Source of the DNA: Psychromonas antarctica
GTDB taxonomy: Bacteria; Pseudomonadota; Gammaproteobacteria; Enterobacterales; Psychromonadaceae
DNA: 64,000 nt
NCBI RefSeq assembly: GCF_022267535.1
Contig: NZ_JAHNZV010000001.1
Location: 62,001 to 126,000 of the forward strand
Direction: 5' to 3'
The position numbers and the translations under genes were made by a program. Below, one piece after another: positions 1 to 64,000 of the stretch. The notes beneath the pieces were generated by a model that saw nothing but the letters and a program-made list of their open reading frames with translations, was not told the DNA's origin and did no database searches. Positions within the stretch are counted from its first letter, which is position 1. Each line of letters opens with the position of its first letter.

Positions 1-134
1 CGGCAAGCCTTGCTATGCTTTACCTTTGGAGCAAAGAGGGACCTGGATCTATTGCAAACTGTAATATTTCATACCAAGGTGCTCAGAAAGAGGGTGATAA
101 TCCGACAATCATTATTAATGAAACAGGTTGTTAA
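1..134 (+). CDS. MSHA-type pilin, C-terminal fragment
   Basis: An open frame runs from the window edge to TAA at 132-134. The last residues read ...IANCNISYQGAQ...INETGC, and the two cysteines, one next to the final residue, look like the C-terminal disulfide loop of a type IVa major pilin. The N-terminal prepilin part lies outside the window. It sits directly before mshC, where Vibrio and Shewanella carry mshB and mshA, so it is probably MshA or MshB. I cannot tell which from the fragment. Confidence 0.7.
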   Translation, partial: ASLAMLYLWSKEGPGSIANCNISYQGAQKEGDNPTIIINETGC

Positions 135-149
135 AAGGGCTTATATAAA

Positions 150-683
150 GTGAAAATGCGATTATTGCTTGCTAATAAAAAACTAACTCAACAGGCCGGC
201 TTTACATTCATTGAGCTGGTGATAGTGATTATTGTGCTTGGCATTTTGTCTGTTACCGTTATTCCCAAATTGACTAGTAAGTCAGGATTTGAAGATTATA
301 CTGTACGCGATCAATTGATAGCCCGCCTGCGTTTAGTGCAGCTGCAAGGTATGAATGCTGACCCGACCGATGGTCTAGCGGATAATCGCTGTTACTGGCT
401 GGTGGTGAAGGATAGTTGCTTTTATCATGAACAGACGGCGAGAAATGCTAATTCCTGTGTAACACCTGTCTCCAATTATTGTAGTGACGAGAGTTACAAT
501 CGATATAATAGCGTCACTTTTCCTAAAGGCATGTTAACGCCCGCTGAATACCGGTTTAATATCAAGAATGGCACATTAAGTTCCGATTCAGCTGTCAGCC
601 CTATTCGTCTCTACGGTGATAACGGGTTATGTGTTGAGATCGAGTCGGAGGGCTATATTCATGGAGAGCAAAACTGTGACTAA
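150..683 (+). CDS. mshC: MSHA pilin-like protein MshC
   Basis: A 177-aa minor pilin of the mannose-sensitive haemagglutinin type IV pilus, which is assembled in the inner membrane and periplasm. A basic leader is followed by the prepilin peptidase site G-FTFIELVIVIIVLGILSV (about residues 17-36), with the conserved Glu at +5 and a hydrophobic helix. The globular part has several cysteines. It starts at GTG 150, 15 bases after the upstream pilin stop, and overlaps mshD by 23 bases, so it belongs to the same operon. The MshC name rests on gene order plus the prepilin signature. Confidence 0.85.
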   Translation: MKMRLLLANKKLTQQAGFTFIELVIVIIVLGILSVTVIPKLTSKSGFEDYTVRDQLIARLRLVQLQGMNADPTDGLADNRCYWLVVKDSCFYHEQTARNANSCVTPVSNYCSDESYNRYNSVTFPKGMLTPAEYRFNIKNGTLSSDSAVSPIRLYGDNGLCVEIESEGYIHGEQNCD

Positions 684-1239
684 TAGAACCCACGGCTTTA
701 CATTGGTTGAGCTAGTAGTGGGGATTGTCGTATTGGCAATCGCTATGATGGTAATGAATACGATGCTGATATCACAAAGCAAAGATGCGCTAGAACCCTT
801 ATACCGCCTGCGCGCTTCGCAGCTCGGACAGAGTATTATGCAAGATATACTATCGCGCGCTTATGATCAGAATTCCGATCATAACGGCGGCTATTATCGC
901 TGTGGTGAAATTTGGGATATATTATCGCCTGCGCAACTAGTCAGTTGTACTAGTGCTATAAGTTATGGACCAGAAGGTGACGAAATAGGCTCTGATCAAG
1001 AAAGGAAGCACGCAGAATTCAATGATGTCGATGATTTCATTACCGTCGGTTTTGTTAATGTGCGTATTTATGGGGATGTATTGGCTAAGGATTTACCTCA
1101 GCAATATGAAAATTACTCTGTAAAAATCGCGGTTGCTGCAGAGACAGTGAGTGGCGTGACAATGAAGTGTATCGATGTGAGTATCAAAACCCCCAGTAAT
1201 GAACAGATACGTTTTTCTGCGTTAAAGGGGAATTATTAA
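661..1239 (+). CDS. mshD: MSHA pilin-like protein MshD
   Basis: A 192-aa minor pilin. The ATG at 661 is chosen because GGAGGG at 647-652 is well spaced as a ribosome site and the leader is then short and basic (MESKTVTNRTHG) before the prepilin cut at G-FTLVELVVGIVVLA. An upstream start at 616 would give an atypically long leader. The gene overlaps the end of mshC by 23 bases and its stop overlaps the mshO start by one base (TAATG), implying translational coupling. The likely role is a minor subunit in MSHA pilus priming, inferred from family and position. Confidence 0.85.
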   Translation: MESKTVTNRTHGFTLVELVVGIVVLAIAMMVMNTMLISQSKDALEPLYRLRASQLGQSIMQDILSRAYDQNSDHNGGYYRCGEIWDILSPAQLVSCTSAISYGPEGDEIGSDQERKHAEFNDVDDFITVGFVNVRIYGDVLAKDLPQQYENYSVKIAVAAETVSGVTMKCIDVSIKTPSNEQIRFSALKGNY

Positions 1240-2027
1240 TGGCAAGGACTCCATTATTTTTACAAAAAGGCTTTACGCTAATTGAATTGGTCACTGTGAT
1301 TATTATCCTCTCCGCATTAGGCATAGCGACCAGCCGTTATATCACCACTGGGGTCGATCTTTATACGGATATTACCGATCGAGACAAATCTTTGAACAGC
1401 GCCCGTTTTATGATGGAACGCCTACGTAGAGAAGTATCTAATGCGCTACCCAATAGCGCCACTATAGAAAAATACAATGTGACAGACAATGACGGGTGGT
1501 GTTTAACTTTCACTCCGATAGTTGCTAGTTCTATCTATGCAGGGGATTTCCCTATTTTTCCATTAAGTAAAAGTAGCGGAAGTATAGCGACAATTTCAGA
1601 CTACACTGTAGAAGCAGAAGATAAAGCCGTTGTTTATCTGCTCGAGCAAAGTGAATTAAATGCGAGCAATACGGTGCAGGCTATTAGCGGGATTAATACT
1701 AATAATGTTTGGGCTATTGATGGAATTAATGCGAGTCAAGATATCCTGACCTTTACCGGTGATGCGAGCTTCCTGTTAGCATCTCCGGCTAAACGACTTT
1801 ATATTATCCGCAATAATATTAGCTATTATTTTAATAGCAATAATGAACTACGCCGTGGAAGTCAGTGTGCTGATGGTGTGCTGATGGCAGAGAATATAAG
1901 TGGTAGTTTTTCAGTAAAGGATGCCACACTGCAACGCAATGGGTTAGTACAAGCTAAGTTCTTATTAGACCCTAATGGAGAGAGGATGCCAGTTGAACAA
2001 ACCGTGCATATCAACAATGTACCATAA
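1239..2027 (+). CDS. mshO: MSHA minor pilin MshO
   Basis: A 262-aa minor pilin-like protein. The leader MARTPLFLQKG precedes the class III cleavage and helix signature FTLIELVTVIIILSALGIA, with Glu at +5. The size is larger than mshC and mshD, as is usual for MshO, and the following segment resembles PilW-type minor pilins (SLNSARFMMERLRREVSNA). It shares one base with the end of mshD and overlaps mshP by 11 bases. It is expected to sit in the pilus tip complex. Confidence 0.85.
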   Translation: MARTPLFLQKGFTLIELVTVIIILSALGIATSRYITTGVDLYTDITDRDKSLNSARFMMERLRREVSNALPNSATIEKYNVTDNDGWCLTFTPIVASSIYAGDFPIFPLSKSSGSIATISDYTVEAEDKAVVYLLEQSELNASNTVQAISGINTNNVWAIDGINASQDILTFTGDASFLLASPAKRLYIIRNNISYYFNSNNELRRGSQCADGVLMAENISGSFSVKDATLQRNGLVQAKFLLDPNGERMPVEQTVHINNVP

Positions 2028-2472
2028 AGCTAATATCCGTAAAAAAAATGCTTACTCAATAAAAAAACAGTCGGGCAGTGCGATTATTATCGCTATCTTT
2101 GTGATTATTGTTATTTCTCTATTAGGGGCAGGACTAATGTCGTTACAACGTGATAGTGCCGAGAGTACAAGTTACGAGGTGTATGCGGCTCGTGCTTATC
2201 TGTCTGCCTATTCCGCTAGTGAAATTGGGTTGGCACAGATTTTTCCTTTACAAATATCAGGTGCTGTAGGCACAAAGTGTGAAGCTTCAAAAACAACGGC
2301 CATCCTTCCGGATACAGTTGGTTTTCATGGTTGTAGCGCTGATTATAGCTGTACTTCGAGAGCCGCTTCTGCTGGTATTCCCACCATTTATACAGTGGTC
2401 AGCGAGGCAACTTGTAAAAATAGCCAAATTAATACCCGCCGTCAAATAACCGTCGAGGCGAGCAGTTTATAA
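2017..2472 (+). CDS. mshP: MSHA biogenesis protein MshP
   Basis: A 151-aa protein with a basic leader (MYHKANIRKKNAYSIKKQSG) followed by a hydrophobic segment SAIIIAIFVIIVISLLGAGL, the PilX/MshP-like N-terminus in which the usual +5 Glu is not in the standard place. The start at ATG 2017 gives an 11-base overlap with mshO; an earlier in-frame start at 1975 would lengthen the leader unusually. Four or more cysteines follow in the soluble part. It is the last rightward gene of the cluster; mshQ, normally next in line, is on the other strand here. Confidence 0.8.
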   Translation: MYHKANIRKKNAYSIKKQSGSAIIIAIFVIIVISLLGAGLMSLQRDSAESTSYEVYAARAYLSAYSASEIGLAQIFPLQISGAVGTKCEASKTTAILPDTVGFHGCSADYSCTSRAASAGIPTIYTVVSEATCKNSQINTRRQITVEASSL

Positions 2473-2509
2473 ACGCTTAGGCTTTAATCAATTTTATCAC
2501 TTTGATTAC

Positions 2510-2617
2510 TTTTCAGCACCTTGTCTTGAAAAGACAAAACTGGGGCGCGGACTTTAGTCCGCTTGGTTTGCTAACAGGTGGACTAAAGTCCACGCCCCAA
2601 ATGTACAGAACTGAAAA
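2510..2617. repeat. REP-like palindromic element between mshP and mshQ
   Basis: Two 22-base arms, 2541-2562 and 2578-2599, are inverted copies with 20 of 22 positions matching. Each arm contains its own near-palindrome of GGACT-TT/AA-AGTCC type and ends in a GGGGCG/CGCCCC block. A second outer pair, TTTTCAG (2510-2516) and CTGAAAA (2611-2617), frames it, and a small separate hairpin TTGTCTT-GAA-AAGACAA lies at 2521-2537. This nested inverted organisation looks like a REP/BIME-type or small MITE element. It lies between two convergent genes and may end transcription from both sides. Confidence 0.6.
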
Positions 2618-2632
2618 ATGCTTTCCGCAATA

Positions 2633-5600
2633 TCACTCAAAAACTTCCCTGCGGTAGATTATGCGATCATTGCCGCGATAAAGTCCAAAATTGACCTGCG
2701 CAGAAGGATTTTCATTATATAACCCCCCATTATTCCAATCGAATTTAAGCCAATTAGGCACATCAAAGGTTACGTCTACCGACCCATGCTTGCCTGCTCC
2801 AGGAGAGGAAAGTATCAATTGTTTACTTTCTCCATTATTAAACGTTCCATTGCCAGAAATAGTAGGATTAGCGACTGGTGAAGGAATTAATGCGTTATTA
2901 CTTATACTGGCTGAAGATGAACTAAAGGTTGTAAAGCTATCCGCGTTATTAGTGACAAAGGCATTGCCATCCCAGTATTGAGTTTGCATCGGTACACGCA
3001 GAGCGATGGTTTCCGGCCCGTAACTATTTTCCAGAATCCAACGGCCAAATCGAACGATACTTTTTGTACTATTAAGTACTTTTGCAGTGCAATTAGGAGC
3101 ACAGTTTGGATCCGCTGTATTTACATTGATATTAAGACCTTCTAGTGGCACATTATCGATCGTATCACTGATACTGATGGCAAGCAGAAGATTATCATAA
3201 GGACCATCCTCTACTGCTGCGCGATGGAAAGTCCAAGTGGCGTTAGCTTGAGAATAAATACCGCCAATCCAGTTGCTCCCGCCACCGGATAATCGAGTTG
3301 ATAAGTTTGTGCCATCGTTATTATTTTCAGCTTGTATGCCTACTGTCGCTTTAGCGAACACTCCTTGATAATTCTTCGTTATAACATCATTAGCATTTCG
3401 CGCTTCAAGTGTATAAGACAGCAGAAGATTTGGCTGATCCATATAACTCATATCCATAAGGCCACTACTTGCATAGGAAACACTGCTCGATGACAAAGTA
3501 AAATGGTCGGGGGTAAATCTGCCGACGTAAGGTACATTACCTGTTACATCAGTCGCACCAAGATAATTGTTATTACTCAGTTCTGCATTAAATTCTATAA
3601 TGCCAACTTCAGCCCAGCTTAGATCGCTACGACTGCTGATGCCACTGTTAAAGTTACTGAAACTATTATTAAGCAAGGGGGGATTATTTCCAGAGATCGG
3701 TAAAACAAGGGTATGTGTAAGATTGGCTGTTGCAGGGGTGACCTCATTGCCAAAATTTGGCGTTACACTATTGTCGCTTAATGCATTATTGCTGTCAGGC
3801 TTCCCATCATTATTGTTGTCATCACTCGCTTGCCACAGTTTGGCTGTCAGCGTAGTAGTAAAGCTTTCCCCCGCTTTTTTAAATTTTCCTTCATTTGCGT
3901 TAGTGGCGCTTGGATTATCCGGAACGTCAATATGAAAAGCAAAAGGTCGAGTCACAAATTTATTGCTTTGACCCAGTAAAGTAAAGCTAGGTTGTGGCGA
4001 TTTGGCAGCAACCGTTTTTCGAGCATACAAAGTGATTTTCCCCGCATCACTAAAATTAAATGAAAATGGAGCAATACCATTCGCATCAAATTTCATATTG
4101 ACACTACTATAGCTTTTAGGTGTGACAGCATTATCATTTCGACTAATCGTCGCCGTGTTTACACCCGTTAATGATAGTAGATCGCTGGCAGTACAGGTAG
4201 TTGGATCGTTGCATTCATAGGCGAGTTCAACTGCTGTCGTGCCTTCTAATGCTGCTTCACAAGCACCCGTATCCGTATTCGTTCGAACGGCGCCTAACGT
4301 GAGTGTTTGATTTCCTGGTGCTGTCCCAGAAGGCTTTCCTGCTATCTGAGTTCCTATTGCGGTGCTATCGGTATGACTCCCATTTACATAGAATCTAAAG
4401 GCGGTATCCAAAAAATTTATGACTGGATCTTCTGTCCCCGCATCATCAGGGTCACTGGCTGCGCCATCCGTAACATCAATATCAATATTACTTAATGGAC
4501 TCCCCTGATTAAGATAAAAGGATGCCGAAGAGGTACCAGCAGAAATGATTACCGGAGATGAGATAATACTATCAACTGATGGATTAGTTGTGACAGTGAG
4601 GCTGGTATCGTTAAGAACATTAACAGGAGCATGGTTAGCGTCATGAGCGGTCACCGTAATTAAAGAAGCAGCACAGGTTACCCCATTACCATCATGACTT
4701 ATTTCATAATGATCGATTTGAGAGGGCGTTGAGCATTCTCCAAATTTCACTTTGCCGTTAAGAGCACCGTCACGTAGAATTTGATAACCATTAGGTGCGG
4801 CATTAGTACGTATGTCATTGGCAATGGATATTTCTAAAAAGTCTTGGCCGCCACGTTCAAAAAATATCGCCGCGATGTCAAATACAGAGTCTTGACTTAA
4901 GGTGAAAGAGCCACCCGTATTTGAATTGCTGGTTGGTCTTTCATATCTCAACTCATTACTATCGCCGCTGTTTGAATTGCCAAACTTGTTGAATGAAACC
5001 GTGTCGCCAGAAAGCGTATTCATAACAAAACTAAAACCATCATCACTCTCAACATAAATGGTGTAGTCACCTGCGGGCAAACTGAGCGTTCCTGATGTAT
5101 GCACTAAAAAGTCTTCACCACTAACACCTGGGTAGGGTAATGTTCCGGTGAAATCGTGTTCTGAGCCGCCAAAGTCTATGCGGTCAACTGAGCTTGAACC
5201 ACTTGCAGTTACATAATAAGTGTTATTATCTATTGAACCAGAGGCTGGTGAACCTGCATCAAGCCAAGCAGCATAAATGGCTAGCGCTTCACTTGTGTTG
5301 CCTAGTGACCTGTCATGCCACCATTCACCGCCAATTTTAATGCCGACGGCATTTAGCGTATTGCTACAGATATTTGGCGAAATAATCTTAGTGGAAAAGT
5401 AGTTTTCGTTATGGGCATTATTATTTGATGACCAAATCCATTGCGCACTAGCATCGACATCAGATCTGGTTCCCCAAGGGGCAACGCCGTTAACGCCATA
5501 GGTCGATGCTGGCTTATAATTATTCCAGCCTACTGTACTCACAACCCAATCACTTTTATTGGTAGTAAGAGTAGTAAGACCATTTGAAAATGTATGATCT

Positions 5601-6673
5601 GTCCCTGTTATTTCAAAATCACCTAGAAAGCCTGCTACCCCTCCTAAATCAGTCCCTTTTATATGCAAATAATAATCCTGTCCGGCTGTTAATGAACTGG
5701 CCAGAACATAGGTTGTAGGCCAATCAGTTCCCGATGTAAGAAAAGTGCCTTGCACGGAATCATTGGTTGAAAGATAAGCCTCAAAGGTATTATCAACATT
5801 CAAGTTACCGGTTAAGTCAGACGCTGAACTCACAGTGCAGAAACTGTTGAAGTTAGCAGATTCAATACTATTAGGGGCATAGGTAATGGCGGCTTTATAC
5901 TTTAACTTAATATCATCTGCATTTATTGCTCCTTCGAAATTACTTTCGTTTGCAAGCTCGATGTTTTTGTTAGCATAAATGAATCCTTTAAAGCCCGCCT
6001 TATATGCAAATTTAAGATTTTCATATGCAATTAATACTAACTGCTCAGGTGTCCCGCTAACATTAAAAGAAACCTCTGTTGCATTATTAAAATTGGAAGA
6101 GTTAATTATTAACGTTACTTTATCGCTTCCATTAATGACGACATTGGTTTTGTAGTCAATATTAAAATTATCAATCCAATAAACACCTGCTTCAAAAATA
6201 ATAGTTGTTTCTGTATTTGCTTCTAATTTTTTGATAAATGTAACTTCGTTATTTTGCGTAAAGCGTACAGTCGCTTGATAATTTAACTTTATTTTATCAT
6301 ACGAACCTTGATCTAAACTGAGTGTGTTACCATTATTAATCGTGTGGTCTTCTCTTGAATTAGATTGCTGAAATGGAGGTAATATGAAAGCTTTTGCTCT
6401 GTTAGTTGAGTCTACGCATTTTTGAGAAACACAGCTGGGGTTACTATTGGTTGTCGCATCTTTTTTAACTTCAATATCGATACTACCATTTGTCCCATTC
6501 AGAACAACACTCTGCTCGAATTCAGCTTTCCCATTACTTGCGGAAGATGACAAAACTGTTGGAAAAACATCAAGGCAACTCGCTGCCATTGTATTGATCG
6601 AAACGAAGAACAGTAGACTCGTAGTGGCCACTTTTAGACTTTGTAAACTTATATTTATCATATTTTTCATCAT
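2633..6673 (-). CDS. mshQ: MSHA biogenesis protein MshQ, large secreted protein
   Basis: A 1346-aa protein with a signal peptide ending near residue 30 (LLFFVSINTMAAS). Residues about 60-280 form a beta-rich domain (GSYDKIKLNYQATVRF..., FKGFIYANKNIELANES...). Residues about 455-640 resemble a PA14-like module (ESDDGFSFVMN, IFFERGGQDFLEISIAND). The C-terminal half is the MshQ/DUF6701 type and ends with the characteristic VNFGLYRGNDRIIYRREVF. In relatives mshQ follows mshP on the same strand; here it faces the cluster from the other side. The role in the MSHA pilus is inferred from family; some relatives carry a LamG module instead of the PA14-like one. Confidence 0.8.
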   Translation of the reverse strand: MMKNMINISLQSLKVATTSLLFFVSINTMAASCLDVFPTVLSSSASNGKAEFEQSVVLNGTNGSIDIEVKKDATTNSNPSCVSQKCVDSTNRAKAFILPPFQQSNSREDHTINNGNTLSLDQGSYDKIKLNYQATVRFTQNNEVTFIKKLEANTETTIIFEAGVYWIDNFNIDYKTNVVINGSDKVTLIINSSNFNNATEVSFNVSGTPEQLVLIAYENLKFAYKAGFKGFIYANKNIELANESNFEGAINADDIKLKYKAAITYAPNSIESANFNSFCTVSSASDLTGNLNVDNTFEAYLSTNDSVQGTFLTSGTDWPTTYVLASSLTAGQDYYLHIKGTDLGGVAGFLGDFEITGTDHTFSNGLTTLTTNKSDWVVSTVGWNNYKPASTYGVNGVAPWGTRSDVDASAQWIWSSNNNAHNENYFSTKIISPNICSNTLNAVGIKIGGEWWHDRSLGNTSEALAIYAAWLDAGSPASGSIDNNTYYVTASGSSSVDRIDFGGSEHDFTGTLPYPGVSGEDFLVHTSGTLSLPAGDYTIYVESDDGFSFVMNTLSGDTVSFNKFGNSNSGDSNELRYERPTSNSNTGGSFTLSQDSVFDIAAIFFERGGQDFLEISIANDIRTNAAPNGYQILRDGALNGKVKFGECSTPSQIDHYEISHDGNGVTCAASLITVTAHDANHAPVNVLNDTSLTVTTNPSVDSIISSPVIISAGTSSASFYLNQGSPLSNIDIDVTDGAASDPDDAGTEDPVINFLDTAFRFYVNGSHTDSTAIGTQIAGKPSGTAPGNQTLTLGAVRTNTDTGACEAALEGTTAVELAYECNDPTTCTASDLLSLTGVNTATISRNDNAVTPKSYSSVNMKFDANGIAPFSFNFSDAGKITLYARKTVAAKSPQPSFTLLGQSNKFVTRPFAFHIDVPDNPSATNANEGKFKKAGESFTTTLTAKLWQASDDNNNDGKPDSNNALSDNSVTPNFGNEVTPATANLTHTLVLPISGNNPPLLNNSFSNFNSGISSRSDLSWAEVGIIEFNAELSNNNYLGATDVTGNVPYVGRFTPDHFTLSSSSVSYASSGLMDMSYMDQPNLLLSYTLEARNANDVITKNYQGVFAKATVGIQAENNNDGTNLSTRLSGGGSNWIGGIYSQANATWTFHRAAVEDGPYDNLLLAISISDTIDNVPLEGLNINVNTADPNCAPNCTAKVLNSTKSIVRFGRWILENSYGPETIALRVPMQTQYWDGNAFVTNNADSFTTFSSSSASISNNALIPSPVANPTISGNGTFNNGESKQLILSSPGAGKHGSVDVTFDVPNWLKFDWNNGGLYNENPSAQVNFGLYRGNDRIIYRREVFE

Positions 6674-6818
6674 TTAGTAGTAGTTCTCTTGCACTGAGTC
6701 AATCGACAATATTCGACTCATAACGACCTTATTAACTGGAGTCGAGGCTGTTTCCCTGCTCAGGAATAACCTTAGCCCCGCAACTTAATAAATAAAAGCT
6801 TTATAGGTAAGCCAATTA

Positions 6819-8147
6819 TTACAACACCTGCGCCTTAATCTCACCTTCATGCAGACGCACGTTTATTTCATCCCCCACCGCGAGTGACGCGGCATCTGTG
6901 GTGACTTTGCCTTTTTTATCTTTAACAATAGCATAACCGCGTGCCAGTGTGGCCAGCGGACTAACCGTATTTAATTGTGCTATGTTACTCTGTAAATTTC
7001 GCTCACTTTGCTTGAGTTTACTTAACATTGCTGTCTGTAAACGGGTTTTAAGTTGTTGTTGTTTTTGCAGTGCAATATTAACTGTCTGCTCCGGGCTAAA
7101 CTGCAATAACCTGTTTTGTTGCTGTTGCTGTTTGTGTGTCTCTTGATCGAGTATTTTACCCATTCCATGGAGCAGTCGCCGTGATAGTTCATCTAATTGC
7201 ATGTTTTGTTGCTGCAGCTTATGTTTAGGATCGTGCTGCAGTAATTTCTGTTTTAATAAATTCTGCTGATGTGTATTTAATTGCAGACGGCCTGACATGG
7301 CGCCTTTTAAACGTGTCAGCAAGTTCTGTAACTGTGTTTCTACAAACACTTTGCTTTGACTAACTAGCTCTGCTGCGGCTGAGGGGGTCGCGGCGCGTAT
7401 ATCGGCCACAAAGTCGCTGATGGTGACATCAATTTCATGACCGACGGCACTGATAATAGGTAATCGGCTATTAAAAATCGCATAAGCGACTATCGCTTCA
7501 TTAAAACACCATAAATCTTCCAGTGAACCACCTCCGCGTCCGACTATTAGGACGTCACACTCATTACGTGCATTAGCAAGTTGAATTTGCGCGGCGACGG
7601 ACTCAGCGCTACCGACTCCTTGTACTTGACTTGGGTAAATAATGACCTGTAGGCGTGGATCTCGGCGTTTTAGTACACTTAAAATATCATGTAGAGCCGC
7701 GCCGGTTGACGATGTAATAATCCCTATCCGTTTCAGTATTTGTGGTAACTGTTTTTTATGGTTTTCAGCAAATAGACCTTCGCCAGCAAGTTGGCATTTT
7801 AATGCTTCAAATTGCTGTTTTAATAGGCCATCACCTTCGGGTGCCATGCTTTCTATAATAAGCTGGTAATCACCACGTGCTTCATAAAGACTTAATTTTC
7901 CGCGAATAAGCACTTGTTGTCCATGCTTAGGCGTAAAACCGCTACGGTAGTTATTGCCCTTAAACATTGCGCAGCGTACTTGTGCACTGTGGTCTTTAAG
8001 GGTGAAATACCAATGGCCTGACACGGCGATTGTTAAATTGGAAATTTCACCGGATAACCAGATCACCCCAAGGCCCGTTTCTAAAAGAGATTTGGCCGCA
8101 CGGTTGAGGCTGCTGACACTATAAATATTCTTATTTTGTGAGATCAT
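6819..8147 (-). CDS. xseA: Exodeoxyribonuclease VII large subunit
   Basis: A 442-aa XseA, the catalytic large subunit of the exonuclease that with XseB degrades single-stranded DNA in the cytoplasm. An N-terminal OB-fold (about residues 10-110: GVIWLSGEISNLTIAVSGHWYF) precedes the conserved nuclease core (RIGIITSSTGAALHD, IYPSQVQG, IVGRGGGSLEDLWCFNE, SAVGHEIDVTISDFVAD, AATPSAAAELV). A long Gln-rich coiled-coil region follows, and the C-terminal segment LARGYAIV is typical. Length is normal. It diverges from guaB across about 200 bases. Confidence 0.95.
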   Translation of the reverse strand: MISQNKNIYSVSSLNRAAKSLLETGLGVIWLSGEISNLTIAVSGHWYFTLKDHSAQVRCAMFKGNNYRSGFTPKHGQQVLIRGKLSLYEARGDYQLIIESMAPEGDGLLKQQFEALKCQLAGEGLFAENHKKQLPQILKRIGIITSSTGAALHDILSVLKRRDPRLQVIIYPSQVQGVGSAESVAAQIQLANARNECDVLIVGRGGGSLEDLWCFNEAIVAYAIFNSRLPIISAVGHEIDVTISDFVADIRAATPSAAAELVSQSKVFVETQLQNLLTRLKGAMSGRLQLNTHQQNLLKQKLLQHDPKHKLQQQNMQLDELSRRLLHGMGKILDQETHKQQQQQNRLLQFSPEQTVNIALQKQQQLKTRLQTAMLSKLKQSERNLQSNIAQLNTVSPLATLARGYAIVKDKKGKVTTDAASLAVGDEINVRLHEGEIKAQVL

Positions 8148-8344
8148 TATGGATTATCGCAATCTGTTAACAGTGAAAATTGAGCTAGATCTTAGCATTT
8201 TCTAAGCAATGATAAAAAGAGTTGCTAAACAAGTTAACTTTTAATTGTAGTTAGCACAGATAACGATTAAAATCCCATCGCAATATCGTACTCAGAAATT
8301 TGAGTATAGTGAAAAACCCTCCCAACTATAAGTGAGATATTGCA

Positions 8345-9805
8345 ATGTTACGAATTGCCAAAGATGCATTAACATTTGATGATGTATTATTAGTACCAAG
8401 TCACTCGACTGTACTTCCAAATACTGCAGATTTAAAAACCCAACTAACTGCAACTATATCATTAAACATTCCCGTGGTTTCTGCCGCGATGGACACGGTA
8501 ACCGAAGCGCGTTTCGCTATTGCTTTAGCGCAGGAAGGTGGCATTGGTTTTATTCATAAAAATATGTCTATTGCGCTGCAAGCTGAAGAAGTCCGTTTAG
8601 TTAAAATCCATGAAAGTGGTGTTGTTGCAAACCCGGTAACCGTGTCACCAGAAACCACTTTAGGGCAAATTAAGCAGTTAACCGAAAAAAATGGTTTTGC
8701 AGGTTACCCTGTTGTTGAAGCCTCTGGTGAATTAGTCGGTATTATTACTGGCCGTGACGTTTTATTTGAAACTGATTTAAATAAACTTGTATCAGCTGTA
8801 ATGACCGTTAAAGCGGATTTAGTAACAGCAAAACCAAATACTCCACGTGATGAAATTGAAGCATTAATGCATGCTCACCGTATTGAAAAAGTATTATTAA
8901 CTGATGATCATTTTAAATTGAAAGGCATGATCACCGTTAAAGATTTCCGTAAAGCGGAACGTAAACCGAATGCGTGTAAAGATGAATTAGGTCGTCTGCG
9001 TGTTGGTGCTGCTGTTGGTGCTGGTGCGGGCAATGAAGAGCGGATCGATGCTTTAGTCGATGCTGGAGTCGATGTGTTGTTAATTGACTCTTCACATGGC
9101 CATTCTCAAGGTGTATTAGATCGCATTAAAGCGACCCGTTCTCGCTACCCTGATTTACAAATTATCGGTGGTAATATTGCCACGGGTGAAGGGGCTTTGG
9201 CGCTTGTTGAAGCAGGCTGTAGTGCGGTTAAGGTTGGCATCGGCCCAGGGTCTATCTGTACAACACGTATTGTTACGGGTGTTGGTGTGCCACAGATAAC
9301 CGCTATTTCTGATGCAGTCGAAGCACTTGAGGGGACGGGTATTCCCGTTATTGCTGATGGTGGTATCCGCTTCTCTGGTGATATAGCCAAAGCATTAGCA
9401 GCTGGCGCGTCATGTGTAATGGTAGGCAGTATGTTTGCAGGCACAGAAGAAGCTCCGGGTGAGATTATTCTCTATCAAGGTCGTTCATATAAGTCTTATC
9501 GTGGTATGGGCTCATTAGCCGCGATGTCACAAGGTTCATCTGATCGCTATTTCCAATCAGATAATGCGGCAGATAAACTGGTACCGGAAGGTATTGAAGG
9601 GCGTGTTGCTTATAAAGGTAAAGTCAAAGAAATTATTCATCAGCAAATGGGCGGTGTCCGTTCATCTATGGGTTTAACAGGCTGTGCGACAATCCATGAT
9701 ATGAACACTAAGGCGATGTTTGTTAAAATTACCAGTGCGGGTATGAGCGAAAGCCACGTGCATGATGTTGCTATTACTAAAGAAGCGCCGAACTACCGCT
9801 CTTAG
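8345..9805 (+). CDS. guaB: IMP dehydrogenase
   Basis: A 486-aa enzyme oxidising IMP to XMP with NAD+, the first committed step of GMP synthesis. The barrel is interrupted by two CBS domains (about residues 95-200, e.g. [22 protein letters not shown]). The active-site loop [18 protein letters not shown] carries the catalytic Cys, and the phosphate site [17 protein letters not shown] and flap MGSLAAMSQ are present. It lies upstream of guaA with a hairpin between them, the usual guaBA arrangement. Confidence 0.97.
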
Positions 9806-9855
9806 TCAATACTAATCAATTGCTTATTAGTTAAGCAAGGTCAAAAAACTATTTC

Positions 9856-9877
9856 AAAGAGGGCCTAGCCCTCTTTT
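9856..9877 (+). terminator. Hairpin with T-run between guaB and guaA
   Basis: A perfect 9-bp stem AAAGAGGGC/GCCCTCTTT (9856-9864 with 9868-9876) and a 3-base loop. The position just after guaB suggests partial termination or mRNA end protection that would lower guaA relative to guaB. Confidence 0.65.
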
Positions 9878-9899
9878 ATGCTTTAAAAAGGATAATTCA

Positions 9900-11480
9900 A
9901 TGAGCAAAAACATTCATGAGCAGCGAATTCTGATTTTAGATTTCGGTTCTCAATATACACAATTAATTGCACGTCGCATTCGTGAAATAGGTGTTTACTG
10001 TGAGCTTTGGAGCTGGGATGTTGATGAGCAAGATATTAAAGAGTTTAATCCTAACGGTATTATTCTTGCTGGTGGCCCTGAAAGTGTAACTGCGGGTGGT
10101 TCGCCCCGAGCACCTGAATATGTGTTTAATGCTGGCGTACCTGTTTTAGGTATCTGCTATGGCATGCAAACTATGTCTGAGCAACTTGGCGGGGCGGTTA
10201 TTAAAGGGGAAGGGGAAGGCGAGTTTGGCTATGCAAAAATTGAAGTGCAAGCCCCTAGCGAGTTGTTTAAGCTAATTGAAGATGCAGTGGCTGATAATGG
10301 TAACGCACTATTAGATGTGTGGATGAGCCATGGTGATAAAGTCTCTGCAATTCCTGATGGTTTTGTAACTATCGCCAATACTGCAACTTGCCAGTTTGCA
10401 GCCATTGCCAACGAAGAAAAACGCTTTTACGGTGTGCAGTTTCACCCTGAAGTTACCCATACACGTCAAGGTGAACGTATGCTACGCCACTTTGCAGTGG
10501 ATATTTGTGGTTGTGCGACGCTTTGGACAGCTTCTTCTATTATCGAAGATGCCGTTGCACGAATGAAAGCGCAGATTGGTGACGATGAAGTGATTCTCGG
10601 TCTTTCTGGTGGCGTTGATTCTTCCGTTGTTGCAATGTTATTGCAACGTGCGATTGGCGATAAACTGACCTGTGTATTTGTTGATAACGGCTTACTGCGT
10701 TTAAACGAAGGGCAGCAGGTGATGGATATGTTTGGCGATCGTTTTGGATTAAACATTATTCATGTAAATGCTGAGCATCGTTTTTTAGAGCAGATGGCGG
10801 GTGAGAGCGAGCCGGAAGCTAAGCGTAAAATAATCGGCCGTGTATTTGTGGAAATTTTTGATGAAGAATCGAAAAAATTAGCCAATGCAAAATGGCTAGC
10901 ACAAGGCACTATCTACCCCGATGTTATCGAATCGGCTGCCTCTAAAACGGGTAAAGCGCATGTGATTAAATCGCACCATAATGTCGGTGGATTGCCTGCT
11001 GATATGGCGATGGGATTGGTTGAGCCATTGAGAGAGTTGTTTAAAGATGAAGTACGCAAAATCGGTTTAGAATTGGGTCTGCCGTACAATATGCTTTACC
11101 GCCATCCGTTCCCAGGACCTGGTTTGGGTGTGCGTGTACTTGGTGAAGTAAAGAAAGAATATTGTGATCTGTTGCGTCGAGCGGATGCTATCTTTATTGA
11201 AGAGCTGCATAAAGCTGATCTTTACCATAAAGTAAGCCAAGCATTTGTGGTTTTTTTACCCGTACGCTCAGTAGGTGTAATGGGCGATTGCCGCAAATAC
11301 GATTGGGTGGTTTCATTACGTTGCGTTGAAACTATCGATTTTATGACTGCACGTTGGTCACATCTTCCTTATGAGCTGATCGGTCATGTTTCTAACCGTA
11401 TCATTAATGAGATTGATGGCATATCTCGCGTTGTATATGATGTGTCAGGTAAACCACCTGCGACTATTGAATGGGAATAA
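9900..11480 (+). CDS. guaA: GMP synthase (glutamine-hydrolysing)
   Basis: A 526-aa enzyme that converts XMP to GMP using ATP and glutamine ammonia. The N-terminal class I amidotransferase (about residues 8-205) has the nucleophile in GICYGMQ and the His/Glu pair in [11 protein letters not shown]. The ATP pyrophosphatase part begins with the P-loop LSGGVDSSV, and the C-terminal dimerisation domain ends [14 protein letters not shown] ribosome site lies about 10 bases before ATG 9900. It is followed by a strong terminator. Confidence 0.97.
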
Positions 11481-11501
11481 TCTTTATTTAATAATTGCAA
11501 G

Positions 11502-11528
11502 AAGGCGCGTTAAGCGCCTTTTTTTTTG
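11502..11528 (+). terminator. Rho-independent terminator of guaBA
   Basis: Stem AAGGCGC/GCGCCTT (11502-11508 with 11514-11520), loop GTTAA, then a run of ten T including the two that close the stem. Confidence 0.9.
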
Positions 11529-11603
11529 TTTTAATTTTACGTTAAGATAAGGATTAGCCGATAGCTTACAGCTGTCCCTCATCTGTGAAAGGACCTGTTC
11601 ATT

Positions 11604-12149
11604 GTGATCAATAAATTAGGCTGCTATTTGCCAGCCAAACAAATCCCAAGCCCTTTTTGTAATGAACGTCCTGCTGATACCTTAATCAGTTTATTGGTGA
11701 TCCATTGCATCAGCTTGCCTGAGGGCGAGTATGGCGGCAAGGCTATTGAGCAACTTTTCAGTGGCTGCTTAGATTGCCATGCACACCTTAGCTTTGCTGA
11801 ATTAGTGGGTTTAGAAGTGTCTGCGCACTGCGTTATTCGCCGTGATGGTAATATCGAACAATATGTCCCTTTTGAGCAGCGCGCTTGGCATGCGGGTGTG
11901 TCGAGTTTTGAGGGGATTGCTGCCTGCAATGATTATTCCATTGGGATAGAGCTTGAAGGAACGGACAGCTCTGCCTATACACAGGCGCAGTATCAGGCGC
12001 TGGCTACACTGACCGCTGAGCTGCAACAGCGGTATCCGGCGATAACTAAGCAACGTATTGTGGGGCATAGCGATATCGCACCGGGGCGCAAGAGCGATCC
12101 CGGCAGCGGTTTTGACTGGTGTTACTATCTGCAGTTATTAGCGGACTGA
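11604..12149 (+). CDS. ampD: 1,6-anhydro-N-acetylmuramyl-L-alanine amidase AmpD
   Basis: A 181-aa cytoplasmic zinc amidase that cuts the peptide off anhydro-muropeptides during peptidoglycan recycling. It is an amidase_2 fold: LLVIHCISLPEGEYGG holds the first zinc His, VSAHCVIRRDGNIEQYVPFEQRAWHAG the substrate site and second His region, and GHSDIAPGRKSDPG the final metal and catalytic motif. It starts with GTG at 11604, preceded by GAAAGGA. Length matches E. coli AmpD. No ampE follows; the next gene is convergent. Confidence 0.93.
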   Translation: MINKLGCYLPAKQIPSPFCNERPADTLISLLVIHCISLPEGEYGGKAIEQLFSGCLDCHAHLSFAELVGLEVSAHCVIRRDGNIEQYVPFEQRAWHAGVSSFEGIAACNDYSIGIELEGTDSSAYTQAQYQALATLTAELQQRYPAITKQRIVGHSDIAPGRKSDPGSGFDWCYYLQLLAD

Positions 12150-12170
12150 TTTTTGTACGCAACACGTTTG

Positions 12171-12830
12171 TTAATCGTTAACGCGCTTGCACTGCATCCG
12201 TTGAATAGCCGTTATCATTGCCAGCGTCACTAACGCCAGTGGAATATCTACAATATTGGAAAGTTGCGAGAGTAGGTTGAGATTATACAGTTCAGGCAGT
12301 GATTCAGCCGTTGCTGATAAACGGAAAATAGACTGACCCAGCAGATTAGAAATAATCCATAACCCCCACCAGAGCGGCAAAATGAGCGGTGTTTTGCCAG
12401 CGTGCCAATGACTTGAGTTGTGACTGCTTATCCAGATCTCTTTCATTGCCTGATAAGGTTTCCAGAGATTAAAAATAGGAATAACATAATAGGCTATCGA
12501 CCAAGCGGGCGTATAACTCATATTCTGCGCGCCAAGCTGACGGGCATTATCATTCGCTCTATATATCCATGGCACAATCAATAGTGCCGAAGCGATAAAA
12601 GCGAGGAGAGAAAGTATCCCCACGCCTTGTAACAAAGTAATGGCTAACTGTATATCGTCAAACGCTTCCTCTAGAGAATTGTAAATGCCGTTCTGATAAG
12701 ACGATAATGAGTGGTGCTCTATCAGCCCCAATATAATTGCTAAAACGGCAATAACTATCTGAGTATAAAGTACATACTTTATCCACTTAACTAGACGCTC
12801 TGACCCTAGCAATCTTTCCTTTACACTCAT
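12171..12830 (-). CDS. DUF4328 family membrane protein
   Basis: A 219-aa protein of unknown function with about five hydrophobic segments (near residues 20-40, 68-95, 110-125, 150-170, 190-210). The central stretch IYRANDNARQLGAQNMSYTPAWSIAYYVIPIFNLWKPYQAMKEIW has the pattern of DUF4328 proteins: an N-terminal RANxN, then P-x-W, IPIxNLWxP and a ME-type helix. An AGGAG ribosome site precedes the ATG. It is convergent with ampD and downstream of scrK on the same strand, so readthrough from the sucrose operon is possible. No function can be assigned. Confidence 0.7.
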   Translation of the reverse strand: MSVKERLLGSERLVKWIKYVLYTQIVIAVLAIILGLIEHHSLSSYQNGIYNSLEEAFDDIQLAITLLQGVGILSLLAFIASALLIVPWIYRANDNARQLGAQNMSYTPAWSIAYYVIPIFNLWKPYQAMKEIWISSHNSSHWHAGKTPLILPLWWGLWIISNLLGQSIFRLSATAESLPELYNLNLLSQLSNIVDIPLALVTLAMITAIQRMQCKRVND

Positions 12831-12872
12831 ACTCTATTCTCCTCACAGGAACGATCCAACGATGCAACTTTT

Positions 12873-13805
12873 TTACGCTAAACTAAGCAGATATTGATTC
12901 AGCTCGCCGCGTAATGGTAGCGCGGTCATAGCTCCTTTTTGAGTTGTCGCTAATGCACCGCACCCGTTTGCCCATTTTACTGCTTGACGAATCTGTTCAA
13001 TATCACTCCAGCAATCACTTTGTGCAAGATAGGTGATAAGGCCGCCCACAAACGCGTCACCAGCACCTGTCGTATCAACAGGTTTGACCGCTTTTCCTGC
13101 AATCAGTTGCTGATGATTTTCGGTAATGAGCAGAGCGCCTTTTGCCCCTTGCGTAATTAAAACCAACTTATTGTGATACTTTTTAATTACAGCCAATCCC
13201 GCTTCTAAGGTATCAGTTTTGGTTAAAAACAGTAACTCATCATCGGAGAATTTAACCACATCCGCCATGGCAACCGCATCTAATACAACCGATCTGATTT
13301 CACTTTGATCTGTCCATACATCATCACGCAAGTTGGGATCAAAACTGACAAATCCACCCGCGTCTTTGATTTGGCGCATGGCTAGAAACGTGCTGCTACG
13401 GCTGGGCTCATTAGCCAGTGCAATAGAGCAAATATGTAACCATTGATTTTCTGAAAAAACCGGGATATCAGAGGGCTGCATAAACTGATCTGCACTGGGT
13501 TTAACCATAAAAGTGAAACTGCGCTCACCGCTTTCATCTAAGTCAACGACTACGGTTGAGGTGCGCTGTGCTTGAGCAAGAACCATAAATTCAGTATTAA
13601 CGCCTTCACTACTTAGCGTTTGTTTCATAAACCGTCCGAGGGGATCTTCACCGACACGGCCAAAAAAAGCGCTGTCGCCACCTAAACGGGATACGGCAAC
13701 CGCCACATTAGCGGGGGCACCGCCCGGACATTTTAGGTAAGTTGTTGCGCCCTCTGGAATTAAATCTACAACGGCATCGCCGCTAACCCAAACTCTATTC
13801 ATCAT
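12873..13805 (-). CDS. scrK: Fructokinase of the sucrose locus (PfkB family)
   Basis: A 310-aa ribokinase/PfkB sugar kinase, expected to phosphorylate the free fructose released by ScrB. The N-terminal motif GGAPANVAVAVSRLGGDSAFFGRVGEDPLGR and C-terminal motif DTTGAGDAFVGGLI (anion hole and catalytic Asp) are intact. The substrate is inferred from position behind scrA, since PfkB kinases for different sugars look alike. The 80-base gap after scrA contains a strong hairpin that could reduce scrK expression. Confidence 0.9.
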   Translation of the reverse strand: MMNRVWVSGDAVVDLIPEGATTYLKCPGGAPANVAVAVSRLGGDSAFFGRVGEDPLGRFMKQTLSSEGVNTEFMVLAQAQRTSTVVVDLDESGERSFTFMVKPSADQFMQPSDIPVFSENQWLHICSIALANEPSRSSTFLAMRQIKDAGGFVSFDPNLRDDVWTDQSEIRSVVLDAVAMADVVKFSDDELLFLTKTDTLEAGLAVIKKYHNKLVLITQGAKGALLITENHQQLIAGKAVKPVDTTGAGDAFVGGLITYLAQSDCWSDIEQIRQAVKWANGCGALATTQKGAMTALPLRGELNQYLLSLA

Positions 13806-13827
13806 AACCTCTTATTTTTTATGTACA

Positions 13828-13862
13828 AAAAACCAGTATCAAAAAGGCAATACTGGTTTTTT
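13828..13862 (-). terminator. Hairpin between scrA and scrK
   Basis: A 12-bp A/T-flanked stem AAAAAACCAGTAT (13828-13840) pairs with ATACTGGTTTTT (13851-13862) around a 10-base loop. Read on the minus strand it follows the scrA stop and ends in a T-run, so it should act as a leaky terminator or attenuator within the operon. Confidence 0.65.
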
Positions 13863-13885
13863 ACGTGAATGATTATTCGCTGAAA

Positions 13886-15343
13886 TTATGCTGTCTGCAT
13901 TTCTTTTGCCACAGCTTGCTTAGCTTGTTTCGCTTTAGCTTTTGCACCGAGTACGATAGTTAGGCCAAATGCGATAGCAAAAGAGATCAACATACCAATA
14001 ACATAAGGGGTAACATCACCCGTACGGATAGAGATGATACCCGGTAGACCTGCTGCGCCGAGTGCACTTGCTTTGACATTATATAATGTCAAAAAAGCAC
14101 TTGATAAGGCTGCCGCGCAAATTGCGGCAATAAACGGGTAGCGCAGTTTTAAGTTCACACCAAACATAGCCGGCTCAGTAATACCTAATAGCGCCGTTAC
14201 ACCTGATGGAATGGCAATACCTTTGAGTTTGATATCTTTAGTTGTAAAGCCTACTGCTAATGCAGCACCGCCTTGGGCAATATTAGACATTGCAGCAATA
14301 GGGAAGATAAAGGTACCGCCGGTCACCGCAACATCTGCAAGAAGTTGTATTTCAATGGCGATAAAGCTGTGATGCATACCTGTAATGACAAAGGGTGCAT
14401 ACATGAACCCAAATACTGCGCCACCGATAAAGCCAGCAGAATCATATAACCAGTTTAAACCGTCACCTAGTAGGAAGCCGATATCACGCGTGAAGGGACC
14501 GACAACGGTAAAGGTAAGCACACCGGTAATAAAGAGTGCAAGCAGCGGTGTTAACAGGTTATCTAATACTGATGGGATAAACTGACGCAGACCATTTTCA
14601 ACTTTTGCTAAAATATAGGTCGCCACTAAGACGGGTAATACTGAACCTTGGTAACCTACTTTTTCTATTTCCAAACCGAGGATATTCCAAACAGGGATAT
14701 CGCCAGAAACAGCTGCACCAGCAAAGCCCCAACCATTAAGCAGATCTGGATGCACCATCAGCATACCCAGTGCCGCTCCTAAGTAAGGGTTCCCACCGAA
14801 TTTTTTACTGGCCGAAAAGGCGATAAGAATAGGCAAGAAGACAAAAGGCGCATTAGCAAAAGTATTAATCATCGATGCAAGATCGGCTAACCCAGGATAG
14901 GCTTCAATCAGTGATTGACCATCAACAATTAACCCAGGTGCGACTAATACGTTAAAGATCCCCATCAACAGACCGCCAGCAACAATAGCAGGGATAATAG
15001 GTACAAATATATCTGATAACCCCTTAACGGCTTGCTGAATAATATTTTGTTTTTCAGCACCGGCAGATGCCACCTCTTTAGTGCTCATCTCTTCCAGACC
15101 CGTTTGTTTGGCCATTTGCGCATAGACTTGGTTAACGATGCCTGAGCCGAAGATAACCTGATATTGACCGGCGACTTTAAACTGCCCTTTAACGCCGTCA
15201 AGTGAGTCAATAGCTTGTTCATCAATTAGCGATTCGTCTTCAATCGCAAGACGTAAGCGGGTGGCACAATGTGCCAATGCTTTAATATTATTTTTGCCGC
15301 CGAGCATTTCTACAAGCTCGGCTGCAATTTTAGGATAATCCAT
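13886..15343 (-). CDS. scrA: Sucrose-specific PTS enzyme IIBC
   Basis: A 485-aa inner-membrane permease that imports sucrose and phosphorylates it to sucrose-6-phosphate. The N-terminal IIB domain (about residues 1-85) has the phospho-Cys at 26 in LAHCATRLRLAI. The IIC domain (about 105-470) has some ten hydrophobic spans and the motif GITEPAMFGVNLKLRYPF. There is no IIA domain, so it must rely on a separate IIA such as Crr. It diverges from scrR; the intergenic region carries a ScrR operator and a CRP-like site. Confidence 0.95.
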   Translation of the reverse strand: MDYPKIAAELVEMLGGKNNIKALAHCATRLRLAIEDESLIDEQAIDSLDGVKGQFKVAGQYQVIFGSGIVNQVYAQMAKQTGLEEMSTKEVASAGAEKQNIIQQAVKGLSDIFVPIIPAIVAGGLLMGIFNVLVAPGLIVDGQSLIEAYPGLADLASMINTFANAPFVFLPILIAFSASKKFGGNPYLGAALGMLMVHPDLLNGWGFAGAAVSGDIPVWNILGLEIEKVGYQGSVLPVLVATYILAKVENGLRQFIPSVLDNLLTPLLALFITGVLTFTVVGPFTRDIGFLLGDGLNWLYDSAGFIGGAVFGFMYAPFVITGMHHSFIAIEIQLLADVAVTGGTFIFPIAAMSNIAQGGAALAVGFTTKDIKLKGIAIPSGVTALLGITEPAMFGVNLKLRYPFIAAICAAALSSAFLTLYNVKASALGAAGLPGIISIRTGDVTPYVIGMLISFAIAFGLTIVLGAKAKAKQAKQAVAKEMQTA

Positions 15344-15399
15344 AACTTACTCCGTGTTATCATTTGTGTGTTAGTTAAGAAATTGGTTAATTAACTTCC

Positions 15400-15413
15400 G
15401 GGAACGTTTGCAA
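15400..15413. promoter_or_regulatory. Putative ScrR operator upstream of scrA
   Basis: GGGAACGTTTGCAA holds the central AACGTT typical of LacI-family operators. It is the exact reverse complement of a 14-base site before scrB at 16695-16708. The pair at the two sides of scrR, each beside a sucrose gene, supports ScrR binding; this is inferred, not shown. Confidence 0.65.
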
Positions 15414-15461
15414 GATTAATTCTTGGCCAAGGTGGTTTTTTTTTCAAGCGGTTTATCGAAT

Positions 15462-15481
15462 AAATGTGATTTCGATCTTTT
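15462..15481. promoter_or_regulatory. CRP-like site between scrA and scrR
   Basis: AAATGTGATTTCGATCTTTT has a full left half AAATGTGA and a GATC core, with a weak right half. A cAMP-CRP site is expected for sucrose genes under catabolite control. The match is by eye only. Confidence 0.4.
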
Positions 15482-15574
15482 TATCTGTATAAATGATAGT
15501 TTGGCCTGATTTTTTTGGTCGCCATCATTTTGCTTATTATTTATTGTAACTATTTAAAATTATAGGAGAAAACC

Positions 15575-16564
15575 ATGTCAGGATTGCATGCCGTGGCAAA
15601 ATTAGCCGGTGTCTCAAAATCGACGGTATCCCGTGTTATTAACAATGAATACGGCGTAAAAACAACTACCAAAGAAAAAGTCCAAAAAGCGATAGCTGAA
15701 TGCGGTTATATGGCCAATCAAGTGGCCCGCGATCTGAAATCACAAAAGACGCACTTGATAGGTGTGATTACGCCAAGGATCTCCTCAAACGCCGTGGCGC
15801 AAGGTCTGGAAGGAATTAGCGGAGTCTTTGAAGAGGCCGGAAAACATATTTTACTGGCCAACAGTAAGCAGGATAATGGCAAAGAGATTGAGTATATCAT
15901 CCGTTTTAATCAACGCCGCGTTGAGGGGATATTGCTTTATGCAACCCACTTAGATGCGCCTTTGATTGAAGCGATTAACCAGTCAACAGTGCCTATTGTG
16001 TTAATTGGTCAGGATGGTTCACTGTTTAATATCCCCAGTGTGATTCATGATGATATTCGCGTTGGCTTTAGTGCTGGGATGCGACTTATTGAGTCTGGCG
16101 CGCTAAATATTGGTTTTATCGGTGTTAATAGTCAAGATATTGCGGTTGACCAACATCGATTTCAGGGACTGCAACAATCTTTGCAACATGCTAAGCAGAT
16201 TTCCCCCCTTTTTCACAGTCGTGGTGAATTTACCATTGAATCTGGCTACCAGCAGACTAAAAAATTACTCCTTGAGTGGCCGCAATTAGATGCTTTGTTT
16301 TGTGCAACGGATAGAATTGCAATAGGTGCAATGAAAGCTATTACTGAGTCGGGTAAAGTACCCGGGAAAGATATTAAAGTGCTGGGTGTAGGCAATGACG
16401 AGTTAGGTCAGGTTTGTACGCCTAGCTTATCAACATTTAACTATGCCTTTGAATTATCAGGGAAAAAATCATCTTCTATGCTGCTTGATTTGATTGAAAA
16501 CAAGCACGCTGATGTCAGTAAATTAGTGCTTAGCTTCGATCTGATTGATCGCCAAAGCTGCTGA
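15575..16564 (+). CDS. scrR: LacI-family sucrose operon repressor
   Basis: A 329-aa transcription factor. The N-terminal helix-turn-helix is LHAVAKLAGVSKSTVSRVINNEYGVKTTTKEKV, followed by the hinge and a periplasmic-binding-type effector domain (LIGVITPRISSNAVAQGLEGI, FCATDRIAIGAMKAI). It lies between the divergent scrA and the downstream scrB; both have a matching operator. It should repress the locus until sucrose, fructose or a phosphate derivative binds. GGAGAAAACC precedes the ATG as ribosome site. Confidence 0.92.
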   Translation: MSGLHAVAKLAGVSKSTVSRVINNEYGVKTTTKEKVQKAIAECGYMANQVARDLKSQKTHLIGVITPRISSNAVAQGLEGISGVFEEAGKHILLANSKQDNGKEIEYIIRFNQRRVEGILLYATHLDAPLIEAINQSTVPIVLIGQDGSLFNIPSVIHDDIRVGFSAGMRLIESGALNIGFIGVNSQDIAVDQHRFQGLQQSLQHAKQISPLFHSRGEFTIESGYQQTKKLLLEWPQLDALFCATDRIAIGAMKAITESGKVPGKDIKVLGVGNDELGQVCTPSLSTFNYAFELSGKKSSSMLLDLIENKHADVSKLVLSFDLIDRQSC

Positions 16565-16694
16565 AATAAGCCTTTTAATGTGCCTTGATAGGGCACTTTC
16601 CTCCTCCGTTTTCGTTCTGTAAACGAGATCTTGCTCCGATTTTTTACAACGGCCCTTGTCTATTCCTTGCAAAAAGAAATCTTTATCGCTACCT

Positions 16695-16708
16695 TTGCAA
16701 ACGTTCCC
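16695..16708. promoter_or_regulatory. Putative ScrR operator upstream of scrB
   Basis: TTGCAAACGTTCCC is the exact inverse of the site at 15400-15413 and lies 18 bases before the scrB start, overlapping where RNA polymerase or the ribosome would load. Confidence 0.65.
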
Positions 16709-16725
16709 AGAAATAAAGGTGGTGT

Positions 16726-18372
16726 ATGTCGTTATTATCAATTATTGATGAGTGTGGTGGCCTTGAAAATGTTGTGCGCATTTTAAGTCCAGATACCCGA
16801 ATTATCGTAGAAGTCCGAGATTGCGGCTTGTTATCTGCTCAATTGGTGCGGAGCAGCTACCATTCCGCGTTGAAGCAAGTGACTTATTGTAAAGATGCTG
16901 ATGACGTTGAGCTTGAACAGCAGTTACTGCAAGTTGGCAAGTTGATTGCACAGCAGCAGTTAGCGGCTGCACAGGATTATCTTGTGCCCGTTCAGTGTCC
17001 GCATCGTCCTAATTGGCATATCTCTCCGCCACAGGGGTTACTCAACGATCCCAATGGTTTTATCTATCATCAGGGGCAGTATCATCTGTTTTATCAGTTA
17101 TACCCTTATGCCTGTGAGCATAAAGATAAGCACTGGGTCCATCTGGCCAGTAAAGATTTAGTTAACTGGCAGTGGCAATCACAATCACTGACGCTTACCC
17201 CTTCTGATTGGTTTGACAGTCATGGTGTTTTCTCAGGTCATGCCGTCAGTCAGGGCGATGAGCTAATGCTTTTTTATACCGGGAATGTGCGTATTGATGA
17301 GCAACGAGACAGACATACCACGCAATGTTTAGCGACCTCAAAAGATGGAATTACATTTACTAAGCAAGGCCCTGTTATCAGTGAATTGCCGCCTGGCGTA
17401 ACACCACATTGCCGCGATCCTAAGGTTATTCGTCACAATGATCGCTGGTTAATGTTACTTGGCGCGCAGCGTGAAGATGAAATTGGCCGTTTAGCTATCT
17501 ATCAATCAGATGATCTTAAGAAATGGACCTTTGTTGCCTTGTGTGGTGACGAGCTCGGTGATTTTGGTTATATGTGGGAATGCCCTGATTTCTTTACTTT
17601 AAATAATCAAGATTTTATTGTTATTTGCCCGCAGGGGATTAAATCCGCGTACCCGAGCCACACTGTTCCACATCATAACTGCATTCTTAAAGCGGCGCTG
17701 GACAGTGACGGAAAAGTACAGCTTTGCGATCCACAGCCGCTCGATCATGGCTTTGACTTTTATGCGCCGCAGTCATTACAAACTGTTGATGGACGACGTG
17801 TGATGTGTGCTTGGATGGGTTTGCCCGATGAAGCCAATCACCCAAGCGTTGATAACGGCTGGATGCATCAATTAACCACGCTGCGCCAATTATCTTATGA
17901 AAATGGCCAGTTAATACAGCGGCCGATCACAGAGCTGCAGTCACTGCGCGGTGAAATTATCAGTATACCTGCAGGTGAGGGGGTTTTTGATCTACAAAGC
18001 AAAGCATTCGAATTAAAAGTCACTATGCAGTGGGGAAGTTCATTGCAGGTACATCAATCCGAATCGGGATATTGTGAAATACGCTTAGATAAAGAAAGCA
18101 AAAAACTCTATTTAGATAGATCTAATACCCTGATCCGTGAGGGGGATACCGTTAGAGAACTGTCTCTTGATACGTCTGAATCTGTGCAGTTGCACATATT
18201 GTCAGATAACTCATCGCTAGAACTATTTATCAATAATGGCGCAGCCGTTATGTCGGCACGTATTTTTACGTCTGAAAATGCAACCGCAATTAGCCGTGCA
18301 GGTCAAGTCGATATTGACGCATGCTGGTTATTGCATAGTGCAGCATCACCGTTTGTTAATTCGCAAGAATAA
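16726..18372 (+). CDS. scrB: Sucrose-6-phosphate hydrolase (GH32)
   Basis: A 548-aa cytoplasmic invertase cutting sucrose-6-phosphate to glucose-6-phosphate and fructose. Residues about 95-400 form the five-blade GH32 propeller: nucleophile Asp108 in LLNDPNGF, Asp231 in the CRDPKV motif, acid/base Glu285 in WECPDFF. A beta-sandwich domain follows to the C-terminus. The roughly 90 residues before the propeller are usual for bacterial ScrB. AAGGTGG precedes ATG 16726. Confidence 0.95.
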   Translation: MSLLSIIDECGGLENVVRILSPDTRIIVEVRDCGLLSAQLVRSSYHSALKQVTYCKDADDVELEQQLLQVGKLIAQQQLAAAQDYLVPVQCPHRPNWHISPPQGLLNDPNGFIYHQGQYHLFYQLYPYACEHKDKHWVHLASKDLVNWQWQSQSLTLTPSDWFDSHGVFSGHAVSQGDELMLFYTGNVRIDEQRDRHTTQCLATSKDGITFTKQGPVISELPPGVTPHCRDPKVIRHNDRWLMLLGAQREDEIGRLAIYQSDDLKKWTFVALCGDELGDFGYMWECPDFFTLNNQDFIVICPQGIKSAYPSHTVPHHNCILKAALDSDGKVQLCDPQPLDHGFDFYAPQSLQTVDGRRVMCAWMGLPDEANHPSVDNGWMHQLTTLRQLSYENGQLIQRPITELQSLRGEIISIPAGEGVFDLQSKAFELKVTMQWGSSLQVHQSESGYCEIRLDKESKKLYLDRSNTLIREGDTVRELSLDTSESVQLHILSDNSSLELFINNGAAVMSARIFTSENATAISRAGQVDIDACWLLHSAASPFVNSQE

Positions 18373-18486
18373 AACAGAAATGGCTGGTTTATTTAAAACT
18401 TAGATTTGAACGTAAACCTGTCCCTTTATTCACTTTGGTGTTTGTAAACCAGTGTGTGTAAAAAATTTTTACTGGATGTAAAAAAA

Positions 18487-18505
18487 CGCCTGACTTAACC
18501 AGGCA
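18487..18505 (+). other. Short hairpin between scrB and scrY
   Basis: GCCTG/CAGGC (18488-18492 with 18500-18504) with a 7-base loop, in the 159-base gap before scrY. No T-run follows, so it is not a terminator; it may stabilise the scrY message. Confidence 0.35.
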
Positions 18506-18519
18506 TACCTCGTAATTAG

Positions 18520-19914
<1,395 letters not shown>

Positions 19915-19996
19915 GCGTTACATTTACGATGGCTGCAGTTTGCCGCCATCGTCGCCCTTAACATAATAACTCTCCGGGAGTGCGTGTTACACTCAT

Positions 19997-20028
19997 AAGG
20001 GGTGGCCTAGTGCCACCCCTTTTCTTTT
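19997..20028 (+). terminator. Terminator of the scr genes
   Basis: Stem AAGGGGTGGC/GCCACCCCTT (19997-20006 with 20012-20021), loop CTAGT, then TTTCTTTT. Confidence 0.9.
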
Positions 20029-20407
20029 CTGTAACGTGCTATTTCTGCTCAACAATAAAAGCGATCTCATTCCAATTTTAGTTGCCTTTAACAAGTATCT
20101 ATTTTGACAAGCATAAATAAACAGATAATCACTAGATTTGCTATCGACCCTCTCGGGGTAAATTGATACACGATTTGTTTTGATGGACTGTCCTCTCATG
20201 CGAGCCATAAAAGGGCGACTACTTTTTCTATAATAACAAAATCACCAAGTCACATTTAATTAACATAAATGCAATATTTGCACCCTCTATAAATAAAAAA
20301 CCGCTAAAATAGCGATAAACAGGATCTCTCCCTAATTTATTCTTGATACAGATCAATAAGAGCTAGACAGTTGTTTAAATAATTGTTAATTTTAATACTC
20401 AAAAGTA

Positions 20408-20424
20408 AATTGGTCATACCATTT
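20408..20424. promoter_or_regulatory. PdhR operator
   Basis: AATTGGTCATACCATTT matches the known PdhR box pattern ATTGGTnnnACCAAT, missing only at one outer position. It sits 36 bases before the pdhR start, so pdhR and the operon behind it are probably autoregulated and released by pyruvate. Confidence 0.75.
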
Positions 20425-20459
20425 GTAGGACGATTTAATTTCTGTTTACTAAGGGCGCT

Positions 20460-21209
20460 ATGGCTTACGCAAAAATCAAACAACCTAAACTTGCCGATAT
20501 GATTGAATGTCGTATTGAAAGTATGATTCTCGAGGGCACCTTAGAGTTGGGCGAAAAGCTACCTCCTGAGCGTGAATTGGCGATCCAGTTTGATGTCTCT
20601 CGTCCGTCACTGCGTGAAGCGATTCAACGACTCGAGTCGAAAGGACTGTTGACTCGTCGGCAAGGTGGTGGCACTTATGTCAATGATGAATTACGCGCGC
20701 AGTTAACCGACCCCTTCTTTGAACTCTTAAATACACATCCCGAATCTCAATATGATTTGCTTGAATTTCGCTATGCATTGGAAGGGATTTCTGCATATTA
20801 TGCAGCACTGCGCGGTAACGCTAAAGATTTTAGGATGATAAAAGAGAGTTTTGATGCAATTGAAGAAGCGCAACAGGCGAATAACATCGAGCAGGAGATA
20901 CAGAATGTTGCACTTTTTTATCTGTCTGTGATTGAAGCGTCACATAATGTGGTTTTTTTGCATCTTGCACGCGGTATTAAACCCCTACTTGAAAAGAATA
21001 TTTCAGATAATGTACAACTACTCTACTCTTATCCTGAAGTGGCCAAAAAAATTCATCAGCACCGCGTGCAATTACTTGATGCCATTCTCTGTAAAGAGCC
21101 GAAAAAGGCGCAAGAAGCATCTGCAAAAAATTTAATTTATATAGAAGAAACACGTCTGGTTATGTTACGTGAAGAAAGTGTATTTAAACGCGAATTAGGG
21201 CGTTTTTAA
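20460..21209 (+). CDS. pdhR: Pyruvate dehydrogenase complex repressor PdhR
   Basis: A 249-aa GntR/FadR-subfamily regulator. The winged helix-turn-helix spans about residues 10-75 (GEKLPPERELAIQFDVSRPSLREAIQRLESKGLLTRRQGGGTYV); the rest is the helical FCD domain that binds pyruvate in E. coli. It is first in a pdhR-aceE-aceF-lpdA cluster as in enterobacteria, with a PdhR box just upstream. Confidence 0.95.
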   Translation: MAYAKIKQPKLADMIECRIESMILEGTLELGEKLPPERELAIQFDVSRPSLREAIQRLESKGLLTRRQGGGTYVNDELRAQLTDPFFELLNTHPESQYDLLEFRYALEGISAYYAALRGNAKDFRMIKESFDAIEEAQQANNIEQEIQNVALFYLSVIEASHNVVFLHLARGIKPLLEKNISDNVQLLYSYPEVAKKIHQHRVQLLDAILCKEPKKAQEASAKNLIYIEETRLVMLREESVFKRELGRF

Positions 21210-21359
21210 CTTTTTAAAATTAACTGCAGCGATTAGCTCTTTAGATTATTTATTGCCGCAATGGCATAAACCACGGGTAGTGGATTAATCTAAATAGTTA
21301 TGACGTTAAACGCTTGGCTTAACAGCTGAGATCACCCAGTGATATAGAAGGAAAGTGTC

Positions 21360-24023
21360 ATGACTGACATGTTAAAAAGTGATATTGATGCGCAGGAAAC
21401 GTCGGAGTGGCTTGAAGCGCTTGAGGCGATTATTGAAGAAGAGGGTACTGATCGTGCGCATTTTTTACTCGAAAAATTAATTGATAAAACGCGTCGTAGT
21501 GGTGGTCACTTACCATTTAATTCAACGACAGCTTACATCAACACGATAACGCCGGGACAAGAACCACATTTTCCTGGTGACTTACCTTTAGAGCAACGTA
21601 TCCGCTCTATTATCCGTTGGAATGCCTTGGTCACTGTATTGCGTGCCTCTAAGAAAAATTTGGATCTGGGTGGTCATATCTCAAGTTTTGCTTCTTCTGC
21701 GACAATTTATGATGTTGCTTTTAACCATTTCTTCCGTGGACCAAGTGATATTGATGGCGGTGACTTAGTTTATTTCCAAGGCCATATTTCTCCTGGGATC
21801 TATGCGCGATCTTTTCTTGAAGGACGGATATCACAAGAACAGCTCGATAATTTCCGTCAAGAAGTTGATGGTAAGGGGATCCCTTCTTATCCACATCCAA
21901 AACTATTGCCTGAATACTGGCAGTTCCCAACCGTTTCTATGGGACTTGGCCCCATTGCCGCGCTTTATCAGGCTCGCTTTCTTAAATATTTAACGGATCG
22001 CGGTATTAAAGACTGTTCACAACAGAAAGTTTACGCTTATTTAGGTGATGGTGAAGTTGATGAGCCGGAAGCATTAGGTGCTATCGGCATGGCTTCTCGC
22101 GAAAGACTGGATAATTTAGTGTTTGTTGTTAACTGTAACCTGCAACGCTTAGATGGTCCTGTTCGTGGTAACGGTAAAATCATTCAAGAACTTGAAGGCA
22201 CATTCCGTGGTGCTGGCTGGGAAGTCATTAAAGTTATTTGGGGTCGTTACTGGGATGCTTTACTTGCCCAAGATACAACGGGTAAATTATTACAGTTGAT
22301 GGAAGAAACGGTTGATGGTGAATACCAGAACTGTAAATCTAAAGGGGGGGCTTACACGCGTAAACACTTCTTTGGCAAATATCCGGAAACGGCTGCGATG
22401 GTCGCCAATATGTCAGATGATGATATATGGCGTCTAAACCGTGGTGGTCATGATCCATTTAAAGTCTATGCTGCTTATAAAAAAGCCGCTGAAACCAAAG
22501 GCCGTCCAAGTGTTTTACTTGTTAAAACGGTTAAAGGTTACGGTATGGGAGATGCAGGCGAAGGTAAGAATATCGCTCATGGTGTTAAGAAAATGGAAAT
22601 AGAAGCGATTAAACATTATCGTGATCGTTTCAATATTCCGGTAGCGGATGAAGATCTTGCATCACTTCCTTATTATAATCCAGGGCCTGAATCTGAAGAA
22701 GTTAAATACATGACTGCGCGTCGTGAAGCATTAGGCGGTTTTCTACCAAAACGTCGTATGCAGACCAGCGTTGAGTTAGACATTCCAAAGCTAAGTTTGT
22801 TTAAAGCGTTACTTGCAGGGTCAAATGGTCGTGAAATCTCAACGACGATGGCCTTTGTACGCGTATTAACCGCGTTGCTTAAAGATAAAGCGATTGGTAA
22901 ACATATCGTCCCTATTATTCCAGATGAAGCGCGTACTTTCGGTATGGAAGGTCTGTTCCGTCAAGTGGGTATTTACTCACGTGAAGGTCAAAAATACACA
23001 CCTCAAGATAGAGAGCAAGTTGCTTACTATCGCGAAGATAAACAGGGGCAGGTATTGCAAGAGGGGATCAATGAGCTTGGTGCAATGAGTGATTGGGTCG
23101 CTGCGGCAACATCATACAGCACGAACGATATGCCAATGATTCCTTTCTATATCTATTACTCAATGTTTGGTTTCCAACGTGTTGGCGATATGGCATGGGC
23201 TGCTGGCGATCAACGTGCCCGTGGCTTTATGATCGGTGGCACAGCCGGACGCACCACACTTAACGGTGAAGGTCTGCAACATGAAGATGGTCACAGCCAT
23301 ATCCAAGCAGGCGTTATCCCTAACTGTATTACTTATGATCCGACTTATGGTTATGAAGTCGCCGTTATCGTACAAGATGGTATGAAACGTATGTATGAAG
23401 ACCAAGAAGATGTCTTCTACTACCTAACCGTTATGAATGAAAACTACGTACAACCGGAAATGCCGGTGGGTGTCGAAGAGGGCATTCGTAAAGGTATCTA
23501 CAAACTTGATGAAGTTAAAGCCTCGGGCAAAATTAAAGTACAGCTACTTAGCTCAGGTACTATTATGCTTGAAGTACGCAAAGCCGCACAGATCCTTAGC
23601 GATGATTATGGTATTAGTTCAACGGTGTTCAGTACCACATCGTTTAACGAATTAGCGCGTGATGGACAAAACGTTGATCGTATCAACATGTTGCATCCAG
23701 AAGCGCCGGAAGTTAAGGCCTATATTACCGAGCAGCTTGAAGAAAAGATCTTAACGGTTGCTTGTACCGATTATATGAAATCTTATGCAGAGCAAGTTCG
23801 TGCTTATGTACCAGGACCTTATCGTGTATTAGGCACAGATGGTTTCGGACGCAGCGATAGTCGCGATAACTTGCGCCGTCATTTTGAGGTTAATGCAAGT
23901 TATGTTGTGGTGGCGACACTACATGAATTGGCTAAAACAGGCGAAATTGAACGTTCTGTCGTGACTCAGGCAATCGCTAAATTTGCTATTGATACCGATA
24001 AAATTAACCCACTATTTGCGTAA
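21360..24023 (+). CDS. aceE: Pyruvate dehydrogenase E1 component (homodimeric)
   Basis: An 887-aa thiamine-diphosphate enzyme that decarboxylates pyruvate and acetylates the lipoyl arm of E2. The single-chain form (length equal to E. coli AceE) carries the ThDP site GDGEVDEPEALGAIGMASRERLDNLVFVVNCN and transketolase-type middle and C-terminal domains (FGMEGLFRQVGIYSREGQKY; LLSSGTIMLEVRKAAQIL). GAAGGAAAG precedes the ATG. A hairpin separates it from aceF. Confidence 0.97.
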   Translation: MTDMLKSDIDAQETSEWLEALEAIIEEEGTDRAHFLLEKLIDKTRRSGGHLPFNSTTAYINTITPGQEPHFPGDLPLEQRIRSIIRWNALVTVLRASKKNLDLGGHISSFASSATIYDVAFNHFFRGPSDIDGGDLVYFQGHISPGIYARSFLEGRISQEQLDNFRQEVDGKGIPSYPHPKLLPEYWQFPTVSMGLGPIAALYQARFLKYLTDRGIKDCSQQKVYAYLGDGEVDEPEALGAIGMASRERLDNLVFVVNCNLQRLDGPVRGNGKIIQELEGTFRGAGWEVIKVIWGRYWDALLAQDTTGKLLQLMEETVDGEYQNCKSKGGAYTRKHFFGKYPETAAMVANMSDDDIWRLNRGGHDPFKVYAAYKKAAETKGRPSVLLVKTVKGYGMGDAGEGKNIAHGVKKMEIEAIKHYRDRFNIPVADEDLASLPYYNPGPESEEVKYMTARREALGGFLPKRRMQTSVELDIPKLSLFKALLAGSNGREISTTMAFVRVLTALLKDKAIGKHIVPIIPDEARTFGMEGLFRQVGIYSREGQKYTPQDREQVAYYREDKQGQVLQEGINELGAMSDWVAAATSYSTNDMPMIPFYIYYSMFGFQRVGDMAWAAGDQRARGFMIGGTAGRTTLNGEGLQHEDGHSHIQAGVIPNCITYDPTYGYEVAVIVQDGMKRMYEDQEDVFYYLTVMNENYVQPEMPVGVEEGIRKGIYKLDEVKASGKIKVQLLSSGTIMLEVRKAAQILSDDYGISSTVFSTTSFNELARDGQNVDRINMLHPEAPEVKAYITEQLEEKILTVACTDYMKSYAEQVRAYVPGPYRVLGTDGFGRSDSRDNLRRHFEVNASYVVVATLHELAKTGEIERSVVTQAIAKFAIDTDKINPLFA

Positions 24024-24038
24024 ATAAGAAAAAGTAAT

Positions 24039-24060
24039 AGCCATGCCTTAGCGCATGGCT
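24039..24060 (+). other. Intercistronic hairpin aceE-aceF
   Basis: Perfect stem AGCCATGC/GCATGGCT (24039-24046 with 24053-24060) with a 6-base loop, followed within ten bases by a T-run. It may be a weak attenuator or protect the aceE mRNA end. Confidence 0.5.
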
Positions 24061-24091
24061 TCACTGTTTTTATTGATTAGGAAAAATAATT

Positions 24092-25780
24092 ATGTCTGAA
24101 TTAAAAGAATTTTTACTGCCTGATATTGGCTCCGATGCAGCCGATATCACTGAGATATTGGTTTCTGTCGGCGACACGATTACCATCGATCAAGATATTC
24201 TTTCGATTGAAGGTGATAAAGCGGCGATGGATGTTCCGTCTTCCGTCGCCGGTGTGGTTAAAGAGATCAAAGTAAAGGTTGGTGACAGTGTTTCTGAAGG
24301 CAACCTTGTTTTAATTGTTGAAGCCGAAGCCGAAGGTGAAGTGGTTGTTGATACTCCTGCTGAAGCACCCGCTGCATCGCCTGAAGTGGCCACTGTTGTT
24401 GAACAAACACCCGCTTCCGAGGCTGTTGCTGCACCCGCTGCTGGGATTAGAGAACTCAAAGAAGTTTGTGTTCCTGATATCGGTGGTGATGAAGTTGAAG
24501 TTACAGAAGTCTTAGTCTCTGTGGGTGATAGCATTGAAGCTGAGCAAGATATTCTTAGCGTTGAAGGTGACAAAGCGTCGATGGATGTACCCGCGCCGTT
24601 CGCGGGCATTGTTAAAGAGATTAAAATCGCAGTCGGTGATAAAGTTTCGGAAGGGACTTTAATATTGCTTGTTGAAACCGCGAGTGAAGGTGCTGCTGCA
24701 CCGGCGGCAGCAGTTGCTGCTGTAAAAGAGGCTGCACCGGCGGCAGCAGTTGCTGCTGTAAAAGAGGCTGCACCTGCTGCGCCTGTCGCTGCGGTTGCTG
24801 CAAAAGCACCGCCAGTATCGTATCACCCGGCAAGCAACGAGCAAACGAGTGGCGGCGCGATTCATGCTTCCCCTTCAGTGCGCCGTTTATCACGAGAGTT
24901 TGGTGTTGACTTAAGTAAAGTAACCGGTACAGGGCGTAAAAAACGCATCTTAAAAGAGGACGTGCAGCAGTTTGTTAAATATGAATTGTCACGTCCTAAG
25001 GCAACAGCGTCAACCGTAACCGGTGGCGGAAATGGTCTGCAAGTTATTGCTTCACCACAAATTGATTTTTCTAAATTTGGTGAAATAGAGGAAAAACCAC
25101 TTTCACGTATTCAAAAGATCTCCGGTCCTACATTGCATCGTAACTGGGTGACTATTCCTCATGTTACGCAATTTGATGAAGTGGATATCACTGATCTGGA
25201 AGCATTCCGTCAAGAACAAAATGCACTTGCAGTGAAGCAGGAGCTTGGTGTTAAAATTAGCCCGCTGGTATTTATGATGAAAGCGGTAGCTAAAGCACTA
25301 CAGCAATACCCTAACTTTAATTCTTCATTATCTGTAGATGGCGAAAGTTTGATCCTTAAAAAATACTTCAATATTGGTATCGCCGTAGACACGCCGAACG
25401 GCTTGGTTGTACCGGTTGTGAATGATGTATTAAATAAAGGTATTTACGCTATTTCACGTGAGATAGGGGAAATATCTAAAAAAGCACGCGCAGGTAAATT
25501 GACGGCTAAAGATATGCAGGGTGGCAGTATGACTATCTCTAGTCTTGGCGGTATCGGCGGAACGCAGTTTACGCCTATCGTTAATGCACCTGAAGTGGCT
25601 ATTTTAGGCGTATCAAAATCAGCAATGAAACCGTTATGGAATGGTAAAGAGTTTACTCCTCGCTTAATGGTGCCACTGGCTCTTTCATATGATCACCGTG
25701 TGATTGACGGTGCTGATGGGGCGCGCTTTATTACCGCGATTAACCATTACTTATCTGATCTACGTACGTTGATTCTATAA
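24092..25780 (+). CDS. aceF: Dihydrolipoamide acetyltransferase (PDH E2), two lipoyl domains
   Basis: A 562-aa E2 core of the pyruvate dehydrogenase complex. Two lipoyl domains (about residues 4-75 and 116-190) carry the lipoylated Lys in [11 protein letters not shown] and [12 protein letters not shown]. coli has three. An Ala/Pro-rich linker (about 195-245) contains an exact 36-base tandem duplication. The E1/E3-binding domain ([30 protein letters not shown]) and the acetyltransferase domain with the catalytic [15 protein letters not shown] follow. Confidence 0.96.
24695..24766 (+). repeat. Exact 36-base tandem repeat in the aceF linker
   Basis: Units 24695-24730 and 24731-24766 are identical, each coding for [12 protein letters not shown]; a diverged third unit follows. 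Frame is kept, so the repeat only changes linker length. Confidence 0.9.
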
Positions 25781-25790
25781 TAATGTTAGC

Positions 25791-25818
25791 AGGTCGGCAT
25801 TTGTCGGCCTTTTGTTTT
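25791..25818 (+). terminator. Hairpin with T-run between aceF and lpdA
   Basis: AGGTCGGC (25791-25798) pairs with GTCGGCCT (25803-25810), with two G-T pairs, followed by TTTGTTTT. Partial termination would let lpdA have its own level, as it also serves other complexes. Confidence 0.55.
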
Positions 25819-25883
25819 GCAATTGCTTAGCAATTTAATAGACTCAAAACAGTTTTTGATGAAACACTTTGATAGAGGTTTAC

Positions 25884-27311
25884 ATGAGTAAAGAAATTAA
25901 AGCACAAGTTGTGGTACTCGGCTCAGGCCCTGCAGGTTACTCCGCAGCATTTCGCGCTGCAGATTTAGGGTTAGAAACAGTATTAATTGAAAAATATAAT
26001 ACGCTAGGTGGCGTTTGTCTAAACGTGGGATGTATCCCATCAAAAGCATTGTTACATGTATCAAAAGTGATTGAAGAAGCAAAAGCACTTTCTGAGCATG
26101 GTGTACTTTTTGGTGAGCCATCAACAGATGTTGATAAAATACGTATCTGGAAAGATAAAGTGGTTTCACAATTAACGGGTGGCCTGCAAGGCATGGCTAA
26201 AATGCGTAAAGTCACCGTCGTTAATGGTTTCGGTAAGTTTACTGGGCCAAATACGATTGTGGTGCAGGGTGATGATGAAAAAACGACTGTTAACTTTGAT
26301 CATGCCATTATCGCCGCAGGATCGCGTCCCGTTAAATTACCTTTTATTCCGCATGATGACCACCGTGTATGGGATTCAACGGATGCCTTAGAACTGCGTT
26401 GTGTGCCAAAACGTTTGCTTATTTTAGGTGGCGGCATCATCGGTCTGGAGATGGGTACAGTGTACAAATCGTTGGGATCAGATGTTGATGTTGTGGAATT
26501 TGCTGATCAGCTGGTGCCTGCAGCAGATAAAGATATTGTGCAGATTTACACTAAGAAAGTAAAAAATAAATTCAATATAATGTTATCCACTAAAGTGACC
26601 GCGGTTGATGCGCGCGAAGATGCACTTTATGTTACTTTTGAAGGTGCTAATGCGCCGGCCGAAGCAAAAGCCTATGATGCCGTATTAGTTGCAGTTGGGC
26701 GCGTGCCTAACGGTCTTTCACTTGATGCAGAAAAAGCGGGTATTACGGTTACTGACCGAGGTTTTATCGAAGTTGATAAGCAGATGCTGACTAATGTGGC
26801 ACATATCCATGCTATCGGCGATATTGTCGGTCAGCCGATGCTTGCGCATAAAGGTGTGCATGAAGGCCATGTTGCCGCGGAAGTGATAGCGGGTAAAAAA
26901 CATTACTTTGATCCAAAAACAATTCCTTCAGTTGCTTACACTGAGCCAGAAATAGCATGGGTAGGTTTAACTGAAAAAGAAGCTAAAGAGCAGGGGATTA
27001 ATTATGAAAAATCGGTATTTCCTTGGTCAGCTTCGGGCCGCGCGATTGCCTCTGATTGTTCTGATGGATTAACTAAATTACTCTTTGATAAAGAGACGCA
27101 TCGCGTTATTGGCGGCGCAGTGGTGGGCACCAATGCAGGTGAATTATTAGGTGAAATTGGTCTGGCAATTGAAATGGGCTGTGATGCTGAAGATATTGCA
27201 TTAACTATTCATGCGCATCCGACACTACATGAATCAGTAGGCTTAGCGGCTGAAGTTTATGAAGGGTCGATTACAGACATGCCCAATGCTAAAGCGGTAA
27301 AACGCAAGTAA
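25884..27311 (+). CDS. lpdA: Dihydrolipoamide dehydrogenase (E3)
   Basis: A 475-aa flavoprotein that reoxidises dihydrolipoamide of PDH and, usually, 2-oxoglutarate dehydrogenase and the glycine cleavage system. FAD motif VVLGSGPAGYSAAFRAADLG, redox disulfide GGVCLNVGCIPSKALL, NAD motif LILGGGIIGLEMGTVY and the C-terminal His/Glu IHAHPTLHESVG are all intact. ATG 25884 is chosen over an in-frame start 15 bases earlier because AGAGG at 25874-25878 is well spaced for it and MSKEIKAQ matches family N-termini. Confidence 0.97.
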   Translation: MSKEIKAQVVVLGSGPAGYSAAFRAADLGLETVLIEKYNTLGGVCLNVGCIPSKALLHVSKVIEEAKALSEHGVLFGEPSTDVDKIRIWKDKVVSQLTGGLQGMAKMRKVTVVNGFGKFTGPNTIVVQGDDEKTTVNFDHAIIAAGSRPVKLPFIPHDDHRVWDSTDALELRCVPKRLLILGGGIIGLEMGTVYKSLGSDVDVVEFADQLVPAADKDIVQIYTKKVKNKFNIMLSTKVTAVDAREDALYVTFEGANAPAEAKAYDAVLVAVGRVPNGLSLDAEKAGITVTDRGFIEVDKQMLTNVAHIHAIGDIVGQPMLAHKGVHEGHVAAEVIAGKKHYFDPKTIPSVAYTEPEIAWVGLTEKEAKEQGINYEKSVFPWSASGRAIASDCSDGLTKLLFDKETHRVIGGAVVGTNAGELLGEIGLAIEMGCDAEDIALTIHAHPTLHESVGLAAEVYEGSITDMPNAKAVKRK

Positions 27312-28272
27312 TATTACGGTTGTCGTAGATATTTATAAGGCGCTTTTAAAGCGCCTTTTTTTATGCTCATTTTTGCCGTTTTACGCTTGTATTTGTTACT
27401 TCTAGCTCTCCCCGCTTTTAGATCTGTTTTATCTAGGAAAGCTTTCGCTTGTTGTTTTGGGCTTTAACTTTTAAGGTTGGATTTCAGCCTTTACTGGTGG
27501 GGAATGATGAGTAAGCGATACACAGTTTCACAGTGGCAGAAATATACGCGCTTAACAGCAAGAAAACCCAAGGTAAAGTAAAGAGCGTTTTTAGTAACAC
27601 GATGCAGAGATATAACTTAGCCAGCGCATTAGTTGCATCCTTTTTATTGCTAAGTACAAGATAAACTTATGATAGGAAGGAAGAAAGCCGCAAGCCACAT
27701 TGCTAGGTTATTCCTTTTCGAAAATAAACATAGTTAACTTAATATCACAATCGAGATAGATAACGGTGTATCTATCTTGTGGATCGGCTTAGCACCTGCT
27801 TTTGAAGGCTGTAAGTATGACCTAGCCCAGACTTATCGTTGTATGTTAAAGCATCAACTTGCGCAAAATTTAGCCTTGTGTGATCATTGCTAACAGATTT
27901 TAATCCGAGTTCCCATATAAACGATATTGATGTGTCAGCTATTCGCGAAGCGTCAAAGCACAGCGTGTCGATCTCGGAGTTATTAATTTTCTATTATTAG
28001 CTATATTAATTTTCAGGATGAAGATTGTTGGTTGCTAGTGGCAAAATAAGAGGTTTTAAAGACTCGCACTTTAAAGCGACTTAAAGTTATATTGGAATGT
28101 TTCTAATTTAACTTAGTGAAGAATGGATTCTACACATAGCAACGAGATAACAAACTTTTCTGTTTGTTACCACCTGTCGACTTGTTGTCGCTTAAATTGT
28201 TATTGATTTCATTTAAATACTGAAATTAACACTGCGAGGTGCGCTTTCGCGCATGCACAAGGACGACATTAA
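27312..28272. other. 961-base gap with possible gene relics
   Basis: No full gene is visible. It begins with the lpdA terminator. Two short traces stand out: a 20-codon ORF at 27602-27664 that looks like a cut-off signal peptide (MQRYNLASALVASFLLLSTR), and an ORF without an early start at 27738-27893 reading ...SILWIGLAPAFEGCKYDLAQ..., which ends at TAA. Both look like protein sequence but I do not recognise a family. The right end carries a small GCGC hairpin and the ribosome site of the amylase. Confidence 0.4.
27337..27362 (+). terminator. Terminator of the pdh operon
   Basis: Stem AAGGCGCTT/AAGCGCCTT (27337-27345 with 27349-27357), loop TTA, followed by a T-run. Confidence 0.9.
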
Positions 28273-31200
28273 ATGAAAAAAGCAATTTTTATTGGCTTGG
28301 CGTTAGTTTCTATTAGTGCCCAAGCTGATTGGAATTTTAGGGGCACAGCCAATGGCTGGGTCTCTACCTCGCTGGAGAATGTTTCCGGTAACAATTTCCA
28401 AACCTGCCAGACTTTCGGCTCCGATAATCCCCGATTTAAAATAGATCGCTTTGGTGATTGGAGCGAAAATTACCCTGCTGGTGATTACACCGTTTCCCCT
28501 GATAAAAGTTATCAGATAATGTTTAACAGTGATACTCACAATATAACAGCAACTCAAGTAAGTGATTGTGGTGTCGTGGTTGTTGCAGACAATTGGTATT
28601 TTCGAGGCACTGCCAATGATTGGGTGGCAACCCCGATGGAGAGTAGTGACAATCTAAATTTCTGTACTGAGCAACATTTTGCAGATGCTAGCCCTCGTTT
28701 TAAGATTGATCATTTTGGAGATTGGTCGGAAAATTATCCAGTAACAGACTTTATTGTTAATGCAAATACCACCTATAACGTATGTATTAACGCTGTTACT
28801 AAAGAGGTGACGGCTGTTGTTGTGGCGGAGACTGATACGCAAGCGCCGGTAGTGAATGTTACACCTGCGGCGGGTAGTTATAGCAGCCCGCAGACTGTGA
28901 CGTTGAGTGTGATTGATAACCAAGACAGTGCGCCACAGTTGTATTGTACAACTGATGGAACAATACCTTCAGCTCTGTCTGCTAACTGCAATGAACAAAT
29001 ATTTACAGCGGCAGACGTTAGCGCAACAGGTTCAGATCTACTATTAAAAGTATTTATGATTGATGCTTCAGGTAATAGCGCGTTAGCCAGCTTTGATTAC
29101 AACATTACAACGGATGAACCATCTGAAAACACAGTGATTTATTATCAAAACAGCGCAAACCACAGTGTACCTTATCTTCATTACTGGGCTGTTGTGCCCG
29201 CTTTAACGCCAACAGTTTGGCCAGGAGAAGCACTTGAATTAGTCGCTGATGGCTGGTACAAGTTTGATTTTACACAAACAATAGTGAGCGCCAATATTAT
29301 CTTTAACGGCAGCGCCGGACAAACTGCTGATTTAATATTAGATCCCGCAACACCCTGTTACCAGAATAACAATTGGGTAAGCATGGATCTGTGTGAAATT
29401 GAAGATAAAAAAGCACCTGTTGTCTCCGCATCCCCTGCTGCGGGTAATTATGAAGAGATTAGCCTGAGCATCGATCTTCTAGCTGAAGACCGAGATCCGA
29501 ATGCGAGTCTCTATTACACGCTTGACGGAAGTACACCAACGATCAATTCAGCGCTCTACACTCATGCGATTATCATAACCGATATGGGCAGCGTTGATGA
29601 TGCTGTGATTAAAGTTATCGCCATCGATAACAAAGCAAATCAATCGGAAGTGGCTGAGTTTATGTACCGACTCAATACAGATATCACTGCGCCAGTTGTC
29701 ACCGCTAGCTTGCCAAAAGGCAGTTACACTACATCTCAAACAGTCACCTTTAGCGTTACTGATAACAATGTTGATGGTTCAGCGGTTATGTATTTAACTA
29801 AAGACGGTAGCCTGCCTGTCACCATTCAGCCTCTGTATAACAGTCAATCGATCACGCTGGACGATGGGTATACGCAGATACGCATATTAGCCGTTGATGC
29901 ATTAGGCAATGAGAAAATTTACGCCTTTAACTACTATATTGGCAGCACGCCAGAGCGTACTGATTTCCGTAAAGAAACTATCTACTTTGCGATGACGACC
30001 CGCTTTTATGATGGTGATAGTAGTAACAATGTGCATTGCTGGGATGATGCTCAAGCGGGTAATCCAGATCAAGATCCTTGCTGGCGAGGCGATTTTAAAG
30101 GTTTAATTGAAAAATTAGATTATTTAAAAGCATTAGGCTTTTCTGCTGTTTGGATTACGCCACCTGTGACTAATATTAGTGGTTATGATTACCATGGTTA
30201 TCATGCTTCAAATTTTCAGCAAATAGATCCAAGATTTGATAGCAATGGTGATGGTAGTGCGATGGATGAGTATCAAGAGCTCATTGATGCGGTGCATGCG
30301 CGTGGTATGAAAATTATTCAGGATGTTGTATTTAACCATTCAGGCAACTTTGGTGAAGAAAACTTACACCCGCTGTTTAAACGCGAATCGGGTACTGAGT
30401 TAAATGAAATACCGGAAATAGCGATCAGTAATATTGCACCCGCAGGTATGTTGCCTGCCAATTACAATACATTAGGTGATCTTAATACTCGACCGGGTTT
30501 ACAATTCCAATCGCGAATTCGTGCGATGCGTGCGCCTTTAGATGTTGATGTTCACTATCATAACCATGATTTTAAAGGTGGTTGGGAAACCTATGAAGTT
30601 CAGATAGGCTCCATTGCTGGCGACTGCCAGGATCTCAATACAGAAAATCCGCAAGTGAGTGAGTATATTGTTGATTCTTTCAATCGATATATTGATATGG
30701 GCGTGGATGCCTTCCGCGTTGATACGGTTAAACATATCTCTAGGTTGACCTTTAATAAAGAGTTTGTGCCTGCATTTAAAGAGCGTGGTGGTGAAAACTT
30801 CTTTATCTTTGGTGAAGTAGCAACGCGTTATAGAAGTGTCTGGAATGATGGTAAACCCGCTATCTCTGCACCATTTTACACATGGAAAGAGAGCCAAAGT
30901 TACCCTTGGGGTAATATGGCTAGTAATACAGCATCAGCTCTGCAGCATTATAATGATAATTTAGATCCTAATACTCAACCATCAAGTGATAACCATGCAT
31001 TAAATGGCTATGATTATCATACGCCTGATTGGAGCATGAGATCCGGTATGGACGTCATTGACTTCCCTATGCATTGGGCGTTTAAGAACACCCAAGATGC
31101 ATGGGCAATGGCGGTTGGTGGCGATCATACATATAACGACGCAACTTGGAATGTCACTTATGTCGATTCCCATGATTACGCGCCAGATGGCGCGCCTGAA

Positions 31201-31779
31201 AATCAGCGTTACGCCGGTAGTCAGTCTGACTGGGCTGAGAAATTATCATTGATTTTTACTTTCCGCGGTATTCCAACACTGTATTACGGCTCTGAGATAG
31301 AGTTTATGAAAGGAGCTCCTATTGATGTGGGTCCAAATGCACCATTATCAACAACCGGTCGCGCTTATTTCGGAGACCACTTAGAAGGGTCTGTGAATGT
31401 CAGTGAATTTGGTGAGTACTCATCAGCAACTGGCAATATGAAAGCATCGCTTGAATACCCGCTTGCTAAACATATTCGCGCACTAAACCGCATCAGAAGA
31501 GCAGTTCCTGCACTGCAAATGGGGCAATATAAACAGTTTGGCCCCTATAAATTTGTCAGAAGATATACTCAGGATGGTGTAGATAGCATGGCACTTGTGG
31601 TTATTTCGGGTAATGCAACTTTTAGTGGCTTACCTAATGCGCATTGGGTCGACCTGGTCACAGGTGATACCCAAGTCGGTACGACCGTCAACGCATCTGC
31701 ACAAGGGCAAGGTAACATCAGAGTTTATGTGATGAACGGTGAGAAAATTGAAGGGTTAACAGGCGATTATATTAAATAA
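28273..31779 (+). CDS. Secreted multidomain alpha-amylase (GH13)
   Basis: A 1168-aa exported starch-degrading enzyme. Signal peptide MKKAIFIGLALVSISAQA; then two about 80-residue tandem modules (W-x-FRGTAN-W ... PRFKID-FGDWSENYP, residues about 20-98 and 106-185); a chitobiase-C-like Ig module (about 190-275); a starch-binding-like module (about 285-375, VIYYQNSANHSVPYLHYW); two more Ig-like modules (about 380-555); and the GH13 barrel from about 566. Catalytic Asp817 (DAFRVD), Glu848 (FGEV) and Asp968 (VDSHD) are present. No regulatory gene is adjacent. Substrate preference beyond alpha-glucan cannot be read from sequence. Confidence 0.9.
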   Translation: MKKAIFIGLALVSISAQADWNFRGTANGWVSTSLENVSGNNFQTCQTFGSDNPRFKIDRFGDWSENYPAGDYTVSPDKSYQIMFNSDTHNITATQVSDCGVVVVADNWYFRGTANDWVATPMESSDNLNFCTEQHFADASPRFKIDHFGDWSENYPVTDFIVNANTTYNVCINAVTKEVTAVVVAETDTQAPVVNVTPAAGSYSSPQTVTLSVIDNQDSAPQLYCTTDGTIPSALSANCNEQIFTAADVSATGSDLLLKVFMIDASGNSALASFDYNITTDEPSENTVIYYQNSANHSVPYLHYWAVVPALTPTVWPGEALELVADGWYKFDFTQTIVSANIIFNGSAGQTADLILDPATPCYQNNNWVSMDLCEIEDKKAPVVSASPAAGNYEEISLSIDLLAEDRDPNASLYYTLDGSTPTINSALYTHAIIITDMGSVDDAVIKVIAIDNKANQSEVAEFMYRLNTDITAPVVTASLPKGSYTTSQTVTFSVTDNNVDGSAVMYLTKDGSLPVTIQPLYNSQSITLDDGYTQIRILAVDALGNEKIYAFNYYIGSTPERTDFRKETIYFAMTTRFYDGDSSNNVHCWDDAQAGNPDQDPCWRGDFKGLIEKLDYLKALGFSAVWITPPVTNISGYDYHGYHASNFQQIDPRFDSNGDGSAMDEYQELIDAVHARGMKIIQDVVFNHSGNFGEENLHPLFKRESGTELNEIPEIAISNIAPAGMLPANYNTLGDLNTRPGLQFQSRIRAMRAPLDVDVHYHNHDFKGGWETYEVQIGSIAGDCQDLNTENPQVSEYIVDSFNRYIDMGVDAFRVDTVKHISRLTFNKEFVPAFKERGGENFFIFGEVATRYRSVWNDGKPAISAPFYTWKESQSYPWGNMASNTASALQHYNDNLDPNTQPSSDNHALNGYDYHTPDWSMRSGMDVIDFPMHWAFKNTQDAWAMAVGGDHTYNDATWNVTYVDSHDYAPDGAPENQRYAGSQSDWAEKLSLIFTFRGIPTLYYGSEIEFMKGAPIDVGPNAPLSTTGRAYFGDHLEGSVNVSEFGEYSSATGNMKASLEYPLAKHIRALNRIRRAVPALQMGQYKQFGPYKFVRRYTQDGVDSMALVVISGNATFSGLPNAHWVDLVTGDTQVGTTVNASAQGQGNIRVYVMNGEKIEGLTGDYIK

Positions 31780-32593
31780 TCGTTCCCTTAGGCGTTATAT
31801 TTGGAGGCTGCAATCTGATTGCAGCCTTTTTCTGGCATCTCAGTATTTCTGCCTTGAAATTCTTTTTGCTTTTCTTTAATTTATCTTTGCGTTTGTCTGC
31901 TGCAAGCTAATTTTCTAGCGATGTAAGTTTCCGCTCTAATCGTTTTTGTAATGCCAATCCCGACGCTACGCTCAATCGTAATAACTAGTAATTACTCACC
32001 GGTTGCCTTTATTTAATTACATGCTTATGTAGATGACTCAGGTTGTTTTTTGTAAAAAGATTAAAACCACTACCACGCACACTTCATGCGACTGCTAAAC
32101 TGCGTTTCGGTTCGCATTCATTAACAGAGGCGCTGCGCGCTACACAGAGAAAAAACTAATAGACTAAAATATAAGATAATTATTATTTTTTATGTTTTTC
32201 TATGTTTTCCCTCATTTTACTCTGTGGTGCGATTTTTTGACTTGTTTTTATCTTTCCCCATTTTTACCTGAGTTAAGTGCATAAGCATGTGTAATTATTA
32301 TCCTACACCAACTGTGAGCATTTTATTAACGGATTGTTATAATTTTCATTGTTGCAGTTTAGCCCTTACCGACAAGTAAGGTTGCATGCTTTTTGAGCTG
32401 AAAATAAAATAGGCGACGAAGATCTTAGCCTCGTTGATTTGTCTAAAAAGAGCAGGAGTGGATTTAGACCACAAAAGCATCGATATATTTATAATACTAA
32501 CTTCAGGGGGCTGATTTTAAAGATAATTTAGCTTTCATCATCCTTAGTCGAGGTTAAAGTAACAAATCCAACTGCCGCTTTCATTACTTATTC
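31780..32593. other. 814-base gap after the amylase gene
   Basis: Apart from the amylase terminator at its left end I see no gene, repeat or RNA. The sequence is AT-rich with many stops in all frames. It may be decayed DNA. Confidence 0.5.
31804..31832 (+). terminator. Terminator of the amylase gene
   Basis: Stem GGCTGCAAT/ATTGCAGCC (31806-31814 with 31818-31826), loop CTG, followed by TTTTTCT. Confidence 0.9.
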
Positions 32594-33259
32594 TTATAAG
32601 CTTAAAAGCCCTGTTTGTTTTAATTTACAAATTTGATTCAAAAAAGAATTAATGCGGTAGGGTTGATAGCGAATCGGGATTTTATTCTCTAAAGCTGGAA
32701 TAGGTTTGGGGTCTTCACGAAGGTGTGTCAAAATTAAAGTTAATAAGCCAGTGAGGTAGTCTTTAAATTGCTCACTTTTATATAGTTCATACCAATTGAT
32801 GATGGTGTCATTACGATACGCCTCAATAAGTGGTCCCATTTTATAAGTGTGACGTTCAATTTCTTCATCCCCCATGCAATACTCTTTGACTAACTGCAAA
32901 AAAAGATCTAAACACTCACCACGCGGTACAATCGAAAAAAATTCATTTACATTAGCTTTATTTCTATTTTCATCTTGAGTGTTAATGATTCGATATAAAA
33001 TCTCGAACATATGAACAATGGTTCTATCTAAAATACGTTGCTTAGGAAAACGCTGATCTTGAATATCTTGTGCGATTATTTTATAAAGCATCAATAAATC
33101 GATATTAGTGACGACTTGATTAGATAACTTATCTGTTACTGAGGCAGGAATTCGGTTCGCTAATAAGGTGTTATTCACTGACGTAGTAAGCTCGCTCTGA
33201 ATTTTTTTTTGTGTTTTATCTGTGGGAACAAATGAATGCTTAGTGGTGTTTGTGAACAT
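32594..33259 (-). CDS. Unknown 221-aa soluble protein
   Basis: I do not recognise this family. It has no signal peptide or membrane span. It looks mostly helical, with conserved-looking stretches LLMLYKIIAQDIQDQRFPKQRILDRTIVHMFEILYRI, GECLDLFLQLVKEYCMGDEEIERH and IPIRYQPYRINSFLNQICKL. The ATG is supported by an AAGGA ribosome site. It stands alone between two gene-poor stretches, with a TTTTTTTT run inside the coding strand complement near 33201-33209. The codon use looks like that of a real gene. Confidence 0.7.
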   Translation of the reverse strand: MFTNTTKHSFVPTDKTQKKIQSELTTSVNNTLLANRIPASVTDKLSNQVVTNIDLLMLYKIIAQDIQDQRFPKQRILDRTIVHMFEILYRIINTQDENRNKANVNEFFSIVPRGECLDLFLQLVKEYCMGDEEIERHTYKMGPLIEAYRNDTIINWYELYKSEQFKDYLTGLLTLILTHLREDPKPIPALENKIPIRYQPYRINSFLNQICKLKQTGLLSL

Positions 33260-33490
33260 TTATATCCTTGAAACAAGTGAAAATCAGTGCCGTTATTTAT
33301 TATTGAGTATATCAAAATATTTTGTTGAGTGTACTTGGCTATTTAAATCAATATGAAGTAGGTGCTGTTTTGTTTTTAATTTTTATAGCATCCCTCTTTT
33401 AGCTCATATGGCTAACGGTTCGCTAGCACTATTCGGCGGTGATTGTTTATTTACCCTCAATATTAAGTTTGTTTAGGAATTATTAATGAG

Positions 33491-34321
33491 CTAAGCGGTT
33501 GATACGGGAGCCCCATTATTGTATAGAAGGTTAGAATCAGCCGATGTCGCCTCCACTTTAATAAACTGCATCGTAGCTTGACCGACAATATTGGCAAATG
33601 AAGTGTCTGCCGCATCACGGCCAATACCAATTCTCACCAACCCACTTACGGGGGCCATTCGAGTGGCATCAAAAAGATACCAGCGATCTTCTAAATAAAC
33701 TTCAAAAAATCCATGAAAGTCTGGTGGCTCTAACCCAACGGCATAGCCCGAAACATAACGAGCAGGAATGCCCAAAGCACGACATAGCGCGATGCTCACA
33801 TGAGCAAAGTCCCGACAGACGCCAGCACGCTGGATTAATACATCACAAGCACTGGAAGACGTATCGGTGCTACCCGCAACGTAATCAATATGCGCATTTA
33901 CCCAATTACAAATCTCATTAACTCGCGAGTATCCTCTTTGTAACTGGCCAAATTCTTTCCAGGCAAACCGTCCGAGACGGTCAGATTCACAGTACCGACT
34001 AGGGTTTAAAAATGGCAGTACCGATGTCGGTAATCTTTTATGCTCAACTTCATTTAAATACCTGATCTGCTCGATTTCTGGTGATAATAGCACTGTCGCG
34101 CTGTATCTAATGCTCAATTCGCACGGCTCCACTTTTAAGCGCAGACCACGGCAACCAAAGTCATTAAGCGGACACCACTCACTATCAATAGAGGGTGATA
34201 TAGTGAGATTTTCTTCTACCGTTTGTTGATGGTCAGTATTGGCCGCTGCAATGTTAAAAACAAAGCTTGCAGCCGAATCAATAGTGTAAATAAGCTCTGA
34301 TGATATTTTCACAAAATACAT
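33491..34321 (-). CDS. Transglutaminase-like cysteine protease family protein
   Basis: A 276-aa protein with a bacterial transglutaminase-like fold. An N-terminal beta domain (residues about 1-115, ending LPFLNPSRYCESDRL) precedes the papain-like core. Catalytic Cys in QRAGVCRDFAHVSIALCRALGIPARYVSGYA, His in FHGFFEVYLEDRWYLFDAT and Asp in FDATR are all present. Such proteins act as proteases or peptide cross-linkers; the substrate is not known. ATG 34321 is preferred to an in-frame TTG 42 bases upstream. No signal peptide is seen, so it is probably cytoplasmic. Confidence 0.85.
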   Translation of the reverse strand: MYFVKISSELIYTIDSAASFVFNIAAANTDHQQTVEENLTISPSIDSEWCPLNDFGCRGLRLKVEPCELSIRYSATVLLSPEIEQIRYLNEVEHKRLPTSVLPFLNPSRYCESDRLGRFAWKEFGQLQRGYSRVNEICNWVNAHIDYVAGSTDTSSSACDVLIQRAGVCRDFAHVSIALCRALGIPARYVSGYAVGLEPPDFHGFFEVYLEDRWYLFDATRMAPVSGLVRIGIGRDAADTSFANIVGQATMQFIKVEATSADSNLLYNNGAPVSTA

Positions 34322-34529
34322 AATCGATGCCCTGTAATAACTGATGATAGTCGTAGCGATCAATAAATACGCCTGACGCGCTTCCTCCTTAATTCAAAGC
34401 CACGTACTCGCGCATTAGTATGTGTAGCATAATAGACAGATCCTAGCGAATATAGTCCTGATAAGTGCTCGTTTACAAAGATAAACAGTGGCCCAAAAGC
34501 GCAGAGGAGGGACGTCCATTTAATCCCTA

Positions 34530-35561
34530 TTACTTAGATTCTTGATTTTTCCCGATGCCTTTTAGCAAACGTCCTAGAATATCTGCTCCTGTGATGATGC
34601 GTGGCATATCAGTCCAGACTAAAATAACATCATGATCTAAGACTTCATCGGTCTCCACCGCTGTCCCCTGAGCTTCTTTCAATTTTTGCATCGCTTGTCC
34701 TAAGGTGCAGTTCGCATGGTGTATGATTAACGGACGATGGCAATACTGGTAAGGGTCGGTATTTAATTCATCGGTTAATACTGAACGAATAAAACCATCC
34801 GCATCTATCACTAACAAAGGTTGTTGCAGAGCATTGGCTAAAATTACCCATTTATGACCAGAAGCATTCACATCCTGGATAAACTGTTTGAAAGGTTCAC
34901 TGCCTCGCTCTGGAATAATAGGTAAGTCGAGTTTACAAGGTAATTGAATTAAACTTTGAGGATCTAGCTCTTCTCCTTCACTGGTGATTGGGATATCGTC
35001 AATTTGTAAGAAATTAATCGCCCCGATTCCCTCTACATGCTGCACTTCAGCTTCATCTGCGTCTATATGTGCTGTGATAATAGCTTTAAGTTCTTTCTCT
35101 CGGAAATAGGTAATGCCTTCTCTACCCAACCAACCATCTAAAATTAATGCAGACAATTTAGCTACGGGGAAAAGTAATACCTGATAAATACGGATAACGG
35201 GTGTGAGTCTTGAAGCTACTTTGAGGGCGTTACGAGAAAAGTAGGCTTGTGGAAATATTTCCCCTAAAAAAGTAATGGCCACAGTGGAAAACAAAAAAGA
35301 ATAAACACCGGCCAGCACTGAATCTGATAATAATGTCAGTAATACATTAATGGAAACATTACCCCATAGTATGGTCGATAATAAAAAATTAGAGTCCTCA
35401 CGCATATTTAAAATAACCTGCGCCTCTTTACTACCTCGCTTAGCCTCGACTTCTAATTGTAAGCGACTAATACTAAAAAAAGCTAAGTTTAGCCCAGAAA
35501 AGATAGCAGATTGGGTGATACAAAATATAATGCCCAACCAAATAAGAAGGTCTAACGTCAT
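34530..35561 (-). CDS. DUF21/CBS-domain membrane protein (CNNM/CorC-like)
   Basis: A 343-aa inner-membrane protein. The N-terminal DUF21 part (about residues 1-180) has four hydrophobic spans and the motifs QSAIFSGLNLAFFSISRLQLEVEAKRGS and FLGEIFPQAYFSRNALKVAS, as in Mg2+/Co2+ efflux-linked CNNM/CorC proteins. A CBS pair follows (about 190-335). The C-terminal CorC/HlyC domain found in longer relatives is missing. A role in divalent cation handling is inferred only from family. Confidence 0.8.
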   Translation of the reverse strand: MTLDLLIWLGIIFCITQSAIFSGLNLAFFSISRLQLEVEAKRGSKEAQVILNMREDSNFLLSTILWGNVSINVLLTLLSDSVLAGVYSFLFSTVAITFLGEIFPQAYFSRNALKVASRLTPVIRIYQVLLFPVAKLSALILDGWLGREGITYFREKELKAIITAHIDADEAEVQHVEGIGAINFLQIDDIPITSEGEELDPQSLIQLPCKLDLPIIPERGSEPFKQFIQDVNASGHKWVILANALQQPLLVIDADGFIRSVLTDELNTDPYQYCHRPLIIHHANCTLGQAMQKLKEAQGTAVETDEVLDHDVILVWTDMPRIITGADILGRLLKGIGKNQESK

Positions 35562-35656
35562 TGCTGAGCCCTTAACTAATCATCGAATGGTCAGTATTAT
35601 ACTCTGAAAAACAATAGTAATAACAAAGTGTTTATCTGTTTTATGCTATTTAAGTT

Positions 35657-36259
35657 GCACATATCACGCCATCAGAGCGAAATATCAACCATAAAAGTGA
35701 CCGCAAACTATTTCAAGCTAGAGCATTAAAATCAACTCTGTTTAACCGTTTGAATGTAAGTGAAGATCTCCTGCTGCATATTAAAGGTGCAGCAGGCGCT
35801 AAAAATAGTGTGGATGCCTTTGATGGGGTACTTGCCGTTGCAATTGAAGCGAAAATAAAAACGGATGCGGGTTAGGTCGCTTTTTATAATACACAAAGTC
35901 TGACCTTTATTAAGGCGCTTTATGTGGGATCATTACCCGATATGGTAACCTTTACCACGGATGGAAAGCTGTTATTAGTCGCTATTGAGGGGGGGAGCCT
36001 TCCGATATGAATTCTGCGCTGAGAAGTCGCGATTATCGATACCGACGGGCAGGGAAAAGCATTCACCACCGATGTTACACACGTTGGTTTTGATGCCGGT
36101 CCTCGTTTCCATGAGCTTCCTAAACAGTTAGTGTTAAATGGCTTTAATGCCAGTATTGAGCCAGATTTAGAGCCGGAATATATTGCGGGGAATAAATCAG
36201 TTACTAAAGTTTATGTGAGTTTGCAGGGAAAAAATGCCATTGCGGTGATTGATCTCTGA
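35657..36259 (+). pseudogene. Decayed choice-of-anchor-I (beta-propeller) protein
   Basis: Remnant of a secreted propeller protein of the choice-of-anchor-I/alkaline phosphatase-like family. From about 35789 it reads GAKNSVDAFDGVLAVAIEAK-KTDAG, then hits TAG at 35873-35875, continues VAFYNTQ...YVGSLPDMVTFTTDGKLLLVAIEG, loses frame in a G-run near 35989-35996 and resumes in another frame as EVAIIDTDGQ...DLEPEYIAGN...VYVSLQGKNAIAVIDL before TGA 36257-36259. The motifs GSLPDMVTFTTDG and LEPEYI match the family. The family's usual N- and C-terminal parts are absent. Confidence 0.75.
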
Positions 36260-36554
36260 GAGTGAAGTCATGCCTGAATGTAAGGACTGAGATTGGCGAG
36301 GGAAACGATTTACAGCACTCTCAATTATTCTTTACCTAATATAAAAGCAAACGTTAAGTCAAAATTAAGGTTGGGGGTTTTCAGGGCTTAAAAGTAACAT
36401 TTAAAAATTTTATCTTTAAATAAATATTTTCAAATTAGTGAACGGTGTGTAATAAAGCTACACTTTTTGTGTCTTTTCGTGATGTGCATCTTCTTTTTGT
36501 GGGTTTTTTGTTGTTTTTTATGTTTTTTTATTTCTCTTTGGGCTTGTTTGCAAG
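36260..36554. other. Gap after the pseudogene
   Basis: 295 bases of AT-rich sequence with long T-runs and no gene. It probably carries the upstream part of the promoter for the small gene at 36621. Confidence 0.4.
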
Positions 36555-36570
36555 TGTGATCTAGGTTACA
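36555..36570 (+). promoter_or_regulatory. CRP-like site before the small ORF
   Basis: TGTGATCTAGGTTACA keeps the left half TGTGATCTAG and a near right half TTACA of the CRP consensus TGTGATCTAGATCACA. It lies 50 bases before the small ORF start, a reasonable activator position. Match by eye. Confidence 0.5.
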
Positions 36571-36620
36571 TTTGTTTTGTCCAATAGGGACGGGTAACAA
36601 ACAACAAATAGGAAATTATC

Positions 36621-36719
36621 ATGGATATTTTATTTTTTTATGCAGGTCGTAACTTTTCAATATTTAAAACCAATGAACTTGATAGACGCGATTTTGACCC
36701 AACTTTCTTCAGAAAATAA
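36621..36719 (+). CDS. Small protein, 32 aa, not recognised
   Basis: ATG 36621 to TAA 36717-36719 codes for 32 residues starting MDILFFYAGRNFS and ending DPTFFRK. A TAGGAAA ribosome site is 9 bases upstream. A CRP-like site precedes it and a strong terminator follows, so it makes a complete small transcription unit. The protein is rich in Phe (6) and in charged residues near the C-terminus; the N-terminus is moderately hydrophobic. I do not know a family for it. It could also be the coding part of a dual-function small RNA. Confidence 0.55.
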   Translation: MDILFFYAGRNFSIFKTNELDRRDFDPTFFRK

Positions 36720-36765
36720 TGAAAGAGTCTGAGATTAGAAAAAATCAAACTTTAAACAGTAGTGC

Positions 36766-36795
36766 AAAAGCGGAGGAATTTTCTTCCGCTTTTTT
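36766..36795 (+). terminator. Terminator after the small ORF
   Basis: AAAAGCGGAGG (36766-36776) pairs with CTTCCGCTTTT (36783-36793), one G-T pair, with a 6-base loop and closing T-run. It follows the 32-codon ORF by 47 bases. Confidence 0.85.
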
Positions 36796-37225
36796 ATATG
36801 CAAATAAAACCTTTTGAAAGTAATGGAATGCGGCAAGCTCTGCTAAAGTTCAGCTCCTCACAACGCCTCCCAAGATAGCCCTCAATTAATAAATTAGCAG
36901 TTAACACACTTTATTATGAATCATTTATTGAGCGGTATTTTAGCTAATTGTATTACGCTGAGTATTATCTCGCATGCTCATAAACATTTAATGCTTGAAT
37001 TCCAAAATGCTGTTGTGGTCTATATAGAAATGAGTAACGGGCAGGTTTGCGCACATTTCATCACGCAGAGCGATATAGTTTGATGTTAATTTTTGCCAAA
37101 GTCGCGTAAAATGTTTGTCTTAATATGATGATTCAATTAGATATAAGACGGCGTCTGTCTTTAATTAAAATACGCAGATCATTATTTATACACACCTTTA
37201 ATCCATTAAATTTAGCAAGGTTACT
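36796..37225. other. Gap before the monooxygenase gene, with a 55-codon ORF
   Basis: Contains one possible small ORF at 36916-37083 (55 codons, MNHLLSGILANC...) with no clear ribosome site. It is not recognised and could be chance. Otherwise AT-rich. Confidence 0.35.
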
Positions 37226-37573
37226 ATGTCTCAAAAAATATACTGTATCGCAATGTTTCAACCTAAAACAGGAAAAGTAGACGAGTTGTTTAAAGTATTA
37301 CAAGCACTTGAACCAAATTCACAACGTGAGGATGGATGCATTCAATATTTAGTCACACGCCATATTAAAAATGATTTTGCACCGGGTACAAGTTTTCCTA
37401 TTGTATTTAATGAAGTCTGGCGTGATAAAGCAGCTTTTGATGCACACTGTCAGCGTAAAGAGATTGTTGCTTTTTTTGAAACGCATTGTGTTGCAGAAAC
37501 CGGTTTAGTTGAAGATTACAATGTTTGTGTCTACAGCGATCAGCCACAATATTACGATCAACCTGTATTATAA
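37226..37573 (+). CDS. Antibiotic biosynthesis monooxygenase (ABM) domain protein
   Basis: A 115-aa ferredoxin-like dimeric alpha+beta barrel protein related to YgiN. Motifs: IYCIAMFQPKTGKVDELFKVLQALEPNSQREDGCIQYLV at the N-terminus and FNEVWRDKAAFDAHCQRKEIVAFFE in the middle, the usual ABM fingerprint (E-x-W-x-D-x-AF-x-H). Members oxidise quinols or other small aromatics, or degrade haem; none can be picked from the sequence. AGCAAGGTTACT precedes the ATG. It stands alone. Confidence 0.8.
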   Translation: MSQKIYCIAMFQPKTGKVDELFKVLQALEPNSQREDGCIQYLVTRHIKNDFAPGTSFPIVFNEVWRDKAAFDAHCQRKEIVAFFETHCVAETGLVEDYNVCVYSDQPQYYDQPVL

Positions 37574-38149
37574 AAGAAAAGCTTTAGAGCGATTTAAGTT
37601 GTTTTAATGGCAAAAGATATTGCACTTTCATTATTTAGCCCCCGAGTTTAAGTGATGGCGAACAAAGTAGAAATTAACGAAACAGGGAAAAAATGATTAT
37701 CTATATCTACACTTAATAGCGCCGTGATAGATCACTATATTAGTTATATTGTTGAGGATATATTCTCAGCAGTCTGGTGACGCTGTTATTTTTTTGCCGA
37801 TGTTAAAGTCAATATGCACGAATAAGTGGCTGATTTATCTTTTCACATGCCAATCAAGTCAATGCTTAAAGCTAGATCTTGTTCATAAATAAGAAAAAAT
37901 ATTCAGCTTTTCGGCTTGTTTGTCGACAGCCGCCTATGTTGTAGATTGAGAGATGGTAACCTATAAATTAGAATATACTAATCAAGGGGGGGGGACGTGA
38001 AGACAGCTCGACTTAAATTAAATACTGAGTGAGCATGAAATAATGGATTACTCGTCTTTTATTCGCCCTCTGACATAAACTTATCAGTCCTTCGTCGCTA
38101 AGGTCGGAGATTTTTTGCAGGCAATACCGCTGCGTAAATATTTATATAA
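37574..38149. other. 576-base gap with a G9 tract
   Basis: No gene of convincing size. Several tiny ORFs of 10-15 codons occur. A run of nine G lies at 37986-37994, 170 bases before the binding-protein gene. Confidence 0.45.
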
Positions 38150-38164
38150 ATGGATTTATTTGAT

Positions 38165-39379
38165 ATGAAAAAATTGACCCAATGCACATTATTTATTATT
38201 CCCTTTGTTGTAAATCTGTTTTTTTCTACGCAATTATGGGCTACTCCAAAAATAATTTTCTGGAATGCTCATCAGCATGCTAATTATGTGGTGAAGCTGG
38301 TTGAGGAATTTCAAAAATCATCTGCTATTGAAGTTGAGCTTTATCAATTTCTTTCTCCTAAGCTCAGAGATGAGGTGTTAACACAAGCTAGAACCAATCA
38401 GTTGCCTGATCTACTTTATGTCCCTGGTGATTTTGTTGGACTCTATCGAGAGATTAACCTAACGCCTGTTCCCGCTGACTGGCAGAACACGGATATTGAA
38501 CCACGGGTGCGAGATGCGGGTAAAGTGGATGGTAACTATTATGGTGTGCCCTTATTTCAAGGGAATCATCTGATGCTCTTCTACAATCGCTCACTGGTAG
38601 AAAAACCGATAGCGACTTGGGGGGAATTAAAAACTCAAATGAAAGATTTTCCTGCTGATATGCAATACCCTATTACTTGGAACTATAGAGAGATGTACTG
38701 GCTGGTGCCATTTATGTCTGCATTTGGATCGTGGCCATTAGAGGGGGATAAAATAACGCTTGATACGCCACAAATGCAACAGGCACTGACTTTTTATAAA
38801 GCCCTCGCTAATGACAACGTGGTCGATACTAACTGTGATCATGATTGCAGTGTCGAGCGGTTTAAAGCAGGCAAGTCAGTTTATATGATAAATGGAGATT
38901 GGGTTATTCGCGATCTTGAAAAAGCGATGGGGGATAAACTTGGCATAGCAATGCTGCCTAAAATAGGGGATAAAGTTATGCGTCCTATGTTTAGTAGCTA
39001 TGTGTTGGCATATCCAAACTTATCTAAAGACAGTCTTAAATTTGAGATGCTTAAGAAATTTACGCAGTTTGCTCAGAGCAAGCAGGCTCAAGAGATAATC
39101 CGCGATCAAGGTGGATTGATGCCAGTGAACAATCAAGCGTTGACGCAAGATGCACGGGCAACAACTGAGAATAACAAAGTAGTGATAAAGCAGATGCGCT
39201 CAACTAAAACGATGCCTACCAGTCCCAATATGAGTATCGCATGGTCAGCTATGAGTAAAGGTTTTAACCGCCTAATGGATCATAATTATACTGTTCAGCA
39301 AAGTGTGCAACTCATGCAGCGAGTGGCCGATAGGGAAGTAAAACGACGTAAAAAGGTTTCCAATCCGAGCGATAAATAA
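38165..39379 (+). CDS. Periplasmic solute-binding protein (family 1, sugar type)
   Basis: A 404-aa extracellular substrate-binding protein of the maltose/multiple-sugar type. Signal peptide MKKLTQCTLFIIPFVVNLFFSTQLWA, then the fold with IIFWNAHQHANYVVKLVEEFQ, DLLYVPGDFVGLYREINL, NHLMLFYNRSLVEKPIATWGELK and FKAGKSVYMINGDWVIRDLEKAMGDKLGIAMLP. ATG 38165 is preferred to one 15 bases earlier because it gives a proper signal peptide. No ABC permease or ATPase is nearby; instead a membrane diguanylate cyclase follows after 41 bases, so it may act as a sensor rather than a transporter part. Confidence 0.8.
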   Translation: MKKLTQCTLFIIPFVVNLFFSTQLWATPKIIFWNAHQHANYVVKLVEEFQKSSAIEVELYQFLSPKLRDEVLTQARTNQLPDLLYVPGDFVGLYREINLTPVPADWQNTDIEPRVRDAGKVDGNYYGVPLFQGNHLMLFYNRSLVEKPIATWGELKTQMKDFPADMQYPITWNYREMYWLVPFMSAFGSWPLEGDKITLDTPQMQQALTFYKALANDNVVDTNCDHDCSVERFKAGKSVYMINGDWVIRDLEKAMGDKLGIAMLPKIGDKVMRPMFSSYVLAYPNLSKDSLKFEMLKKFTQFAQSKQAQEIIRDQGGLMPVNNQALTQDARATTENNKVVIKQMRSTKTMPTSPNMSIAWSAMSKGFNRLMDHNYTVQQSVQLMQRVADREVKRRKKVSNPSDK

Positions 39380-39420
39380 ATATCGATAAATTAACTGACA
39401 TTAATACGGGGGAGATTGCT

Positions 39421-41517
39421 TTGCGTTTACGAACTTTAAGCTTTATTTTATTAACAACTATTGCTCTAGTTCCAAGTTTGATACTTTCATTGGTTATTTA
39501 TCAAAAAGTATATCAGCTAGTTGAAATGGCGGTTGAGCAAAAATTAGAAAGAGTTGCTAAACAGATAAATAGCGATGTTTTACACCAAGTTGAGTTGCTA
39601 ACAACGGGCCTTAATCTGTTATCTGAGCAAAAGCTGATGCGTTTAGGTATTGATAATTTGCTCTATTCTGAGCAGATATTGAGTATCTTAAATAATTTTG
39701 GGGAAAATAACCCATTGATCGAATCGCTTTACCTGATCTCTAATGACGGCTTTGTTGTGGAGTCTTACGCTGGTAATATTTTAGCCTTAGAAGCGTCGCC
39801 ATTGATTAAGCTGGAACCCGATAACCGCTCCTTGTACTACTCAAATAAACAGGCGTTGCAAACGTTTGTGGCTAATCCTTGGATTAAATATTTCGAAAAT
39901 CCTGATTTACTTAAAAATGATGCTCACGGTATTGCTTTTGTGGTTCCAATTGCTTCTGCCGTAAAGTTGAGTGCTGTTGAGGTACATGGCTACCTGTTGG
40001 CGATTATGCCGGTCTCTAAAATGGTTGCATTAGCCGCGAAAGTAAAAACAGATCAGGAAAGAGTTAATTTTTCAGTGCAAGGCAAAGTGATTGCCGGCGA
40101 TCTGATGAGTAGTGATGATGATGCTGTTATTAAAAGTAGCCGAATCGGCTTTAGCAGTAGTAAATATAGAAATATATTATGGTTAGATTTGAATGTTGCG
40201 CAATCAAGAAAAGCAATAATAACAAGCATCCATAACGCAATGTCACCAGTACTCTCCACGGGGGCATTTATCTTAGTGGTTTTAATCTTGGTTGCGATTG
40301 TTATTGCGCATCTTTTTTCTAATGCTTTTAATCAATTAAATAGGCTCCTGCGCCGCTTTGAGCTTGGTGCAATAATCTCTTCTAAGCCCTTTTTTATATT
40401 GGAATTCAAGAATGTAAATAGCCTGTTACGTCGTTTGCAAAAAACGATTAACCAGCAGATGCGTGTATTAGAGGATAAAAATGGCGAGTTGCTTCGTGTC
40501 AATCTACTCCGAGAAAAATATTTGGCAGAAGTGAGAGACCTTAATGCTGGGCTTGAGCAGCAGGTGCAGTTACGTACGAGTGAATTGGCAAATACTTTGA
40601 GTAAGGTTGAACACAGCCATTTTGTTTTTGAGCAATTAATCTTATTCCGCAGGCTGCTCGAGTCTTGCGCTGGTAACAGAGCGGTTGCTGAAACGATATT
40701 TAATAGCATTGACGTCTGCTTACCTGGGGGTTCGATGGCCGTGTTTCTTCCTAAGCAACTTAAGCACCGAAGTATCTCAAATTGTTATAATATGCAACAG
40801 ATAGACTTTTCAGCCGTGAATGAACAACTTATTTCTTGTAAAAATAAGGCTATCGAGGATAAAAAAATAATTATCGACGGAAAGCCTGCATATGTGACCT
40901 GTTTTAGTGTGGGAATTGATCAATCTGGTTGGCTGATGATAAAAAACCAAGCTGATGAATCAGAAAATAACAGTTGGCTAATGCTTTTTATCACCGAGCT
41001 CCGCAGTTATTTTATGATGCGCACATTAAATGAAGATCTCGATATGTTAGCGAATACTGATTCCTTAACTGAGTTGAAAAACCGTAAAGCTTTTGATTAC
41101 TTATTGGCTAAGTTGGAAACCCAATCAGGTTCAAATGTTGCCTTATATATTATTGACATTAATGGTTTGAAAGCTGTAAATGACGAGCAAGGCCATGAAC
41201 AGGGGGACATCTTAATCAAAGAGGCTGCTAGCGTATTAAATAGATGTGCGCAAGACATTAGCCAGCAGGTTTTCCGCATTGGTGGTGATGAATTTGCAAT
41301 AATCGTCACTGAAGATAAGTTTGCTTTTATAGATAAACTGACCGATAACTTAACCCAGCAGCAGCTTGCGGCTCAGCGCAACGAGGCGAAAGTAAGCTTC
41401 TCATTTGGTTATGCGTCAACTGCAGAATGCGCTTTTTCTATGCTTTATAAATCGGCTGACAGTAAAATGTATATAGATAAAGGAAATCATTACCGAAGAA
41501 GGAAGGGGGATCGGTAA
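39421..41517 (+). CDS. Membrane diguanylate cyclase with periplasmic sensor domain
   Basis: A 698-aa GGDEF protein that should make cyclic di-GMP. TM1 at about residues 8-30 and TM2 at about 280-303 flank a periplasmic domain of some 250 residues. A helical linker and coiled coil (about 310-400), a GAF-like region (about 400-530) and the GGDEF domain follow, with the active motif RIGGDEFAIIV at 621-625. No RxxD inhibitory site precedes it. It starts with TTG 39421 behind GGGGGAGATT. The close spacing behind the binding protein suggests a co-transcribed sensor pair. Confidence 0.85.
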   Translation: MRLRTLSFILLTTIALVPSLILSLVIYQKVYQLVEMAVEQKLERVAKQINSDVLHQVELLTTGLNLLSEQKLMRLGIDNLLYSEQILSILNNFGENNPLIESLYLISNDGFVVESYAGNILALEASPLIKLEPDNRSLYYSNKQALQTFVANPWIKYFENPDLLKNDAHGIAFVVPIASAVKLSAVEVHGYLLAIMPVSKMVALAAKVKTDQERVNFSVQGKVIAGDLMSSDDDAVIKSSRIGFSSSKYRNILWLDLNVAQSRKAIITSIHNAMSPVLSTGAFILVVLILVAIVIAHLFSNAFNQLNRLLRRFELGAIISSKPFFILEFKNVNSLLRRLQKTINQQMRVLEDKNGELLRVNLLREKYLAEVRDLNAGLEQQVQLRTSELANTLSKVEHSHFVFEQLILFRRLLESCAGNRAVAETIFNSIDVCLPGGSMAVFLPKQLKHRSISNCYNMQQIDFSAVNEQLISCKNKAIEDKKIIIDGKPAYVTCFSVGIDQSGWLMIKNQADESENNSWLMLFITELRSYFMMRTLNEDLDMLANTDSLTELKNRKAFDYLLAKLETQSGSNVALYIIDINGLKAVNDEQGHEQGDILIKEAASVLNRCAQDISQQVFRIGGDEFAIIVTEDKFAFIDKLTDNLTQQQLAAQRNEAKVSFSFGYASTAECAFSMLYKSADSKMYIDKGNHYRRRKGDR

Positions 41518-41823
41518 AATCTAGAAAGCGCAAATAGCTGGTTTTCTCTTCTTCACCGAAGAGCATGGCTAAGCGGAGAACGCTGCAAACTTCGCTCTTG
41601 CTTCACTACCTTCTTTAACGAGGGAAAAACTAAGTCGCATGCTAGCAATTCACCACACAGAATTTTTGGAACTAGTTGCACAGTATCAATTTGCTTAGCT
41701 CGAGCCAAGGTTACATGTATTTATTGCCATGAGGCCTCAAGGTGATTTTGCATCTTTAATGATAACGGGTATATACTAAACCTTAATTTGAGCTGTTAAT
41801 TTTATTACTTATTTTGAGCAACT
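41518..41823. other. Gap between the cyclase and yacL
   Basis: 306 bases; I see no gene, repeat or clear terminator. Confidence 0.4.
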
Positions 41824-42192
41824 ATGGAATTTGAATTTAGAAAAGATTTTATTAGCGACCAAGCAACGGCTAAGCTATCGATGGGGCATGAGGCATTTGC
41901 GACCTGGTTGGAACAAGAGGGGCAGTCTGTCGCATCCATAGAGGCCTTGCTTGACACCATTGGGTTACTGCAACAACGGAGCATTATGGAACGTCGATTG
42001 GTCGGCAGTGAGTTTTCACTGTTAATTAATCAGGAGGAAGCGCAGGTGATGAACCACAGCTTGCTCAATAATCAGGATGACATCGATTTGCAAGGTGATT
42101 TACAGTTTTATGACTTAGAGATTCAAGCATCTTGCGGATTAGAAGATTTTTTGAATCTCATTGAGTCTTGGTTAGCCTTTATACAAAGTTAA
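41824..42192 (+). CDS. yacL: UPF0231 family protein YacL
   Basis: A 122-aa cytoplasmic protein of unknown function. MEFEFRKDFISDQATAKLSMGHEAFATWLEQE and the end ASCGLEDFLNLIESWLAFIQ match the pattern of E. coli YacL (MDYEF-RD, SMGHE, CGVEDFLQVV), and the length is the same. It is convergent with mgtE with only 9 bases between the stops. Confidence 0.85.
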   Translation: MEFEFRKDFISDQATAKLSMGHEAFATWLEQEGQSVASIEALLDTIGLLQQRSIMERRLVGSEFSLLINQEEAQVMNHSLLNNQDDIDLQGDLQFYDLEIQASCGLEDFLNLIESWLAFIQS

Positions 42193-42201
42193 TTTTGCGC
42201 G

Positions 42202-43566
42202 CTACTCTAAGCGTAATACGAGTGTTGCCATCCCCAAGAAAGAAAATAAACCAATGACATCAGTGACGGTGGTTAATGCCATACCACCGGCCAGCGCGGG
42301 ATCTATTTTATATTTATGCATAATTAGCGGGATGGTAACACCCGCTATCCCTGCTGCAGAGAGATTGATAAACATCGCCCCAGCGATAATGTAACCAACA
42401 GTTATATCACCCTTCCATAGGGTAACAGCGGTTGCCACCAACAGTGCCCAAACTAAACCGTTCAATACACCGATGGCAGCTTCTTTGCCGATTAACCATT
42501 TCGTATTACTGCTGCCTATGTGGCCAACCGCAAGGCCTCGAATAACCAGCGCGAGTGTTTGATTGCCTGCAATGCCGCCCATGCTTGGTACGATGGTCAT
42601 GAGCACCGCCAATGTCGCCATTTGATCTAATGTGGCCTCAAACATATTAGTCACAGATGCGGCAATAAATGCCGCAATTAAATTTATTGACAGCCAAACA
42701 GTACGGCGTTTGGCACTCGGTAGGATAGGGGCAAAAGTATCTTCATCATCATCCATACCTGCCATACCCATCATCGAGTGTTCGGCATTTTCACGTATAA
42801 TATCAACCGCATCATCAATGGTTATCCGCCCTAGTAGATGGTTGTTTTCATCAACGACAGGCGCAGAGATCCAATCATGGCGTTCAAATAATTTGGCTAT
42901 TTCACCTTCGTCCATTTCAGCGCGTAGGGTTTCTGTCCTATTATTCATTACCTGCTCAATGGACAGTGATGGATCAACCGTTAGCAGTGTTGCAAGGGGA
43001 ACATCACCAATTAATTGATCATTTTCATTGAGCACATACAGGGTATCGGTTGCTTCTGGTAACTCACCTTTTAAACGTAAGTAACGCAGTACAACATCGA
43101 TAGAGACATCTGGGCGTAGGGTGATGGTGTCGGTATTCATCATCGAGCCAGCGGTGTTTTCGGGATAAGCGAGTGCTTGCTCTACACGATGTCTATCTTG
43201 CTCATCCATTTGTTGTAGCGCGGCTTGATAAAGACTATCTGGAATACCACGTAAAATATAGGCAAGATCATCGGTATCCATTCCTTCTGTAGCGGCGACT
43301 AAATTTGCTGCCCCCATTAAGTTGATGATGCCATCTTTTGCATCTTCATTTAGTTCTTCAAGAATTTCTCCTTGCTGATCGTGATCGGTTAAATTCCATA
43401 GGACTTTACGATTAGCAGGGGGGGATGATTCCAGCAGCAGGGCAACATCACAAGCAGGCATTTTTTCAAGAATACTACGAGCACGAACAAACAGTCCACT
43501 TGATAGGGCTTTATTGACTTCTTGGAGGCGTTGCTGGGCATTTTGCAGATCGGTATTTTCCAGCAT
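42202..43566 (-). CDS. mgtE: Magnesium transporter MgtE
   Basis: A 454-aa Mg2+ channel of the inner membrane. The cytoplasmic N-domain (about residues 25-130), a CBS pair (about 135-255, e.g. LFERHDWISAPVVDENNHLLGRITIDDAVDII) and five membrane helices (from about 285) are in the usual order. The pore signature VPSMGGIAGNQTLALVIRGLA is present. It follows ptsO after 44 bases on the same strand, as in several gammaproteobacteria. Confidence 0.93.
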   Translation of the reverse strand: MLENTDLQNAQQRLQEVNKALSSGLFVRARSILEKMPACDVALLLESSPPANRKVLWNLTDHDQQGEILEELNEDAKDGIINLMGAANLVAATEGMDTDDLAYILRGIPDSLYQAALQQMDEQDRHRVEQALAYPENTAGSMMNTDTITLRPDVSIDVVLRYLRLKGELPEATDTLYVLNENDQLIGDVPLATLLTVDPSLSIEQVMNNRTETLRAEMDEGEIAKLFERHDWISAPVVDENNHLLGRITIDDAVDIIRENAEHSMMGMAGMDDDEDTFAPILPSAKRRTVWLSINLIAAFIAASVTNMFEATLDQMATLAVLMTIVPSMGGIAGNQTLALVIRGLAVGHIGSSNTKWLIGKEAAIGVLNGLVWALLVATAVTLWKGDITVGYIIAGAMFINLSAAGIAGVTIPLIMHKYKIDPALAGGMALTTVTDVIGLFSFLGMATLVLRLE

Positions 43567-43610
43567 AGGGTGACTCCCTTGGTTCTATTTTAATAGTGCT
43601 ATTTTAAAAG

Positions 43611-43883
43611 TTACTCTTCAAAGAATTTATCTTCTATCAGTTTAGTGACGGCAGACATCGCTTTCTGAGCCTCATTACCCTTTGCTAGTATTTCAATTTC
43701 TTGGCCAAAACAGGTTTCTAAAACCAGCAAACCGAGCACACTATCGGCATCTGCTTGTTTATTTTGGTGACGTATTGTAATCGTTGCATCAAAAGAGTTT
43801 ACCAATTCAACAAGCTTAATCGTTGCACGTGTATGCAACCCTAATTTGTTCTGTATTGTAATTGTTTGTTTGATGATATCCAT
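43611..43883 (-). CDS. ptsO: Phosphocarrier protein NPr
   Basis: A 90-aa HPr-like protein of the nitrogen PTS. The phospho-His is His17 in KLGLHTRATIKLVE; the serine motif region and AKGNEAQKAMSAVTKLIE end are typical. It passes phosphate from PtsP to PtsN. It lies 7 bases behind rapZ, the common order. Confidence 0.93.
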   Translation of the reverse strand: MDIIKQTITIQNKLGLHTRATIKLVELVNSFDATITIRHQNKQADADSVLGLLVLETCFGQEIEILAKGNEAQKAMSAVTKLIEDKFFEE

Positions 43884-43890
43884 CTGTTTG

Positions 43891-44733
43891 TTACCTTTTT
43901 AAACACTTATGTTCAATCTGCACTTGGTATTTAGCCTTAAAGCGTGCTGCTAGCTGTTCTGTGACATAAACCGAGCGGTGTTTACCTCCAGTACAACCAA
44001 TTGCAATAGTAACATAGTTGCGGTTATTGGTTTCAAGGTGAGGTAACCAAGACTGGAAAAGGTATTCAATTTGGCTAATTGTCTGCTTCACTAAGTGGTG
44101 TGAATCGAGGTACTCTTTTACTGGCTGATCTAAACCTGTATAGGGCTGTAGCTCTGCCACCCAATGTGGATTAGGTAAAAAGCGCACATCGAAAATATAA
44201 TCAGCATCCTCTGGATGTGCATATTTAAACCCAAAAGATTGAAATATAATCAGTAAGTTGCTTTTTGTTGACCCTTGTAGATGTATTTTTAAACGTTCAT
44301 TTAAGTTATGAATTGAAAGTGTTGTTGTGTCTATGGTTAGCGCTGCACAGTCACGGATTGGTTGCAGTAGTTCATTTTCAAGTTCAAGCGCTTGAGATAA
44401 AGATAATTTCTGTTTGGAGAGGGGGTGAAGTCGTCTTGTTTCGCTATAGCGGCGGATTAATTCGCTGCTAATTGCATCCAGATAAATGATTTCAATCTCA
44501 ACTTTACGCTTTATGTCACTCAGCAGTTGCTCAATATCAGCAGATTTGGTCGGTAGATTACGGATATCTAAACTGATTGCTACTTTATTATGCTTAGCAT
44601 CAACGGTATCTATCAGTTCTTCAAGTAGCTGGAAAGGGACACCATCAATGCAGTTATAACCTAAATCTTCAAGCACGTGCAGCGCGATTGTTTTTCCCGA
44701 TCCAGAGCGTCCACTAATGATGATTAATTTCAT
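43891..44733 (-). CDS. rapZ: RNase adapter protein RapZ
   Basis: A 280-aa protein that in E. coli guides RNase E to the GlmZ small RNA and so controls glucosamine-6-phosphate synthesis. Walker A GRSGSGKT (residues 8-15) and the C-terminal ligand-binding motif CTGGKHRSVYVTEQLA are clear. ATG 44733 gives the family N-terminus MKLIIISGRSGSGK; a start 57 bases upstream would add an unrelated tail running into ptsN. Confidence 0.95.
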   Translation of the reverse strand: MKLIIISGRSGSGKTIALHVLEDLGYNCIDGVPFQLLEELIDTVDAKHNKVAISLDIRNLPTKSADIEQLLSDIKRKVEIEIIYLDAISSELIRRYSETRRLHPLSKQKLSLSQALELENELLQPIRDCAALTIDTTTLSIHNLNERLKIHLQGSTKSNLLIIFQSFGFKYAHPEDADYIFDVRFLPNPHWVAELQPYTGLDQPVKEYLDSHHLVKQTISQIEYLFQSWLPHLETNNRNYVTIAIGCTGGKHRSVYVTEQLAARFKAKYQVQIEHKCLKR

Positions 44734-44752
44734 TGCAATTCCAATTGATGTT

Positions 44753-45199
44753 CTATTCAGCCTGTAATAACTTAAAAAGAGCGAGATCACTTTCCGCGTT
44801 TCTTAATTGACGTAAAAAAGGTTTATCTAATAGTTTTTTACTGATCTCCGACAGCGCGACAAGATATTGCTGACAAAGGTCTTCAGGCACAAAAATAGCG
44901 AATAATAGATCTACTTTGTTACCATCATATGAATCGTAATCAATCGCAGTCTCACATTGAATAAAAACAGCGGTAGCGGGTAAGCTACTATCAATTTTTA
45001 CATGCGGGATAGCAATACCTGCACCTACCCCTGTAGAGCCTATTTTTTCACGTGCGATTAAATTAGTAAATAAAATCTGAGGATCAATATTTAATTTTTC
45101 ACCTGCAATATGGCTTATTTTTTCTAATGCGCCTTTTTTACTGGTGCAATTAACTTTGCTAAAAACAGAGTCTTGAGTTAATAAAGTCGATATTTTCAT
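44753..45199 (-). CDS. ptsN: Nitrogen PTS enzyme IIA
   Basis: A 148-aa EIIA-Ntr regulatory protein. Active His66 is in GVGAGIAIPHVKI, and the C-terminal LVALSEISKKLLDKPFLRQLRNAES matches the family. It regulates potassium uptake and other targets by its phosphorylation state. In most relatives hpf sits between rpoN and ptsN; here the 101-base gap has no room for it. Confidence 0.94.
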   Translation of the reverse strand: MKISTLLTQDSVFSKVNCTSKKGALEKISHIAGEKLNIDPQILFTNLIAREKIGSTGVGAGIAIPHVKIDSSLPATAVFIQCETAIDYDSYDGNKVDLLFAIFVPEDLCQQYLVALSEISKKLLDKPFLRQLRNAESDLALFKLLQAE

Positions 45200-45300
45200 A
45201 TTTTATTCTATTTAAGTCAGTGTAAAAGAATCGCGCGAGTGTAGCAGTTTGCTCGTGAATAACTATCAAGAAATCACTATTTCTTAATGTTAATCAAATA

Positions 45301-46749
45301 TTAAAGCAACTGTTTACGTTGATTTGATGGTGGGATACCTAATGACTCGCGGTATTTGGCAATAGTTCGGCGCGCAACTTGAATCCCTTGCTCCTCAAGT
45401 AATAGGGTTATCTTATTGTCACTTAAGGGTTTTGTCGCCACCTCTGCATTGACGAGTTTTTTAATCAAGGCTCGAATTGCTGTCGATGAGCATTCGCCAC
45501 CACTCTCTGTAGCAACATGGCTGGAAAAGAAAAATTTAAGTTCATAAATACCCCGGGGGGTATGCATAAATTTTTGTGTGGTGACCCGAGAAATAGTGGA
45601 TTCATGCATTTCCACTTCAAATGCAACATCATTTAAAACCATCGGTTTCATCGCTTCATCACCATATTCAAAAAAGGCTTGTTGCTGCTGCACGATACAG
45701 TTTGATACTTTTAATAAGGTTTCGTTACGGCTCTCCAGGCTTTTAATAAACCACTTTGCTTCTTGCAAATGGCCTTTAATAAATTGTGAATCAGTTTTAC
45801 TTATTTTACTTTTGCACATATCGGCATAGTGCTGATTAACTGAAAGGTTAGGATCGCAATCGGGATTTAAGGAGACACGCCATTGCCCTGAAATTTTTTT
45901 AACGTACACATCGGGTATTATATATTGTGCTTGGCTATCTTCAATTTGGTTGCCTGGGCGAGGTTCCATGCTTTGAATTAGCCGCATCACCTCGGCTAAT
46001 TGCGTTTCTTTTAGCTTGGTTTTTCGTGCCAATGTGCGGTAATCACGATTACCTAGCAGATCCATATGCAGTTCAAGTACCATTAATGCCTCATTTAACC
46101 AAGGCGTCTGTGGAGGCAATTGGCGAAGCTGAATTTGCAGGCACTCTTGTGTTGAACGTGCTGCGATACCAACAGGATCAAAATGTTGAATGCGCTTTAA
46201 TACAACGAGAATTTCATCTAATTCAAGATCATCGACTTCAGGGGATAGGCTTTCTAAAATAGAGTCACAGCTCGTAGTTAAATAACCCGATTCATCAATT
46301 GAGTCGATGATAGCAGTCGCAATCAGTATATCAGTTTCCGAAAAGGGGGTTAGTTGCATTTGCCAAATTAGGTGATCTTGTAGCGTGTTTGAAGATTCGC
46401 CTTGGTAAACAGTGTCCTCTCCATCATAACTAGAGCGACCTGAGGATATAGTGGTCGTTGGAGGTGGAGTATAGGACTCTTCCCAGCTGCTTTCATCGGG
46501 CAAATTATCGGAAAATTCTTGTTTTGTAATCGCTTCAGAGATATCTATTTGGCTGCTATCCTGCTCTGTGGTAACAGCTTCCATTGTGTTGTCATCACCC
46601 TGCTCAAGCAATGGGTTTTCATCGAGTGCATTTTGGATTTCTTGCTGCAATTCAATAGTCGAAAGTTGCAATAACCTAATTGCTTGTTGTAATTGTGGGG
46701 TCATTGAAAGTTGCTGACCCATCTTCAACTGTAAGCCTTGTTTCATCAA
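45301..46749 (-). CDS. rpoN: RNA polymerase sigma-54 factor
   Basis: A 482-aa sigma factor. Region I (MKQGLQLKMGQQLSMTPQLQQAIRLLQLSTIELQQEI), an acidic region II, the core-binding region and the C-terminal DNA-binding part with the RpoN box VARRTIAKYRESL are complete. It lies 55 bases after lptB in the conserved order lptA-lptB-rpoN. Confidence 0.97.
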   Translation of the reverse strand: MMKQGLQLKMGQQLSMTPQLQQAIRLLQLSTIELQQEIQNALDENPLLEQGDDNTMEAVTTEQDSSQIDISEAITKQEFSDNLPDESSWEESYTPPPTTTISSGRSSYDGEDTVYQGESSNTLQDHLIWQMQLTPFSETDILIATAIIDSIDESGYLTTSCDSILESLSPEVDDLELDEILVVLKRIQHFDPVGIAARSTQECLQIQLRQLPPQTPWLNEALMVLELHMDLLGNRDYRTLARKTKLKETQLAEVMRLIQSMEPRPGNQIEDSQAQYIIPDVYVKKISGQWRVSLNPDCDPNLSVNQHYADMCKSKISKTDSQFIKGHLQEAKWFIKSLESRNETLLKVSNCIVQQQQAFFEYGDEAMKPMVLNDVAFEVEMHESTISRVTTQKFMHTPRGIYELKFFFSSHVATESGGECSSTAIRALIKKLVNAEVATKPLSDNKITLLLEEQGIQVARRTIAKYRESLGIPPSNQRKQLL

Positions 46750-46804
46750 AACACTTTCTTCCTCATGCTAAGCAATGCCACTATGTTAAGTGGTTAACTA
46801 TACG

Positions 46805-47530
46805 CTATAACTTAAATTCTTCACCTAGATAAACTTGTTTTACATGAGCGTTTGCTAATATTTCGTCTTGCGTCCCAATTGCAATAATTTCGCCATGGTT
46901 AACTATATAGGAATGCTGACACACATCTAATGTTTCGCGTACATTGTGATCTGTAATTAAGACGCCTAACCCACGATCACGCAGTTGCTGAATAATATTT
47001 TTAATATCAATAACAGAGATAGGATCAACGCCTGCAAAAGGTTCATCTAAGAGGATAAACTTAGGCTCGGTTGCAAGTGCGCGCGCAATTTCGACGCGGC
47101 GCCGTTCTCCACCGGATAGGCTCATGCCTTTATTATTACGGATGTGAGTAATATGGAACTCTTCAAGTAAAGATTCTAATTTTTCATTACGTTGTGCAGT
47201 CGTTAATTCCTTGCGAATTTGCAAAATAGCCATGATATTTTCAGTGACCGTTAAACGGCGAAAGATAGAGGCTTCTTGTGGTAAATAACCGATTCCTTTT
47301 TGCGCGCGAATATGCATTGGATGATGAGAAATATCTTCACCGTCAATAACAATCGACCCTTCATCTTGCTTAACTAAACCGACTACCATGTAAAAAGAGG
47401 TGGTTTTACCTGCCCCATTAGGCCCCAGTAAACCAACAATTTCGCCTGTCTTAACCGTTAAATTGACACCATTAACGACCGTGCGACCTTTGTAGCTTTT
47501 TACTAAATCTTTTGCTATTAATTCAGCCAT
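46805..47530 (-). CDS. lptB: LPS export ABC transporter ATPase LptB
   Basis: A 241-aa ABC ATPase that powers the LptB2FGC extractor. Walker [12 protein letters not shown]-loop, signature [15 protein letters not shown], Walker [15 protein letters not shown] and the H-loop TDHNVRETL are all present. It starts two bases after the lptA stop, implying coupled translation. Confidence 0.97.
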
Positions 47531-47531
47531 T

Positions 47532-48098
47532 TTAATTATTCTTCTTTATTTCGGAGCTATTATTTTGAGTCGTCTCCGTTTTGTCTTTTTCAAATTGAGC
47601 TGGTAAAAAAACAGTATTAACTCGTCCGCCTTCATCGTCCCCAGTACTGACAATCAACTCTTTACTGTCTAGAAGGTAAATAATGACAGAACCGTTAATT
47701 TGGCTATCAAGCTGCTTGACTTGTGCATTACCTGTTAGTGTTATTTTCCCTTTGCCAATATCATAATTAATATTATCTGCTTGTGCATCAAAAGGTTTGC
47801 CATCATCTTGAGTCTGATAAAAGGCGGCAATACGTCCTTCTGTCCCTTCCGCTATCATTATTTCATGATTTGGTAATTTCTGACGAATAACGGTAAGTTT
47901 GTCGGCCGTTATTTTAATAGAGCCCTGTGTTAGTAACACATCGCTTAGAAATACCACTGTATTCTTTTTCATTTGTGCGTTCTGGCTGACTGAACTCACG
48001 TGAATGGGTTTGTCATAATCAGACTCAAGCGCAACACTTGAAAATGAAAAAAGTAATAAGCTGAATAGTAGTGTTATTTTGGTTTTAGTTTTCTTCAT
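47532..48098 (-). CDS. lptA: LPS transport periplasmic protein LptA
   Basis: A 188-aa periplasmic bridge protein of LPS export. Signal peptide [24 protein letters not shown], then the OstA-type beta-jellyroll ([60 protein letters not shown]). The C-terminus is lysine/asparagine rich. It overlaps lptC by 14 bases. Confidence 0.93.
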
Positions 48099-48648
48099 TA
48101 TGATATACCGCGTTAATTTGATTTTTTACAATTAATTCTTCTGTGATTAGAGAAGCCCACATACCAACCCCTTGTTGTTGCATTTGTGGACCCTGCCAAG
48201 TAACCAATTGGTCACTGCTGATCTCTTTTTTATCCAGTAGTATGGTTAGTTTTTCTGTCGACATTGTTTGTACAAGCTGATCTAGACTGAGGTTTTTCAC
48301 CTGGACCTCATTGGCTAATATTAATCTGTTTTGCTCATAAAGGATCCCCTCTTTACTGCTTATTTGCCACGTTGTCGATCTTTTGGTTTGTCGATCTTCG
48401 ATATAAATAATCACTTTGGGATTTTCAAAAAGAGTAATACCTTTTTCAGTAAAGTGAGTGGTTTTGTCGGCAAACAACTCATGTCCAATGGCACCCATCT
48501 CATCAAAATGGGTACTGCTCACGTTATAAGCTATATAATTTGGCTGCTGTTTTTCTAATTCAGGTAAAACCACTGCTGGTTTAAAATATAACCACAGCAA
48601 AAAAGCGCATAGTAATAAAATAAATGGGATCGTTTGGCGCTTATTCAT
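48085..48648 (-). CDS. lptC: LPS export protein LptC
   Basis: A 187-aa bitopic protein with one membrane anchor (about residues 6-24, TIPFILLLCAFLLWLYF) and a periplasmic jellyroll domain (NYIAYNVSSTHFDEMGAIGHELFADKTTHF). It hands LPS from LptFG to LptA. It starts directly after the kdsC stop and overlaps lptA. Confidence 0.93.
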   Translation of the reverse strand: MNKRQTIPFILLLCAFLLWLYFKPAVVLPELEKQQPNYIAYNVSSTHFDEMGAIGHELFADKTTHFTEKGITLFENPKVIIYIEDRQTKRSTTWQISSKEGILYEQNRLILANEVQVKNLSLDQLVQTMSTEKLTILLDKKEISSDQLVTWQGPQMQQQGVGMWASLITEELIVKNQINAVYHNEEN

Positions 48649-49197
48649 TTATTCACTTTTACCCTGAGTGTTATTAAGCTGCTGGCGAGATTGTAAAAAA
48701 AGATCGCAAATTTCGCGTACTGCACCAAAACCACCTTTCGTGCGAGTGATTAAATCCGCGCTTTGTAAAACCAAAGGATGCGCATCGTTTACTGCTATAC
48801 CTAAACCACATGCTTCTATAACGGGCAAGTCAACCACATCGTCGCCGATATAGGCGACTTCTTGAGCGTTTAATTTAAGCGCCGCTAACAGAGATTGGTA
48901 TACGCTTAGTTTATCTTCTTGGCCTTGAAAAATATGAGTAACACCCAACACTTTCATTCTGTTTTCGACAATCTTTGATTGACGGCCCGTGATAATGGCA
49001 ACATCAAGACCTAGAGTTAAAACGGCTTTAATACCAAAGCCGTCTTTAGTGTGAAACGCTTTTAGTTCTTCGCCTTGGTTTCCTAAATAGATGCGCCCAT
49101 CTGAAAATACGCCATCTACATCGCAAATGAGTAATTTTATTTTTTCTGCGCGTTGATAGTTTTCTGCGCTAATTTCACCATAAGGTGTTGTGATCAT
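48649..49197 (-). CDS. kdsC: KDO-8-phosphate phosphatase KdsC
   Basis: A 182-aa HAD phosphatase that makes KDO for LPS. Motif I LLICDVDGVFSDG, motif II ITGRQS, motif III EDKLSVYQSL-LK and motif IV YIGDDVVDLPV are all there. ATG 49197 is chosen because AGGAAATAAA stands before it; the alternative is a TTG 60 bases upstream. The isomerase kdsD, often the gene before it, is not here. Confidence 0.95.
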   Translation of the reverse strand: MITTPYGEISAENYQRAEKIKLLICDVDGVFSDGRIYLGNQGEELKAFHTKDGFGIKAVLTLGLDVAIITGRQSKIVENRMKVLGVTHIFQGQEDKLSVYQSLLAALKLNAQEVAYIGDDVVDLPVIEACGLGIAVNDAHPLVLQSADLITRTKGGFGAVREICDLFLQSRQQLNNTQGKSE

Positions 49198-49377
49198 TTT
49201 ATTTCCTAACAAAATAGGGTGGCGCGAATCTAGAAATGTTAACTGTTTGTAAGGCAAAATAGCAAAATGCAGTCTGTAACGCGAGCTAAGATTGTCAGTT
49301 TATCTATTGTCTCGGTTCTCCGTTAAAAAATAAAGAGTTAACCGACTGTAGTGGGTGAATTTTAAGCAATTGGTAGA

Positions 49378-49402
49378 AAAAAGTGTAAATATTTCACTTT
49401 TT
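49378..49402. other. Hairpin in the kdsC-mlaF divergent region
   Basis: AAAAAGTG (49378-49385) pairs with CACTTTTT (49395-49402), with a 9-base loop and T/A-runs on both sides. It sits between two divergent genes and could be an operator or an attenuator; nothing decides this. Confidence 0.4.
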
Positions 49403-49500
49403 GTCAATTTAGTTGGCTGTTCTGTTATTAAAAAATTGTATAAAAAAGGCCATAACTTTACACTGTTGTTCTTATTTGCAATATTAAGAAATTATTATTG

Positions 49501-50310
49501 ATGAAAAAATCAGAACATCTCGTGATCAAAAACCTCAGCTTTGCTAGAAATAATCGATTATTATTTGATAATTTGTCTTTTGAGTTTGAGCGTGGAAAAA
49601 TAACTGCTATTTTAGGTCCTAGCGGCATCGGTAAAACAACGTTGTTGAAGCTAATTGGTGGACAACTTCCGGCCGATAGTGGCGAGATTGTCTTTAATGG
49701 GCTCGTTATTAATAACTGCTCTAATAAGGAATTATACGCTGCGCGTAAAAAAATGGGCATGTTATTCCAAAGCGGCGCACTGTTTAATAACCTATCAGTT
49801 TTTGAAAATGTAGCGTTTCCGCTGCGCGAGCACAGCCAACTTGATGAGTCTTTGCTTACCATTTTGGTGTTAATGAAATTAGAGGCGGTGGGGCTGCGCG
49901 GCGCTAAGGATTTAAAACCAAATGAACTCTCAGGGGGGATGGCAAGGCGTGTAGCCTTGGCTCGCGCGATCGCATTGGATCCGGAAATGGTATTATATGA
50001 TGAGCCTTTTACGGGGCAAGATCCTATCTCTATGAATGTGTTACTTAATTTAGTTAAGCAACTTAATCAAACGCTTGGTTTGACTTCTATTATCGTTTCT
50101 CATGATGTTAATGAAGTATTATCAATTGCTGACAATGTTTATGTTTTAGCCGATAAAAAGATAATAGCGCAGGGTCCTGCTGATTTACTATTGCAACAAA
50201 CGGATAATCCATTACTGCAGCAGTTTCTACATGGTCGAAGTGATGGCCCCGTGCCTTTTCATTTTCAAGCTGAAGATTTTACGGTGGACTTACAAAAGGT
50301 GAATAAATGA
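49501..50310 (+). CDS. mlaF: Phospholipid ABC transporter ATPase MlaF
   Basis: A 269-aa ATPase of the Mla system that keeps phospholipids out of the outer leaflet of the outer membrane. Walker A GPSGIGKTT, signature LSGGMARRVALARAI, Walker B MVLYDEPFTGQDP. ATG 49501 is taken as start; a TTG directly before it is in frame. Its stop overlaps the mlaE start (ATGA). Confidence 0.95.
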   Translation: MKKSEHLVIKNLSFARNNRLLFDNLSFEFERGKITAILGPSGIGKTTLLKLIGGQLPADSGEIVFNGLVINNCSNKELYAARKKMGMLFQSGALFNNLSVFENVAFPLREHSQLDESLLTILVLMKLEAVGLRGAKDLKPNELSGGMARRVALARAIALDPEMVLYDEPFTGQDPISMNVLLNLVKQLNQTLGLTSIIVSHDVNEVLSIADNVYVLADKKIIAQGPADLLLQQTDNPLLQQFLHGRSDGPVPFHFQAEDFTVDLQKVNK

Positions 50311-51086
50311 TTAGCGCTTACGTGCGTTCTGTTGGGCAATTTAATTTGCGATTGTTGGCCATTATTGGTCGCTGCTGCTTGATGCTTTGGCGTACGATCT
50401 GGGGTAAGCCGCATGCTAAGTTGTTATCCCTGATTGCTGAGCAAATTTTTCAGCTAGGTATATTATCCTTGCCTATTATCTTAACCGCAGGTCTGTTTAT
50501 CGGTATGGTGTTAAGTCTGCAGGGGTATTATGTATTAGTTGATTATGCTGCAGAGGATAGCTTAGGTAGCATGGTTGCACTATCCTTATTACGAGAATTA
50601 GGGCCGGTTGTTGCAGCGCTTCTTTTTGCTGGACGTGCTGGCTCGGCCTTAACCGCTGAAATTGGTTTGATGCAAAGCACAGAGCAACTTGCTGGTATGG
50701 AAATGATGGCTGTCTCTCCATACAAAAGGGTAATTGCCCCTCGCCTGTTTGCCGGTATTATTACTTTGCCTATGCTTACGTTATTATTCAATGTGATTGC
50801 AATTTGGGGTGGGTATATTATTGGCGTCACTTGGAAGGGCGTTGATGGCGGCGCATACTGGTCGGTGATGCAGGGCAGTGTGGAGTATTTGCCAGATGTG
50901 TTTAATGGCGTGATTAAAAGTGTCGTTTTTGCCATCTTGATAACTTGGATTGCACTTTATAATGGTTATTATGTGGTTCCGAATGCACAGGGCATCAGTC
51001 AATCAACGACACAAACGGTTGTTGTATCATCTTTATTGGTATTGGCAATGGATTTTGTTTTAACTGTTTTAATGTTTGGTGGCTAA
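50307..51086 (+). CDS. mlaE: Phospholipid ABC transporter permease MlaE
   Basis: A 259-aa integral membrane permease. About five hydrophobic helices and the MlaE motif LGPVVAALLFAGRAGSALTAEIGLMQSTEQLAGMEMMAVSP are seen. It forms the channel with MlaF, MlaB and MlaD. Confidence 0.95.
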   Translation: MISAYVRSVGQFNLRLLAIIGRCCLMLWRTIWGKPHAKLLSLIAEQIFQLGILSLPIILTAGLFIGMVLSLQGYYVLVDYAAEDSLGSMVALSLLRELGPVVAALLFAGRAGSALTAEIGLMQSTEQLAGMEMMAVSPYKRVIAPRLFAGIITLPMLTLLFNVIAIWGGYIIGVTWKGVDGGAYWSVMQGSVEYLPDVFNGVIKSVVFAILITWIALYNGYYVVPNAQGISQSTTQTVVVSSLLVLAMDFVLTVLMFGG

Positions 51087-51158
51087 CTTTTTCAGTCTGT
51101 TATGACTGGACTAGTATTGTTTAACCGTCAACTTTATTTTAACTGTTTTTATGTTTGG
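51058..51158 (+). repeat. 22-base direct repeat at the mlaE-mlaD junction
   Basis: 51058-51079 (end of mlaE) and 51137-51158 (just before mlaD) match at 21 of 22 bases, 79 bases apart. It looks like a small local duplication that lengthened the gap. Confidence 0.6.
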
Positions 51159-51166
51159 AATGTAAT

Positions 51167-51634
51167 ATGTCACAGAAAAAATTGGAATTATGGGTGGGAT
51201 TATTTGTTATCGCTGCAATGCTTGCTTTCGCAATATTAGCTTTTAGTGTTTCCGGGCTTTCTTTACGTGGAGAAGGGCGTAGTTATACACTTTATGCCAG
51301 TTTTGCAAATGTTGGCGGTTTAAAAGAGAGATCTCCTGTTAAGCTAGGTGGTGTCGTGGTCGGGCGAGTAGAAGAGATTACCTTGGATGTAAAAAACTAT
51401 ACACCCCGTGTCCGTTTGGCGATGTTTGAGAATAAAGGCTTTTATCCCGAGACCTCTTCATTGGCTATTTTAACTTCAGGTCTATTGGGAGAGCAATATA
51501 TTGGTATTAAACCTGGTTTTATTGATGATGATATCGGCATGTTAGCAGATGGTGACCGTGTTGAAGATACGAAGTCAGCGCTGGTACTTGAAGATCTTAT
51601 CGGGCAATTTATCTATTCAATCAATAAGGAATAA
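51167..51634 (+). CDS. mlaD: Mla substrate-binding MCE protein MlaD
   Basis: A 155-aa inner-membrane-anchored MCE protein forming the periplasmic lipid ring. Anchor helix LWVGLFVIAAMLAFAILAFSV, then the MCE domain YTLYASFANVGGLKERSPVKLGGVVVGRVEEI and GLLGEQYIGIKPG. ATG 51167 gives the family N-terminus MSQKKLELWVG; the earlier in-frame TTG lies in the repeated segment. Confidence 0.94.
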   Translation: MSQKKLELWVGLFVIAAMLAFAILAFSVSGLSLRGEGRSYTLYASFANVGGLKERSPVKLGGVVVGRVEEITLDVKNYTPRVRLAMFENKGFYPETSSLAILTSGLLGEQYIGIKPGFIDDDIGMLADGDRVEDTKSALVLEDLIGQFIYSINKE

Positions 51635-51636
51635 GT

Positions 51637-52251
51637 ATGCGTACTTTACTTACCGCTATCACGCTGCTATTTGTTAGTTTTACTTTGAACGCGACTATTA
51701 ATATGAGCGATCCTAATCAAGTTATGCATACTGTTTCAATTAATACCTTTGCGCGTATCAAAGCGGATCAGACTCGCCTACAAAGTGAACCCGATTATAT
51801 CAAGGTAGTCATGGAGGAAGAGTTGATTCCCTATTTGGATTATAAGTATGCTGCGTATATGGTGATGGGGCGTTATTTAGGAGAAACGTCGGCGGCACAG
51901 CGTAATGAATTTGTAGAGGCATTTAAAGCGTATTTAATAAATGCCTATGGACACATATTGCTTGAATATAAACAGCAAGAGATAGATATATTAGATAACA
52001 AGGATTTTCAAGATAAGAAAATTATCTCAATTTCGGTTAACATCCACGATCATAATAATAAGTTAACCCAATTAGTGTTTAAGTTGCGTAAAAACTCAAA
52101 AACAGAAGAGTGGAAAGTCTTTGATGTGATAGCAGAGGGGATCAGCATGCTCAGTACTAAGCAGTCTGAACTGAATGAAATGATTCATAAAAAAGGGATT
52201 GATCACGTTATTAAATTATTAGAACAGAAAAACAGTGAGTTTTCCTCGTGA
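51637..52251 (+). CDS. mlaC: Mla periplasmic lipid shuttle MlaC
   Basis: A 204-aa periplasmic phospholipid carrier between MlaA and MlaD. Signal peptide MRTLLTAITLLFVSFTLNA; family features include LIPYLDYKYAAYMVMGRYL and the later WKVFDVIAEGISMLSTKQSEL. It starts three bases after mlaD and its stop overlaps the GTG start of mlaB. Confidence 0.93.
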   Translation: MRTLLTAITLLFVSFTLNATINMSDPNQVMHTVSINTFARIKADQTRLQSEPDYIKVVMEEELIPYLDYKYAAYMVMGRYLGETSAAQRNEFVEAFKAYLINAYGHILLEYKQQEIDILDNKDFQDKKIISISVNIHDHNNKLTQLVFKLRKNSKTEEWKVFDVIAEGISMLSTKQSELNEMIHKKGIDHVIKLLEQKNSEFSS

Positions 52252-52514
52252 CTAACAGTGTAAATAACGAGACAATAGCATTAACTGGTCGCTTACAGTT
52301 GAGTGAATTATCGGCTAAATGTTTTTATGATATCAGTCGTTATTGTAATATTAATACTGTTGATTTACAGCAATTAATAAATATAGACTCGGCTGGTCTC
52401 GCCTATTTAGTGCAAATTAAAAGTAATTATTCAGATTTACGTTTTACAGGCGTCTCAAAAAAAACATTAGTCTTATCCCATTTATACGGGGTAAGTTTTA
52501 TTTTTAAGTCCTAA
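52248..52514 (+). CDS. mlaB: Mla STAS-domain protein MlaB
   Basis: An 88-aa STAS protein that binds MlaF and activates the transporter. The key motif NIDSAGLAYLVQIK is the usual DSAGLALL site. It starts with GTG in the GTGA overlap with mlaC. Confidence 0.88.
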   Translation: MTNSVNNETIALTGRLQLSELSAKCFYDISRYCNINTVDLQQLINIDSAGLAYLVQIKSNYSDLRFTGVSKKTLVLSHLYGVSFIFKS

Positions 52515-52522
52515 GGTGCTCA

Positions 52523-52771
52523 ATGAATATTGATATAATCAAAGAAAAATTACAACAAGCATTGGTGCTCGATGAGTGTATCGTGAGAGGGGAAAGTGGC
52601 AGTTTCCAAGTAATTGTCGTTGGCGATGTTTTTTGCGGTTTAAGTCGAGTGAAAAAGCAGCAAATTATTTACGCTCCGTTAACCGAAGATATAGCAAGCA
52701 ATGCCATTCATGCATTGACGATTAAAGCATTAACGCCAGATGAATGGCAAAAGCAAAAACATTTTATTTAG
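52523..52771 (+). CDS. ibaG: BolA-family protein IbaG
   Basis: An 82-aa BolA-like protein (YrbA). Short KH-like fold with ECIVRGESGSFQVIVVGDVFCGLSRVKKQQIIYAPL. The motif VKKQQ-IYAPL and the place between mlaB and murA identify it. BolA proteins work with monothiol glutaredoxins in Fe-S trafficking; IbaG is also linked to acid response in E. coli. Confidence 0.92.
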   Translation: MNIDIIKEKLQQALVLDECIVRGESGSFQVIVVGDVFCGLSRVKKQQIIYAPLTEDIASNAIHALTIKALTPDEWQKQKHFI

Positions 52772-52791
52772 TAAGTGGAAAGGATAGTTAG

Positions 52792-54051
<1,260 letters not shown>

Positions 54052-54061
54052 TGATATTCCA

Positions 54062-54090
54062 GAGAGGAGGAGCTTAACGCCTCTCCTTTC
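54062..54090 (+). terminator. Possible terminator after murA
   Basis: GAGAGG (54062-54067) pairs with CCTCTC (54080-54085), followed by CTTTC. The T-run is weak, so this is uncertain; it lies just before the degS stop on the other strand. Confidence 0.4.
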
Positions 54091-54098
54091 GCTGCTTT

Positions 54099-55196
54099 TT
54101 AATTTTCAGGCATAGTTTGTATATTACTTAACTCCCCGATCTCCACTTCCACTTCTATTTTCTTCCCTTTACGTAATAAAGTAAGATTGGCTTTGGTTCC
54201 TGGCTTTATTTCTGCCACTTTATCCATTGCCGCAATTAGCGTATCGAATCCAATAGCATCAATTTTCAGCAGAATATCATTCTCTTTAACACCAGCAAGT
54301 GCAGCAGGGCCGCCTTTATGTACTTTTGTTATCACGATACTATTTTGTGCTTTTAACCCCCAAAGACGGGCAATCAGCGGATCTAAATTTTCAGCAATAA
54401 TGCCTAATGAACCTCGTATTACGCGACCGTGCATGATAAGGCTTTTCATTATCCGCTGTGAAAGTTGATAGGGAATAGCGAAGCTAATGCCGCTGCTTGA
54501 ATTTTGGTTGTTACTGTAAAATTCAGAAGTATTAATACCAACTAATTCTCCTCGACTATTAATCAGCGCACCACCAGAGTTACCCTCATTAATGGCGGCA
54601 TCTGTTTGTAAAAAATCCTGCCGCCCTGAAGAGCTCATTCCGTTTCTACCCGTGGCACTGATAATGCCCTGAGTGACGGTCTGGCCTAAATTGTAGGGAT
54701 TACCTATGGCAAGTACAATATCGCCTACTTGTGGCTGGTAGTTCGTATTTTGTGGGATAACCGGCAGATTCGCGCCACTAATTTTTAGCACCGCTAAGTC
54801 GGTGACGATATCACTACCGACAACAGATGCAGTAAAAAAGCGTCCATCTTGTAGGGCAATCAAAATTTGGTCGGCGCTGGATATAACGTGAAAATTGGTT
54901 AGCACATAACCTTTACTGTCAATAATAATACCAGAGCCCAATCCGGTCGGTTGTAAGTGTTGCTTATTATCAATACTCGAATCGATGTATTGCTGAGAGT
55001 AAATGTTTACTACTGCCGGGGAAGCTTTTTTGACCGCTATACTGTAGCTGGATACGTTATCATCGCCGGATAAATGCGTTAAATTGACACCTAATTTAGA
55101 ACCATAAATAATGAACAATGCAATGATTAGGCCCCAAAAAATAGGTTTAAAGAAATATAAAAAGGAGGTTTTAAAATTCATATTCTTAGATGCCAT
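54099..55196 (-). CDS. degS: Site-1 periplasmic protease DegS
   Basis: A 365-aa inner-membrane-anchored serine protease that cuts RseA to start the sigma-E response. An N-terminal anchor (about residues 14-32), triad His in LTNFHVIS, Asp in VTDLAVLKI and Ser in NEGNSGGALIN, then a single PDZ domain. The one PDZ plus the anchor separates it from degQ. ATG 55196 is used; an internal ATG 15 bases later is also possible. Confidence 0.93.
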   Translation of the reverse strand: MASKNMNFKTSFLYFFKPIFWGLIIALFIIYGSKLGVNLTHLSGDDNVSSYSIAVKKASPAVVNIYSQQYIDSSIDNKQHLQPTGLGSGIIIDSKGYVLTNFHVISSADQILIALQDGRFFTASVVGSDIVTDLAVLKISGANLPVIPQNTNYQPQVGDIVLAIGNPYNLGQTVTQGIISATGRNGMSSSGRQDFLQTDAAINEGNSGGALINSRGELVGINTSEFYSNNQNSSSGISFAIPYQLSQRIMKSLIMHGRVIRGSLGIIAENLDPLIARLWGLKAQNSIVITKVHKGGPAALAGVKENDILLKIDAIGFDTLIAAMDKVAEIKPGTKANLTLLRKGKKIEVEVEIGELSNIQTMPEN

Positions 55197-55265
55197 TGAA
55201 AAGAAGAGTGGGGATTATATACAAAATAGTGTGCGGGAGGGGATTTTATTTGTGTGGAAAAATGC

Positions 55266-55297
55266 ATCAAAAAAAGCACCGTATATAACGGTGCTTT
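55266..55297 (-). terminator. Terminator of pykF
   Basis: AAAGCACCGT (55273-55282) pairs with ACGGTGCTTT (55288-55297), loop of five; on the minus strand it ends in a run of seven T after the pyk stop. Confidence 0.85.
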
Positions 55298-55370
55298 ATT
55301 GTTCACAAATTGACTAATGTTACTGCGTCTAAATCGAGCAGTTAATTACTGAAATTAGCATTATTAGCTA

Positions 55371-56780
55371 TTAAACAATAACATGTACAGAAGAAGTATT
55401 TGTAGTACCTGAATCAACAAGCGCACCAGAAACCATTACTACACGATCACCGGCAACAACCAAGCCAAGTTCTTTAGCCATGTCCATACCAAGTTGATAG
55501 AAAGCTTCCATTGTATCTTGCTTTGCAATTACCTTCGCTGAAACACCTTTGGTTAATGAAAGCTGTTGTGCCGTTTTTTGATTGCTTGTTAACGCAAGGA
55601 TTTTTGCTGTTGGGAAGTATTTACGTAAAGAACGTGCAGACTTTCCGCCATCAGTTGCAACAATGATAAGTTTTGCAGCAAGTTGCTCAGCATTTTTAAC
55701 CGCGCCACTACAGATCGCTTCTGTGATTTGTAGATTTGTTTGCTTAATATCAGCTTTTGCAGGCATAACGGTATCAGTACGCTCACAGATAGTTGCCATA
55801 ATTGCAACTGCTTCTGCAGGGTATTTACCTTTAGCACTTTCACCTGAAAGCATTACCGCATCAGTACCGTCTAAGATAGCATTGGCAACGTCACCCGCTT
55901 CTGCGCGTGTTGGACGAGGGTTTTTGATCATTGAATCAAGCATTTGTGTTGCGGTAATAACTGGTTTACGCGCAGCATTAGCTTTTTGAATCATCATTTT
56001 TTGTGCAAAAATAACTTCTTCAACAGCAATTTCTACACCTAAGTCACCACGTGCAACCATGATTGCATCAGAAACCGCTAGAATCTCATCAAAATTATCA
56101 ACACCTTCTTGATTTTCAATTTTAGAGATGATTTGAATCTTTTCGCCGCCGTTCGCTTTTAATAGTTCACGGATTTCTAAAACGTCTTCTTTCTTACGGA
56201 TAAATGAAGCCGCAATAAAGTCTACGTTTTGTTCGCAGCCGAATATTAAATCGCCTTTATCTTTAGTAGAAAGCGCTGGGAGTTGCACTTTCACACCAGG
56301 AAGATTAACACCTTTGTTTTCGCCTAACTCACCAGTATTCATCACTTCACAGATAACATCTACATCAGTAATGCGTTTTACCGTCATTTCGATTAAACCG
56401 TCATCCAATAAAACTGTGTTACCTACAACAAGATCTTTGGTTAAGTTTTCGTAAGTTACAGCAACGATAGTGTTGTTGCCTACGATTGTTTGATCTGTGC
56501 TTAGTGTAAACTCTTGACCAGCCGTTAACATTACGTCATTGCCATTTTCAAGTTTAACCGTGCGGATCTCAGGGCCTTTAGTATCTAGTAATATAGCTAC
56601 GTTTTTGCCTGTTTCTTGGCAAATTTCACGAATAGTTGTGATTCGACCACCATGCTCATTAAAATCACCATGAGAAAAGTTAAGACGCATTACATTCATG
56701 CCGTTATTAACTAATTTTGTTAACATCTCTTTTGATTCTGATTTTGGACCAATCGTACAAACTATTTTTGTTTTTCTCAC
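55371..56780 (-). CDS. pykF: Pyruvate kinase (PykF type)
   Basis: A 469-aa glycolytic enzyme converting PEP and ADP to pyruvate and ATP. It begins [19 protein letters not shown] and carries [10 protein letters not shown], the active-site Lys and Glu in [18 protein letters not shown] and [11 protein letters not shown], and the allosteric C-domain ending [12 protein letters not shown] as in E. coli PykF. GTG 56780 with GGAGAATAAC upstream is the better start; an in-frame start 81 bases earlier adds an unrelated tail. The gene lies between degQ and degS, an unusual place. Confidence 0.95.
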
Positions 56781-56925
56781 CGTTATTCTCCAAATGTTAT
56801 TGTGTTTTATTATTACAAGGTTATAGAAACTTTTGTTACCCATATTACTGATGGGCGGCATTTTACAAGAAAAAACTTTAAAAAAAATGATTTCTAATCA
56901 ATTTTTTTTCTGTTTTTTTATTTTT

Positions 56926-56951
56926 TTGTAATTTATTGTAACGTTTTGTAA
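56926..56951 (-). promoter_or_regulatory. Three TTGTAA boxes at exact 10-base spacing upstream of pykF
   Basis: TTGTAA occurs at 56926-56931, 56936-56941 and 56946-56951 (TTACAA on the pykF strand), one helical turn apart and about 150 bases before the pykF start, next to long T-runs. It could be a regulator array or curved DNA. It also overlaps the region just after degQ. Confidence 0.4.
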
Positions 56952-56967
56952 TTCTGAACTCGCTTTT

Positions 56968-58308
56968 TCAATTCAATATCAAATACAAACCACGTTTATC
57001 ACGTTGAATATTAAGGACTAATATTTCAGGTGCGGTTTTTATCATCTGGGCTAGCTCACTTAAATTGTTAATTCGTCTGCGATTTATCCCGATAATAAGA
57101 TCGCCTTGTTGTAACCCGTAATGCTGTGCGAGTGAGTCTTTTGCTACGCTTGTTACTTTTACTCCAGTGTTTTCGTCGGCATCAGCTAATATTGCCCCTG
57201 CTAAAAAAGGATGTAATAAGTGTGCTTTAGTTTTATTTAGCTGTGACAGTTGTAATGTGGCAACTAAAATAACAGCTTTACCATTCTGTATAACGCCCAA
57301 TTCAACTCGTGTGCCTGCACGCAGTGAACCTATTTTTGCGCGTAATTCGGCAAAAGTCTTAATTGTGCTGCCACCGATGGAAATAATCACATCACCGGCT
57401 TTAAGCCCTGCTTTTTCTGCCGCAGAGTAAGGCGTCACCTGCTTTATAAAGGCACCATGGGGTGAGTCTAAAGCAAAAGCATCCGCAAGTTCAGGTGTTA
57501 ACTCTTGCCCTTTTATGCCTAATATTCCACGACGAACTTGTCCATATTGTCGTAATTGTTGGGCAATGTTCTTGACCATATTCGCAGGAATGGCGAATCC
57601 GATGCCGATATTACCATTATCAGAACCAAAAATAGCGCTATTAATGCCTACCAATTGACCTTTCAGATCAATTAATGCACCACCAGAATTCCCTTCATTG
57701 ATCGCGGCATCGGTTTGAATGAAGTTTTCTAGATTTCCAAGATTAAGTCCACTGCGACCCAGCGCGCTGATAATGCCCGAGGTAACCGTTTGTCCTAGGC
57801 CAAATGGATTGCCGATGGCAAGTACAAAATCGCCAACACGTATGTCATCTGAATTGGCAAATTCGATTTGCGTTAGTGCTTTATCGGTTTTTATCTGCAG
57901 AAGGGCGAGATCACTGTGTTTATCATGGCCAATAACTTGGGCTGTAAATTCCAGCCCAGATTTTAAAGTGATCTTAATTTCGGTTGCATTCTCAATCACA
58001 TGGAAATTGGTGATAATGTAGCCATTTTGATTGTCAATGATAACCCCAGAACCGATACCGACAAACGGTTGAGAGTAAATTTGTGCTTCATTGTCTGGAT
58101 CTGCAAACGGGGTAAATGTTGTTTGTGTAGAAAAATTACCTGATATTGCAATATTAACCACGGCAGGGCTAGCCCTATCGACTAGAGGTGCAAGGCTAGG
58201 CATCCTTTGACCGTTAAGCATATCTGGCAGTGCAGCCATGCTATTTATTGTAAATAACAATAAATAGCATGTAAAAATAATAGAACAACTTAATTTTCTC
58301 AAAAGCAT
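56968..58308 (-). CDS. degQ: Periplasmic serine protease DegQ (HtrA family)
   Basis: A 446-aa periplasmic protease and chaperone. Signal peptide MLLRKLSCSIIFTCYLLLFTINSMA, triad His in ITNFHVIEN, Asp in HSDLALLQI and Ser in NEGNSGGALID, then two PDZ domains (about residues 245-340 and 355-446). The two PDZ domains and lack of anchor point to DegQ/DegP; the linker is of the short DegQ type. zapE diverges from it. Confidence 0.93.
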   Translation of the reverse strand: MLLRKLSCSIIFTCYLLLFTINSMAALPDMLNGQRMPSLAPLVDRASPAVVNIAISGNFSTQTTFTPFADPDNEAQIYSQPFVGIGSGVIIDNQNGYIITNFHVIENATEIKITLKSGLEFTAQVIGHDKHSDLALLQIKTDKALTQIEFANSDDIRVGDFVLAIGNPFGLGQTVTSGIISALGRSGLNLGNLENFIQTDAAINEGNSGGALIDLKGQLVGINSAIFGSDNGNIGIGFAIPANMVKNIAQQLRQYGQVRRGILGIKGQELTPELADAFALDSPHGAFIKQVTPYSAAEKAGLKAGDVIISIGGSTIKTFAELRAKIGSLRAGTRVELGVIQNGKAVILVATLQLSQLNKTKAHLLHPFLAGAILADADENTGVKVTSVAKDSLAQHYGLQQGDLIIGINRRRINNLSELAQMIKTAPEILVLNIQRDKRGLYLILN

Positions 58309-58485
58309 TTTCCTTCTCAGTGGTCATCATTCAATGCATCGGCGATACGATTAAAATAGAATATTGAAATCTATTTGAAGTCACATGAGTAACCGCATCA
58401 CTGTTAAATCAGAATTATAAATAGTGTTGCATAGCCTTTATTGTTAAGGTATTTATTATTCATTTTAATATATATTGAGTTATTT

Positions 58486-59621
58486 GTGGCGCCTACTTTA
58501 TTGTATCAAGCTGACTTAGCAAAACCCAATTTCTTTGCCGATCCGGCTCAAGCTGCGGCAATTGAGCATGTGCAACGTTTATATGAACAATTACAAGCAC
58601 TGCAGTCGGCCGCGCCGCAAAAGAAGCATTTCGCTTATTTTGTGCAAAAAATGTTAAATAAGAAAGAAAAAAAACGCGTTTAACTGGTTTGTATTTTTAT
58701 GGTGGTGTTGGCCGCGGAAAAACTTATTTAATGGATCTTTTTTTTCATAGTCTAACGACTGAGCGCAAGTTACGCCTGCATTTTAATCATTTTATGTTAA
58801 GAGTACATCAACAACTCGCTTTGTTGGAGGGGCAAATAAACCCTCTCCAGCAGATTGCTAAAATGTTTGCAGCTGAAACAGATTTACTGTGCTTCGATGA
58901 GTTTTATGTGGATGATATTGCTGATGCAATGATAATTGCGGGCATATTAACTGCACTTTTTGATGAAGGGGTGATATTGGTTGCGACATCTAATAGCCAC
59001 CCTGAGGACCTGTATCGAAATGGACTGCAACGGGCTCGTTTTCTACCTGCTATTGAGCTGCTCAAAAATCATTGTGATATTGTCCACCTGGATGGGCAGA
59101 GCGATTATCGATTACACCGTTTAATTAAAACTGAGATTTATCATTACCCGTTAAGTAATGAGGCTAGCACTCGTATTGAAATAAGTTTTGAAAGCTTAGC
59201 GCAAGGTGAGCGAATATACGGTCAGGAAATTGCTATCAATCAACGGCAAATGAAAACCATAGCGTTCAGCGCCGATTCATTACTAATAGAGTTTTCAACA
59301 CTCTGTGGAGACCCTAGAAGTGTCGTCGATTATATTGCTATCGCGATTTTATATCGCACCATTTTTTTGGTGAATATCAAACAGATGGATGATGCAGAAA
59401 ATGATCGGGTGCGGCGTTTTGTTGTTATGGTTGACGAATTTTATGAGCGCCATGTGGTGTTGATTATTTCTGCTGAAGTGGAAATCCAACAACTTTACAG
59501 GGGCAATAAACTCAGTTTTGAATTTAAACGCTGTGTTTCTCGCTTACTGGAGATGCAGAGTCAAGCCTATCTACAAAAAGTCGAACATATAGGCGCAAAT
59601 CAGCTTAACAGCCTGCCGTGA
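58486..59621 (+). CDS. zapE: Cell division ATPase ZapE, reading frame interrupted at an A8 tract
   Basis: Codes for an AFG1-type ATPase (YhcM) that acts on the FtsZ ring. From GTG 58486 the N-terminal part VAPTLLYQADLAKPNFFADPAQAAA reads to a TAA at 58681-58683. The rest, LTGLYFYGGVGRGKTYLMDLFF ... LCFDEFYVDDIADAM ... FYERHVVLIISAEVE ... CVSRLLEMQSQAYL, lies in the frame one base back. The change must fall near eight A at 58667-58674, inside GAAAAAAAAC. Walker A and B are intact downstream. It may be a real mutation, a read error, or slippage; see findings. Confidence 0.8.
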
Positions 59622-59972
59622 GTCCCTGCAGGTAAGCGAAACTGCACTCATCTGCGCTGTTATAAAATATCAACGCAGAACGACTACACTTTAATCTTAT
59701 GGCTCGCACCCAAGCGTTATTTGGTTTGCTGATTTTGTATCTTGAGGTAATAGGGGGATAAATATTTAATCTTATTTATTGCAATATTAGGGTGATCTCT
59801 GCTGCTTTTTTCTGTATAATATCGCCGCCCACGTTATCCACCCCCCAAAATAGTTATGGTGGATCTGTTGTTTACGCTTGACGTATTCGAAGGGATACGG
59901 AATGGCAAATACATTTTTAATTGTCAAATTTGACAATTATATTTTTTAAATCATTAATTTGGGTATAACTTA
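59622..59972 (+). promoter_or_regulatory. Leader of the rplM-rpsI operon
   Basis: 351 bases. A TATAAT -10 box at 59815-59820 suggests a start near 59827 and a leader of about 145 bases. In it is a 15-codon ORF at 59902-59949 behind AAGGGATACGG, and a perfect 22-base palindrome at 59918-59939 followed by a T-run. In E. coli this leader is the target of L13 autocontrol; whether that holds here is inference. Confidence 0.55.
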
Positions 59973-60401
59973 ATGAAAACTTTTGTTGCTAAACCAGCTG
60001 AAGTCAAACGCGACTGGTATGTAGTCGATGCTGAAGGTAAAACTTTAGGCCGTCTGGCTACTGAAATTGCTATACGTTTACGTGGTAAACATAAAGCTGA
60101 ATACACTCCGCATGTTGATACTGGCGATTACATTATCGTTATCAATGCAGAGAAAATTACTGTAACAGGTAATAAAGCTAAAGGTAAAATTTACTATCAC
60201 CACACAGGTTTCATCGGTGGTATTAAATCAATTAGCTTTGAAGATCTTATTGTTCGTGCGCCTGAACGTGTTATTGAGAAAGCTGTTAAAGGTATGTTGC
60301 CAAAAGGTCCTTTGGGACGTGCAATGTACCGCAAGTTGAAAGTTTATGCTGGTACTGAGCATCAACATTCTGCACAGCAACCACAAGTTTTAGACATCTA
60401 A
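59973..60401 (+). CDS. rplM: 50S ribosomal protein L13
   Basis: A 142-aa L13 with [51 protein letters not shown] and [22 protein letters not shown]. Length equals E. coli L13. First gene of the rplM-rpsI operon. Confidence 0.98.
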
Positions 60402-60414
60402 TAGGATTAAAACA

Positions 60415-60804
60415 ATGGCAAATCAATATTACGGCACAGGTCGTCGCAAAAGCTCAACAGCTCGCGTATTTATGAAAGCCGGTAGTGGTCAAATCACTAT
60501 CAATAAACGCAATATCGACGAATATTTTGGTCGTGAAACTGCATGTATGGTTGTTCGTCAGCCATTAGAACTTGTTAGTGTTACTGATAAGTTTGACCTG
60601 AACATCACTGTTAAAGGTGGTGGTACTACGGGTCAATCTGGTGCAATCCGTCTAGGTATTACTCGTGCACTTATGCAATATGACGAAACTCTTCGTTCTG
60701 AGTTACGTGGCGCAGGTTTTGTTACCCGTGATGCGCGTAAAGTTGAGCGTAAGAAAGTGGGTCTACATAAAGCACGTAAACGTCCACAGTTCTCAAAACG
60801 TTAA
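60415..60804 (+). CDS. rpsI: 30S ribosomal protein S9
   Basis: A 129-aa S9 with [21 protein letters not shown], the [19 protein letters not shown] motif and the C-terminal tail [11 protein letters not shown] that reaches the P-site. It follows rplM after 13 bases. Confidence 0.98.
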
Positions 60805-60823
60805 TATTCGTTTCAAGAATTGC

Positions 60824-60853
60824 AAAAACCCAGTTTATACTGGGTTTTTTTTT
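60824..60853 (+). terminator. Terminator of rplM-rpsI
   Basis: AAAAACCCAGT/ACTGGGTTTTT (60824-60834 with 60839-60849), loop TTAT, followed by more T. Confidence 0.92.
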
Positions 60854-61331
60854 ATCTTTTTTTTAAATAGCCCGTAATCCATTAAGCTGATGGCGCCCAA
60901 TAGGCTAAAAATACCCTGATTAAAAATTGCTCCAAGCTATTTTAGAGTGAATCAATTAGCGGCTGAAGATGACAATACATTCTGCTGGATTGATCCATAT
61001 TTGCATGTTTTAACGAATAATAATGGTAATTCAGTTATGGGGGCTCCTAAATAATTCTGATAACTAAATACTTTTATAGCCTATTCTCTTATAAATATTG
61101 GTGACAATTTGCTAGTTAATGAGAGCATGGTCAATTATGCCATGCTTTTGTTTGACTGGGTTGGTGAATATAATGTTAATAGCTTGTAAATTTATGACTG
61201 TTTCTTTAAAATTCAAGCAGTTTATGCATCCCGCTAAGTTTTAATTTAACGGACTTGAGTGCACCCCTGTTATATATATTAAGAACTGCTTTTTACCTTT
61301 GGTATAAGTGGCTCACAATGGAGATGGTTAA
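60854..61331. other. Gap between rpsI and petA
   Basis: 478 bases. A 35-codon ORF from GTG 60947 to TAA 61052-61054 (...FCWIDPYLHVLTNNNG...) looks protein-like but is unrecognised and has no clear ribosome site. A hairpin AGCATGG/CCATGCT (61124-61130 with 61140-61146) with TTTTGTTT after it may be a terminator. TATATATAT near 61270 could be the petA -10 region. Confidence 0.4.
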
Positions 61332-61922
61332 ATGAGCAATGCGCCTGTTAATTCTGGTCGCCGCAAGTTTCTGACACTAACGACGGCTGTCGTTGGTGGA
61401 GTAGGGGCCGCAGTTGTTGCTGTACCTTTCGTGAAGTCTTGGAGCCCAAGTGAAAAAGCAAAAGCAGCCGGAGCACCGGTTACTGTTGATATTAGTAAAA
61501 TTAAGCCAGGTCAATTAATACGCGTAGAATGGCGTGGAAAACCGGTTTGGATTGTATCCCGCACACAAAAAATCCTTGATGAATTAGCAACACTTAATGA
61601 CCAACTGCGGGATCCTAATTCGCAAGAGCCGCAACAGCCAGAATATGCGTTAAATACAGGACGTTCATTAAAGCCTGATATTTTTGTGGCCGTCGGCATA
61701 TGCACCCACTTAGGTTGTTCTCCAACCTACCTCCCTGACTCTTTCTCAGAGCAAGTTGAAGGTGTCGAATCTGGGTTCTTCTGCCCATGCCATGGCTCTA
61801 AATTTGATCTGGCAGGACGGGTTTTTCAAAACGTGCCTGCGCCATTAAACTTGGTGATCCCGCCGCATTATTATGTGAGTGATACGACTATTCTCATCGG
61901 CTTAGACAAAGGAGATGCTTAA
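61332..61922 (+). CDS. petA: Ubiquinol-cytochrome c reductase Rieske iron-sulfur subunit
   Basis: A 196-aa subunit of the bc1 complex. A twin-arginine signal anchor (SGRRKFLTLTTAVVGGVGAAVVAVPFV) and the two [2Fe-2S] boxes CTHLGC and CPCHGS are present. It moves electrons from quinol to cytochrome c1. GGAGATGGTTAA precedes ATG; petB starts right after the stop. Confidence 0.97.
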   Translation: MSNAPVNSGRRKFLTLTTAVVGGVGAAVVAVPFVKSWSPSEKAKAAGAPVTVDISKIKPGQLIRVEWRGKPVWIVSRTQKILDELATLNDQLRDPNSQEPQQPEYALNTGRSLKPDIFVAVGICTHLGCSPTYLPDSFSEQVEGVESGFFCPCHGSKFDLAGRVFQNVPAPLNLVIPPHYYVSDTTILIGLDKGDA

Positions 61923-63203
61923 ATGCTTAAAAAACTGCTTCTAGGCACTGTAGATTGGATTGATGCCCGTATTCCAATGACGGAAACATGGAATAAACAT
62001 CTTGCACAATATCCCACGCCAGTTAACTTTAATTTTTGGTACTTCTTTGGCTCGTTAGCGATGCTTATTTTAGTGAATCAAATATTAACGGGTATCTGGT
62101 TAACGATGCATTACAACCCCTCTGCAGAGGGGGCATTTGCATCTATCGAATACATTATGCGTGATGTTCCTTACGGCTGGTTATTACGTTATATGCATTC
62201 AACTGGCGCCTCCGCATTCTTTGTCGTTATATATCTGCATATGTTCAGAGGTTTAATTTATGGCTCATATCAAAAACCACGTGAGCTTATCTGGATCTTT
62301 GGCATGTTTATATTTCTTGCTTTGATGGCAGAAGCCTTTATGGGTTATTTACTGCCTTGGGGGCAAATGTCTTTCTGGGGCGCTCAGGTTATTATCTCGT
62401 TATTTGGTGCGATTCCGATTGTCGGTGATGATTTGACGCTGTGGATCCGGGGCGATTATGTTATCTCTGGCGCTACCTTAAACCGTTTTTTTGCATTACA
62501 TGTTATTGCTATACCTTTAGCGCTGGTTGTATTGGTATTTTTACATATTGTCGCGCTTCATGAAGTCGGTTCAAATAATCCAGATGGTATTGAGATAAAA
62601 AGGAAAAAAGGGTCTATAGCGGAACACGAAAAAAGTAAATTCACATTCCATAAGCAATACAGTGCTAAGAAAGATATTATCGATGCCATCCCGTTCCATC
62701 CTTACTTTACCGTCAAAGACATTATGGGGGTAGCGGGGTTCTTGATCTTCTTCTGTGCGGTTATTTTCTTTATGCCCGAAGGGGGAGGGTATTTCCTTGA
62801 GGCGCCAAATTTTGAACCTGCTAATGGTCTAAAAACACCGACTCATATTGCCCCCGTTTGGTATTATACGCCTTTCTATGCCATTTTACGTGCTATCCCT
62901 GATAAGCTTATCGGTGTTGCATTCTTTGGTGGTTCGATTGTTATTCTGTTCTTTTTGCCATGGCTAGACCGTTGTAAAGTTAAATCGATTCGCTACCGTA
63001 GCTGGAAGCACAAACTCAATATTGCCCAGTTTACCATCTGCTTTATCGTGTTAGGTGTACTCGGTGCCTTACCAACCACGCCGTTATTAACTAAAATTGC
63101 ACAAGTGGGTACAATTGGTTACTTTTCTTTTTTTATTGCGCTGTGGATATACAGTAAAAATGAAAAAACTAAACCCCTTCCAACGAGGTTAACATTCAAA
63201 TGA
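61923..63203 (+). CDS. petB: Cytochrome b of the bc1 complex
   Basis: A 426-aa membrane subunit with about nine helices, including WLLRYMHSTGASAFFVVIYLHMFRGL and FFALHVIAIPLALVVLVFLHIVALHEVGSNNP that supply the haem b His pairs, and the Qo motif around the PEGGGYFLE region. The stop overlaps petC (ATGA). Confidence 0.97.
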   Translation: MLKKLLLGTVDWIDARIPMTETWNKHLAQYPTPVNFNFWYFFGSLAMLILVNQILTGIWLTMHYNPSAEGAFASIEYIMRDVPYGWLLRYMHSTGASAFFVVIYLHMFRGLIYGSYQKPRELIWIFGMFIFLALMAEAFMGYLLPWGQMSFWGAQVIISLFGAIPIVGDDLTLWIRGDYVISGATLNRFFALHVIAIPLALVVLVFLHIVALHEVGSNNPDGIEIKRKKGSIAEHEKSKFTFHKQYSAKKDIIDAIPFHPYFTVKDIMGVAGFLIFFCAVIFFMPEGGGYFLEAPNFEPANGLKTPTHIAPVWYYTPFYAILRAIPDKLIGVAFFGGSIVILFFLPWLDRCKVKSIRYRSWKHKLNIAQFTICFIVLGVLGALPTTPLLTKIAQVGTIGYFSFFIALWIYSKNEKTKPLPTRLTFK

Positions 63204-63934
63204 AAAAATTAATGATAGCCTTGATTACATTCTTGCCTGCGGTCGTTTTTGCATCCACTGGCAATATACATCTTGATAAAGCGCGATATGATTTAAGCGA
63301 TAAAGTGTCATTACAACGTGGTGCAAAGCTGTTTAGTAATTACTGTTTAGCTTGTCATTCCACGGGGTACCAACGTTATCAACGTGTTGCAACTGATTTA
63401 GAAATTCCTGATGAGTTAATGAAAGACAATCTGATTTTCACTGATAGTAAGATTGGTGATTTAATGATAAATAGCATGGATAAAAAAGAGAGTGCAAAAT
63501 GGTTTGGTAATGCGCCGCCTGATTTAACATTGGAGGCCCGTTTACGTGGTGCAGATTGGATTTATACTTACTTGCGATCTTTTTATAAAGATGAAACACG
63601 ACCTTTTTCAGTTAATAATGTTGTTTTTCCTGATGTCGCTATGCCGCATGTACTTGAAGAGTTGCAAGGTATTCCAACGGCGATTTTTGAAACGACAATG
63701 ATTGATGGTGTTGAGCATAAAACGATTATTGCTTTGAAAAGTAATGGACAAGGGGAGATGTCATCGGATGAGTATGACAATGCAGTACTCGATCTGGTAA
63801 ACTTCCTTGTATATGCAGGTGAGCCAAACAAATTAGAGCGTCAAAGCTTAGGCGTTTGGGTGATTGCTTTCTTAATCATCTTATTTATTCTTAGTTATTT
63901 ACTTAAAAAGGAATATTGGCGAGACGTTCATTAA
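63200..63934 (+). CDS. petC: Cytochrome c1
   Basis: A 244-aa haem c subunit of the bc1 complex. Signal peptide MKKLMIALITFLPAVVFAS, haem-binding CLACH at residues 49-53, NAPPDLTLEARLRGADWIYTYLRSFY, and a C-terminal anchor (VIAFLIILFILSYLLKKEYW). A terminator follows. Confidence 0.96.
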   Translation: MKKLMIALITFLPAVVFASTGNIHLDKARYDLSDKVSLQRGAKLFSNYCLACHSTGYQRYQRVATDLEIPDELMKDNLIFTDSKIGDLMINSMDKKESAKWFGNAPPDLTLEARLRGADWIYTYLRSFYKDETRPFSVNNVVFPDVAMPHVLEELQGIPTAIFETTMIDGVEHKTIIALKSNGQGEMSSDEYDNAVLDLVNFLVYAGEPNKLERQSLGVWVIAFLIILFILSYLLKKEYWRDVH

Positions 63935-63961
63935 TCGGCAATTTTATACTGGCTGTCAATT

Positions 63962-64000
63962 AACGGCAATGGTGGTATTTACTATCATTGCCGTTTTCTT
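63962..64000 (+). terminator. Terminator after petABC
   Basis: AACGGCAATG/CATTGCCGTT (63962-63971 with 63986-63995), 14-base loop, then TTCTT at the window edge. Confidence 0.8.

Follow-up and report, generated by a model that had tools for sequence, protein, structure and literature searches.

The gene dnaX carries a known -1 frameshift site, an A-rich heptamer that is read as X_XXY_YYZ (PMC3711429, PMC5009743). In tssM1 of Citrobacter rodentium, an early stop codon lies near a poly-A tract of 11 A's, synthesis of the full-length product needs a change of frame, and slippage at the tract has been measured (PMC4256274). The singleton frame transitions collected with GeneTack are described as conserved genes that are split in one genome at a poly-A join and remain intact in the relatives (PMC3711429). 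Here, we describe a frame change in the cell-division gene zapE of the marine bacterium Psychromonas antarctica, which is located in a stretch of 64,000 nucleotides that was analyzed as a whole and is referred to as the window. The frame is broken at a run of eight A's, and the break is seen in one lineage only, the relatives that were read being intact.

The two pieces of zapE and their join

The zapE gene (AFG1_ATPase) encompasses positions 58486–59621 of the window on the plus strand, and is flanked by degQ on one side and by rplM-rpsI on the other. The source genome is a draft of 3,916,717 bases in 300 contigs, and the frame break was read from the assembled sequence. The N-terminal part (58486–58683, plus strand) is an open reading frame of 65 codons plus TAA that matches positions 1–58 of the 361 positions of the Pfam AFG1_ATPase profile, and the N-terminal parts of the relatives align with it. 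Translation likely starts at the GTG codon, as judged by eye from the V-T-P-L start of the relatives. The last codons of this frame, GAA (58666), AAA, AAA, CGC and GTT, followed by the TAA stop (58681–58683), include the A8 run that constitutes the frame join (58667–58674, plus strand). The -1 frame is open for 319 codons (58662–59621, plus strand; stop at 59619–59621), comprises the end of the linker and the AAA+ core, and matches positions 64–360 of the Pfam profile. The core carries a Walker A (GGVGRGKT) and a Walker B (CFDEF) motif, which are named as in a description of ZapE (PMC8503651), and displays no further frame break.

In the NCBIfam ZapE profile (344 positions), the first piece covers positions 2–47 with 22 bits, under a cut-off of 140 that is set for the whole protein, and the second piece covers positions 55–344 with 377 bits. 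In both profiles, the two pieces thus follow one another in the expected order and almost without a gap, which identifies zapE as one gene in two frames. A single continuous reading frame is absent, and no second copy was found in the source genome, where the core gives one match. The initial annotation had claimed an N-terminal part ending at this TAA codon with the ATPase in the -1 frame, and the reading frames and profiles agree with it. The same annotation had placed the join at GAA AAA AAA C with an in-frame A_AAA_AAA, and this heptamer is indeed found in frame at positions 58668–58674.

A T8 run within the core (58738–58745, plus strand) has the same frame on both sides; slippage of the Escherichia coli RNA polymerase of up to 10% has been reported for T8 (PMC6260861). 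Concerning the neighboring degQ, the gene of the nearest relative, a MAG, appears to lie in two open frames that match positions 3–108 and 169–442 of 446 (G001:C103:11219-12347). In a one-contig genome, all that remains of degQ next to zapE is a stop-containing match of 43 residues to its end (G005:C1:3558686-3558814).

zapE and dnaX across the genus

Matches to the zapE core were obtained in 22 of the 23 other congeneric genomes, the remaining genome (G004, 79% complete) giving none. No other strain of the same species is among the compared genomes. For the reading by motif, the core frame was followed back from Walker A as a stop-free frame through the linker and the N-terminal part. In all 21 genomes read in this way, codon by codon, the N-terminal part and the core lie in the same frame, and they likewise share one frame in the zapE gene that was missed by the motif (L025). 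Seven of the 22 matches were flagged with internal stops; because the reading frame from Walker A stays open for 296 to 299 residues until it terminates, the flagged stops sit at the far end of these matches. A scan of viral contigs revealed no relative.

Comparison of the A count in sister genomes, which had been proposed in the initial annotation, revealed that, within the 90 bases that precede Walker A, the longest run of A's varies from 3 to 8 across the 21 genomes with the frame kept in each of them. A runs are, therefore, readily gained and lost in the zapE linker. An in-frame A_AAA_AA[A/G] is present in the linker of four of these 21 genomes, none of which has a frame break. When the -1 step is counted, the linker of the window equals that of P. 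ossibalaenae (L005) in length, as judged by eye.

The presence of a slippery heptamer in frame is what a programmed -1 frameshift would require, by which the ratio of short to full-length ZapE could be set. The string itself has little weight, since two of the three possible phases of any A8 run place A_AAA_AAA in frame, and 91 such in-frame heptamers, overlapping ones being counted apart, are found in the genome sample (464,179 bases in predicted coding state, both strands). No stable structure was detected 3' of the A8 run (fold z of -0.09, 0.14, 0.19 and -0.09 with pseudoknot-free folding), and no Shine-Dalgarno-like stimulator was observed by eye upstream of it. No Rfam family matched in the window, and the promoter and terminator scan gave nothing informative. 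As judged by titles, no published work was found on ZapE and frameshifting or on programmed frameshifting in Psychromonas. Given the single frame of zapE in the relatives that were read, the lack of conservation of the A run and the failure to detect a stimulator, programmed frameshifting is unsupported, and we consider it hardly credible at this locus.

The dnaX gene of the same genus, by contrast, does show the conservation of a programmed site. All 22 loci read, including that of the window's own genome (L115:2922-2973; relatives' loci L118–L140), contain A_AAA_AAG in frame and, 1 to 9 codons further, a stop in the -1 frame; this is likely a working frameshift site. These 22 loci belong to a set of 23 full ones, of which one (L139) was not read by two motifs; a further genome (G012) has no full dnaX match. 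In the own genome, an 8-bp stem starts six bases past the heptamer, with a z value of -1.89 and 7 of 200 shuffles as good, for a segment picked after the site was seen. A segment too far downstream has a z value of 1.61, and one at an earlier A8 run of dnaX a value of 0.65. The stem is weak support, and the conservation of the site is the stronger control. The earlier A8 run, at codon 435, shares its phase with the A8 run of zapE and is found in none of the other loci (22 read), implying that such runs arise by chance.

In one of the dnaX loci (L122, from G022), the frame ends at about 522 codons versus 713 to 869 in the other 21 loci. Either this gene is shorter or it represents a further frame break.

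Full-length product and state of the core

A real break could still be accompanied by useful rescue if enough full-length ZapE were produced by ribosomes slipping to -1 on A_AAA_AAA or by RNA polymerase slipping on the A8 run. The phase and the direction of the heptamer are both right for it, a seven-A A_AAA_AAA cassette is reported to give 10% in E. coli (PMC3711429), and slippage on its 11 A's rescues tssM1 of C. rodentium at about 20% (PMC4256274). On the other hand, heptamers without a stimulator are reported to reach at most about ten times a background of 0.055% (PMC4066793), and A_AAA_AAA is described as far less shift-prone than A_AAA_AAG (PMC5009743); the lack of a structure 3' of the run points in the same direction. 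Slippage of the E. coli RNA polymerase was reported as undetected below eight A's, with hardly any signal on poly(A), and the eight A's of zapE are at the limit of the run lengths on which slippage of this polymerase was observed (PMC6260861). At nine bases, selection against A or T runs is reported to be commonly evident (PMC1088944).

By analogy with these published E. coli data, incidental low-level slippage at the A8 run of zapE is plausible. Slippage that provides enough ZapE is an improbable outcome, and we give similarly little credence to a naturally frame-broken ZapE that would be kept in use by leaky A8 slippage, with a small full-length fraction and a core under selection. E. coli is viable without zapE and has a modest division defect (PMC8503651), so that neither a loss of ZapE nor a trace amount of product would be surprising.

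Translation might also restart after the stop. A ribosome that stops at the TAA codon (58681–58683) would reinitiate at TTG 58689, which lies directly past it, to produce an N-terminally shortened core that retains Walker A. By eye, this TTG is not preceded by a Shine-Dalgarno-like sequence and the next ATG is located past Walker A, and a restart of this kind is very unlikely.

The core is open and constrained. Compared with L004 over 310 codons, it has a dN of 0.175 and a pS of 0.684, and a dS of approximately 1.8 that is near saturation. The FastTree branch of the zapE core is 0.321 for the window and 0.116 for L004; for degQ, the respective values are 0.311 and 0.153, with a partial L004 comparator (290 residues) and with L068 left out because its reading frame was not found by motif. 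The branch of the window is thus long in degQ as well, and the fast evolution of zapE is mostly a property of the lineage. The window differs at five core columns that are invariant in the 28 other sequences and ties with the intact L024 for the most private changes, the other 27 sequences having 0 to 2. These five changes could reflect slightly relaxed constraint or simply the length of the branch.

The core is without visible decay. The earlier statement that both halves look well kept is thus borne out for the core by the dN and dS values; it does not, however, discriminate between explanations, as a recent indel, an assembly error and a leaky rescue fit alike. The constraint on the core counts in favor of useful rescue and also of an assembly error.

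Origin of the break and comparison with known systems

Frame breaks were surveyed with a codon-usage HMM in the window and further stretches, 546,281 bases in all, or about 14% of the 3.9 Mb genome. The HMM marked 107 frame changes (77 + 30), all of which were read individually and nearly all of which correspond to ordinary neighboring genes. At least four genes in this sample lie in two frames, namely zapE and those for a GNAT acetyltransferase, the sodium:solute symporter putP and a glycerophosphodiesterase. In the GNAT gene (L048 near 12435, minus strand), both pieces match five single-frame relatives. The break of putP (L062 near 4627) is located near the gene start, and its pieces match positions 1–28, under the cut-off, and 34–229 of the 406 positions of Pfam SSF. 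The first piece of the glycerophosphodiesterase gene (L050 near 5769) matches positions 1–70 of Pfam GDPD, and the second piece is open for 228 codons here, its counterparts in two relatives lying in open frames of 415 and 411 codons. None of these three breaks is at a long A run. Frame breaks are thus no rarity in this genome, whether they are real or made by the assembly. In a control, the HMM recovered 44 of 48 simulated deletions, a sensitivity that applies to long genes and to detection as an HMM change only. A second junction score, which is weak for short overlaps, puts zapE at about the 25th place of the 107.

A or T runs of at least eight bases with coding state 30 bases on either side keep the frame in 40 of 46 cases; of the other six, zapE is one and the remaining five coincide, by eye, with gene boundaries. 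The assembly is, therefore, not generally wrong at long runs. The frames of mutS and mutL are open, and there is consequently no sign of a mutator that would favor slippage at runs.

These results bear on whether the length of the A run is an assembly or sequencing error, with zapE intact in the organism. Such an error would be in line with a draft in 300 contigs, with a conserved gene broken in a single genome, with the four or more frame breaks in the surveyed 546,281 bases, and with the expectation of the GeneTack authors that BLAST-validated singletons are sequencing errors (PMC3711429). The behavior of long runs elsewhere, in frame or at gene boundaries, argues against it, as does the position of the GNAT, putP and glycerophosphodiesterase breaks away from long A runs. 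We regard an error as a substantial possibility that falls short of an even chance.

The best explanation, which we hold with about even confidence, is a recent one-base slippage indel in the A run of zapE. Recently and in this one lineage, replication slippage would have altered by one base the length of an A run that encodes lysines and lies in the linker, a fast-changing segment joining the N-terminal arm to the AAA+ core. Most translation would then end at the TAA codon with a peptide of approximately 65 residues that lacks the ATPase; some -1 slippage at the A8 run is likely to leak through and need not be functional. We infer that the cells themselves carry the change, which would have arisen recently and would leave little full-length ZapE. 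A recent indel is supported by the single frame of zapE in the 21 genomes and L025 with variable linker A runs, by long runs that are mostly in frame, at least three other broken genes and a core without a second break, and by the viability of E. coli without zapE (PMC8503651). It is weakened by the several breaks in one 300-contig draft, which could be errors too, by a core without the decay that would prove loss of function, and by the lack of a mutator sign with mutS and mutL open. In our ranking, a recent indel is most likely and an assembly error comes next, leaky rescue is possible and programmed frameshifting is unlikely. Of the slippage, programmed frameshifting and mutation left open by the initial annotation, mutation (or an assembly error) provides the best fit; the programmed alternative is disfavored by the one-frame relatives, the unconserved run and the missing stimulator.

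For annotation, the locus should be flagged as a frame-disrupted zapE, neither as two genes nor as a recoding site, and its significance past annotation is little. If leaky rescue were true, zapE would be one more natural case in which slippage keeps a gene through an indel. The comparison with dnaX provides a cheap test for recoding claims, based on conservation of the site within the genus and on a stimulator. With dnaX, zapE shares an A-rich heptamer of the same reading pattern; unlike that of zapE, the dnaX site is A_AAA_AAG and shows conservation across the genus, and a shift at dnaX leads to a shorter product whereas a shift at zapE leads to the full-length one. With tssM1, zapE shares the early stop near poly-A and a full-length product that depends on a frame change, but it has 8 rather than 11 A's and was recognized in sequence, whereas slippage in tssM1 was measured (PMC4256274). 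The closest fit is the GeneTack singleton class (PMC3711429), from which no difference was shown. The frame break of zapE, at an A run and in a single genome, is thus regarded as ordinary.
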